Below, one piece after another: positions 1 through 58,766 of a stretch of 58,766 bases of DNA. The DNA is from Saccoglossus kowalevskii (lineage: Eukaryota > Hemichordata > Enteropneusta > Harrimaniidae). Location of the stretch: assembly GCF_000003605.2 (NCBI RefSeq), contig NW_003155240.1, positions 208,019 to 266,784 of the forward strand, in the 5' to 3' direction. The position numbers and the translations under genes were made by a program. Position 1 is the first letter of the stretch; every line of letters starts with the position of its first letter. The notes beneath the pieces are model-generated. The model saw only the letters and a program-made list of their open reading frames with translations. It was not told the origin of the DNA and made no database searches.

Positions 1-964
1 GTGTTCCAGATGAAAATTGAAAAATATTTTGAAAGAGCTGTGTCCTCAGAATCTCATATTGCTCCGGATGTAATTCATTCCTAAAAGAGAATAGAAAAGA
101 AAAAAATATTGGATAATGTATTTTTATGCGGTAGCATAATTAACTTTCAAGACATAATTTTTTGAGTGTCAAATAAAAACAGATTTAGATATAAAATAAA
201 AATGAGTTTTCAAAAAGTAATTGTAAAAATGGTTTTATAAAAAGCCATGTTGTGAGCCACCTTGGTTGCCGTAGTTAACCAAACCTTGTCAAACACAAGA
301 ACTGGCTGGTTTTAAAGCTGCAGCACTGTTGTCAGAACTGTGCATGTATGTTCTAATATTCTATTAGCAATCTTTAGTTTTCTGGTTGATGTGTACCTAC
401 AAGAGATACTCACCAAGATTTGGATATCTTTATATGTATAGTACATGCACCAAAAAACTGAACTTCAGGAGGCTACAAAAAACAAGAAAAAATGATTACA
501 AGTAGTATGTAACCCAAACGACAGAATAGGATGTCTGATACATTGTATCACATACAGGGCTACTCTTGATAACTATTTCACCTGCAGCAAAAATAAAACA
601 CAGAGTGAATAATAATACTTAAATTTGTACATTGAAACATCAAAGTCACATGATCAGATAACCACCAATCAAACTGACTTGCTGTATTAGAGATACAGAA
701 ACTAGAACTCAGACATAAGTGGTTGTCAAAATCTCTTTGATAGTGAGCCACATGATTTGTTTTTGCCCCTCAGTTACAACACTGCACGTGATCTAACTGT
801 AACTTGTTTTCATGGGGCATTCTCTGAATGATTGACCCCCTTGTGTGGCAGTAATAGATAACGCCTGCCTGTCATCTAGATACAAAGTCAGTCTTAGAGA
901 CCTTGTCAGTCTGTGACTAACATAAATTTATAGACAATACCACATTTTAATTTACTCGACACAA

Positions 965-1030
965 TGTCCTTGCTAGGGTTCAAACTCGCAATTCCGAGCT
1001 CAAAGGCAAAAATCTTATCATTTGATGGCA
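965..1030 (-). repeat. Possible tRNA-derived SINE remnant
   Basis: On the minus strand the sequence reads like a degenerate tRNA B-box and tail: GAGCTCGGAATTGCGAG, then TTTGAACCCTAGC. No complete cloverleaf can be drawn. I infer a SINE fragment rather than a functional tRNA. Confidence 0.25.
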
Positions 1031-1799
1031 TAAGTATTTATAAGATGATTATGCAATTAAACAACGTCCACCTGTGATATCTTTCAATATGTAAATGGTA
1101 TGTAAATGACAATGGAAACAAAACTTTAGTACACATTTAATACTCGCACAGTCAGTTGAGCATGATTGGCCAGTACAAACCCTAGGTGTATTTGACATAC
1201 TGAGAGTCAGGTAGTGCACTCCACTCATGAACTCACTCGCATATTTGACCTCCACTCAGTCTGCAGTCCTTGTGTCAGTCAAATACATGAATGAATGCAC
1301 TTCACTTGTGCAATATCTTTTACATGATTTGTAGGCTCTCTCACTCTCTTGGTGGCCATTCATGTCTAAAGTCTACTACGAAAAGTAGAAAACAACACAA
1401 TTTAAAAGACACAAAATTTTTGAATTTTTATTGGTTTGGCTTAGCCTAATAATTTCCTCTGCATGCTTAGACTTAGTTTTGATACAAATCATTCCATTTA
1501 TGTGCAACTAATAGAACAAATATGATAGTTCCCCTTCAAGTAATGAAATTCAAACCTTAGAAGGTTCTAAAAGTATCCAGCAATACTGCCAAGCTTGGGG
1601 CGCCCTCTGTGCCAAGGTCAACCATTTCTGTGCTGTATCTTTGTTTGCAAGATTAGAATCAAAATACAGTTGATGTAGAGCCTGCAATGAATGGTGAAAC
1701 ACGGGTTATAAACATTAATTAAAATCCATCTTCCTTGAATTGATTAAATGAACAGCACTATTATAAAACACACTGTGTATATGTAGTGTTCATTCAAAT

Positions 1800-2099
1800 C
1801 AGGGTTTTTTCTAGAAAAAAAATGCAAGAAGGAGCACTGCAATTCAGCGGTGCCACCAAGATAGGGTTCTTCCTACCAGGGTGTGGATTTTTTGATAATT
1901 CTGAGTTAAAATGGAGCATTCTATGGCTTCGTTGGGGCCAAAATTACTATCAGACAGGTCACAGTTGAAGACTGTGGCCACATGTGGTCCCTGGCCAATC
2001 AGAATTTTATGGTTGCCAGAGTATCTGCTCCCCAGAGTAAGGGGGCGCATGGCCATGGATGGCATGAGGGCACTGCGCCCCTGTTTAAAAAAATCCCTG
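1800..2099. mobile_element. 300-bp non-autonomous element with CAGGG...CCCTG ends
   Basis: The element starts CAGGGTTTTTT and ends AAAAAAATCCCTG, so its termini are short inverted repeats. It is flanked on both sides by the same five bases, CAAAT (1795-1799 and 2100-2104), consistent with a target-site duplication. The inner part has no coding capacity. The superfamily is uncertain: the ends look hAT-like, but 5 bp is shorter than the usual 8-bp hAT duplication. Confidence 0.45.
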
Positions 2100-2369
2100 C
2101 AAATATCATAAAGTAGCAAGTAATTAACATCTATAAACTATATCAAAACTTCATAGTGCATTGTGGGATAGTAAGGCTAAGTTGTATGAGCAGGTGCTCT
2201 TTGTGATTGACAGAGTGTGCTCAATCACAATTCGATTCGATCAAAACAAAACATCATTTTTCGCTATGATTTGAAATTGCAATATGGTCTACAGTTCTCA
2301 ATCATATCTAGTATACATGTACACTGTGTCTAAAATCCACAAAAATATTATACTATACATTATATTATA

Positions 2370-3480
2370 AAATTTAAATTAATTAAATATACAAATGAGC
2401 TTGTTAATTAAGTTGAAACTCAATATTGCATAGCACATATCATATATTGACAGATCAAGTATTAAAGTCTATACCAACTTTTATCTCATTTAGACTATTA
2501 GTTCACAAGATATCAACAAAAATTCAAAATTCATTAAATATCTAAATGAGCTGGTTAATTGAATTGAAACTCAATATTGCATAGCGTATATCTTATAAAT
2601 TGACAAATCAAGTCTATACCAAGTTTGGTCTAATTTGGACTATTAGTTCACAAGAAATTAACAAGAATTCAAAATTAATTAAATATTAATTAATTAGCTC
2701 ATTAATTAAGTTTAAAGTCAATATTGCATAGCACACATCTTATATTGACAGATCAAGTGAGTCTATACCAAGTTTGGTCTCATTCGGACAATTAGTTCAC
2801 AAGAAATTAAGAAAAAATCAAAATTAATTAAATATGCAAATGAGCTTGTTAATTGATTCCTTGAAAAAATAAATCAATGTGTATCTGTACCAGTGGTCAC
2901 TCTGTCTTTGTATCAAGTCTCAGTAAAATCGGTATTGGCATCTCCGAGAAATGATGATGGACACCCAAAAAACTGGATTTTTCAGGATTTTGACATTCAA
3001 AATGGCTGCCAGGCAGCCATATTTGATCAAATCAGGAAATAAATCCCTCACTGTGTCTTTGTACCTAGTATCATTGAATTCAGTCAAGGCATCTTTGAGA
3101 AATATCAATAGACAAACAAAAGCCATGAATAACAATCAAAATGGCTGCCAGTTGGCCATACTTGATCATTTCAAAAAAGTAAAACAACGTGCATCTGTAT
3201 GGGTGGTCTCTTTGTTTTTGTAACAAGTCTCAACAAAATCGGTCAAGCCATGTCCACGATGGACACACAAAGACCAAATTTGACTGAATGTTGGCATTAA
3301 AATGGCCTCCAGTCGGCTATATTTGATCGAATCAGAAAATAAATTGACGTGCACATGTATGGTTGACCACAACCGCGGTTTATAATAGGATTTTAACGGT
3401 ATGTCCCTTGTACCAAGTTTTGTAAAATTGGTCCAGCTATCTTCGAGAAATCACTCCGACGGACTGACGACAGCGAAACT
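2370..3480. repeat. Imperfect tandem repeats, ~140-160 bp units, two related blocks
   Basis: The first block (about 2370-2860) repeats a unit containing ATTAAATAT, GTTAATT, 'CTCAATATTGCATAGC', 'GACAGATCAAGT' and 'TTAGTTCACAAGA' at roughly 140-bp spacing, three to four times. The second block (about 2890-3480) repeats 'AAAATGGCTGCCAG', 'CCATATTTGATC' and 'AAAATCGGT' with AATGGC anchors near 3001, 3140 and 3301. The last unit ends with ACTCCGACGGACTGACGAC. No protein is encoded. Confidence 0.65.
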
Positions 3481-4322
3481 ACAAGCTCAGAATTAATGTA
3501 CTAACAGAAAGCCCACTGGCAATCTGGAGACTTATAACAGGATACATGTATAACACAAATTGTAGGAATAACAAAGAACTTGCAGCATGCCCTTGATATA
3601 CATAGATAAATTCTTGACCAAGTAAGAAATTAGCGGGAAAGCCTCTAATTGGCTGAATATAAAAATTAAAACAATAATACACTGCGGTGGTTTCTACCAT
3701 GTTCGCACTCATGCCATTGTCGTACTTCAGAATCCATATTTTGAAAATGATGCATGATAATTCAGAGTACTATTGAACTTGTATAAAACGAAATAAATAA
3801 AGCGATTAACAAATATTGCATGTTTCAATCACAATGCTTCACAGAAAAATGATTCAAAAATTACTCCAACAATTCTAATAAAATTATAATGATTTTACAG
3901 ATCTTACAGATCCTCAAATCACACAGCTGAGAGTACTAGTACCCACAATGTACTCAAAGAGTGCTACTAGAGTGCAAGCAAATAAGGCACAATATAAACT
4001 GTTTAATTTTCACTGTTTGAAATTGTCATCATTTCAGGATTCCATTGCATTCATGAAGACAAAATAAAAGACACATCTGCAATATACATCTGTCATCGTA
4101 ACGCCGTAAGTTACAGCGTGCCGTCATTTTATGGGGTATTTTCATCCTACCATATTAGGAAATAGAATTCCTAATTAGGCTCATAAGCATCCTCTAATAA
4201 TAAAAAAACAAACATGGCTGCCATCAGGGTTTGACCGGACTCCACACAAAGAAGTCCGCTGATTCTGATCTAAACTTTTTGGAATTCGGCATTCCAATGA
4301 TGTATCCTTGGAAGGAAAAGAT

Positions 4323-4464
4323 GTATAATAATAAGGTTATTATGAGAATACCGGTACCTCAAAGTATGCATGAAGACAGTATGCAGTGCATCGATGCTCC
4401 AGCTGTACTGTCTTTGTGCATACTTTGAGGTATCCTCGTAATAACCTTATACATGTATTATACT
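4323..4464. repeat. Foldback (inverted repeat) element, ~58-bp arms
   Basis: The left arm (about 4323-4381) and right arm (about 4407-4464) are near-perfect reverse complements around a ~25-bp loop. Both arms contain CTCAAAGTATGCA and ATAAGGTTATTA in matching order. As transcribed RNA this would form one long hairpin. It has no terminal features that identify a superfamily. Confidence 0.7.
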
Positions 4465-4637
4465 ATTTATACTAACTTATGAAATTCATGAAAACAATTG
4501 TCTCTCAAGTAATTGAAGTAGTTTACCATATAATTAGCTCTGTTACCGTACTCCTGTTCTATCTTCCTTATATATGGCCCACCTTCAAGTTCTGAGTATG
4601 GTCCTCCTTTTTCACAAGGTGATAGCACCAAAGTGGA

Positions 4638-4845
4638 TACTGTGAAATACTTTATTTTCGCTTGGAATTAATTAATTTTCACAGAAGAAATGATTAAGTG
4701 AAAATAAAATCTAACGATTATACCTTTTTTTCTATATCTTACATTCAACTTGTCAAAAACCAGTGAAAATAAATACCATACAAAACATCCAAAGAGTGTT
4801 TTTAAATTAAATTAATTCCAGCTAAAATAAAGTACCGGTACTTTA
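4638..4845. mobile_element. MITE, family with TACTGTGAAATACTTTATTTT ends (copy 1)
   Basis: It begins TACTGTGAAATACTTTATTT and ends with a degraded complement (AAATAAAGTACC...). It shares its internal order (AGTGAAAATAAAAT, TCTATATCTTACATTCAACT, AGTGAAAATAAAT) with the copy at 22086-22268. It is non-coding. The right end is damaged, so the boundary is approximate. Confidence 0.65.
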
Positions 4846-5968
4846 CATTATTCTCAAAGATGGACTAGAACAGGTGAGTAAAAGGCAAAAAAAAAATTTC
4901 AACAACATTGGGGAAAGTTGGTCAGCATGAGGATTTTAGTGTCTTTGAGAATAGCAGTATGTGATATGTGATAATATGAAAAAAAAAAAATATGAATATT
5001 ACTACAGTGATTACAAGGTAAAAATTTTGTTTTCTCAGCACAACAATCTTTATAGATATTTATAAATTTCAATGGCAGTCACGCTTTTAACCAGCCACCT
5101 GTCTACCTGTCATTTTAGACAGGTAACCCACATTTAAGACAGACACAAAATGTTATTTGACAGGCGGAATGTTTACAAACCTGGCAACTTTTGATTGACA
5201 ATTTCCAGATTTCAAAAAATAGCACTAAATAATCAACAAAAAAATAGACTACAAATACGTGGTGACAGACCAGCTACCGTACTATTATCTTACACTTAAT
5301 TAAATATACTGGTAGATACTGGCACGCCTGGTCACCTGACATGGGGCTTTAGTCAGCAAAGAGTTGATTTCACAACATACAAATCATTTATTCATGAGAT
5401 TTTCAGCTAATAATCTTGACGATTAAAATCATGGGATGGGAGCTGGTGGAAAAATTGAGCAAATTATTTTTTTCATTCACTTAGTTTTGAGCTATATAAT
5501 TTTTTTTTTTTTTGCTTTTTTCTATCAAATATGTTCATATTTTTATATAAGAAATTAATATGGTTACATAAAATAGAAAAACATACACTAACAGAAATCA
5601 CAACAATCATAATCCTACAAACCCCAGGATGAACAGAAGAGATGATTAAAAAACTTTTTTTGTTTTTGCTGATCAATCTTTTTTTTGCTTGTGTTTTGAA
5701 CTATATATAGGCCACAGAAACAAAATTGTTTTGATTCAACGAAAGTTGTTGTGCACACTATGTGCAGTCATTGTCATCTGCTTCCCGACTTTCTACTAAA
5801 CCAAAAACTGTTAATGGTAGTTCTGTCAGTCAACTGTGTGAATAGAAATGTCAATTCTCTTGTCTTTTTAGTGAAATTAGTTAATTTTTTTGAAATATCT
5901 GAAAATTCCAGTCGCTATTACATACCTTTAGTGATGTCGTAGATTAGATGTCTGTGTTTTTTGCGGTG

Positions 5969-6152
5969 TACTGTAAAATCTGTATTAGAAGCCGCAGCTT
6001 CTATTAAAATAGTACAATGCAACAGAGGGAATGCGGCTTCTATTAGAGCAACCACACATATGAGAAATGATGAATTTTTGGTTCTCAATTGTTCAAAAAG
6101 AATGGGTGCGACTTCTATTAGAGATGCGGCTTCTAATACAGATTTTACGGTA
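5969..6152. mobile_element. 184-bp palindromic MITE with 25-bp TIRs (copy 1)
   Basis: Left TIR 5971-5995 and right TIR 6126-6150 match at 24 of 25 positions as reverse complements. TA dinucleotides lie outside both (5969-5970, 6151-6152). The interior is built from repeats of the sub-motif GGCTTCTATTAGAG. A second copy of identical total length lies at 33744-33927, so the boundaries are well supported. TA target duplications suggest a Tc1/mariner-type transposase acting in trans. The open reading frame across it is a by-product. Confidence 0.85.
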
Positions 6153-6680
6153 CTAGTAAATGATCATGCTTTACAAGGGTTGTTTTTTCACCGTCAAATG
6201 TTTCATATTTTGCATATTATGCATATATTGACTTTTCAAATCTGTTGTTTTTATGTTTGCCAGTCGTCCATAATACACACTGTATGTGTCATTGGCAGTC
6301 ATGTCATATTGTGTTCAGTTGCAATGATATGATTTGATAAGGCCACAGATGTGTTGTGGCATATAATTTGGTAACAAAGAATAAAAAAAAAGCTGTTCAT
6401 CGTGGGGTCTGTAGTACCTTCCATGGTACACACTGTAAAAACAGTATAGTCCATGCAGCAGTGTACAAACAATAATGACAAAATGAAGAACTCAAAATAA
6501 CACTGTAATAAGTAAAGAAAAGTAGTTTTTATTCTGTAATTTTTTTTCAAATTTTCTCTGTGAGATAGTGATGATGAGCCCCTAAAATCATCAGTTTGTC
6601 CCCAGGTTTTCATTTGATTGTTTAGTGGGTTATTAATGTACCGGGGTAATTAAATTACGTTTTTGAACGTTTTCCCAAAA

Positions 6681-6870
6681 AGTACACAGACGCTCGGAAC
6701 TTTTCTTGGATAACAAAAAGGACTTAAAGCAGGGTCGGTATACTTAATCATTCGCCGGTACATTCGCCGACCACTCATGCAATAACACATATACCGACCA
6801 TACATAAGTATACCGATTTTTTTTTTTATTATCCAAGAAACGTTCAGAGCGCCTGGGATACAGTACACTT
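6681..6870. repeat. Foldback element beside the first exon of the minus-strand gene
   Basis: The arms AACTTTTCTTGGATAACAAA (from about 6699) and the complement of TATTATCCAAGAAACGTTC (from about 6827) pair. Inner arms GGTCGGTATACTTA and the complement of TAAGTATACCGA also pair. The element ends 20 bp from the splice donor at 6889-6888. Confidence 0.55.
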
Positions 6871-6889
6871 CAATTCATGAATGACTTAC

Positions 6890-6952
6890 CTTTTCGATGT
6901 TCTCAACAGTAATTTCAACAGTTGACACCGGCGACGAGACTTCTTCAGCCAT
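6890..6952 (-). CDS. First coding exon of an unidentified gene (partial)
   Basis: The exon opens with ATG at 6952 in a good initiation context (G at -3, G at +4) and encodes 21 residues, MAEEVSSPVSTVEI... ending ...NIEK. It is followed immediately by a strong donor (AAG|GTAAGTC), so it ends in phase 0. The peptide is acidic and serine/threonine-rich, has no signal peptide, and looks like a disordered N-terminus. I do not recognise the protein, and no downstream exon could be linked in phase. The gene would run toward coordinate 1 and is divergent from the FAM151-like gene starting at 9139. It is an exon call, not a complete gene. Confidence 0.6.
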
Positions 6953-9138
6953 GTCTGGTGCACAGGGGTGATTTGCCCGTATTCAACAATCACACTCTGC
7001 GCCGTCTTTGTGTTGAAACACAAGTTAATATGGCTGTGCAGTCTCCACCGGGAGTTGCAGACTGGCAGTCGGTGCAGTAAACAACAGGCTCACGATAAAC
7101 GCATTGATGGTACGATGCTGTTTGATGTTTTCTTCAAAGTGACGTTACCAACTTGAAATACTATTGGCTCATGTAGATGTAACTGAATTAGTAGCTAAAA
7201 TAAAATACTTGGCAGTATAAAAGTAAACACTTTGCTATTCAGCTTCGTTTTCACATGGAAGTCGCCATTTTACTATATCTTTTGTTCAACCGTGGTGGCG
7301 CACTGCCAGTTGCAACGAGCAGTCCACAAGCCGACAGTCGCACTCAGTAAGTTGTTGGCGGAAGTTTCAAGGCGGTCCAAGCAAAAGTAACAATACCGAC
7401 ACGAAACTTCTCAAATGAATAATGAAGATGGAGATAGATTTTATAAATTGTTGCCGGAATCCTTTTACTATAGCCATTTTCCGATACGATTGCTCAAAAT
7501 CATAATAGTGTTCCCTTCAAGTTAATATTTAATGTTTACCGTCGGAAAATCCCCCAAAAATATATATATTTTTGAACATGTTTTATCCGAAAAATTGTGG
7601 TAACATTATTTCACGAAACTTTAATTCTATATAATAACTATTTTTTGACAATGAGTTGAAGATTTTAATTTTATCGTGATATTTAAGCCGAACTCCAAAC
7701 AGTTCGATACACGTTATTTATCATGAATGCACAAAGCTGATTTGCATTCTATTCATTTGCATATTCATATATGCTCGAACTTTAAAATATACATGATTTG
7801 CGTCAGAAAAATGCTATCATTTCAAAGATGTATTGGATTATACAATAAATTACTAACTTTATAAATTGACTCGAAACTTTGTATTCCAATGGCTGTTCAG
7901 ACACGGAGAATCAATCATTTCAAGCCAGAAGTATTGAAATATTCACCAGAAAACAAGATACAATGTAAATGGGGATGTTTAGAAATCCCTTTTAGTGAAA
8001 TTAGTGTTTAATATTTTTTTTCTAACTACCTACGTAATAAGAACGTTGTTTCTTCTCAGTTTTAGTGTATAACGTACACCATTTCACTACAATAACAATA
8101 AAATTGTTCGTATTTATGTTTTTGCAAAAGTGAGACATTAATAAATAGTTCGGTTGACATATACATTTTTTCTCCCTTTTCTGTAGTACTGTTTGAGGTG
8201 AAACCACTGCAAAAAATTACCGTGCGTAGTGTGGTTATTCAAAATTCAAGGCTGCATATGATGACAGAGTTACTATTGCGTACAGCGCAAATATGGAAAG
8301 GAGATTGATTTAATGCAAATATATATACTCCATTTTACCAAAGAGAATTACAAAATATATTCGGGCCATTATAAATAATATCACAAACAATATTTTCCGA
8401 AATTTATTCGGACCGCGTTGAATGCATTTACAATACATTAATGACATTGACGGATATACTCAGTTAGTACTAGTATTACATTTGAAAATGTCAGATTTTT
8501 ATTTAATATTTTTTAGAAACTAATCAACTGCATATTTTATTTGTTAATAGTACATTGTTCAATATAACCTTACTTTGGCATTCATATATATCGTTATTCG
8601 ATTCATACTATGGTCACGTGATACGTCGAGTCACTTTCTTCGCATAGGATCGTGCGTCTACTACCACTGTGACCATTCGTTAGAAATTTATAACAAATGA
8701 CGACACATACATTTAATGTACAAGAGATGTTCATCTCAACAGTGGGAACAGACGCGGCACTACTAACATTGACTAAGACCGTGTGACAGTGTGTATGAAT
8801 TTTTAGTGAATCTGAACTTCTGAAATCTGAATCTGAAATATTTATTTTATTTTATTTTATTTTATTTTATTTTTTATTTTATTTTATTTTATTTTATTTT
8901 ATTTTATTTTATTTTATTTTATTTTATTTTATTTTATTTTATTTTATTTTATTTTATTTTATTATTATATATTGTGCATGTATATTCGATTACATGTGTT
9001 TCAATAATACTGAAAATACGAGATAGCAAGAATAATTTCCCATAATGCATTGGTGACTTACGGGTGGATACCACACGCGGGGCGTGTTTGCATACGTAAT
9101 GAAATCGAGGTCGATTGAAAATCGGTGTTACGTACCAA
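6953..9138. other. Intergenic spacer between two divergent genes
   Basis: About 2.2 kb separates the first exon of the unidentified minus-strand gene from the start codon of the FAM151-like gene, so promoters of both should lie here. I see no clear TATA box. The only obvious structure is the pentanucleotide microsatellite at 8842-8963. There is no coding exon I can support. Confidence 0.5.
8842..8963. repeat. (TTTTA)n pentanucleotide microsatellite
   Basis: About 24 near-perfect copies of TTTTA with one interruption (an extra T near 8872). It lies less than 200 bp upstream of the FAM151-like start codon, so length variation could affect that promoter; that is inference only. Confidence 0.95.
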
Positions 9139-12100
9139 ATGGGTGACAGCGCCACGGACCAAAAAGTGAGAAATCCTCTTTATATGATAAAAGCACAGCG
9201 TGTGAAGGTATATGCTCCATGGCCTCCCAGTATGGCAAGACGAAACAAACGCTACGCGAAGTACCTAATGCTTTTGATGTGGATTGGCATATGTCTATCC
9301 CTGCTCATATTATTTTCAGCACGGCACACCGGTATAGGTGGGTTATTTTAGTTTTTGTTTCACAAATTCTACTGCATTTGTACGGGTAGCTGGATACTAT
9401 ACTTATAGCACAGCATGGCTGAATTTCCACGATCTGCCACACACACACCAATATTGAATTTATTTCTGTGAGTTTACTACTGCTGCACTGTGTCTGTTTT
9501 ATGGAGTACATTACCATATGGTTGCATGTGCATAATTTTAACATTAATCATGCGTTGTATCATGATTACATGCAGCTTACATATGTTGACTAAAAGAATA
9601 TGTCCGGTGGGATGTTTACCGATTCGTCGTCACCATCATTTTCATCTTCATCATCATGAGACATGTTCACATTTTGTACTATAACATAGGTAGCCTAACG
9701 TGTTTTGGGGTCAATACCGGCAGTGTATCGGCCCATCCGCCTTCGCCATGATCGAACCGATGGGAACGCATATTTAATATTCTGGCAACATCATTTATCA
9801 TAATATAATAATTAACTGTGGTCATTACAATATTATTATTTATCCTCATTGACTCAATAACCCCATTTATAATAAAACTCTGGTATACTGTTGGCCGGAG
9901 CTGTCGCATGCATTACACAATGGCACACGTATTGTCGATGTACAAGCTGCATAAACTATATCGGATATGCCCGTATTAATAGTACGCCACTTCAGTAATA
10001 ATAGTTTTACAGAAAAGACATTGTACTTTTATACTAATTTAAAGTCTATTACTGTTTTACTATTGAACAAAGCGATGTTTTTCTATATTTGGCTGGTAGT
10101 GATGAATTGATGACTGTTGCATCGCCGTCAGACGCACTTGTGTTATGTAGTTTGGCTTGATTCTATTATAATACACAGGCTATGAAATATTAAACGTGTT
10201 TCTTTGAGCAAATAAATATTGTTATGTTATCAGCAGATTATCAAATGTGCGCCACCAACCACGTGGCATCATGATGTGGAGAGATGTACTAGTGTATAGT
10301 CGCTGATAAATAATACGGAGTTCAATTACATAAATAACGCTGTAATTGTTTCCTTTGAGATTGTTATAATAGGGCTGTCTGACCTGTAAGCTTCACTGTA
10401 CATTTATATGTGATATGCTGGGTGTCAACATCGTACATACAGTATATTGTTACTGTATGTTTGTACTCAGGGTTTGTATCATTTTTGTGCTCGTATTTTC
10501 AGTGCAAATTCCGGTTTTATTCATATTATTTCTAAAAGTCTATCACCGTGCGCGTTTAATCAGAGAGAACTCATACTATAGGCGCGTATTCGAGATATTC
10601 AGCGAAATGTTGGCGGTAAATCCCAGAAAATCCTCGCTCCTCAGCGTAGAGTGAACTCATGAATACAACATGTGTTACTACGACAACACACTGGCCGATG
10701 TGCCACTACTTTCCGATGATCCGGCCGAATTAGAAGTAAGCCGTAGTCGATAGATTATTCATAACACCCATGGGATTATGACTGACTTTAAAATGTCAGT
10801 GGGGTTCGCATCGTCAAGCCCCTGTGGTTCGCATAAGTCATTTCTCAGACATGGCTGAACCGATTTTGTTCAAAGTTGATACTAAGACAAGGCTAAGTGT
10901 GAGACATCTGCGAGTTCATACCATTTCGATTCGGTATTAATTGAATTAAATAAGCCCGACACGAGTTCATTCACTCATATTGACTTACGTTGTTTTTGTT
11001 ATGATTCAAAATGGCCGATTGACATTTGTTAGCCCATAATGGCCATGGTCGTTAATATTTCAATGCAGAGGCAGACAATAACAAAAAAAGGCAAGTCGAT
11101 TGACGATTTCAATTGACGGGGAGCATGCCATTCATAGAGTTGAATTAAAATGTATGCCTTCAATACATGATCACATGCAGGATCATGAAAGCAGGCTTTC
11201 AGGACGTCAAGACATAATTTCCTACATCACCAAACATTCCATAACCATTTCATAATATCATAAACAAACACGGATGAAATAAAAAATGTGCTACTACTCC
11301 AAAAACTAAATATGTGAGAGATGTCTCGTATTAGCACAGATAGTGGGTTTGAGCGAGAAGACAAATTGGGATGGTGAATGTAAAATATGGTTAAGTGCTG
11401 TCGTTTTTTGCTGTTACATGTATACGAATACAGAATGTGTAGAAATTGATGATAATATTGTCACGTTTCACCGTCAGTTCAATTGTCTCAATTCTATTTT
11501 TTCTTTAAATTAAGAAACACAAATATTACAAGACGACGGCGCTATTAAGGACACGCCTTTGGATGGTGAAGGTGAGATAGGTCACACACTTGCAGCATAG
11601 TACTTTGAGTGGTAGCATGAATGGGGGGGGGGTTATACTTTTTTTGTGTATTTACGTGATTCAATAATGGGTATATATAATTAGAAATTGTAACTTCGAG
11701 TCAATACACATGAGATGAAAGCCTCGTGAACTCGCCAGACAAACTCATATTTAAAGAAATACACACAATGAATATGCGACCTTGCAATTATGATATTTTC
11801 TGCATGTGAATTTGTTGTTTAAGTGGTTTTGCACGTTTCTTCTGTTATTTTAATTTGCACAATCGTTGTATAGCTATGATGGTTGCATACTCTCACTTAT
11901 TCCCATAAGTGTTGATACTAAATGATAGCTGCCACGCACAAAACGAGGATTTCACAACAGTGGCTCATTGTCGTTTGTACTTATTTCAATTTCATTCTCT
12001 TTTATAAAATAAAGACAACAAACACATACCCCAAGATGACGATCTTAAGGCTGAGCCTTTGGAGGGTGAAGGTGAGATAGGTCACGTAATTTTCACAATT

Positions 12101-15100
12101 TTGTTTACGTATACATGTATATAGTATAAGCACCGTATAAAGCCAAAATGCACTGACTGACCGATCGTCGGCTGATTGAGTGATTGAGTGATTGATTGAT
12201 TGATTGATTGATTGAGTGAGTAAGTGAGTGAGTGAGTGAGTATTCATATCACGCTACCAAAATTTATAAAATCAGGCCACCATTCAGAACACCACATATA
12301 ACTTGGCTTTAGGATTTCAATTTTGTGTAATCGCAATATTTTATTAAACTGTTTTTTTTTTTTTTTATAAATTTACGCTATTCATATATATATGCATCCA
12401 ATAACTGAGTTTCCGTAACAAAGAGTTTTTAGCAAGATGGGGGTGTCAGCCTCATGCTCACCCCCCCAGCTTTAACCTGGAGGACGAGATGCCGTGCTTG
12501 GTCTGATTCTTACTGGTTAGACCTGTCGTATGCCCGCCAACATATACCTCGTTGGGTCATGGAGTTACACAAGCACAGCAAGGCTCCAGTGGATGCATTA
12601 TCAGCGTGTTCCCGGGCGCTAAGATCACTATATATTTCTACAGCGTTTACAGTCGATTGTATTTTAGACTCCACAGTTTGGTGAATACAGTGTAATGTGT
12701 GAACACTTTCGATTATCATTAAATCGTGGTACAGATTCACAATTTTCTGTTTACACTGCTGAATTCTCACTTATTTTTTTACAAATATCCATATTTATGA
12801 TCTGCCATTCATAGGCATTAGGATATCTATTTTATTTATTTTTTTGATTTGTAAGAAATAGCAACCATATTTTTACTAATGTTATATTTTCAGCTTGTTC
12901 AGGGAGTGATGTTTCACATATTTACACAGTGAGAATGCAATTTTACTTTATTCAATAAGTGTTGCATATTGCTAATATCGACACAGAATATACAAGTACG
13001 CCTGTAATAGTGTATAGAGTTGGGAACAGACACAAAAGATCAAGACTTCTAAATAGAATTACTTTTTGAATTATATTGCTGTGGTATTCTGTTTTCTATT
13101 ACATTATGGTGTCACTATTTACCATTACCCTGGATTAACTGGCATCGTGATTTTTATAATGGTACATCTGTCACAGGGCGATATCAGCTGTTATGACGTG
13201 ATATTTTATTCACTAGTTTTTTAATTTAACCATTTCACCAATAAGTAAAATTCGCCAAATTAAATATATTATGAAGATGTGAAATGACAATAGAACTCTT
13301 GTTCCTCTGTCAAATTCGTGACTTAAAATCCAATGAAATTGCTCAAAACATCAAAATTGTGAAATTAAATGCCAATAAAATTAATTACTATACAGTGTAT
13401 GCAAACTGTAATCCAAATGTCGGCTACATCGCGAATGAGCATGTGTTCATTTCGTGTTGTGTCATACGTTAATAACAAACTTGAATCCATTCTCGATGTT
13501 TTCTTCTCCCCTTAATAAAAGTCTCCTCAATTTGATAAATTGAACTTTGATGTGTCTTGTCATGTCACTAGAGTTAAATGAACTGTGGTTGATCAGATAG
13601 TCATAATCCCTGGTATAATCCCGCGAATCAGAGTAATTACAGATTGTATTAACGAGGTCATACAACTTCGTATCAGCTGTGGTGCATACATAATAGAAGC
13701 AAAACCACTGAAACATGTCCATTTTCGGCTCGTACCAAATAACATTCGTCAGAACAAAGTAAATATATCGATTGGGTATATGTATTTCTTCAACAGTAAC
13801 GTATATATTTTCTGAAAGCTCACATTATGGTGCCATGCATATATATATATATATAATCCAATTCATTGCAGTTCACGTTGATCACAGCAACACTCAATTT
13901 TAAGAAATTCTACGCGAAGCAATCTTAGTTTTGTCGTCATCTTGCTATATTTAACTGTACTTGGCCCAACAAGCTCGGTACATTTTATTATTGTAATACG
14001 TTAAAATAAAACGTGTTTATCCGGGCGAGAGGGATGGCATTGTATTGTTATTTGGGTACATAATAGTACACATGTACATGTACCACTTATCAACTGACTG
14101 TGGAGAAAATTGTATATATTTTAACGTGTTTCAATTAACTCAACGCTCTCTAACCATTATATTGCGCCATGCTGACGCATTGCTCAAAAAAGAACAGCAA
14201 AATTTGGTAAATGGAGATGCTGGGTGTCATTTCAAAATGGACCATTCCATTCACATTTATTATTATTCTGTGCATACTACTAATCCGTTCTATCTATCTG
14301 ACATCTGACTTCAAGTCTTCGTTCATTGGTGGCTGACCAAATGACACCTGTATGAACAGATAAAACTAACGGTCATCTAATTGATCACGTGTCTTTCCAA
14401 TACATTTTTTTTTCTCATACTCATGGTTTTCATTTTCGTTGCTAGGAGAACACGTGGCCGCATTAACACAGTGGGATGTATTTGAATCAGAATTCAAAGG
14501 TACGTACTCACGAGACAGAAACATTTATTCAGATGGAGAATTGGCCCGATTAATTTTCATCGATACCCATGTCAATGTTGAATTCCACCCAACCCCAGTC
14601 AGTCTCGTTTTCATTGAAACCTACCTAACGATGCTTAAAAACAAGCTCATGCAAGTCCTATGGAATAGCCAAAGTCATTTCCATGGAAACGTACCCATGA
14701 TGCAAAGCAACGTACACTAACTTGTGTACGGATTATGTGACCCCCGGGGATCACGGCAGCCAGTTTTGTTTTCATATTGCGTTTTTCTTTTTCAAAATGT
14801 GTTACGTATTCCCCATTACTGGTGGTCAGTTTCTGAAAAAAAAACAAGGTACAATTATGAACTTTGAAGACGTCTGGAAACAAGGCTCTAGTTCCCCAAT
14901 ATTCAGATGGTTATGGGACAAGCCGGTATACCATATTTCTAAAATATTTGGGGACGCAATTTTTTTACGTTGATTCCCACTACCATCTCATCTAAACTGA
15001 TTTAAAAAATATATATTTAGCAGACGCACAGACAATACTGCAAAGCATGAAAACATATCATTGAGGCTTCAGCTCATCCAATATTCAGATTCGTGTTTGG

Positions 15101-18100
15101 ATAATATATATCAAATCAATCATTACAATAGCAAAAAGCACCAGCTGACTTCAATGCAAGTAGCATGTGCTGAATACGTGTAGCATTCATCTGTACCACT
15201 TTACTGTGTGATGTTACGTAGTACAGACACGAGATATAATAATATGATGTGATATAATTATTAAGTCTGTTCAACACTGAAATAATAATAATATATTATA
15301 AAAGATACAATGTCAGTCACTGTGAATTGTTACAGTCAATTTGTAAATGGGTATATCGACAGGTTTACCACTGTAATGGGATCTGATTAACGTTTGTTTT
15401 GTCAGTGTGCGCAAATTATGTTATTGACTCCAATCGAGCTCCTTCCAGGAAAATTAGAATGTTCTGCCCCTTAATTAGGTCGTAGAGTTATCAATGGTGT
15501 TCAAATATGATGTTAGTGTCGTGTTAGTAACGTGTTTATATTCATGCTAAAAATTACATGATACTATGCGCGTTATAGATTGTGATACAGTGTGTACTGC
15601 GCCCTCTTCGGTAGCATTATATGAAATACGAGATTCTCGATGGGGGCGCACTTGTTAACATCATTAATATAATTCATTGAGCGTTGTCCACCAAAGATGT
15701 CCAGGAGCGTAAGTATTGATGCAAATTATTTTACTTGCCCTATGGCCATCTCTGCCAAAATAATTTGTTTTGTTGAAAGTGGCTGGGGACATTAGTATAA
15801 AATGATTTGGTACATGTGAAAACTGGTCATTTCTGCCAAAAGAATTTGTTTTCTTGAAAGTGGCTGGGGACACTGCAGAATATTACCCCAATACCCCAAT
15901 TTCTAGATAAAAATTGAATTTTCACTAAATCGATGAAGAAAACATTGCATTTGTGTACAGTGCGTTATGATTGAGTTCCCATTGAAATAAGATAAACTTA
16001 TGTATTTCTTTATAGGTCGTCCCAGGTTGCCAAATGTTATTGACAATGACCTGGAAATCATGTCTCACACCAAAACACAGCTATTAGAATATTTCCCAGG
16101 GTCCAATGCGGATGGGTTGTACCTCACGTGGTCTCTTCATGTTAATACTAAAGGCGACTTGCTAAGGGCCATGGCGAGTAAGTATTCGAATATAATATAT
16201 AACCAATATTTTACATTTGAAGTTATTTAGTACAAAATACTGGTAATGCATTGTGCGTAAATAATATGAAAAATATGTCGGAGTATAATAGCACTTCGTT
16301 GTCAAGGTATACTCGTTGTATTATGGTTACAGTGTTTAAAGGTTACATCTTGAGTAAGGGACGACGTCAACAGATCGATGTCGGATAAAAAACTTATTTT
16401 CTTTAGTTTGGGGTGGGAGGGGTTGATCTCAAAAAGTTGCCATCCTACAAAAACGATTCTATTTTTTTTAATGAAGTCAAAAATATCTTGGAGTATTTGT
16501 AGTTTTTTTTCTATCCAATTATGGACAAAAATAACAGAAAATGAAAAAAAAAACACATCCAAGACGAGAAAATGTTTTGGTCCGAGTGTAAATATGTACT
16601 CAAATGAGGTCAATTTCAGGGCATGGACCTAGAACCAACTGCTATGCCATACTACTGTCCGATTATCAATTTGTATTTAATGGTGAATGTAGTCTGATGC
16701 CATGATCAATATTTATCAATTAAGTTTCAGTGGGGAGGGGATAAAGGAATTAAGTTCTTTATCCTACATTGAACTTTTGATGTTGTCCCTAAGTAAGTAT
16801 GAAGTCGGCAATTTAACAGTATGAAATAAACGATAATTTATTTCGCTTTCATTTATGGTGAAGCTTCACGGCCGTCGCGACGCATCGTACATCGGCCCCA
16901 ATTCAACGCATGTGAACTACGCGGGATTCGAATACGCTCTGCGCGACGACTACGGGCGCTTTAGACAGGCGCAGCCTTGACAATTATATTATTTATATGT
17001 TACATGTAACTGCTTTGGAAAATGCATTTGTAAAACCTCTTGTTGCGTCGGACCAAAAATAAAAAGATAAAAAAAAAAACTCTAGGGCGCTTTAACTATT
17101 CAGATATTTGAAATCGCCCAGTATCTTTATTTAATGTATACCTAAGTAAACAGTTCCGACAGTTTTCGGACATCATAACCTACTTGGAAAATCCACATGG
17201 ATTGGGTGGACAACATACAATTACCAGTACTGTGTTTTATTAGTCCCGCTGTTGATCAGAGCTTATCATATGAGCGATTGTCCGTCGTCGTCCATCGCCT
17301 GCGTCAACTTTTTTACTTTTTCGACTTCTTCTGGAAAACTACCAGACCGGTTGCTCTGATACGTGTATATGTACCTTGGGTAGACCTTATTCAGATTTAT
17401 TCATTTTATGATGATATCTCCAATTCTCTAATTGAAATGAGCATTGCTAACAACGGAGCTATCCTAGCCGAGAGGCTGTATTGAAAAACTGTGAAACCAA
17501 TATACGTGCTGCGCTTGTGTGTATTTATTGGCCTTGTTTCGAAACCAAAGTTGATCTCAAAACCAAAGTTAATTTCTCCAACTGAAATGTTAGTGCAGTA
17601 ATGTGAGAAAAGTTGAGGGGCTCCTGGCATTATTGCAGACTTTAAAACAGCTGGTCCGGGCAGTGAAGTAACAAAATAGGTGTGCTTTAGGCCGTTGAGA
17701 GGTCAGTGTCAACTGATGGTGGAAATAAGAGAATTATATGCCGATGAAAAGAATTATGCTATTTTAAAATAAACTGAATCAGCCAATGTATAAGTAGATA
17801 ACAAAATGGGACAGCGAAAGGTTGTTCCTGGATAAGCTCTCAATGTCCGTGGTGTTATCACTACTTAATGTAGTCATGTCTATATGTTTCTACTTGTTAC
17901 AGATGACTTGTTGATGATTATATGCGGGGACGTCAAACTCAAGGGAAACTTGGGTGAGAAAGGAACCTATCCGATCATGGCCGAGCCCGTCGTCGCCGAC
18001 AGCGACATCTCATTGGCTGAGTGGCTGGATAAAATATCAACATATACAAATAAAGCTATCAAACTTAATTTCTACGACACGGATTCGCTTCATCCAGCAT

Positions 18101-19206
18101 TTGAAGTGCTCCAGACGCTGCAGTACCAGATACACGCCCCTCTAATCCTGCGAGCTGATATTTTAGTCGGACCAAACGGTGATACTAATAAAATGGTGAA
18201 CGGAGTAAATTTCATCAGCGATGCCAATGGTCTATTTCCTAACTCTATTGTCTCGTTAGGCTGGAGAACTCATTGGACAACAGACTCAAAAGAGGTGCAA
18301 TATACATGGGATATGGTAATCGACATGGCAAAGTACTGTACGAGATTACATCAACCAATCAGTTTCTCTGTTCGAGCCGTTTTCGCCCGGAAATCTATTC
18401 GTCAGTTGAAATGGTTGGTTAGTTTATCCAGTAAGTTCACCATCACTATATTTTCGCCTGATTATGATATCGTGTCGATGTCCGAGTTGTCCATCTTTCG
18501 CCGAAGCCTCCCAGTGCACCGAGTTCTTTACGACGTGCCCGTGTCCTTCATCGCTGCGCTAAGGGAAGTCCAGCCGAATACTCTGCAAACTCCGGGTGAA
18601 AAAATGGAGAGGAATTTATGGCATCCGCAACCGTTCGACACAAAATCGTTTGTCTTCCTTGGTGAAGATATCATCGCATTTACCGGTCCCAATAGTTGGC
18701 TAACTTCTAAAATGCAATACCGAGCTGAGCTCGAGACCGGAAAGCAAGTTGAAATCTCCGGCATTGTGCAATTCGCTATGGCTTCCGAACAAATAACCAC
18801 CGACCAATCCAAACTTGACATTCACATCCGCAGTACAGGAGTTGATCCACCGGAGCCCGATTCAGTTCTCGGTGTGCGAATCGAAATAGTCAGCGACGGT
18901 ACTCTGCGTGTTTCCTCGCACAATTTAGCAAAAGCCGGGACGTACAATCCACAGACTACGGCAACTATTCCATCTCACGAATGTTATTATTTTCACATTG
19001 TTGACGCCGGTGAGACAGCACCCATAACGGTAAATATCAAATGGGCGGACTGCGAAGCAGGAGTGACAACAACCGAGCACAATGTACAGCTATCGCTGAC
19101 AGTGCCTTACGAAGCAACGCAGGAGGAGGAGTTTTATATCACAATCAATGGTAGTAATAATATTCATGGCGCGGCCACACTGTTAGAAAATCTGGTTGTT
19201 CGATAA
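9139..19206 (+). CDS. FAM151: FAM151/menorin-family (DUF2181) membrane-anchored protein, 6 exons, 610 aa
   Basis: Exons: 9139-9337, 11515-11571, 12015-12071, 14446-14499, 16016-16177, 17903-19206. All introns are phase 1 and GT-AG, and the sum is 1833 nt (610 codons plus stop). Residues 1-40 are basic and cytosolic-looking. Residues 43-60 (LMLLMWIGICLSLLILFS) form one membrane segment, giving a type II protein. Residues 67-104 are an acidic linker made by a duplicated exon. Residues ~145-410 carry the DUF2181 barrel: DGLYLTW (155-161), GDV, IMAEP (201-205), AIKLNF (228-233), RADILVGPNG (260-269), SLGW. The remainder to 610 is a beta-rich C-terminal domain. Menorin relatives act at the cell surface, for example in nematode dendrite patterning. 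Positions where the family usually has acidic or His residues are changed here (see findings). ATG 9139 was chosen as the first ATG in frame; ATG at the MARRNKRY position would also keep the anchor. AATAAA signals lie at 19487 and 19522. Confidence 0.92.
11515..11571 (+). repeat. Duplicated acidic linker exon, copy A (FAM151-like exon 2)
   Basis: A 57-bp exon in phase 1-1 encodes, with the split codon, ETQILQDDGAIKDTPLDGE. It is followed by a donor GTGAGATAGGTCAC that is identical to that after copy B for 14 bases. Exon size, phase, peptide ending (PLxGE) and intron start all match copy B, so this is an exon duplication that included flanking intron. Confidence 0.85.
12015..12071 (+). repeat. 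Duplicated acidic linker exon, copy B (FAM151-like exon 3)
   Basis: This 57-bp exon encodes DNKHIPQDDDLKAEPLEGE, and lies 500 bp after copy A. Being symmetrical (phase 1-1, 57 nt), either copy could be skipped or included without shifting the frame. Confidence 0.85.
12172..12241. repeat. (TGAT)n/(GAGT)n tetranucleotide microsatellite
   Basis: A compound simple repeat of TGAT then GAGT, about 70 bp, in intron 3 of the FAM151-like gene, 100 bp after duplicated exon copy B. Confidence 0.9.
13462..13940 (-). CDS. Candidate orphan gene antisense in FAM151-like intron 3
   Basis: A long open frame on the minus strand (13811-13462, 115 codons plus stop) is preceded by an acceptor (CTTTCAG at 13818-13812). 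Upstream, an ATG at 13940 opens a frame that reaches a possible donor (CAAC|GTGAAC at 13877) in matching phase 1. Joined, they give 137 residues beginning MTTKLRLLRVEFLKI and ending GFKFVINV. The intron would be only 65 bp. The protein is rich in Tyr, Asn and Asp with a basic patch (KLRRLLLRG) near the C-terminus. I recognise no domain. Support is only frame length and splice phase; it could be an old mobile-element frame or chance. Confidence 0.3.
15740..15870. repeat. Short tandem duplication in FAM151-like intron 4
   Basis: Two copies of a ~45-bp segment ending AAAGTGGCTGGGGACA (around 15748-15795 and 15832-15874) are about 80 bp apart. The minus-strand frame over them translates to a repeated MSPATF(K/N)KTN, but shows no other sign of being a gene. 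Confidence 0.5.
16357..16792. mobile_element. ~435-bp TIR element in FAM151-like intron 5
   Basis: The left end (AAGGGACGACGTCAAC... GTCGGATAAAAAACTTA... GGGGTGGGAGGGG) and the reverse complement of the right end (TTAGGGACAACATCAA... GTAGGATAAAGAACTTA... TCCCCTCCCCACTG) align over about 70 bp with moderate divergence. It has no coding capacity. This is a non-autonomous DNA transposon; the superfamily is not assigned. Confidence 0.65.
16860..16980 (-). repeat. Degenerate tRNA-like segment, probable SINE head
   Basis: A GC-rich island in an AT-rich intron. On the minus strand it contains GCGTATTCGAATCCCGC, which resembles a tRNA T-arm with mismatched stem bases. No acceptor stem or anticodon arm can be drawn, so I infer a SINE remnant rather than a tRNA gene. 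Confidence 0.3.
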
Positions 19207-20400
19207 ACCTTTTGTAGAGACACATAACTGCTTAGTTTTTTAGGCACGTTTAGTGTAATCAAGACTAAGAGGTAGTTTTTGAGTTTTGATATACTGGGTT
19301 GTTATAATTGTGAAGAGAGCGCCCTCGTAAGCTGTGTCCGATTAAGGTGCGTCTTTGTTTTCATTCGTCTTAATTGAAGAATTTGCATAGTCGTATGTTT
19401 AGCTTTATATTACTGTAGTATTGATGCCTAAGCAGTGTTGGCGACGTGCCAAAATATTTATTTTCAAAAGACTATTACACGAGGGAAATAAATTTGTTTC
19501 CGCAATACCAATAATCGGCAAAATAAAGTGCGCCACATGCGACATGATTTGGAAATGTTCAACTTTATATTGACACCTTCTTGATAACTGTTAGACTGGC
19601 AAAGTCGGGACTTCTTTTTGTTTTACAAAAATAATTAATTGATTGTCATTGATTATTCATGAGTTGGTGTGTGAAAGTAAACGTGACCTTTTAAAGGTTG
19701 ATTTGATTCGCGATCGATCGCAGAGGCTACTTTAACTTTCTAAGTGCTATAATTAAAGCTATGCCGCAGGACTAAAGGCGATACTTTCATCCATGTTTAC
19801 TGAAAAAGTCGATTTAAATGTTCAATGTATATAAGTAGTCTTTCAAAATCACCGGGACCTCAGAAGTGAACGGTCACGTACATTAACATAGATAAGGTAT
19901 GACGTATACAGCTGTACTCTGATTCGTTGTCAGTGCTAGTCAACAACTTTTAATTAGCATAATCACCGGAGTGATTTTCACTCCAACGTAGGGGGTCGCC
20001 TGAAGATGCGTCTCGACTTTGCCAGTCTAGGTAACTGTGAGTTCACAGTTGGTTTAAGACAACAATGTCAAAAATAACAAATAGAACGTTCAAATAGCTT
20101 GAACTTTTTACATTTTCTTTCACATCTTTTTTTCTATCATTATTATACTGATTTGCTTGTTCAGATATTCTTGCTCTCTGTAATTGCATCCTCTATAAGA
20201 ACTTCAATATTTTAATGAACATTTGTAAATTTATTGAGCTGGATCACAGGTCTTCCAACAAGATTTTTTAAGGGTTATTCAGATATAGATTAGGTTTGTA
20301 GTATTTTTGGCTAATCAGTATAAATTATTTTTTTTTGTCATGCATGATGTTCGTCTGCCATAATATAACATACATTTCACAAACAACATTTCTCTTAATG

Positions 20401-20586
20401 CTGGTTCACATCGTCAGATATATCTGACCAAACAGCCATTGATTTGTTTCATTGGAAAGCAGGTTTTTACACAATCAGATTAATCTGATGAAATTGAATT
20501 GAAATTTGATTTTTTAAAAATTGAATGAGACATTAGATTTTGAGGTTTACTCTACTTGTTCAGATTAATCTGATACTGTAAACCAG
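20401..20586. mobile_element. 186-bp MITE whose TIRs contain palindromic TCAGAT-TA-ATCTGA
   Basis: The left end (CTGGTTCACATCGTCAGATA..., 20401-20430) and the reverse complement of the right end (CTGGTTTACAGTATCAGATT..., ending at 20586) match over about 30 bp. Each TIR contains a self-complementary core (20413-20428 and 20560-20573), and a third copy of the core lies inside at 20474-20489. It is non-coding. No clear target duplication was found. Confidence 0.6.
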
Positions 20587-22029
20587 TTTTCACGTAGCAG
20601 GAATACATTGGTATAAATTGGAAGTGAGAACCAAAATCTTTGTTGCTGACAACAATCTATGTTTCAATGTATGTATACATGTATATACACAAGGTTTAAT
20701 GTGCGGTGGTCAAGTGCATTTTTCTATAAAAAAACAACAATTTATTTACCTTTCAAAACTGCATGAAAAAGTTTTATGTTGCATAAAAAATGGGTAAATC
20801 GACCTACATGCAAATCAAAGACACCACTGTGATAATTCTTTGAATGTCTTAATTTTCTACATTGTAATTTGACCCAAGTTGTGTGTAAGATAACAAGCAT
20901 CTTATTTGTTGTGTTTTGTCTTCATATCATGTATGTAACTTATCTCTTGAATTAAAAAAAATGCATTTGAGCCTCATACTTATTCGTTGCCTTGCGTAGT
21001 ATGGATTTGAAATTTAACGCACATGGTCATGATGACCACCACCATTGTTTGAAGCTAAGGCACAACAATAATAATGTGAATGAGTTTCTTTAGTCAGGAA
21101 AAATACCGTTTTGGTTTTATCAATTTAGGTGACTGCAAAACTCAACAAACTAGGAATCGGTTGGTAGAGTAAAAGATTAGTATTTCCCACAAAATTATTT
21201 ACTGGTAGCAGTATATGGCATCATCATACTTTTCCACTTCTAAACAACAAAAATCAAAAGGACATAAATCAATGTATGCCATTCAACGTAAGAACAAATC
21301 AACTTTATTATTTAATTAACAATTTTAAGGAACAGATTTATTAAGACAATTTATTGAAGATTATTAATAATTTAATACAATGTATGAAAGTTTAAAAGTG
21401 AACACCAATATTGTCTTTTGTAATTAATAATTTTTCAACATTGCAAATGATGAATGTTAAATAAATGTTTTAGTAATAAGCAACAGCCCAGTGTTTTAGA
21501 AATTTTTTAAATTGTACAACATTTGAAGTGTCAAAAACTGCAACATCCGGTAAGATAATTTGAATTGAACACTCAAAATGATGCCATATCTAGTCAAACA
21601 TGCGTCTTATTTGGCCACTTGTCTTTTGTGACCAGTTTCAGCTTTTTGTACAAATAATATGTCAAATGTATGAGTTGGCAACCAATAAAAACAATAATCC
21701 AACCATTATATGGAGACAAATTTAATGGGTGGTCACTATACACAGGTATAACATTTTCTGCTGCAACTTCATAGTTCGGTAACATCACTTTATATATGAT
21801 AGTAAAACAAATTAAACCAGGAATTATATTTTCTAGTTTTTTTGTCTTTTGTCTTTTCTAGTATTTTGCAAACATTTATAAATATTACTCCCATTAGGCA
21901 ACTGTTAGAAAAAATAATAGTTGCAGAGCCACTTTGATACAATATGTGTAAGTAACTTATTTAAACTTAAACACTTCTGTTAAAAATAAAATAGTAACGC
22001 ACATTGGTATATTTCCACTTCAAGAGAGA

Positions 22030-22395
22030 AATAAACAATCACAAAATTTGTCAAGATTTATGTAGGAAATTGAAAAGTACTGTAATACTGTAGAATACTA
22101 TTTTCGCTGAATGGATGCTTCAGTGAAAATAAAATCCAGCGAATATACTTTTTTCCTATGTCTCACATTCAACTCATCAAAAATCAGTGAAAATAAATTC
22201 CATCCACAACACCCAAAAAGCTTTTTTAGCAAAAATTAATTCTAGCTAAAATAAAGTATTTCACAGTACAAAATGTATGTTCTTCGGACTATTTGATATG
22301 GGTCAATCACAAAATTTGTTTAAGATTTATGTAGGAAATTGAAAAGTACTGTAATATGTTCTTCTGACTATTTGATATGGGTCAATCATACAATA
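22030..22395. repeat. Tandem segmental duplication, one copy with and one without a MITE
   Basis: The segment CAATCACAAAATTTGT...GATTTATGTAGGAAATTGAAAAGTACTGTAA occurs at about 22035-22085 and again at about 22303-22353. GTTCTTC(G/T)GACTATTTGATATGGGTCAATCA follows the MITE in the first copy (about 22278) and follows the segment directly in the second (about 22356). The first copy therefore holds the MITE at 22086-22268 and the second is close to an empty site. Confidence 0.75.
22086..22268. mobile_element. MITE, TACTGTGAAATACTTTATTTT family (copy 2)
   Basis: The left end TACTGTAGAATACTATTTTC and the complement of the right end (AAATAAAGTATTTCACAGTA) are inverted repeats. The interior is about 80% like copy 1 at 4638-4845, including TCTCACATTCAACTCATCAAA. 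Non-coding. Confidence 0.75.
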
Positions 22396-22652
22396 CATGT
22401 AAAATACAACGATTGTTTCTACAAAATTAGAACATACATGTAGTGACTATATTAGACAGTTAATTCTATGTTAGATAATAAGCAAGCCCAAGTGAGCTCA
22501 CTAAATTTAAACTTATTATTGACCCCACATCTATTCTAAATATGGTGATGTGGGTTGTTCATTATTGTTATTACCATATAAGTATGCATTATTTTTTTTT
22601 ACATTCTGATTACTGAATTTGTGGGTGAACAGATGAGAATGCCTGGCCCCTT

Positions 22653-22656
<4 letters not shown>

Positions 22657-22688
<32 letters not shown>
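22657..22688. repeat. (TA)n dinucleotide repeat
   Basis: About 16 uninterrupted TA units. Confidence 0.9.
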
Positions 22689-22692
<4 letters not shown>

Positions 22693-23474
22693 TCTGTATT
22701 ATTTGATTGGTTTTCATGGAGGTCCTCTATACTATTTTTTTTAATACTAGATTTTTAACAAGAAATTTTCACAATTCAATGATTTTATGGCATTTGTGTT
22801 TTTACTGCTACAAAGTTTTATTGACTCACAGAAATTGCAAAAATTTCTCTTTGTTTACAGTCATCACACTAGTTATTCAATTCAATGACAAAGTCAATGT
22901 GTGTCCTGTCATAACTTTGAATCCTGTGACTGATTTTCACCAAAGCAAACATGCACATCAATTTTGTTTTTGAATTTGTGCATGTTAAGCATGGCATTTT
23001 CACTCTATTTCACACCAAAAAATTACATATTTTGACCCCTAAAGACACTATGTATCTATGTAATACATAGTACATTACATGTGCACAAAATTTGAATAAA
23101 ATTGGTATATGCATGGCTGAGGACGAGTAGACGCATGTATATTAAAACTCATTATTCAGCCACAATGATTTGCATATAATCATTTGTTAAAAAATTGAAA
23201 ACAAAACACAAACTCACTGTAGTAAGTGGTTTGGTGCAATTTATGGTTCAAATTTCATTTGCTAAATTTAAATTTTTTTTTCCAAGGCACGTGGATTCAC
23301 AAAAGTTCACCCTTAATCTGTATTACTTTACAATGCCATAATTTGGAATTACCATATATTTACTCATAATCAAAGAAAGAATTAAACTGAAGGTGAATAT
23401 TCACAGGTATAGGCCAGAAAGGCAAAAAGGTACTCATAAAAGTGTTGCTACCTTATTTTTTAGAATACATGTAA

Positions 23475-26400
23475 TTATCCCTTTAAAGGCTGATTGTCCA
23501 TATGAATGTCCTTATACAACACACTAAGTGCATGTTTAAATTGCTGCAATTCAGTTTCTAAGTTGGAAATTCTCTCCAGAGTAGCAAATAATTCCTGTAG
23601 TTTCCCTTCAATTTGTTTACCATTATGCTCATATGACTGATACATAGCTTGTTCCAATGTGCCGCAAGACTTTTCAATCTTAAAGACAATAAATATTATC
23701 AGAAAATAATTAGATATGCAGTTTACAACAGTGCTTACTCATGTGAAGTGTTACAATGAAGTCAGTTAAGGCATATACATTACAAGTAACCTGTAGAAGC
23801 TGTGAGGGTAAAATTTTTATATTGATTTTTGTTGATTTGCAGCAAATAGTTACCAAACAATGAGAAATCTATAGGATTAGATATACCTCTCAGCTGGCTT
23901 CACATGCATAGTTCAAGGTTGCCTAACCGGTGCTTACTTTACCAGGATTTAGTTACAGCACCTAGACGGTCTGTGGTTACAGCTTCATGTTCCCAGTAAT
24001 CGACATTGTAATTGTAATTGACATTACAATAGAAAATAAAAGACTGGCACTCCCATGCAATTAATAGCAAGTAAAATTCCTGGGATTGAAACATGGACTT
24101 TGAAGTCACTGGTGTAGGCAATGAATAACTTCAAGTTGGCATAATAACAAGGTAGTTTATTTAATCAGTGCTGAACTAGAGGCTGAAATTATAATTATGT
24201 TTGTTGTCATATAATTTGTTTATTTCAAGTCAAATAGAATACACTGGTGAAAGGATGTTTTGGGGGTGTAATGTATATGGAGGGGTAGGGATAGGTGTCA
24301 TATATTTTGTTCATTTCCAACTCTCATGAAGTCTCATAGAATTTCACTTAATTTATTTTCGCTGAAAAGCATTACGTGTGGAACTAATTTTCACTGTGCT
24401 GTGTCAAGTCTCAATAGAGTATGAGGGAAATGGCATTTTCATTGGAATTTATTTTAGCGGAAAATTTTTCTCAGTGAAAATGAAGTATTCCACATTAGTA
24501 CATATGTACTGCAGTTTATTTTGATTCGTCCCTGAAATCAAAATCAGTATTTTCCACACCCCATATGCAAATCCAGCTACCGGCTTGTTTCCATTGGCAA
24601 CAGAAATATTTTTATTTTCGTCTGCTATTTTCATCCAGTTCTAATCGTTCAAAGCGACATTTTTAGCACATTAGGTGTACCTCACATGGAATACTACGAT
24701 TGAGAGAAATTGATGTATGTTGACCACCTGGAAACTGAGTTTTATAAACCCTGAAGGGCTCTCGGAAGATCCCCCCGCAGTAAAATTAACAATTGCCATG
24801 GAGGCGCAACCATCAACCAGGAGTACCAGGAGGTTTCTGCTGCCGACATTGCGGCGTTACCCAGTTCCAAATAAAGATTACCAACGCCAAATGATTCATT
24901 CAATCCACGGCTAGCAAGCAACATCACAAGCGCCGAAAGTCATCCAAATAAAGATTACCAACGCCAAATGATTCATTCAATCCACGGCTAGCAAGCAACA
25001 TCACAAGCCCCGAAAGTCATCCTGTCAGTGGAGTACCGCAGTTGCATGGCATGCTTACCAAAAAATTGGCTGTTGCATACTCTTTCGCTGGTCTGAAAAA
25101 TGTGTTTAATTAGCTCTCATTCAAGCAACAATGCAGATTTCCCAGTGGGAGTGAAACTATTCGACTCTGCCATTAAAATATAGGGGTGTTTTCAGCAAAA
25201 AACGAATAACCCTGGAATGCACACAACACACTGAATTTTGGAACAAATCGTGCATTATTTACAGCAGCAGAATACCACAGAAATATCAGACGAAACATGA
25301 AAACACTATATATTGTATTTCAGCCTGAACCTTCTATATTGCAATTCCAGGAATTAACCCCATATGTGCATCCATTTTCCACCTTGGTATCACCCACCCC
25401 TGAAAACAAACTCTTAATACCATGCTGAAGCGTTTGGTAACAACAGTTATGTATACACATGGTAGGAGCATGTGCAGTGACATTCTAATTTCAATGATCT
25501 GATGAGCGAGCAATTACCAGAATATGGAGAACATACTTGCCTACAACTGGTCAAGTCAATTTCTTTGGATTTGAATAAGACAGATTTTTGAGTTTATAAA
25601 TCTTAATTTAAAAAAATATAAATTATTTTTAATGCTGGTTCGTTGTGACCAACTTAAGATAAAATGCCATGACCAAAATCTTCACTGAGCAATTATGTTT
25701 GTAAACATTTAATACACGATTTTTGTGTTCCAGAATCAAACCACACAACCCTATTTTTAAATGGCACATGCTATAAAAGCTCTGCTTATTTTGTTGCTTA
25801 TTTTGCATGAATGTACTACACATGACCGGCCTTTGTTTTTGTTGTTTAGTGTATAATTTAGTGGATACAATATGCAAAAAAATTTTGATTGAAAAACATT
25901 ATGGTATCGACAAACTGATTGACTTACAGTCACATGCTCAATATTTTATTTACTCAGAATATTACCAAAGCTGCTTGTGTTGTACAGTGAATCTCATTGA
26001 AACTGATGATTTTTCATTCTACAAGATTATGTTAGGTTTGGCGCAATTTGATTAAAATCCATGAAGAACAAGTGACAACCCAGAAACGTGCAAATACAAA
26101 ATGGGCAGGTGCTGATTGGGTCATATGGGCAGTAAACAGAAATTTGAAATAAAATATATAGTTCCTATTTAGTTGAACGAGGTTAGTGCAGAAGAACTAA
26201 ATTTGTGGATGTTGGTAGTTGGAAAGCTAAATAGAGACAAATAGTCACCAAATACACTACAGTATTAATTTACATGTGGCTAATTAAGACATTTGAGAGA
26301 TGACTGCGGTGGTTACAACCTCAACATTTTAGACGAGCACAATCCTAACTTTGTTTGTAGTTGGCAAGTTCTAGGCTGAACTAAGGTTACAATCCAAAAC

Positions 26401-29400
26401 CAAAACAAGCAGTTTCTCCTGACTATGAAAAGTTAATGTAGGACAGTGGTGCACTCTTACATGATAATGTCATACTCTTCAGAATAGCGGGAGATTAAAT
26501 GTAAATATTCTATGTCATGTTCTTATTATATAATATTTGCACTTAAGGGTTCTTTTGACCTGTCAACAGCCATACCAGTTTTTTTCACAGATTATAGCCA
26601 CAGTATTGCCAATCTCCAAATATATATCGCTTCTATCATGAAGGTATTGGCTTTGGAATATCAGGGGGTGCTACATTATGCCAAAGCAATCTTGCTTTGT
26701 GCAAGTCTGTGATAACAACCAGATAACGTGAATATGGAAACCTCTAAGATGGCGTCAAGTGACAATGAAGCACAGCTCACTGACATATAGGAAAAAAAAA
26801 AACTAAAGGAACTTGAAAGCATGAACGGACTGGACAAAAGCATGACTTTTTTGAATTCTTTCTTTGAAGATTACAAAAAACTAATGCAGTGCATAATAAA
26901 TGAAAATGCATAAAAAAACAACTCTCAGAAAACAAAATTACAAGAATTTGAACAGTACACCTGCAGAAATAATCTTGAAATTAACAGCGTTCCAGTGGAC
27001 AAACACAATGTCACCTCCTTCCCTCTCCAAGATATGGAAACACAAAGAACTGTATGAAATAATATTTACAAATCCAGAAAAAATTGTAATGGTAAAACTA
27101 ATCACGCAATCAACGTAAATATGCATGCAGCTAACAGTTTTCAGAATTTATACTACAAATTCTTACCTGTAATTCCATATTTTTCTTGAAATCACTCAAC
27201 AATGTGGTATCTCTCTTTCTTTTGGCATTAATATCATCTATTAAATTCTGAGCTGCAGCTTGCAACATTTCTCTTGTCCATGGATTTGCAGGTATATTCT
27301 CACTAGATTTAACTATAGTTGCACATTCTGTTGGACCACTGTATAATAAATAAATTAGACACAATTATCGTATAAACAGAGCACACATCTCTAAAGTGGC
27401 TGTGCATATAAACTTGCAAACATGTATGTATGTATTGAATACTTCACAGAGGCATCTGAACCTTTTTTGTCCATAAATACACCTGTCACTAACATGTGCA
27501 TGGGTAACTAATAAAGAAAAGTCTTTATTAAGGTAGAAGCCTACTCATAATTTTTGACAAAATTGGTCATAAATCGCATGACAATGTTCATTAGTTTATT
27601 AAGTACAATCATAAAGCTCATGTCCTATGGTACAATGAAATAGCATTATTTTGTGTGTTACAGTTAAAGCCAGAGGGTCAGCACCTGCGCATGTGTGGGA
27701 ATTGAGTCCCAAGCGGCGATAACAATGCTCGCTAAAAACGGAAAGGCTCATGGGTAGACGCTTGTTTGTAAACAATGACACGCTATGGCCATCTGACACA
27801 TGTGACGACTCCCCCCACTTTCAGCTTTTTGCGAAACGTGTCCTTATATTTTTTGAAAATCGCTATTTTTAGAACAATTCCATAGAACACAATGTAAAAG
27901 AAAAATTGCATTTTTTGACAATTTTAAAACCCAGATTTTTTAAATAATTCAGAACAACAAAAAGTACTCTATCATTAACAATATATGATTTTTTTCAGCC
28001 TATGTCACCAGGCTACAATTTGAGATATTGTATAATATTTCTGCCATAGGAACCTATGGTAAAAGCATGATAATAGTGCAAAAATGATGATTTTTCACTA
28101 AAATACAACCATCAATTTGTCGAAAAAAAGGCCGGTGACCCCAAACTTTTTTTAAGTCAATATTCTTATATTGCCCGGGAGTACAGTTTAATGCAAAATG
28201 AATAAATTCTAGGTATTTTCATTTATGAGTAGGATTCTACTTTAAAAGTACAGCTTCATGAGGCACCACAGTTCCCAAGCCTAATCCCAATTAAGACACT
28301 ATGAATTATACATTAGTCAAAGAGAACAAAACTGACTGGAGATATTTTGTACTACAGAAATGTTAACACACTAAATGATCTTGGTGGTAATGTGTTGCAT
28401 GACTTCCAGTACTCCAAATAGTCTAATGCTGTTGGGAGTTAGTTAGAGCTCTCAAATCATGCATAAGAGAAAAAGAAATAGAGTGATAATAAACAAAATC
28501 AAAAAATCAAGTTATTCCAGTACTGCACCAACTGTGACTTCCAACGTATGTCACTATAATTATATACCGGTATTACAGAGAAAATTCCATTAGTAGAGGT
28601 ATAAACACGTTGAGTTAATAACGATACTAGCTTTCTATTAAGACAAGGAAATCTGTGTGTTTGATTAGCAACACACACTGTACTGACAAATCCAACAAAT
28701 TTTCTTAATAGGAAAACCCTCATGGCACTAAGTGTAGCCTTTCAAAACCAACACCAAAACTGACAGCAATAAAAACTAGTAAAACAGTAAATTTTAAATA
28801 ACAAATGCTTAACTTCAGTGTTACAATTCACAAATTTTCGCAGGAACAGATTAGCACGAACACAAAAAAAATGTCTCTGGTGATCAATTTCAATATCGTC
28901 TTTAAGATCAGGAGTAATTTTGTGACCCAAATAATTAAATAATTCAACAAATTTTTGAATTGGATTGTGACAAAATCATCATCATTTCATTGATGTGCTA
29001 GAACACAATCATCTGTTATCTAAGCTTGGACATAATTAGACTAATAATTACCAGTAATATGTATTTGAGATATAAATAGAATTTTGCAAAAGACAAAAAT
29101 TCGTCAAACAAAATGACTGCTGTTCAGCCATAGTGCATAGAAACTTGATAAAAATCAACTTGCATCTTCGTGGAGTAATATACCGCCGCTGTACCAAAAT
29201 AATCTGAATTGACTTTGTGTTTTTAAGTTATAAGCAACTATTCTAGATTCTAGAAGTGTTCCCCTGTTGTGTAGATGTAGATCAGTGGAAGAATTAACAA
29301 ATTATGCCTGGATATAATTCATCAGATCAATTTGCTACAGAGTGGCTGATATGAACAGAAATAATGATGTTTAAATTTGAAAAAAAAAATGCAATGGAAA

Positions 29401-31885
29401 AATTTAAAAGTCCTTCTTTGAAAGGAAAAAGTAAACAAAATAACAAATAGTACATTTTCTTTAGTATGCATATTCAGTATGTACCAATATATTCAGATTT
29501 TGCCTATATCCTTAGAACATGACTGCTCAGTTTCATCTGATTCTGATGACTGATTCTTGAGATATCAAGTTCACAAATTTGCTGCACAGATGGAGAGACA
29601 GAACCACAACATACGCACTTGTTGACTGTCAATTTTTGACAAACAAAATGGCGACTAGTCAGCCAATTTTGAAAATATAATAGATGTTCTTCAACACACC
29701 AAACGTTGTTACAGCCGTTCTGAGAATTATTCGGACAGTCAGTTAGCAAATTGACTTGCAGCTTTGCAAAACACTTTGGTCTTTGCCCAATCTAGACTTG
29801 TTGGCACCACATGAGTGACGGGCGCGTGGTTTGGGATTACTATTTCATAGGGCTTGTCGGCTTGGTGAATTGCAAGTATTATCTAGCATGCGTTTACAGC
29901 AGCCATTCTTTATTTTTTATAATTATATTGTAATTATTTTCAGTAATTTTGAAAATCACAAGTTGGGTGTTGCTTAAATCTGTCGAAAAATGTCAACCCC
30001 TTGCTCATTTTAGTCAGTTGTACCAAAAATGGACTGGACATAATAACGGTTGTTATACCCCATCATTTTCAAACTGCAGTTGTAAAAGTGATTCGATCAA
30101 GGAAGGCACTTTTGATTTGACAAAGTCCATCAAACCGTTATAATCGAGTTTTCCGTCTGTGTATCCCTGGCGTACTCTCCCACCTCTGTATACAATCTGA
30201 ATTTGATACATAATGCACCAGTAATGTAAAAACAACTTTTAGTTTGGCCAAAAACTGTCGCGAAACTGCAGCGCGTCCTGCTAAGAAACTTCACTTTGAG
30301 CCTTTGCGCCACCGACGAGTCCATTAATACCTGGGGTTACTCAACATTCGGGAGTTGATTTGTAAATTGCGCTATGTCAGGTGGACCCAGATGGTTATAA
30401 CAATTTAAAATAACACTTTGAATGCATATGCAACATATAACCTGTTAATATATGGTAACCAACGCATGTCGTTTTGAAAACAGCGTTTTACCCGCATCTT
30501 GCAAGATAATGGAATGATTCCAATTGTGGGCGTGCCAATACAAGGGCGCCATCAAGTCTAGATTGGAAAAGACCCATATGTTTTGCAAAGTTCCAAGATA
30601 TATTGCTAACTGACTGTCCAAATAATTCTCAGAATGGCTGTAACCATATTTTAAGTTTGATCAGAAGCAGCCAGCACAACTTGAAAATAATGCTCTACAC
30701 TTATAAAACCATATATGATTACCAGTTGGCCACATTATATCTGAACAGAAAAACAAAATCTGGGACACATGTATACCACTGATCATGATCATGTAACAAT
30801 TTTGGGAGAAATCGAGGAACTTCTAGGATGGGCGGAACCTTATCCATAAGTCTGCAAAATGTTCCAAAAATTATTTTAATTGCAAAAATATATTGCAAAA
30901 TAGACCCTGCTTATTAATCCAATTTTTCTGCATAACTTACCTACATCAGCACATATATTTACTATTACTATATACTGTATACTACTAGTATCAGTGCAAC
31001 TTTCTTCCTTGTTACCATACAAACAAAATCAATGACATCCTTTTTTAATAAATTTTTTTGATCAAGCTACCGTGACACACAATTTTTCATAACTTTTTTT
31101 AGAAAGAAAATAACATTCAACCTAAAATCCTGTTATAAGCACTTTTGTTGAGGAAAGTAAGTTGGTAATCTTTAACTTCCTCACATGAATCTTTTTAATG
31201 TATAGTGCTATCTGCAATGAATATTTGGAGATACCTGTGCTCCTAAAATGTATGATTTTGAAAATATAATCTTGTGAATCCCATAATTGTATGAAGCTGT
31301 CAAATGATGTGAAAATCTATATTCATTGTTGTCATTCCCATTGTTCAATTTCACATCAACAAAAATATTGCAATACACTATTCCTGTAAGTAGCGCCCTC
31401 TATTGATGAAAACTTTTTTGATGTCAAAATGATTATCAGAGTTGTGCGTTTCAAACAAACAACTTGTTTCTGAAGTCATCATCAAAAATATAGGAAAATA
31501 CCCCCCCCCCCCAAAGTATTACTGAATGACAACCATGAAATTTTGTACCATGAAAATCTCTCTAGGTTTTATGACATGGAGCTTCAGTGAATTTTGTCTT
31601 CACAAATGCTAAAAAATCCTGAAATTGCAATTTTTTTTTTTATCAGTGACAATTGTTTTTAGTAGATGCTGTAAACGGTGTTCAAGCCACTCATTTACAT
31701 CACACAATCACTTTGTTGTCACTGACAGTTGAACACATGAATTATAGGAATGCACATCAGATTTGCTTCAGTTGAAGAATTTACCTTTGTTCAATGGCAT
31801 CAGGACGCTCAGGCTCATGTGGCATATATTCATCACCAGGTACCATCTGGAAATTATTTCCATTGCTATGTGTACTACTTGCCAT
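23475..31885 (-). CDS. SYCE2: SYCE2-like synaptonemal complex central element protein, 3 coding exons, 158 aa
   Basis: Coding exons on the minus strand: 31885-31785 (residues 1-33, phase 2 end), 27338-27167 (34-91, phase 0 end), 23678-23475 (92-158 and stop). All junctions are GT-AG and the phases agree. Residues ~58-150 match vertebrate SYCE2 in order and spacing: MLQAAAQNLIDDINAKRKRD, then LLSDFKKNMELQ, LEQAMYQSYE, GKLQELFATLERIS, NLETELQQFKHALSVLYKDI. These are heptad-patterned helices, as expected for the SYCE2-TEX12 filament of the meiotic synaptonemal complex central element. Residues 1-55 are polar and disordered. The start is firm because an in-frame TAG lies just upstream of ATG 31885. 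It is shorter than human SYCE2 (218 aa), mainly lacking the long C-terminal tail. A non-coding 5' exon is proposed near 34950. Identification is from remembered family patterns; the C-terminal half is the strongest part. Confidence 0.88.
24338..24500. mobile_element. Degraded MITE, TACTGTGAAATACTTTATTTT family (copy 3)
   Basis: It contains TTTATTTTCGCTGAAAAGC on the left and CAGTGAAAATGAAGTATTCC on the right in inverted arrangement, as in copies 1 and 2. The left terminus is eroded. It lies in intron 3 (27166-23679) of the SYCE2-like gene. Confidence 0.45.
24867..25020. repeat. Near-identical 77-bp tandem duplication
   Basis: Two head-to-tail 77-bp copies (24867-24943 and 24944-25020) begin CCAAATAAAGATTACCAACG and differ at about one base, so the duplication is recent. 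It lies in an intron of the SYCE2-like gene. The frames across it show no recognised protein. Confidence 0.9.
27528..28245. mobile_element. 718-bp TTAA-flanked TIR element (piggyBac-type target site)
   Basis: TTAA at 27528-27531 and 28242-28245 flanks 19-bp terminal inverted repeats (27532-27550 and 28223-28241, 17 of 19 matching; GGTAGAAGCCTACTCATAA against the complement of the right end). TTAA duplication is characteristic of piggyBac-type transposases. There is no transposase frame, so it is non-autonomous. It lies in the intron between SYCE2-like coding exons 1 and 2. Confidence 0.75.
29704..30650. mobile_element. ~947-bp element with ~105-bp terminal inverted repeats carrying a protein fragment
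   Basis: The left arm (29704-29807) and right arm (about 30545-30650) are reverse complements at roughly 80% identity. Shared blocks include CTAACTGACTGTCC, AATAATTCTCAGAA, TTTTGCAAAG and AAGTCTAGATTGG. The interior includes a short minus-strand frame resembling half a PB1 domain (30053-30211). No transposase frame is visible. The element sits in the SYCE2-like intron, in the same orientation as the host gene if judged by the frame. Confidence 0.65.
30053..30211 (-). pseudogene. PB1-like domain fragment (captured exon?) inside the TIR element
   Basis: An ATG at 30211 opens a 52-residue frame: YQIQIVYRGGRVRQ, then LDYNGLMDFVKSKVPSL, then LLQLQFENDG, with a GG|GTATAA possible splice donor right after. 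The order (beta strand with YRGG-R, then a helix 'xxxLMDFVKSKxPSL', then a strand 'LQLxFENDG') is that of the first two thirds of a PB1 domain, stopping before the acidic OPCA end. PB1 domains mediate protein-protein interaction. I infer a host exon captured by a transposon; the assignment rests on pattern only. Confidence 0.4.
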
Positions 31886-33743
31886 TTCTATTTTGTAATT
31901 GTGCAAATCTCCAGTGATTTCACCTTTGAGAGAAGAAATTATAATTTACCGGTACATATACACAAAGCCCAAAGTTGCATTCTCAGATAATAATTTTAAA
32001 TTATTGTTGCTATGTGACATACTGAATGGTATAATTTAAGTGTTTCACCACCAGTTCTTTTTTATCATCACAAATTCACCTGATTTTTTTCTGCACTTTT
32101 TTCTTATATTCTTTAATATTTCTCGAAATGAACCCTTAATTTTACTCAAAAAACAAACAAACAATACCGCGAAATGTGCTTGAACCACAAACCATCCCTT
32201 GAAGCAATGTCGCATAATACAGAGTATATATTCCAAGTTTGAATTAAATCAGTTAATACAAAGCTTAAACATTGAAAAAATATCATTTTCATCCTAGTCT
32301 TTTGACCAAAAGTTACATATTTTGACTCTTGAAATACTTTGATTGTGAAATTGCAGCAATCAATATATGTAATGTATTGTGCATCACCTATAATTGCATA
32401 TACTAAACTGAAAATTCAGTTGCTTTATCCCCTTAGAGCCGTGAAAACCAAGCTGCCTTGACTGTTGTATTACTACCAAAAGTGTCTCATGACAAGGATC
32501 ACTTTCAGTGCCATAACTGTACAACAAAATAGATGCACTGCTATGCAACTATTTCTTTGAATCCTAAAAGCTTCTCTTGCTCTACTGCTGGGTTCCCGAA
32601 CTGATAGCGGGCTCATCGTTTGTGCGCTTGAGTATATTGTGTGACCGGGGGTCAACAAACTGGAAGGTAAGACAGGTATTTTGGGAGTTGAAAAACTATG
32701 TCACTACCATATTTTACTCCTTGAAACACACATGTACCATCTCTATTTCAGTCCATTTTCTCTGAAAAATCATCTTTTTCAACTGGAATTCCACGTTTCT
32801 CAGCTGTCATAAATAGTTCTAGCTGCCCTCACTCTGCTAACTACTGTTTAAAATATGCTGCTGACTTCTTCCGGGTTGCATGTCTACCAGCGTCTTTTGA
32901 CTTTTCGGAACTTGTAATTAAAGGGCCATAGCAGTGCAAGAATAGCTGCTCCTAGTCTTGTTGCCCTGAAAATGGTGGTGGTGTCAGCAAAGCGTGATGC
33001 CATACAGACATATTTGTTCATTTATTAAGTAATTAGATATATGTTTATTTATCACTCATTTGTATTAATTTACATATTCATTTATTTAGTTGTTTATTAA
33101 TTTGGTTAGTTTATCTAATACACTTATTTTTGGCTCTCTGCTTTATACATTATAATTTAATTCCAGTGTATATTGAAAATCAGACTAGACTAGCAGTAAG
33201 CTATTTTCTGATTTCCTTTTTACCTAATATATATATTTTTTCTTACCAATTGGGTTTCTCTGTATTTTTTTTTGTGTGTGTGGCTTACTTTTGCTATTAT
33301 TTTTCATGTTTCTTATTGTTATTATTATTGGGTAAATAAATATTATTATTATTATTATTAAATCAGAGCCATAGAAGAGCCTTGTCACTCCAGAGGAGAA
33401 GCGAGAAATGAGCCAATTCAAAGCATTGCATTGCATTTTTTAGACAAACAAGACATGTGACAGTGGCAGTGTTTGCATACAGAACTGTGATAATTGTGAT
33501 TTTCTCCACTGAACCATTGCTCTTCTGTTAAGATGCATGAAGTCGCTGATTGAACACTAGATCACAATTTAGCTAAATGATTGCCAATGTGTCTCTATAA
33601 CAATAAATAAAGTTTGTTTAATCACAGTTCATAAATTGTTGCAAGCACATTGAAGAAATGGTTTTGATGTGTGTAAATGATAGAATAGACAAACAGTATA
33701 TTAAAATTTGTGACTGTGTAATATCGCATTTATTAAATTCATT

Positions 33744-33927
33744 TACCGTAAAATCTGTATTAGAAGCAACATCTCTAATAGAAGCCGCACACATTTTTTT
33801 GGAACAATTGAGAACCAAAAATTCACCATTTCTCAAATGTGTAGATTCTCTAATAGAAGCCGCATCTCCTCTGTTGCATTGTACCATTTTAATAGAAGCC
33901 GCGGCTTCTAATACATATTTTACAGTA
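33744..33927. mobile_element. 184-bp palindromic MITE with TA flanks (copy 2)
   Basis: Same family and same length as 5969-6152, in opposite orientation. The left TIR starts 33746 (CCGTAAAATCTGTATTAGAA), the right TIR is 33901-33925, and TA lies on both sides. The minus-strand translation of the interior closely matches the plus-strand translation of copy 1, showing that the copies are related but diverged. It lies in the 5' intron of the SYCE2-like gene. Confidence 0.85.
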
Positions 33928-34949
33928 GTAATTTTCATGTCACTTTCTCACTATGAAAATTACTACACTTGTTTAATAAATACAATATATCATGTAGCCT
34001 GACAAGTAGGTGTGAGTGATGCCCTCACCAGCAGAACAACATCATACCCCAATAACACCTGACAGAATAAAGTATGTCTCTGGCAAGATCAATACTGCGA
34101 GTTTGGAAGTTCACGCCTTTTTGCAATGAGTTTCAATGAATACTAGTATTCATTTTGGTGGTCATGGTAATACCGTCAATTAAAGCCGTGTTTGCATTGT
34201 CAGCAAAAATCATAGCCTGTTTTCAACAAGATGATAAACATAGGGCGGAAATTTGCCAGCACCTTATCACACATTATGTCAACAACAAAATAAACTCTTG
34301 CCGTGAATGGTTACTTTTTCATGGTTGTCACTATCTGACGTTCCTGCAATGTGATTGGTACCGACAAAAAATCGTGAAGAAGGTGAAAAACTGTATCGCT
34401 CTGTCAGGCGTGTGTTAGGTTTGGAACTCCACAACTCACGCAACCTTGTCAATGTCAGGCTATATAACACATCAAACAATGGATAAATATACTTACACCA
34501 GTACCTGATAAATTTCAACAAGATCAATAATTTATTGCCAAATGATTAAATTCTGCTCACGATACTCTTTATTGTTAATATGATTAACAAAATTATAGTA
34601 ATTTGCCAACAGTACCTTCAGTCCCATTACAAGACAGCTAAAACAAGAATATTGATATTCCTTTCAGATAATCTTCCTAAAAATGTGAATATTCTCAGAA
34701 ATCAGAATATAGCTCATTTTTTACATGAGTTGTTTATTATATGAGCAGTTTTCACCCCCCCCCCCAAAAAAAACCGTCACAAATTATATGAATCAAGTCA
34801 ATTTCATAAGTCACCGGTAAACAATTTAGTGGTGTGCGACCGACAGCAACTTCTGATGGGAATATGAAAAACAATGAAAGTTTTCGATTAAGTTCTTACA
34901 ATGGAACTCGTCATTTTATGAAAGAAATTGTACCTTTGTAAAATCTTAC

Positions 34950-34997
34950 CCAATTTTTTGCTTCTGGGCGAAATTTCGTGCTTCGATGAGACCGCAT
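34950..34997 (-). other. Proposed 5'UTR exon of the SYCE2-like gene with an upstream ORF
   Basis: A donor (TTGG|GTAAGATT, GT at 34949-34948) ends a possible leader exon whose 5' limit is unknown. The matching acceptor (TTCTTCTCTCAAAG) precedes 31923. In the spliced leader, an ATG at 34997 would open a short frame (MRSHRSTKF...) that continues through the junction and stops at a TAG two bases before the SYCE2-like ATG. That layout would favour termination-reinitiation control. The linkage of this exon to the gene is inferred, not shown. Confidence 0.35.
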
Positions 34998-37268
34998 TTG
35001 CTGAACGACGTTGACAGCTGAAGGATTTATATCAGGTTATGGTACATGCACTCTGATTGGCTCAAAGTGTTGGCTGGTTCCATTGACGCGGCAGGTCGGC
35101 GCCCTCTCTACACGCTTCGACACAACGCTGGTTCCCACCTGAAGCAATGTAATGCTGCAAAGACGGCGCTTTTCCCATCTGTGCCGAAACTTTATTAAAA
35201 GGTATATGAAAATACGACGTGTACTGTTTTAAATACAATTAAAAATAAACATAAGAAAAAAAACAATCGTCTACTAATACCGTAAATTTTTCACTATTTA
35301 CATTGTCATGGAAAATAGCATGCCTTCTAAATTTGACTGTGAACAGAAAAATGCGTTAAATGTAATCAATTCTTCTAAGTTTTCTCAATGACAAATAAAT
35401 TAAACTAAAACAAATTAAAGATGAAACATTGACGAACACATATGTTTTATAGTATTGTTGTATTGTACCAGCTACCCCCTTGTCCCCCTCTTAGATCATA
35501 GACCCTCTTTTTAGAGGGTATATGCTTAGATCAAACCCACTAATACGCATGTGCAATGATAATTCGTGTTACTGTACTCAATAAAACAACCAATGCGCAT
35601 GCGTATCAGGGAATTTCATTGTTTAATAGAAAAAATAGATGTGTGCTCCTCCAATGTATCGCAGTCATCATTGCACAGTATCAAACATCAACAATGCGAA
35701 TTACATGTTCTCGTCCATAGTGTATCTTTACTAAATGAGTTATTTGGGGCGGCTTAAGGGGTCAATATAAGAAGAACAAGACGGTGTTCGAGCTACTCAG
35801 AGATGGTGTTTGTGTGTTAGAAAACGCACAATATATCCCAACATCGAGTGACTGTGGGCGATGGTGTTACAAAAACAAAACAAAAACACACAAAACAAAA
35901 CAAAACATGCGCTCACTTGTTAAGGTGACGTCCTATTACCAATTCCTATACCGAATTACGAAACAAGTTAGTGGTGTACTTTTCATGAAATGAAATGTTT
36001 TATAGGCTGATTTGACACAGGTAATAATGTTTTGCGAATTGTATTATTACACGTGGTGCCATACACTGTCAGCTTCCCATATACCACATACGTGCTAAAA
36101 GCGACACGGATATTGTTTTACAAACCACGCTTGTTGACAGCAATGTGAAGATAAGCTAGATATTGTTTCAATACAAGCGTCACCCGTGGGAATTCTGATA
36201 ACGACCATAATGGGTGTCCGTACGAGTGATATAACAATATTATTCTTGGATTTTCTTTGTAGTGTGTTATATTTGCACGACGTTATTGCAAAGGAGTGAG
36301 GGGAGTTAATATTCTTGTCATTCTAATACCAATGTCTGCCCAAAACATTACTTTACTGACAGACACATTGTACAGTGATATTAATAAACTGTGAATAAAT
36401 AGGAACACAACTATTAGATTAGCGTGTATTCTAGTATAGGTATCTAGTTTCGGATGTATCTACTAGTAGTTTAGGTACATTCGTTCAGAGGCTCATTGGA
36501 TTAGCTTTCTTCGTGTAGAGACGGAGCCGAGGTGTATGCGATTGGGCGAGATCATTACAGACCATCATCATGACCTCGCTCCACGGCGTGCCAGGACAAT
36601 CGAGGGCTGAAAATCCAAATAATTTCATTATCACTTTTTTAATTTATATTTTCTTCGGTTTCTGACCGCACACTACAGTAATTTAGCGTAGTGTCGCGAT
36701 GGCAAATCTGGAATAATAATAATAAATAGTGCTGATAGAATTATTCAGATTTTCAGCTATCAAGTGGATTCAGGCGAGGTAGGCAGGGTGGGCAGGGGGA
36801 GGGGCGGTAGTAATGAACCATCATAGTTGACTACTGATGAAGCCAGCATGACTAGCGGACACTTATAACTTATGGAATGTTCATGTGAACTTGATATTAG
36901 GAGAAATTGGAAAGGGGAACGGACGAGTATGAGAAAAAAAACCACGGCATTCTGCCAAAGTAAGTTTTTCTAATACTCAGCCTCATGTGTGTGTGTGTGT
37001 ACGTGGATAATGCAGAAAAAAGAAGTTATTTGAAGTTTGAAGATATTTTTAATGTGCGCTAAAATAAGGAAAATAATAATTACAGCTAGTATTCAATAAA
37101 ACCCTGCACACACCAAGATTACACACGAAATAAAATAACGATGACATGTTTTTTTGTTTTTTACAAAGCAAATTGTGCTAGGCTAAAAGAAAGAAAATAG
37201 ATAAAAACTTAGATATGTACGATTTGTTTGGACAATTAAAGATTCATATGGTTTCGTAGTTTTTGCAT
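34998..37268. other. Intergenic region between SYCE2-like 5' end and vitellogenin 3' end
   Basis: No supportable coding exon. The likely SYCE2-like promoter is just above 35000. A small hairpin-like palindrome centred on TAGACCCTCTTTTTAGAGGG lies near 35494-35535, and there is a (TG)n run near 36983-37000. The two genes are in the same orientation. Confidence 0.5.
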
Positions 37269-40200
37269 TTAATTACGGGCGCACTCGGTGTGGACATCGA
37301 CGATATCGCGGACCTCGGCATCCAAGTTGGTGAACTTGCTGATGATTTGTGTCTTGCTGAGTTTGACGAGGTCTTGAGTAGACTGGAGGACTGATTCAAG
37401 ACAGTAAAATTTCATGTCAATTTTCTCGCTCTTCTGCTTTCTGCATTGATCGAGGCATTGTGAGACGGGGGTAGTAGAGAAACATGTCTTTCTTTGGCCA
37501 TCAATAGTCTTCTCAATAACGACATTCCTCATACGTGGCAGGCAAGTAGCTATTGTGAAAAAAAAACACAGAAAGAAATTGTAATTATAAAATATCATCG
37601 AGTAACTGATTGTTAATATTAATATACTTAATCTTTATTTATATTAAATTCAATATTATGTTGACCTACAGCAGTCAAAATAAATATCCAACTATAATAC
37701 ATATTATAAATAAATACTGAAACAAAACTGTGATATTAACAAATGGATAACGGAGATGATTTGCGTTAACTATAAACGTATTACATTATAATATTTTCAC
37801 TTACCATCGGCAGAGCATTTTTCACTTGGGACCTGGTAGCTGAGACCAAACTGTTTAGGTTCTTCGTATATTTCCTTTTGTGGTCCTTCGAATTCCCTGT
37901 TCTTCTCACCATCGAAGTTGCCACACAGACCACACAGTTCGGAGCGGAAGAACTGAGAGACCTGCCAAGATAACAATGGTTATGTCTGTCAGTAAATAAA
38001 TTGCTAGTAGCTGAAAGTATATTATTATTATTTATAGTTTTATTTTTTACTTATGTCATTGTAAATAATATAGCTGTTGTCGGTTTCATAATTTGAGTGT
38101 GTTTTATTGCTCACCTCGACTTTAATGTTCTTTCCATCAGACTTGACCCTTAATCCAACTTTTGTACTGATGACCTCGACACGGTTATCTTCGTAGCGGA
38201 TGACAATAAATTCAATTGGGTTTATGTTATTGTCTTCTTCGCGTCTATCACTTCTATATTCTTCATTGGATCTCAACTCGGTTTGGACACGAATTGCGAA
38301 TCTATTCCAGTAATTTTCCTCTTTGCTTGATACCTCAACGGAGGATGATTCACGGCGGCGACATTCCTCGACTTTGGTACGCTCATCTCTTGACAGCTCT
38401 CTCTCTTGTTCAGTACGGCTAAGTTCCTGGCACTCGCATCTCATTTGTCTCTCACGGCGGCGGAGTTCTTCACATTCCTGGCGACTGACCTCATCTCTGC
38501 GTTCATAGCTACCACTTCTGGACTCTTCCTGTCTTCTGCATTGGCGCAGTTTGTCGTTTTCATTTCTGGACAAATATTCAATTGGGCGGTCTGAGGTAGG
38601 ACGGATTTCTTCACATTCCTGGCGACTGATCTCATCTCTGCGTTCATAGCTGCCACTTCTGGACTCTTCCTGTCTTCTGCATTGGCGCAGTTTGTCGCTG
38701 TCCTGTTTGTTCAAATATTCACGTCTGTTTTCACGGCGGCGGAGTTCTTCACAATCCTGGCGACTGACCTCATCTCTGCGTTCATAGCTGCCACTTCTGG
38801 ACTCTTCCTGTCTTCTGCATTGGCGCAGTTTGTCGCTGTCCTGTTTGTTCAAATATTCACGTCTGTTTTCACGGCGGCGGAGTTCTTCACAATCCTGGCG
38901 ACTGACCTCATCTCTGCGTTCATAGCTGCCACTTCTGGACTCTTCCTGTCTTCTGCATTGGCGCAGTTTGTCGTTGTCCTGGTTGTTCAAATATTCACCT
39001 CTGTTTTCACGGCGGCGGAGTTCTTCACAATCCTGGCGACTGATCTCATCTCTGCGTTCATAGCTACCGCTTCTGGACTCTTCCTGTCTTCTGCATTGGC
39101 GCAGTTTGTCGTTGTCCTGGTTGTTCAAATATTCACCTCTGTTTTCACGGCGGCGGAGTTCTTCACAATCCTGGCGACTGACCTCATCTCTGCGTTCAAA
39201 GATACGACTGATCATTCTTTTCTCACATTTGTGGCACCTCTCGGTCTCATCAGTAGACAAGTACAATTGTTGTTCCTTTCGGCTACGAAGATCTTCACAT
39301 TCCTCTCTATTGATTCTCTTTTCTGGGCAGCTAAAGAGTTTCTTTTTCTGTTCAGGCGTCAGCTCATTTTCATCACGGACAATGAGCTCATTGCATTCAT
39401 CTTCTCTACGTTCACACTGACGGATAGTTTCCCTTTCTTCCTCCGATAGTTGTTCCTGGCGTTCCAGACGAGAGCGGAGATTCTTACATTCTTCACGCTT
39501 GTTGTCTCTGCAGTGGAAATATTTGACGATTTCCTTGGTGTTCAAATAATCATCATTGTCATCACGGCGTCTCAGCTCTTCACACTCAACATGTTTGCGC
39601 TCACAATCACGGAGTTGCTCATTTTCCCTCTCAGAAAGCTGTTCATTTCTCTGCTTACGAAGGTGGAGATCACGGCAAGCTTCACGTTCTACTCTCTTGC
39701 ATTGGTAAATGTTGACAAGTTCATCAAAGTTGAGGTATTCATTGCGTTCATCACGAAGACGGAGCTCTTCACACATGGTTGGGGTAACTTCTCTGATCTC
39801 ACTGCTTTGGCTACGACTGTATTCACTGCTGGTACTTGTGGATTCTTCCTCACACCATCTGTAAGTTGTTCTCTCTTTACTAGTCAAGTAATCTCCTCTC
39901 TCAGCACGTTGGCGAAGCTTGTCACATACATCTCTAGAATCCTGACGACTGTCAGAGCGACTGAGGCTGCTGGAGTAACTCTCATCAATTCTTTCACATT
40001 CACGGAGGACTATACGCTCCTGGCTAGTTAAACTTTCACGGTTTCTGAAGCGGAGCTCTTCACATTCTGGACGTCTCTCTTCCTCACTAGAGCTGCTACG
40101 GCTGCGTCTGTTCTCAAAACCTGATTGAATGTAGCGAGATTCTTCACGTAATGGAGCATATTCTATTTCACTGTCTTTACGAACAATCATTTTTTCATTA

Positions 40201-43200
40201 ATCTTAAGGTCTTTCTGTTCACCATTGATGCGAATAAGCATTTCTTCTTCCTGAGGGATCAATTCAACTTTCTTGTCTTCAACAAAGATTTTGGTGATCT
40301 AGATTCAAGAAATCAATGGAAAGACAACTTATTAAGGAGGTTTGAGTGGAATTCGACATTATATGTCATGTTTGTCATACATTTGAAATTATGGATTCAA
40401 GCCATAAAAATGAAAAAAAAAATGGGGCAACAGAAAACTGTTGGATATGAAAATATTAAGGAAAATGGCCAAAATTGGCACAGGTTTCTATGGTGAGAAT
40501 ATATCTTTATATCCCATAATTTTCCTTGGTGACATATGTTCATTAATGATACAAATTCTAATGTTTCTAGAGTAATAATATTTTTCCATGATATACAATT
40601 ATCTTCCAAAATGCATTATGTATATGTGCAGTAACATGTTTTGTTGTCCTGTTGATATAAAATATATAACACAATACAAACAATCCTTAGATTCAACTTC
40701 ATTGTTTACCTTGTTGTCAGAGTCAAGGTTTTTCTTGCTTATCAAGACAGTGAATCTTTCATCTGGGGAGCAGTCCTTGGCCAAAACATGTTCGCATTTG
40801 GACAGTTTGTAGCTGTATGAAACATCATCAAAAGTTTTGATTTCATCACCACGTACTTTGCAGTATGCTAAAGAGAAAGACAAAGAATAAAATCGTCAGA
40901 TACTTATATGCACATAATCATGTGAAACAATAATTGCATAAATGTATTTGCATACTTGTTCATAAGGGAAGTTTAACATGTTTTAGAGAAATACTTACGA
41001 GTGTATTGTTCATTCATAATATCATCCAACCATTGTTGAACATAAGTTCTCTTTGTTGACATAGGTTGCACCTTAACTGGCATTTGAACTCTTTCAAACT
41101 TGACATTCTCATATGGGTGGTTGATGGTGAAATTGAATTCACGGAAATTCTTGTCCAATTCAGCAGTAATGTATACCTTGTTGTAAGAGTTGTCGATTTC
41201 TACGTTGTCCATCTTCATATTATTCCACAAATAGTTCTGGGCAAGCAACATTGCCTTGGAGTAAACTCTCTTTACCCATTTTGGAAGCTAAAAAGTAAAA
41301 CGGGAAAATAAGGCACAAAATGTAACGAACCACTAAATTTAGCTTATTGGCAATGAAATACGTAAATGAAATATGTTAATCTAAAAATCTTACTCTCTCA
41401 TGGCTAATCTCAACATCGACTTTGTGCAATTCGGTGCGTTTCTTCATCAAGTTGGTACAGACTTCAGAGTATTGTTTTCCATTCTTCTTGTCTTCCTCAC
41501 ATTGTCTGTATTCAGTGGTATTCTTTTCTCTCTCCTCTCTGAGTTGATCCTTGCTCTTCTCGACACGGGCCTGGGAGTAAACACATATAACATAATACAT
41601 ATATCAATAAACAAAATAACTTACACAGGTGTTTTATAAAGAGATGAGTTGTATTTAAAAAGAATAGTGTACCTTTATTTCAACCTTCTTGTCATTTTCA
41701 CAACTCTTGCCCCACTGAGTAGTCAATTTAGTGAGGATACGCTTTGAGCTTCCTTCCACATCACGTTGTTGTTGATTGTCACGAGCATTGATGGGACGAG
41801 ACATACGCTGGCTTTCTTGTTGTAAGTATTCTCTGTCTTCACGGGTTTGTCTAATGGATTCAACCAGTTTCTCAACAGTCTCTTCTTCTTGTTCTGGGTA
41901 CTGGATCTCTCCTTGCATGCACATCTACATTAATAATAATATGATTATGAATAAAAATACACAAATAATTAAAACAAATATAAAATAATTTAAATAATAA
42001 TACTAATGTTTACCTTGAACTCCTTATTTTCTACATTCCTTGGAGCGCACACCAATTCAAAATGGAATGATTGATAATTTTCTTCTTTGTTATCTAAAGA
42101 AAGCTTAGCAATCAACTGACGATTGTATTTTGGATCTTCCTTGTGGATTCCAGTGATTTTAACAACAACATTATTCACTTTAACTACACGCTGCATTTGG
42201 CTTGGTTCTTCCATCTCTTGACTCCTGCTTTGTTGGTTGGTTCTACGACTTTCATCACTGCGACTACGACTCTCTTCACTGCGACTACGGCTCTCTTCAC
42301 TGCGACTACGGCTCTCTTCACTGCGACTACGGCTCTCTTCACTGCGACTACGACTCTCTTCACTGCGACTTTCCTCCATACTAGCACTCTTCCAGTCAAA
42401 TCTATCTACTTTCTGGACCCATGTACGTTTATCATCACGGTCATTCTGTCTACTGTTGCTATCCATACGACTGAATTCCTCACTGCTAGAACGAATAGAT
42501 TGGCGGATGCTGTGACGTTCAAGATGCTCTTCAGATTCATGTTTGTCTTCTCTGTTGACACGGACTTCAATCTCGACCTTGCTTGGATGATTATCACCAG
42601 GTCTAACAGTAATGTTAAATTCTACTGGGCCACACAAAGGATGGGCTGGGGATTCTGGAACATTTTTGTTGCTGACGTACTTTGTCTTCATCTCAAATTC
42701 AACACCAAGATCCTTCTTTCCATAAAGCTGCCTGACCTATAAAAACATTTTAAAAATAAAACTTAATATATTGATTGCATGTAATATGATACCAAGTCAA
42801 GTTAAAATAATAATTGCCTGTGATATAATAATAGTTATCTCTAAATAATATGATGGTTTACCTCAGTTGGATGTTCTTGGATTTTCTTGCCTCTAATTTC
42901 CCTTCTATTCTCCTCTCCAGACTCTTGCTCTCTGCGTTCATCTCTATATAATCTCCAGGTATCACGTTGTTCTTCATTTTCACGTCTTTCAACAGATTGT
43001 TGTTTCTTCTCACCAATCAGACTGAATGTAAATGGCTTGCTCTTAATGTTCACAAGTTGGCGTTCTGTCTGTGGGGTCTCAATTTCAGTTATGTATTTGT
43101 CTGTCTTCAGGTTGTATTCAACTGAACCATTCAATGGAAGTGAAGTATTGACAGAGGCTCTAATTCCAACACCAGATTTCAGTACATGACAATCAACACC

Positions 43201-46200
43201 AACTTTGCCTTCAATCACCATTGAGATCCTAAAATAAAAAAATAATATAGCTAATAATAACAGTTACAATATGTAAAGGTTGAAGTTTGTTTTGCTCACT
43301 AAATTGCACAATGCCAACAAATACACTTACTTGGGATGAAACTTGGCTTCTGCAGTAATGCGCTCTGGTCTCTGGCCATGACGTTTGGATTCAAATACTG
43401 ATGGGGTGACCTCAGCACGGCCTTCAACTCTCATGTGGACAACTGCAGCAGAAGACAGATTCATCTGGAGTGGGATTCCAAGTTCAGTAGGAATCTGGTG
43501 GGTCATATCAGCCAGAATGTATGCCTTTTGGTATTCAACAGTTTGCAGTGACCTCAGTTTGTCTTCAACATCCTTCACAGAGAATTGGCCATCTTCAAGA
43601 ATAGACTTGACAGAGTCCTTGTCAAAAGTAAAGAAGCGTATTTCATTGCCCATAACCTTGAGGTAGGCAGATCCCTTTGGCTCTTCAGGTGTACGTTGTT
43701 TAATTGGTAACTAGAAAATAAAACATAAATTATTCATGTAAGTCTATGCGTATATACAACATATGTAGATATACAACATACAAAGTTCAAATAAAATAAT
43801 GTATATTAAAATTAAATTTTATATATGCTTACATCATTCTTCAGCTGCTTCCTCTCTTTCTCAACCAGTGAAGCTGTGCTTCTTGGAGATCTCTTCTTCA
43901 GCAGATCCAAAACAGAACTTTTCTTCCAGACGGATCCCTGTGGTCCAACAATCTTCTCCACAAGAGTCTGCAGACCCTCAGCACGGAAACCAGTTTCCAA
44001 GATATTCATATTGCGTCCAAAGATGTTGGTGCTGAGCTTTGCATTGGCTGAGCGTGGGATGAAAGATTTTGGTGTGTCGATGGTGTTAACCTCAGTGGTG
44101 AATCCCATATCAAGTTCCTCTGAAATAATTAGTACATTTAAATATATCAGACTCGTAATGTACAATTTATTTAATCAAACTTTTGTTTTTCTACTGTAAA
44201 CATACAAAAAAACTTACTGTTTTGGTTGGTGAAGCGTACATTCTTAGAGTAGTGTGCACCTGGTGCAATTGGTTTGGCAAAACGCAGAGCATATTTTGCA
44301 TCACGAGATCTCTGCTTGTCCAGAGGATGAGTTGAGTTTGATAGAGATTTCAAGTGTGAGAAGACGAAAGATCCTACTTGTTGACTACGTTCCTTGTGAA
44401 GAGACTGGGCAAACAATTGCAGGAGTGGAGCAGTTATATTGCTATCCATCATAACAATAAAAGCGGCAATACGAACTTCTGGGGTATTTTCTTGGTTATG
44501 GTAGACTGGTGAGAGGACATTGCGGACCTAAAACATGACAAAAGAAAAGTGTAGTAATTGTATTCATAGAAATAAGGTTAAATAAATGTATGATGATGCC
44601 ATTTTTGATGTAGGTTTCCACAACTACATACCTTGCTTGGGATCTTTGGGGCCATACGACGGAGAGACCAGATAGCCTGAACCTTCATGTCTTCCTTGGT
44701 TGCAATACTTTCAATGATACTCTGGACATCAGCCAGGTTATCCTTAAGTCCAGCATTGGCAAGAGATTTAAGGCAGATCATACGTTCATCCTTTGATTTG
44801 TCACTCCTGATTCCCTCACGGAGATTCTGGCGGTTGAAAATATAAAGTTAGACAAGTCACTGTAGCACAAACTATTTTAAATGTATTTATTGATGGTGAT
44901 TTAAGCAGAAGACTGGATAATGTGTAGTGCACTTATAAACAACAACTTACTCTGGTGTACTTCTTGATGGGATCATCTCTCAACTGAGCACGGCGCTGTC
45001 TGAGTTCTTCAATGCGCTCTTGTGATCTTTGGGTACGAATCTGTTCTTGTTCTTGTTCTCTTATTTGTCTTTCAACCTCATTGATCATAGTCTGAATCTT
45101 GCCATCTTTCTTGTCCTCGTTGAAAGCACTGTTGACCAAAGAGCCAAAGCTCAACCAACAAGTCTTCCATACTTCCTTCTGTTCACGGATTTCATTCTGC
45201 TTGCACAGATCCTAAAGTGAAAGTACAAATTGATATAATTTGATCATTTGTGCAATTCACCTGTCTATTAAAGATGTACAAATATATCATATTTACAGCT
45301 CTTTTGTACTGTCAATTATTATTAAGTTGAATTGTATCAGTATTTGAATCAGTAATAGTATGCACAATTTGTTCACAATACACAATACTGTATTGAGGAA
45401 TTCCTTACCAAAATCTCTTCTAAAGTTTCGTGGCTTGGGTCATGAATCAATCCAATAAGATTCAGCATCTCGCTTGCACGTAACTGCTCGAATTCACGTC
45501 TCTCGATCTTTTCCTTGATGAATCTGACAGACTCTTCAGTGTTGATCATTGGCAGGGTATCCTTGAACAGTTTCCTGTAAGTGAAACCAGAAAATATCAA
45601 GGTAACTAACATATAAGGTACGAAAATATTTATAAGTTCGATATCATATTGCTTCAGAATGACAATCCGTGAATTGCAGCCAACTTACATCTTTCTCTCA
45701 TACTCTTCATCATCTTCGTCTTGTTGTTTGCGTTCAACCTCATCATAAAGATCTTTAAGTTCCTCCTTTCTCAAATCGCGCAGTTTTTTCACCAACAGGA
45801 TGAAACGAGATGGAATTTCTTCAGAAATGGTCTCATATCTCAACTGCTTGGTCAGATCCTTCAGGATATTTCTAACTTCAGTCTTTCTTTCAACAACCTC
45901 GTCTCTGGTGAGGTGTCTTGGGGAAACTTCACGCTCGATCTTCTCTTTAAGTTCCTTCTGTTCAGGGAATTCGTATCTCAAGCTGTTCTTCTTGGTGTCA
46001 CGTGGCTCTTCAATTCTTTCAGAGATGTCGCGGCTTTCCCTCAGTTTCAAAGTTTGACTATTGATTAAACAAAACATTACAAATGATAATAAATAATAGC
46101 AAACTTGATGACACATAGTAAGGTAAAATTTCTAAAAATGGGAAGTGATGCGAGGTGAATATAAATCCAAAGAATAGTTATATTATTTCAAATTATTATG

Positions 46201-49107
46201 TGTTTTTACAGGCTTTCTATTCATATGGAATCCATGTCAAACACAGTGGTGCAGCGACCACAGTACTTTCAGTCAAATATATTATACTTACTTGACGAAG
46301 GTGACGACATTGCTGATATCATCACGGTATGGGGAATATATGTGTTGTCCTTCAGCAATGGCTGATTCAATAAGGAATTTCAGTTGGTTATCTTTGTTGT
46401 AGGTGACATTGTAACGCACTTGGCTGATAGATTTCAAAGAATTTCTCCTGTTTTCTCTATCCTCGTCCATTTCCTTGCCGGAAATAGTAGATTTCTGCAT
46501 CTCCTTGTGTTCTTCGCAGTTGTCAAGGTTTCTGATTTTAGTGATGTTCATCACGTTCTTTGATTCTGGAAGGGGGGATAACACAATGTTACTGTCTCTA
46601 TTTTATTTCTGTCTGGGTGAACAGGCGCAATGTTGTATGTATGTTATACTTGTACACACGTTTATAGCATAGTAACAAACTGTCGATATTGTACATACCC
46701 ATATCTGAGGTAGATGATTGCCTGCTCAATTCGGTGACACCATATTTGATTTTGTAGACAGATTCACATTTGCCGGATACACTTTCCTAATATAATATAA
46801 TATAATATAATAAAATAGAATAGAATAGAATAGAATAGAATAGAATAGAATAGAATAGAATAGAATAGAATAGAATAGAATAGAATAGNNNNNNNNNNNN
46901 NNNNNNNNNNNNNNNNNNNNNNNNNNNNNNNNNNNNNNNNNNNNNNNNNNNNNNNNNNNNNNNNNNNNNNNNNNNNNNNNNNNNNNNNNNNNNNNNNNNN
47001 NNNNNNNNNNNNNNNNNNNNAATAGAATTTTTTCTAATCTATAAAAACAATTATGGCCATACCTCGAGAATGCGCATAACTTTGACGTCCTGCTTATCGA
47101 AGACCTGGCTTGGGTGACGGTTAGAGTCTCTGTTTTGGTCAATGGATTCACGTTCATTAATGTTAAGTTGGAACAAGTTGAAGATACCACGTTTAATGTT
47201 GATGGACCATTCTGGTTCATCACGGCTGGTTTCAATCTCGACCACCTACGAGAGAATTATAAATTGGTTAACAAATCCAAGAAATCGGATTTAAACACAT
47301 AAACACATAATTCATAGATATACAAGGTTTGGTACGTTATCATAAAATCTTACTTTGCCATCTCTGTATGTAATCCTGATTGGGCGAGTCAGTTCTCTCC
47401 TGAAGACTTCATCTTCTTCACCGGTAACTTCCAGGGAAGTTTCCAAAGGTTGTTGTCTCCTGGGATCTTCGATCTCTCTTTGAAGTCTGTGCAGTTTGAC
47501 ATGGTCGAGCTGGAAGTAACAGTAACGATAGATATATTTAATCGATATACAAATTAAATCGAAAATTAAAATCTAATTTGAAAATAATTTAAAGATTTGT
47601 TAATTATATTTAGTTGAATATTTCGAACATTTTTCTCTATATAAGCATAAATATATCCAACCGGTGATTAGACGCGTGTAGGTGTGACGCTGTTTACTAT
47701 AATGAAGAGACTCGATGTAACTGCTTACCTGTACAATGACATTGTCTTCATCTTTGAATTGAAGCCTTGGCTTACAACTGATCCTAAGACCAGAGAATTC
47801 CTGGCTTGATTTTGGCAGTCCACTTAGAACCTGACCTTCATATTCGTAGACGTATTCACGCCCTGGTGTGAATTCTGCAAAACAATTAAATTCGGCATAT
47901 GAAACGTTGAATGACGTATCGGTTAGAACGCAGTATTTTTTTAAACCGCAGTCGAATTTAATTGATTGTGATTATTGATAATCATTGTAGCGTCAATGTC
48001 TAACAATGCCCGAACTGGCGACCGATTACAAATTGTCACGCCACATATCAGAATACATGCCCTTTGAATTTTAGATAAACCCAGTCCTAGCTAAATTGTA
48101 GAACATCTGTGTTAATATTTGTTCGCATTGTAGTGCCTGACTCGTACTGGTGCATTAAGACAATGGACACTGATAGAACCGACCACGAACCAACATCGTA
48201 CCGATAAGCTGCAGAGTATGTGTATAATCTTATCGGACCCTGGGCAATTTAAATATGAACACACAAAGACCGGAAGCATTCGATCACGTGACCCCAAAAA
48301 GTTGTTCACGCCTAAGGGTTATGTTAGACAAGACTATGGATACTTACGAGATTCACGGATTTCTGCGTCTGTGGAATAAAAAATAAAAATACGCTTAAAA
48401 TAGTAAAATTGTCACAGCTGACTAAATATATGTAATATGATAGTTATCCATTATATCGCCGATGCTCATTTGTTTTTTTAAGATCGAAATTCAGTGCAGC
48501 CGTGTGTTCATATGTTTCTGTTAGCTGAATTGAACTTGGAGCTGAAAATCGCATTCAAATTTAAAATAATTGCATAGACACGGTGATAAAGAATCAAGTT
48601 TCCTGTTATGAACTGTTTGTCAAGTAAATTTTCGAAGTGCCCGGATGAAAGTGTAAACAGGTAGCGACACCCCAGCTCATTTGCAAACAATCAATGCTCA
48701 TACTGACGCGCAAACAATTAACCGCGCATGCGCAGAAACTTTCTGACGCGGGGTATGCGGTTTATCAAAAAAGTTTGAAAACCAAATTCCTGAAGGGATA
48801 TGATAAAAGACCAGTTTGTAAAAAACAAAAACTTTCAAAATCGCAGGTCACTTGCTGGATAGATCGCCGCATAAATACATATAGTATACATGCAAACTCG
48901 CACTGTTATCCGATTTATGACTCATGCAAGCAAACTTAAGCAACGACTAACTCAAAACAATAAAATAAATCAGGCGCAATACAAAACGAAAAGTTTTAAA
49001 AAAATTAAAAATAGAACACATATACGAACAGCTGAACAAAATAAAAAGTAAGTTATATACTTACAGGCGAGCAGAGCGCCCAACAGTACTATTGCAAGAG
49101 TCTTCAT
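37269..49107 (-). CDS. Vtg: Vitellogenin (yolk protein precursor), 23 exons, 2488 aa, VWD domain interrupted by Cys-repeat insert
   Basis: Exons (minus strand): 49107-49065, 48368-48348, 47874-47729, 47509-47354, 47245-47063, 46786-46699, 46565-46292, 46057-45689, 45574-45409, 45211-44951, 44826-44632, 44527-44218, 44119-43833, 43710-43331, 43228-42862, 42736-42014, 41924-41673, 41570-41394, 41287-40999, 40867-40710, 40298-38115, 37961-37805, 37549-37269. All are GT-AG, phases agree, and the sum is 7467 nt. Residues 1-17 are a signal peptide ([16 protein letters not shown]). The lipid-transfer N domain follows, with [14 protein letters not shown] at ~24 and [15 protein letters not shown] at ~132; helical superhelix exons 7-13 contain charged inserts; the beta-sheet region includes a Ser-Glu array (1201-1247). 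VWD begins at C1565 ([18 protein letters not shown]) and ends with CGLCGNFDG (from C2353), but residues ~1670-2277 are a repeat insert. The final exon adds a Cys-containing tail. The product is secreted and taken into oocytes as lipid and amino-acid store. Confidence 0.97.
38361..40064 (-). repeat. Cys-x(21-24)-Cys helical-hairpin repeat region inside vitellogenin exon 21
   Basis: About 15 units (residues ~1694-2261) each follow C-x2-L-x-x-R...(E)-(Y/Q)-L-(S/T/N)...(L/I)-x-x-C, separated by Arg/Glu/Ser-rich linkers. One unit is truncated ([13 protein letters not shown]) and adjoins the last. N-terminal units are diverged; C-terminal units are nearly identical. Two helices rich in R and E closed by a disulfide are the simplest reading. 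The whole insert is in a single exon, with VWD sequence on both sides of it. Confidence 0.9.
38450..39225 (-). repeat. 138-bp coding minisatellite (46-residue units) in vitellogenin
   Basis: The same anchor (TCATCTCTGCGTTCA) recurs at 38491, 38632, 38770, 38908, 39046 and 39184: spacings 141, 138, 138, 138, 138. Units are nearly identical and always in frame, so the array has expanded recently by unequal exchange or slippage without breaking the frame. Confidence 0.95.
42242..42382 (-). repeat. 21-bp coding repeat, SRSRSEE array in vitellogenin exon 16
   Basis: About six tandem 7-residue units (SEESRSR) occur at residues 1201-1247, between predicted beta strands of the large lipid-binding sheet region. 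Every unit contains S-x-E, the recognition motif of the secretory-pathway kinase Fam20C, so it may act as a small phosphoserine cluster in place of phosvitin. Phosphorylation is inference. Confidence 0.9.
46787..46888. repeat. Pentanucleotide microsatellite (TATAA then TAGAA units) in vitellogenin intron 5
   Basis: A TAATA-type run turns into about 17 perfect GAATA units and then meets the assembly gap. It starts directly at the acceptor of exon 6 (AG at 46788-46787), leaving almost no conventional polypyrimidine tract: the acceptor is ATATTATATTAG. Confidence 0.95.
46889..47020. other. Assembly gap (132 N)
   Basis: A run of N inside the microsatellite of vitellogenin intron 5. The repeat resumes as AATAGAA on the other side, so the gap is most likely unresolved repeat, of unknown true length. 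Exons on both sides join in phase, so no exon needs to be hidden in it. Confidence 0.98.
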
Positions 49108-49153
49108 GTTGGGAGAGAACTTCCAATATGATGGTGAGAAGAAAAATCTCTTC

Positions 49154-49160
49154 TTTTATA
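49154..49160 (-). promoter_or_regulatory. TATA box of the vitellogenin gene
   Basis: TATAAAA on the minus strand lies 47 bp upstream of the ATG. A start site about 25-30 bp downstream would give a leader of roughly 20 nt. A reverse-orientation CCAAT box (plus-strand CCAAT at 49166-49170) lies next to it. A strong TATA promoter suits a highly expressed, tissue-restricted gene. Confidence 0.75.
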
Positions 49161-51103
49161 CCCTACCAATCAATGGCTTCGATAACACACTGTCAAAGGT
49201 TCTCGGACCTCCTAAGTCACTTAGATTTGTTTCTACGATTGACGGGTGACGTGATTTTGGGTTCAAGCCCATCTCGGTGAATAATCGCCTGTCAATATGT
49301 CATAAAGTGACGTAGCGATGTCTTATTGAGTTGTCAGAACTTGAAGAGATGATACAGAGCATGATTGATATGTTTTGGCACCGTCTTCCTTTTAGAATTA
49401 AGTTTATTTTCAACGTGCTAGAGGGTACATATTTGCTCATTTAAGAACAATCGCTGTATGTATATGAGCCTAGTACAGTTTCAGCAGTTTTTCAAGTGTT
49501 GAAATGCATCCTGGGTAAAACGTGAAGTCACACACACTGACAGAATATGTTGTGTAGTGTCCTCTCCGGTATTTTATAAAATAACTTGTTACATTTAAAT
49601 GTTTTATTCAGGCTGTGAAAAACAAAACAAAAAAATTAAAGCTTAAATTTGTTTTTGGCTATTGATGTTTGGTCGGCTCTGGTGGTTATATCGTACCCGC
49701 ATATGCCGCTGTTCAGCATTTGGAAGGTGCTGTCAGATCCAGGTACCTAAAAATTTACAAAAGCACATGGCAATAGACATGGTGTATTTTATGCGCTCAA
49801 AAACCAATTCTGAGATTTTCTTTGAGCTGTATTGTTTTTCTGGGTTTTTTATTCTGACGTTTGTTATTTCACTCAAATTCCACTTGGTAAGGACAGTGAC
49901 CGTTAGTCCGTGTCATGTCGAACAAATTACCGGGCACTAAGATCAGAGATTATATTACAGAGTCGGACCACATATAACTGAACTGTTATTCATAGCTATT
50001 TTAAAAACAACTTTCGAGTCAAGGACGTGGATCGAAAAACCTCGCAAAGGAATATGATCCCGAAGCTCGTAGTTTATACATACTTGGTCACAAGACCTAT
50101 TTTTGTCGAGGGAGGGTAGTTTACTCACAGTAATAAATATGCCTTCGCGAGACTAGAAAGAAGTAGGTGACTTTGCGTTTTTTTTCTGTCGCTAAAAAGT
50201 TAACGTACATCGTCGCTAGGTTAAGAAATTGGAGTTGTTGATCTACGTATATCCGATTTGCACATGCGCAGTATTTGTTTATAAATATAAATACATCGGG
50301 AAGAAAAGGACAACACGTTTCTATTTTAAGCTGGTGTTGTTCCTTTTAATGTTGTTTTCATCCAGTGAACCGTAGCGAGTCGCATGATTCTGGAGGTAGA
50401 ATTACGAACGATTGTATGCAGATTAGGCTGGGGGAAGGGTAGCTGATGAATTACTGTTTATAAACACGCCATAGTATTTGATTTTGCAAATTCTGTTGCC
50501 ACAAGTTGACTGGCCCAACTGTCGTCAGAATTTGTTGAAAAATAAGTTTGAAATCAAGATCATGTTTTTTTTTAAGTTCACAGTGACCGTAACTGTTCAT
50601 GACCGACTCGAAGTTTGTCGGGTCAGTGAGCTGGGACGGGTGTGTCCAGGGCTGGTAACGAGAACGTTGCGGTATCAGCATATATTAATCGGCTTAGTGT
50701 ATCTTTTCGAATGTTTTTAACTAGAAAACAGGGGTTCTAGATTTCAAGTGCCACATCGTGCTGTACATTCTGGAACAACGCACACTATACGATCGTTTAA
50801 TAGCTCAACATATTTGGTATACTGCTAGGAGTTATCGAGATGAACAACGGCAGTGATGTGCAAACCAGATGCCGGGTCATGCAACTGACACCGCGTGTAC
50901 AATATCTTATGCGAGTGGTTGCTGTGTCACTAATTTCCGTAGCACAGTAGTTGCTTGTATGTAGAGGTGAACAAGTATAGATATGTAATATTCGACATGA
51001 TTTATTGAATATGTTAACATAAATTGTGTATATTTATTAATTGACCTATGATTTTTTGTAAATGATGATATATTCGCTATAATATTGTATATTGGCCTTG
51101 TAG

Positions 51104-51273
51104 ACATAATGTATGAATGTTCTGATTTTAACCAAGATTACGGCATAAGACAGTGTCCAAAGTACGGCAAGTCTTTAATGCAGAGACTGAGCCGGGAGTG
51201 CAAAGCGGCAACCTGTTTGTCCCGGTGCGAGAGACGTTGCATATGCCTCCAACAGAATACGAGTATTTTTTAA
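51104..51273 (+). CDS. Possible terminal exon of a small cysteine-rich peptide (partial)
   Basis: After a plausible acceptor (TATTGGCCTTGTAG) a frame entered in phase 1 runs IMYECSDFNQDYGIRQCPKY... to ...CLSRCERRCICLQQNTSIF and stop. It contains seven cysteines in about 40 residues, a density typical of secreted disulfide-rich peptides and unlike neighbouring chance frames. No upstream signal-peptide exon ending in phase 1 was found, so this may be a lone exon, a relic or chance. I assign no family or function. Confidence 0.3.
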
Positions 51274-54200
51274 TTGACTAACAATGTGAATTTGAAAAAA
51301 ATCTAATTCGCTCATCGACGTGTAAACAGTTCCCTTCTAGAGAACTCAGGTCAGCGTGACCTTAGCAGTCTCGGACTAGGACTAAATTTATTGCATGTAC
51401 TTATGTGGGGCATCGTAACTCATATATGGGAAATTTCCATTTTTACGATTGCTAGTGTTTTCTGCGATTGATAGCGTACCATGAGCACATTTGTTAGAAT
51501 ATTCCCCAAAGTGGTATTTTAAGAAAGAAAAAAAAGAAAAAAGAATGGAATTATCACAGAAGCCTGAGGTCGACGACACACACACACTACGTACATACCC
51601 GTGGAAGGAGTGATTTTCACACATTTTCAACAACAGCCCTTATCAAATGTTTAAATCGCCGTGCACATGTCCAGGTTATAGTGTACATACTTTTGTGCTG
51701 GCATGCTCGGCCCAATTAAACATCGTGAGACACAATTTGAATTAACACTACCCCGCTGACATGTATGTTGCTGTAAATCTCATACATGAGTTAGAGAGAA
51801 TTGACGGATCAGTATCCCATCATGATTGTTTTGAGCTGCATTCAACCCGAATAGCACAGTGACAAGTTCGCCCCCAAACAAAACGATCCAGTGAAGCTAT
51901 AAATTAAGTCGATTTCGAAATAGGATTATCCGATCCTTTGGGCACCTATGCTAGCGTTCAAGCGATTTCTGTCAGAATTGTCTAGTGAGGTACTTGCTGT
52001 TTATTTAAGACATGTACGATATTAGTATTGTCACTACCCCCCCCCCCACCCCGTGATCTCACCGGTCACCCTCTGCCGGTTCTAATATAACCACATAACG
52101 AATGTCCATGTTGCTATGGCAACCCATTAAAACTTGTCCCTTCAATTACAATGTTTTAATAGTCGTACGATTGAACACACCAAAACCCATCTAATTTACA
52201 TACAATGCTGTTACTTTCGCCATGACTACACAATACATTGTAAACGTTCTTTTTCCCACATGCACTTGAATCGCATTTGAAGGTCAGATTAACTGCACAA
52301 TAGTTAAAAAAACATTTTGAATAAGGCTATGCATACAAATCGCTTCTACATATATTATGTGTACACATTTCAGTGATCCCTATGCTCAACTTATTAAAGA
52401 TAATTCAATATTAAATACAAGAATGTGCCTTGCGATTGGTTCGGCGTTGAATTGCATTGTGAATGTTGGAAAATCATTTACTGCAATTAATTCACTACTA
52501 TGAAAAATATCGCATTTCTTTTATTTAAATTTTCAGAAAAACAAGACGGACTTGTAATAATGTATATGGCGATGATTCGTATAATATATTACTTATATAA
52601 TATTAATATGTGCATAATTATTCTCTCTTGTGATCTCACGTTTTCCATTAACTAATCATTATCTCAATTTTTTTGCTGACTCAGTTCCCTTTTCTGATCA
52701 ACGTAACCTCCAGTATTACTACGCACATAAAGCCAAATAAACAAATAAATAAATACTGCCCTGAATAATGTGAGAATGTAAAAGTTAATTTAAAGTTGCA
52801 TACGGCGTATTAATAAAAAAATGGCATAAGGTGTTACGGGCGCGCTGTGTTTTAATAACTATGGGCCTGTAAAAGTTTCTTGACCTGAGATATGACCTCA
52901 TGACACGAGCACGTATGAAGGTTTTGTGGGTGCACCATTTTTTATTTCAGTATTTTAAATCATTTAACACTATTCACAAGTTTTCACTCATGTGTATTAT
53001 ATTCATTGAATTCGCATATTTAGTCACGTGATTGATAAACACACAAGGGCGGAATAAACGTGTTAACAACTTTAAAAACTTTAATTACAGTATCTTTAAT
53101 TTTTAAAAGTTTAGTTAATTTAACTAATTTTTTAAAGTAAGTACAAAATGTATGAATTATAAATACAAATCAAAATGTTTAATGTTAATTGTTTTCGTCT
53201 CATAATAAAGGCACGTACAAATTTCAGGAAATTATAAAGAGACACTAAATTTACTGCGCGTTTATTAGAACACAAAGAAAAACAACAACACCACACTGAA
53301 AAGGAGCCATACTTAAAACGAGCTGTCCCTTATCATAAAACTATTTTTAATTAATGTAACTTAGACATATACGTGTGTGATGGTCCTCTTCTATGATTGA
53401 GTCCGGTAGTGGACGGTTCTATGTGCTGTTGTACATTAAAGACACAGAAAGACGCTTCATTTTGTGTTCCAGCTACATTATTTTGATAATACTTATTATA
53501 TGAATGAATCCTTTCCAATACCCAATAGTAAAATTTGTAGACTGGTGTGTTCTTCTGTGTTGATTAGATAACGTGCATTGAATCAACGTCCTCGACATTT
53601 AGTGTAAAACACCACAATCTATTTAATTTAATTTCTTGAATATACATCTCATTTTTTGTTCGCTCTTTTTGTGTGTGAGTAGGTAGTAGAGCCTAACATT
53701 GATTTAAGATGGCCATGTTTGAGAAGAACTCAAATATGTCACAAATACACGCACGGGTACAGGTAATTAGACAACATGACAAATACTCGTAATTTAGTAT
53801 GAAACAAATTTATGACATGATTTATTAAATGAACTATTTGAATACTTTGAACTACTCGGCTGTAGCATGAATCGGTACGACTGTGTCCCTACCAAGGACA
53901 GTGAGTCATTCATACGATGTCGACCGTCATACAGAGTGTCTTGGCTATAATAACACTATAATAGTTGGCCGAATTAGACAACATTATAGATAAAATATTG
54001 TACATTTCTTACAAAGCGTGTCCCCACCTCCAGAGGAAACAGATGCACGAACAACCAAACCAGGTGTCATATACACATTTACACAGAAACACTGTGTAAA
54101 TTGGATGGCGTCCGAATCTCAGTATTTCTTTCTTTTTAGTAAAAATATTGTCATTCTCTTTACTTTTACATATTTGATATATCATGTTACAAGGACGAAG

Positions 54201-55052
54201 AACGTGAATTAAGTATGGGAAATTGACCAATAAAATATCATAGGGTATTTTACCATAGTTTTCTCAATATCTCAAAATTGTACTTAGAGACATATGGTGA
54301 AATAAGACATACAGTGCCTGGCAGGATATTGTTTTAAGTATTAAACAATTGTCAATACAATTTTAATGAGTTTTTGTGTTTTTATTAGGATCTGTGGAAA
54401 CCGCGCTAAGAAGTAATATTATTTTACCAATTGTCTAAGAAGAAAAAAAGGTTTGTAAATTGTTCACTATTTAATACTAAAACAAATAATTGTAGATAGG
54501 TTTGGGGACGAACCATTGGCAAATATATATGAGCTAAAATATTCGCCCATGTAAAAAGGAGCAGCATTATACCTTAGGTGATAGCCAGTGATATGCCGTG
54601 ACGACTCGGTTATGGTGTTCTTCCAAACTCCGCCATAATTTAAATACACAAACCGATCACTAATCAAATAATGAATTCCTGCTGGGTCAATGGCCAGTTA
54701 GGTACATTGTCTACAGGTGTGTAGATACACAGCAACAGTAAGGGATGGACCAATAGAAAATACAGAAGAAGTGATAGCAGAAATGGGAAACAAATTAACA
54801 GGAAAAAACATGCATGGATCAATAACAGAAAAAAAACTATTTACACCTAAATCTCTGGGATGCAATATTTGACACAGTGGAAAAACATTTCAATAAATTC
54901 ATCAGAAATAGTCTAAGTGAAGAAAAATTTACTTGTACAGTTTTCCTGCTATTGATCCCCGGGTTTCTAATGGTCCACCCCTGACAGTGTTCAGTGTCAT
55001 GGGGTATATACTGAGCATAGGTTGCTGACAATTTACGAAAACTAAGGCTGAG

Positions 55053-55263
55053 AAAAAAATATATCTCTGTTTCTCGTTTCTCGTTATTATTTTGAACTAT
55101 GCGCCTCGGACTTTTTTCTCCTTCTAAAGCATTCCAAAATGCGCTTGTACTCGTACTTGTCTCAAATTTCCCCTATTTTAGCTCAGTATTCAAAAAACAA
55201 AAAAAATCTTCTCGCCGACTCATTTTAAAATTGCTATGGAACGAGCGAGAAACAGAGATTTTT
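55053..55263. repeat. ~210-bp foldback element
   Basis: The arm AAATATATCTCTGTTTCTCG (55053-55076 region) pairs with GCGAGAAACAGAGATTTTT (55245-55263). The open frame starting ATGCGCCTCGGACTT (55099) lies largely within it and reads on past the right arm; I consider it non-genic. Confidence 0.5.
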
Positions 55264-58200
55264 CCTGGCCTAAATAAACTAGTGCTCTTGAATCATGAAA
55301 AGACATTTTTTGATGAGAAAAACATTATAAATATAATCAACTCACGCAAATATGTAGTCTATATAAATTAAGTTATAATACATGATTTTTGGCGAAATTA
55401 TGTAAAAGGAGATGCATCCACCCAGAGGGCAACATGTACGCACACATACAAATGCTTGTATATTGAATATCAAAATATATGAGCAAAATGGAAATCTTTG
55501 TCAAAATGATGTCTACATAACATATTGGCTGCTACCACAATGATTATAACACGTTGTCCACATTTTAACACAATCCCCACAATATACCAAAGTATGAAAC
55601 TGTCAAATGCATATGTATGTAAGCTGGTACAATTCTGCCGTCCATATCTAAGTGAGTATATCAGGTTATTCATAGATGTGAGGCATGCAGTCATCGGAGT
55701 CGAATATTTTAGAATAAAATTGTGTCACAGTCTCTGTCCTGAGCTGTAATCTTATTCATCGATCTGGTCATGCCTTATCGTGACGCCATTTGTGAAGCAC
55801 TGCAATAAATCTTGATCATTGCAAGTCCATTGTGTTAGCTCTGATTGACACATGAGACCCCGTGACCTCTGTGATAACCATTTGACCCGCAAATCAGTTG
55901 AAAATGGTAAAAACAAGATCACAAGCCCTTGAAGGAAATAAATGTGAGGTTTTCGAGTACGTGTTTTTTTAATTGTCAAAATGACATCACTAAGACTTTT
56001 AATGAGCTATCACGGATTTTATTCGTAGTTTAAAACTTTATAATTTTGTTGGGATGTATATATGCAATAATATCTGAGATCGTGTAAACCATCGTCTCTC
56101 AAGCAATTTGCTGGTAGCAAAATTATTTGTTCTCATTGTTCTAGAATCGACTGCGATTACCGCTGGTTTGTATTGTAAATTTATGCTAGGATACCATGGA
56201 AACCAAACAAGGAGTAAGATTATAGAACATGACGCGAGTTGCAATAATATGATATGGTATGTGTGATTCATAACACATTGAGTTGTCTTTTTTACGCCAA
56301 AGTTTGTCCTCATTCCAGGTTGGGACCTGGTCCGCTTTATAAAGTATCTCTAAAATAGATTTGATTAAAATACATTTTGACGGATTCATAGCCAATATAA
56401 AGTATGTATAAAATCATAGTTTTAAATATTTTCAGTGTTGTTACAAGATGGATTCCTTGAGTACATGCTGCAGCAGGCATGTGTCCTCGAAAACACAATC
56501 ATATTTTTTTTATTATCAGTTTTATGGATATTTATGCACCATTGTTTTCTAAAATTTGACATTGCTTTTGTAGAAGTATATAAAGGAATGGTAATAAATT
56601 ATAAGGCAATGTCTGTCTCAATGTACTATGTAATCGCCAAGGGAATTCCTGTTTTCCCGTATTTTCTTTTTTTTTTAATTTGGAACATTTAGATTTGTGA
56701 AAACATGGACTCTCAGTGATTACAGTAAGTTTTGCTATTCAACTCACATTAAAAATTTGCGAGAATCGTGTATAGGAATAGTCAATTATATTTTAGTTAG
56801 CAAAACCAATATTATACAAAGTAAAGCTCTATAATTGTAAATTTCTACGCAATAGCGATCAAACCTTCTAAAAATATTGATTCAACTGGCATTAGAGTGT
56901 TATAGTGAAATGACGAGTATAGTCTGAGAGATTTCATCCTATCGAATATAAGCACATGTAAATATGTTTAAAGTTTAGTTGCAATCGACTGATTTCTGTG
57001 GACCGGTCCTCAAGGTGACGACAAGGGAAACACAACAACAAAAAATATATAGTTTTCAATGTTTGATTGTGTAACATTATACTGCATTTCGTCTTTATAT
57101 TAAATCAAAATGTACTGTGTATGGTGCATTGTATGTTTATTTCCACACTGATAAGGTTGTTTCACATAAAAAAAGGCGTTGAATATATTAGGTACGCGAT
57201 GCACCATCTTGTAAAAAAACAACAACAGTCATTATCCATTGCATTGCTCAATTATTTGGAGACAATCTACCACCGTGTGGTAAAATAACAGTCCTCGTAT
57301 ATCATATATTTATATAAATAAAGTATGATAGCTATTAAATAGATTTTATAGTGAATCAGATGTTTTCTCCCAACTAAATAGGACGAAACTTTTCAACATA
57401 GATAAAAACTGTAATTACCTTGAAATAGTTCCGGGTGTCAATAACACAAATCAGGAAACTATAAAAACTGTGAACAGAATCCCAAAAAACCCAGTTGTCT
57501 TAAAAACACTGCACCCACACAAGACATGCAATTAACTACATTATTATCATTGTTAAAATAAAATAATTAAACCATGAGTATATTTTCATTATACACATTT
57601 AGTAAAAACCAATTAGCAAAATATTAATAATGTGTTGTAAATTAGCTGGCGAGAGAAACAGCCTCAGAAAATAAACAACTAAAACACAAAATTGTAAAAT
57701 GTAATAACGGTTAGCCAGTTAGTCAAAATCATCCAAACAAAATTTGATTTACAAATGACAAAAAAGAATCACAAATACAACATCTAAAACTGGTTATGAT
57801 TAAACTTAAAGGCTACCGGAAATGTAAAAACAATTTCAAACTTAAAAACATGTCATATAACAATAAACATGAAGGTCAAGTTTTGTCTGAGTAATCGACA
57901 CATAATAATAGTTGACTATATGTAATTGAGAAGGGTACAAACAGATATGTGTTCAGAAACTGGAAGGTAAAAAACTGTTATACCATTATTTGAATAACAA
58001 CCAAATAAATTACTGAAAAAACTGTTTTTTTTAATATCCTTTATTTTATGAATTTGAAGATTAAAATTGAGTATGGATTTGTATTTATCTGTTTTTTATT
58101 TTACATATTCTCGGGGCGGACATCTTGGCGTTTCATCGCCTGGAAACCATCACGGGAACAAGGGTAGAAAACTGTACTTTGTGTTAGTTATTGAGATTCT

Positions 58201-58295
58201 CTTTAACAGTGTAACAAGGTTTTCCTTGCGTGTGCGGCATATATAAATCTGGTTGTTCAGGATTACTTCAAAATTGAGTTTGTGGTTTGACCAGC

Positions 58296-58766
58296 ATTGA
58301 ATTCGTAGATATTTTGTAAACCTATCACATATACCCGTAATAGAATGGGTAGATATTTTGTAAATGTACCACATATACCCGTAATAGAATGAGTAGATAT
58401 TTTGTCAATCTACCACATATACCCGTAATAGAATGAGTAGATATTTGTAAATATACCACATATACCCGTAATAGAATAGGTATATATTTTGTAAATCTAC
58501 TACATATACCCGTAATAGAATGGGTAGATATGTTGTAAATCTGCCACATATACCCGTAGTAGAATGGGTAGATATTTTGTAAATCTACTACATATACCCG
58601 TAGTAGAATGGGTAGATATGTTGTATATCTGCCAGATATACCGCAAAAGAATGGGTAGATGTATTGTAAATCTGCCACATATACTGGTAATAGAATAGGT
58701 AAATATTTTGTAAATTTACCACATATACTGGTAATAGAATAGGTAGATATTCTGTAAATATACCAC
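58296..58766. repeat. 44-bp tandem satellite-like array, runs off the window end
   Basis: About ten copies of a ~44-bp unit containing TAGATATTTTGTAAAT, then CCACATATACCCGTAATAGA. Copies differ by a few bases, and one is short by a base or so. The array is cut by the window end, so its true size is unknown. Minus-strand translation yields a repetitive peptide (ITGICxRFTKY) with no sign of being a gene. Confidence 0.95.

Follow-up and report, generated by a model that had tools for sequence, protein, structure and literature searches.

An in-frame array of Cys-ended, Arg/Glu-rich units within the VWD domain of a vitellogenin from the acorn worm Saccoglossus kowalevskii

VWD domains are widespread, occurring in clotting factors, mucins and yolk proteins. 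Plant-seed alpha-hairpinins are disulfide-stapled helical hairpins with 2 Cys per helix (CxxxC...CxxxC). In fish vitellogenins (Vtg), as described in PMC4632452, the Ser-rich phosvitin is located between the lipovitellin heavy and light chains, ahead of the VWD domain. In the homology model of honey-bee vitellogenin (Vg), 2 disulfides connect the 2 VWD segments, with C1444-C1598 being named (PMC8727950). The Saccoglossus kowalevskii protein described here appears to be an unusual variant of this well-known yolk precursor, carrying within its VWD domain a long repeat array with a putative role.

The gene lies in a window of 58,766 nucleotides, the whole stretch of contig NW_003155240.1 that was analyzed and to which all coordinates refer. 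The mitochondrion likewise indicates Saccoglossus as the source. In the spliced model, the exon boundaries of which were picked by hand, all 22 introns are of the GT-AG type and the reading frame ends in a single terminal stop. The parts considered below are as follows:

37269..49107, minus strand: vitellogenin gene, 23 exons, 2488 aa
42243..42370, minus strand: repeat tract of Ser/Arg/Glu encoded by exon 16 (residues 1203-1242; 21-bp repeat, 6.1 copies), upstream of the VWD
40710..40867, minus strand: exon 20 of the spliced model, first VWD part, with Cys 1565 and 1587
38115..40298, minus strand: exon 21 of the spliced model, 2184 nt
40149..40298, minus strand: start of exon 21, VWD strands ahead of the insert, ending in IEYAPL
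38217..40148, minus strand: insert, in-frame in exon 21, 644 residues (1666-2309), 15 Cys-ended units, Arg/Glu-rich
38115..38216, minus strand: end of exon 21, VWD strands past the insert
37805..37961, minus strand: exon 22 of the spliced model, end of the VWD with CGLCGNFDG, Cys 2356 and 2392
37269..37549, minus strand: exon 23 of the spliced model, C-terminal Cys-containing region and stop

Pfam scans, which took in the protein other than residues 1038-1466, matched Vitellogenin_N (PF01347) over its entire length (1-590 of 590, 401 bits) and Vit_open_b-sht (PF09172; DUF1943 or open beta-sheet domain) likewise (1-303 of 303, 235.6 bits), both within residues 1-1037. Together with the VWD match, these hits bear out the initial annotation, which had identified the gene as a vitellogenin from the sequence alone. 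The N-terminus is hydrophobic, as read off the translation by eye. Neither RNA families (at the gathering threshold) nor tRNAs (bacterial settings) were found across the window.

The same annotation had proposed that an in-frame insert divides the VWD and that the flanks form one domain. Consistently, the flanks joined without the insert matched the Pfam VWD profile over positions 1-154 of 156 in one stretch (84.8 bits), the query also omitting IEYAPL, the 6 residues adjoining the insert. With the insert in place, the score was 78.4 bits, in 2 stretches, and the first-half segment alone covered positions 1-88 of 156 (42.9 bits). The 4 VWD Cys are spaced by 22 and 36, as in honey-bee Vg, which also has the Asp at +11. 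If paired as in the bee homology model, 2 conserved disulfides would tie the VWD halves across the insert, and the halves may still fold as one, in which case the array must loop out. Among the 6 calcium-ligand positions, D at +11, N at +2 and D at +4 are kept, with D replaced by E at +6 and +10 and N by R at +9. The insert site, which had been suggested to be a loop between strands, is where other VWDs of the genome have a short turn (judged partly by eye). The remark that the Ser-rich part of vitellogenins usually precedes the VWD also holds here, the Ser/Arg-rich tract at residues 1203-1242 being located upstream.

A gene-model artefact or alternative splicing would offer another explanation, namely, that the main mRNA lacks the greater part of exon 21, through exon skipping or through splicing of an internal donor to exon 22. 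As the exon length is divisible by three, its skipping would preserve the frame. Furthermore, 6 of the 126 internal GT dinucleotides match or exceed the lowest-scoring of the 22 real donors, 5 of them (at 39929, 39182, 38906, 38768 and 38489) in frame with exon 22, to which they might in principle be spliced directly, and 4 of the 245 internal AG dinucleotides reach the weakest real acceptor. By contrast, the frame of exon 21 contains no stop over its 2184 nt, confirming with exact coordinates that the insert is uninterrupted within one exon; the other frames contain 19 and 113 stops (sense) and 9, 17 and 36 (antisense). The sole internal donor-before-acceptor pair of comparable strength, 39929 to 39507, would shift the frame and cut the array only in part. 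VWD strands would be lost if exon 21 were skipped or if the donor at 39929 were spliced to exon 22. We consider this explanation most improbable. Excision of the array from inside exon 21 with both VWD parts kept is likewise unlikely, no internal splice pair with that effect being as strong as the real ones.

The insert contains 31 Cys and is dominated by Arg (20.3%, the commonest residue) and Glu (19.4%), with 10.4% Ser and a net charge of −11 over 644 residues. Its length is of the order first estimated (approximately 600 residues) but slightly larger. The units were mapped as follows:

39234..40064, minus strand: units 1-8, which have diverged and are joined by linkers of 6-26 residues
38452..39198, minus strand: recent 138-bp tandem array, covering units 9-13 plus the beginning of unit 14 (TRF, 5.4 copies, 93% matches)
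38361..38474, minus strand: unit 15, preceded by the truncated unit 14 (x11)

The anticipated number of approximately 15 C-x(21-24)-C units was thus correct, but the spacing is 21-24 in 13 of them, with one unit having 20 and the truncated one 11. Within units, the spacing hardly varies (14 of the 15 fall within 20-24), whereas the linkers vary from 1 to 26 residues. Gaps of 21-24 residues separate 19 of the 30 adjacent Cys pairs (13 within units and 6 in linkers). In 20,000 shuffles, this count averaged 1.9 and never exceeded 11, although such a null disregards that units 9-13 arose by recent tandem duplication and hence makes the gaps look more independent than they are. Spacings of 20-23 are likewise kept in the diverged units, 1-8 and 15. 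An extra Cys, 1973, is located 3 residues past the end of unit 8. The capping motif L-[STN]-x-x-[ED] is present in 13 of the 15 units.

These features are compatible with a disulfide-closed, antiparallel alpha-hairpin fold of each unit, which we infer from the spacing, the capping motif and the hydrophobic register. For such hairpins, the initial annotation had proposed a putative structural, ion-binding or cross-linking role in yolk. Helix A would span positions ~1-10 and helix B ~15-25, separated by a turn at 11-14, with a Cys1-Cys25 bond stapling the open end. Hydrophobic pairs peak at the antiparallel register i+j=26, although 7 of the 15 pairs in this register are the Cys1-Cys25 pair itself. 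The charge periodicity is not cleanly helical: opposite charges occur in excess at i+2 and i+3, with no such enrichment at i+4.

Alternatively, the array could be a tolerated low-complexity expansion, a disordered polyampholyte without specific fold or function that was kept because the turn is on the surface and yolk serves as a nutrient. This would agree with the extreme Arg/Glu content, the tiny hydrophobic core of each unit (positions 1, 4, 14, 22 and 25), the second simple repeat (Ser/Arg) in exon 16 and the recent 138-bp growth, which bears no sign of purifying selection: among 4 near-identical copies, pairs differ by 0-2 synonymous versus 0-4 nonsynonymous changes (copy 5 was excluded from comparison with copies 1-4, its register being off by one codon). 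For unit 5 versus unit 9 or 11, pS is also approximately equal to pN. Against such passive growth, L4, L14, the hydrophobic residue at 22, the capping motif and the Cys spacing persist across the diverged units, and pooled pS exceeds pN (0.69 versus 0.39, 7 units). We regard a functionless expansion as doubtful.

The account we favor, as reasonably probable, is that of a genuine vitellogenin in which the array grew by repeat duplication within the VWD beta-turn, the VWD halves co-fold around it and the units form alpha-hairpins, the array presumably acting as a yolk storage and packing module. The Arg/Glu/Cys-rich, near-neutral array, presumably expressed as part of the protein, might be imported with vitellogenin into yolk granules and digested later. 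More tentatively, it is possible that the units represent a new class of secreted repeats, ~25-residue alpha-hairpins with one Cys1-Cys25 staple each, which would protrude from the VWD as a looped-out rod or brush and replace phosvitin for acorn-worm yolk packing and storage, with the odd 31st Cys free for cross-linking.

A phosvitin-like module, in which the array would stand in for the portion of vertebrate vitellogenin that is phosphorylated and binds metal, appears very unlikely. The protein belongs to a yolk family, the insert contains 31 [ST]xx[DE] and 15 SxE motifs (raw counts, with no background computed), and most invertebrate Vtg are said to lack phosvitin (PMC4632452). Yet the insert is located inside the VWD rather than forming a Ser-dominated stretch before the lipovitellin light chain, and it is poor in Ser, near-neutral and richest in Arg. 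A defence role, in which Arg-rich disulfide hairpins released by proteolysis would be antimicrobial or agglutinating, seems no less improbable. Plant alpha-hairpinins offer a parallel as disulfide-stapled helical hairpins. In addition, hemagglutinating and antibacterial activities have been reported for vitellogenins, including that of amphioxus (PMC4632452). The near-neutral net charge, the single Cys per arm in place of CxxxC and the lack of a sequence relative in our searches argue against such a role.

Those searches revealed no second copy of the array in the genome, with this exon as the sole hit among the best 3 and 2 candidates scored in 2 whole-genome protein searches, which makes a dispersed mobile element an unlikely origin. 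In viral, bacterial and archaeal contigs (viral_contigs and genome_contigs), 3 and 27 pattern matches were obtained, none of which was confirmed as a relative. Pfam yielded nothing over the cut-off besides VWD for the whole insert and parts of it, NCBIfam had no match to a 335-residue part, and no PDB match exceeded the cut-off (the lowest E values being 0.13 with a 325-residue query and 0.8 with the unit profile, the latter to the Nkx-2.5 homeodomain, read as chance). No such insert is described among the matches listed from the open-access literature, eukaryotic protein databases being outside the scope of the search.

A 644-residue guest in the VWD would demonstrate the tolerance of this fold at one turn, pointing to possible payload sites, and would show that yolk proteins can acquire a large module away from the phosvitin position. 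In S. kowalevskii, a laboratory animal, vitellogenin-derived tags already deliver Cas9 into oocytes (PMC11423919), making deletion and tracking tests realistic.

Close comparisons include the 4 further lipid-transfer (LLTP) genes that were found in this genome (C20, C409, C1622 and C3134), all of which match Vitellogenin_N and contain a VWD (in C3134, one VWD half was seen); the insert is absent from the homologous turn in all 4 (C1622 and C3134 judged by eye). The VWDs of FCGBP and von Willebrand factor (8rde, 7zwh) align over nearly the whole domain and have a short turn at the insert site. Alpha-hairpinins of plant seeds share the stapled-hairpin idea, but the units described here have a single Cys per arm, lack the CxxxC...CxxxC pattern and displayed no sequence relationship to them. 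Lamprey lipovitellin has the lipid-binding N-terminal module in common with our protein (180 bits to 1lsh_A). Fish Vtg differs in the position of its phosvitin, before rather than inside the VWD (PMC4632452). In honey bee vitellogenin, a polyserine stretch joins the beta-barrel and helical parts, and the accessible part of the source does not mention a VWD insert (PMC8727950); the bee protein (PDB 9enr) nonetheless resembles that of S. kowalevskii in Vitellogenin_N, the C-terminal VWD, its Cys spacing and the +11 Asp.

The vitellogenin gene was rebuilt on the minus strand as 23 exons, with boundaries picked by eye and GT-AG ends at all 22 introns of the spliced model, and yields a single reading frame of 2488 residues whose sole stop lies at its end. 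The rebuilt model matched the exon numbers and coordinates that the initial annotation had assigned around the split VWD domain:

40867-40710, minus strand, exon 20
40298-38115, minus strand, exon 21 (2184 nt, the longest exon of the gene)
37961-37805, minus strand, exon 22

The array of Cys-ended repeats had also been described as lying in one exon without a stop, and indeed the coding frame of exon 21 contains 0 stops, compared with 19 and 113 in the other sense frames and 9, 17 and 36 in the antisense frames. A Pfam scan covering residues 1-1037 returned full-length matches to Vitellogenin_N (401 bits) and Vit_open_b-sht (236 bits), and the only solved structures matched by the same residues at E <= 0.01 were lamprey lipovitellin and honey-bee vitellogenin. 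Based on these matches, the predicted product is a vitellogenin. The gene probably carries an automatic annotation in public databases. Two further repeats occur in this gene: an AATAG pentanucleotide array adjoining a 132-base N run in intron 5 (46789-47020), and, upstream of the VWD, a 21-bp repeat present 6 times in exon 16 (42243-42370, minus strand), which encodes Ser/Arg/Glu heptads.

With the insert present (residues 1666-2309), hmmscan matched the VWD profile in two stretches (78.4 bits). Once the insert and the preceding six residues, IEYAPL, were omitted, a single stretch covering positions 1-154 of 156 was obtained at 84.8 bits, bearing out the proposal that the flanks form one VWD. 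The key cysteines (1565, 1587, 2356 and 2392) have spacings of 22 and 36, identical to those of C1444, C1466, C1598 and C1634 in honey-bee vitellogenin. In the bee homology model, two intrachain disulfides are reported to link its two segments, C1444-C1598 being one that is named (PMC8727950). If pairing is the same in the acorn worm and the second bond joins the remaining two cysteines, both disulfides would bridge the insert. Calcium ligands agree with those of the bee at Asp +11, Asn +2 and Asp +4 and are changed at +6 and +10 (Glu for Asp) and at +9 (Arg for Asn).

When the VWDs of this genome are aligned, the insert lies between the strand ending KMIVRKDS and the strand starting IEFIVI. 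A search of the 572-Mb assembly (4830 contigs) yielded four other genes matching Vitellogenin_N, so that the absence of the insert from 4/4 covers every such gene: those on contigs C20 and C409 show nothing extra at the site in the alignment, and those on C1622 and C3134 have ordinary short turns, as read by eye. In FCGBP, the site corresponds to the turn before KIRVSQHG. By analogy with known VWD folds, the insert probably emerges from a surface beta-turn. Among these lipid-transfer genes, the one at C3134:228000-247999 (minus strand) has an uninterrupted second VWD half. The gene at C1622:31948-36366 (plus strand), apoB-like by eye, is open over a stretch of 1473 aa in which N-x-S/T occurs 138 times (129 of these within the first 1000 residues); then come a VWD and, by eye, an apparent VWA domain. 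At C20:1-2400, a long imperfect repeat array with ATKGQG-like motifs in several frames lies several kb downstream of that contig's vitellogenin-like gene.

The insert of 644 residues is rich in Arg (20.3%) and Glu (19.4%), with 10.4% Ser, 4.8% Cys and only 3.9% Lys, compared with 8.5% Arg and 9.1% Lys in the rest of the vitellogenin; its net charge is -11. Cys-to-Cys spacings in units 1-15 are 21, 23, 23, 23, 23, 23, 21, 20, 23, 23, 23, 23, 24, 11 and 22, and the linkers between them measure 23, 26, 7, 6, 7, 6, 9, 22, 21, 21, 21, 21, 21 and 1. Because spacing within units is steady and linkers are uneven, the basic unit is a 25-residue piece rather than a 46-residue period. Recent tandem duplication of a 138-bp repeat gave rise to units 9-13; units 1-8 and 15 have diverged. 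Since the insert has an odd number of cysteines (31), at least one must be unpaired or bonded elsewhere.

Nine units run to the full 25 residues and represent seven distinct sequences; all nine carry C, L, R, L and C at positions 1, 4, 7, 14 and 25, and L, I or Y at position 22. Hydrophobic pairs were commonest at i+j=26 among 13 registers tested (15/70 pairs, of which seven are Cys1-Cys25), and 13/15 units carry L-[STN]-x-x-[ED] after the turn, which we take to be a helix N-capping motif. Taken together, these features are consistent with an antiparallel alpha-hairpin that Cys1-Cys25 pairing would close. Counting against such a hairpin are its very small core and the excess of opposite charges at i+2 and i+3 but not i+4. 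The alpha-hairpin is a fair reading of the sequence; any function proposed for the insert is a guess.

Pooled pS and pN were 0.69 and 0.39 (21 pairs, seven units), values that are saturated and drawn from non-independent pairs. Recent constraint on the units is unsupported, because the pS excess is absent in pairs u5-u9 and u5-u11 and the four near-identical copies differ, per pair, by 0-2 synonymous and 0-4 nonsynonymous changes.

Splicing could alter the array. Within exon 21, 6/126 internal GT and 4/245 internal AG are at least equal to the gene's weakest real donor and acceptor, respectively. The sole donor-before-acceptor pair of real strength, 39929 to 39507, would shift the frame and remove the array only in part. 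Skipping exon 21 would preserve the frame and lose VWD strands. Splicing directly to exon 22 would preserve it for five internal donors, so alternative splicing could shorten the array, but the VWD strands with which exon 21 ends would then be lost.

Elsewhere in the window, a 445-aa open frame at 17869-19206 (plus strand) matches Menorin at 202 bits and Menorin_C at 41 bits in Pfam and represents a FAM151-like gene, and a 44-bp tandem satellite at 58305-58766 reaches the window end. Among ORFs of the assembly's mitochondrial contig (17,037 bp), named by eye from translations with a profile check for COX1 only, COX1 is encoded on the other strand from the majority and the arrangement ND2-ND1 is seen; conserved COX1 positions, judged by eye, make best sense if ATA encodes Ile and AAA encodes Lys. 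Published accounts give the same code (AUA = Ile, AAA = Lys) for S. kowalevskii, set apart from Balanoglossus by COX1 inversion and ND1 or ND2 transposition (PMC3121625, PMC2697986). The mitochondrial features thus point to Saccoglossus, with S. kowalevskii the probable species.

Among the matches listed in open-access literature, titles and abstract starts held no recognisable description of an insert inside a vitellogenin VWD. According to one account, phosvitin in fish vitellogenin lies between the lipovitellin heavy and light chains, with the VWD C-terminal, and is said to be missing from most invertebrate vitellogenins (PMC4632452). In its split VWD, this otherwise normal vitellogenin of the acorn worm carries a domain insertion that is real, open and striking.
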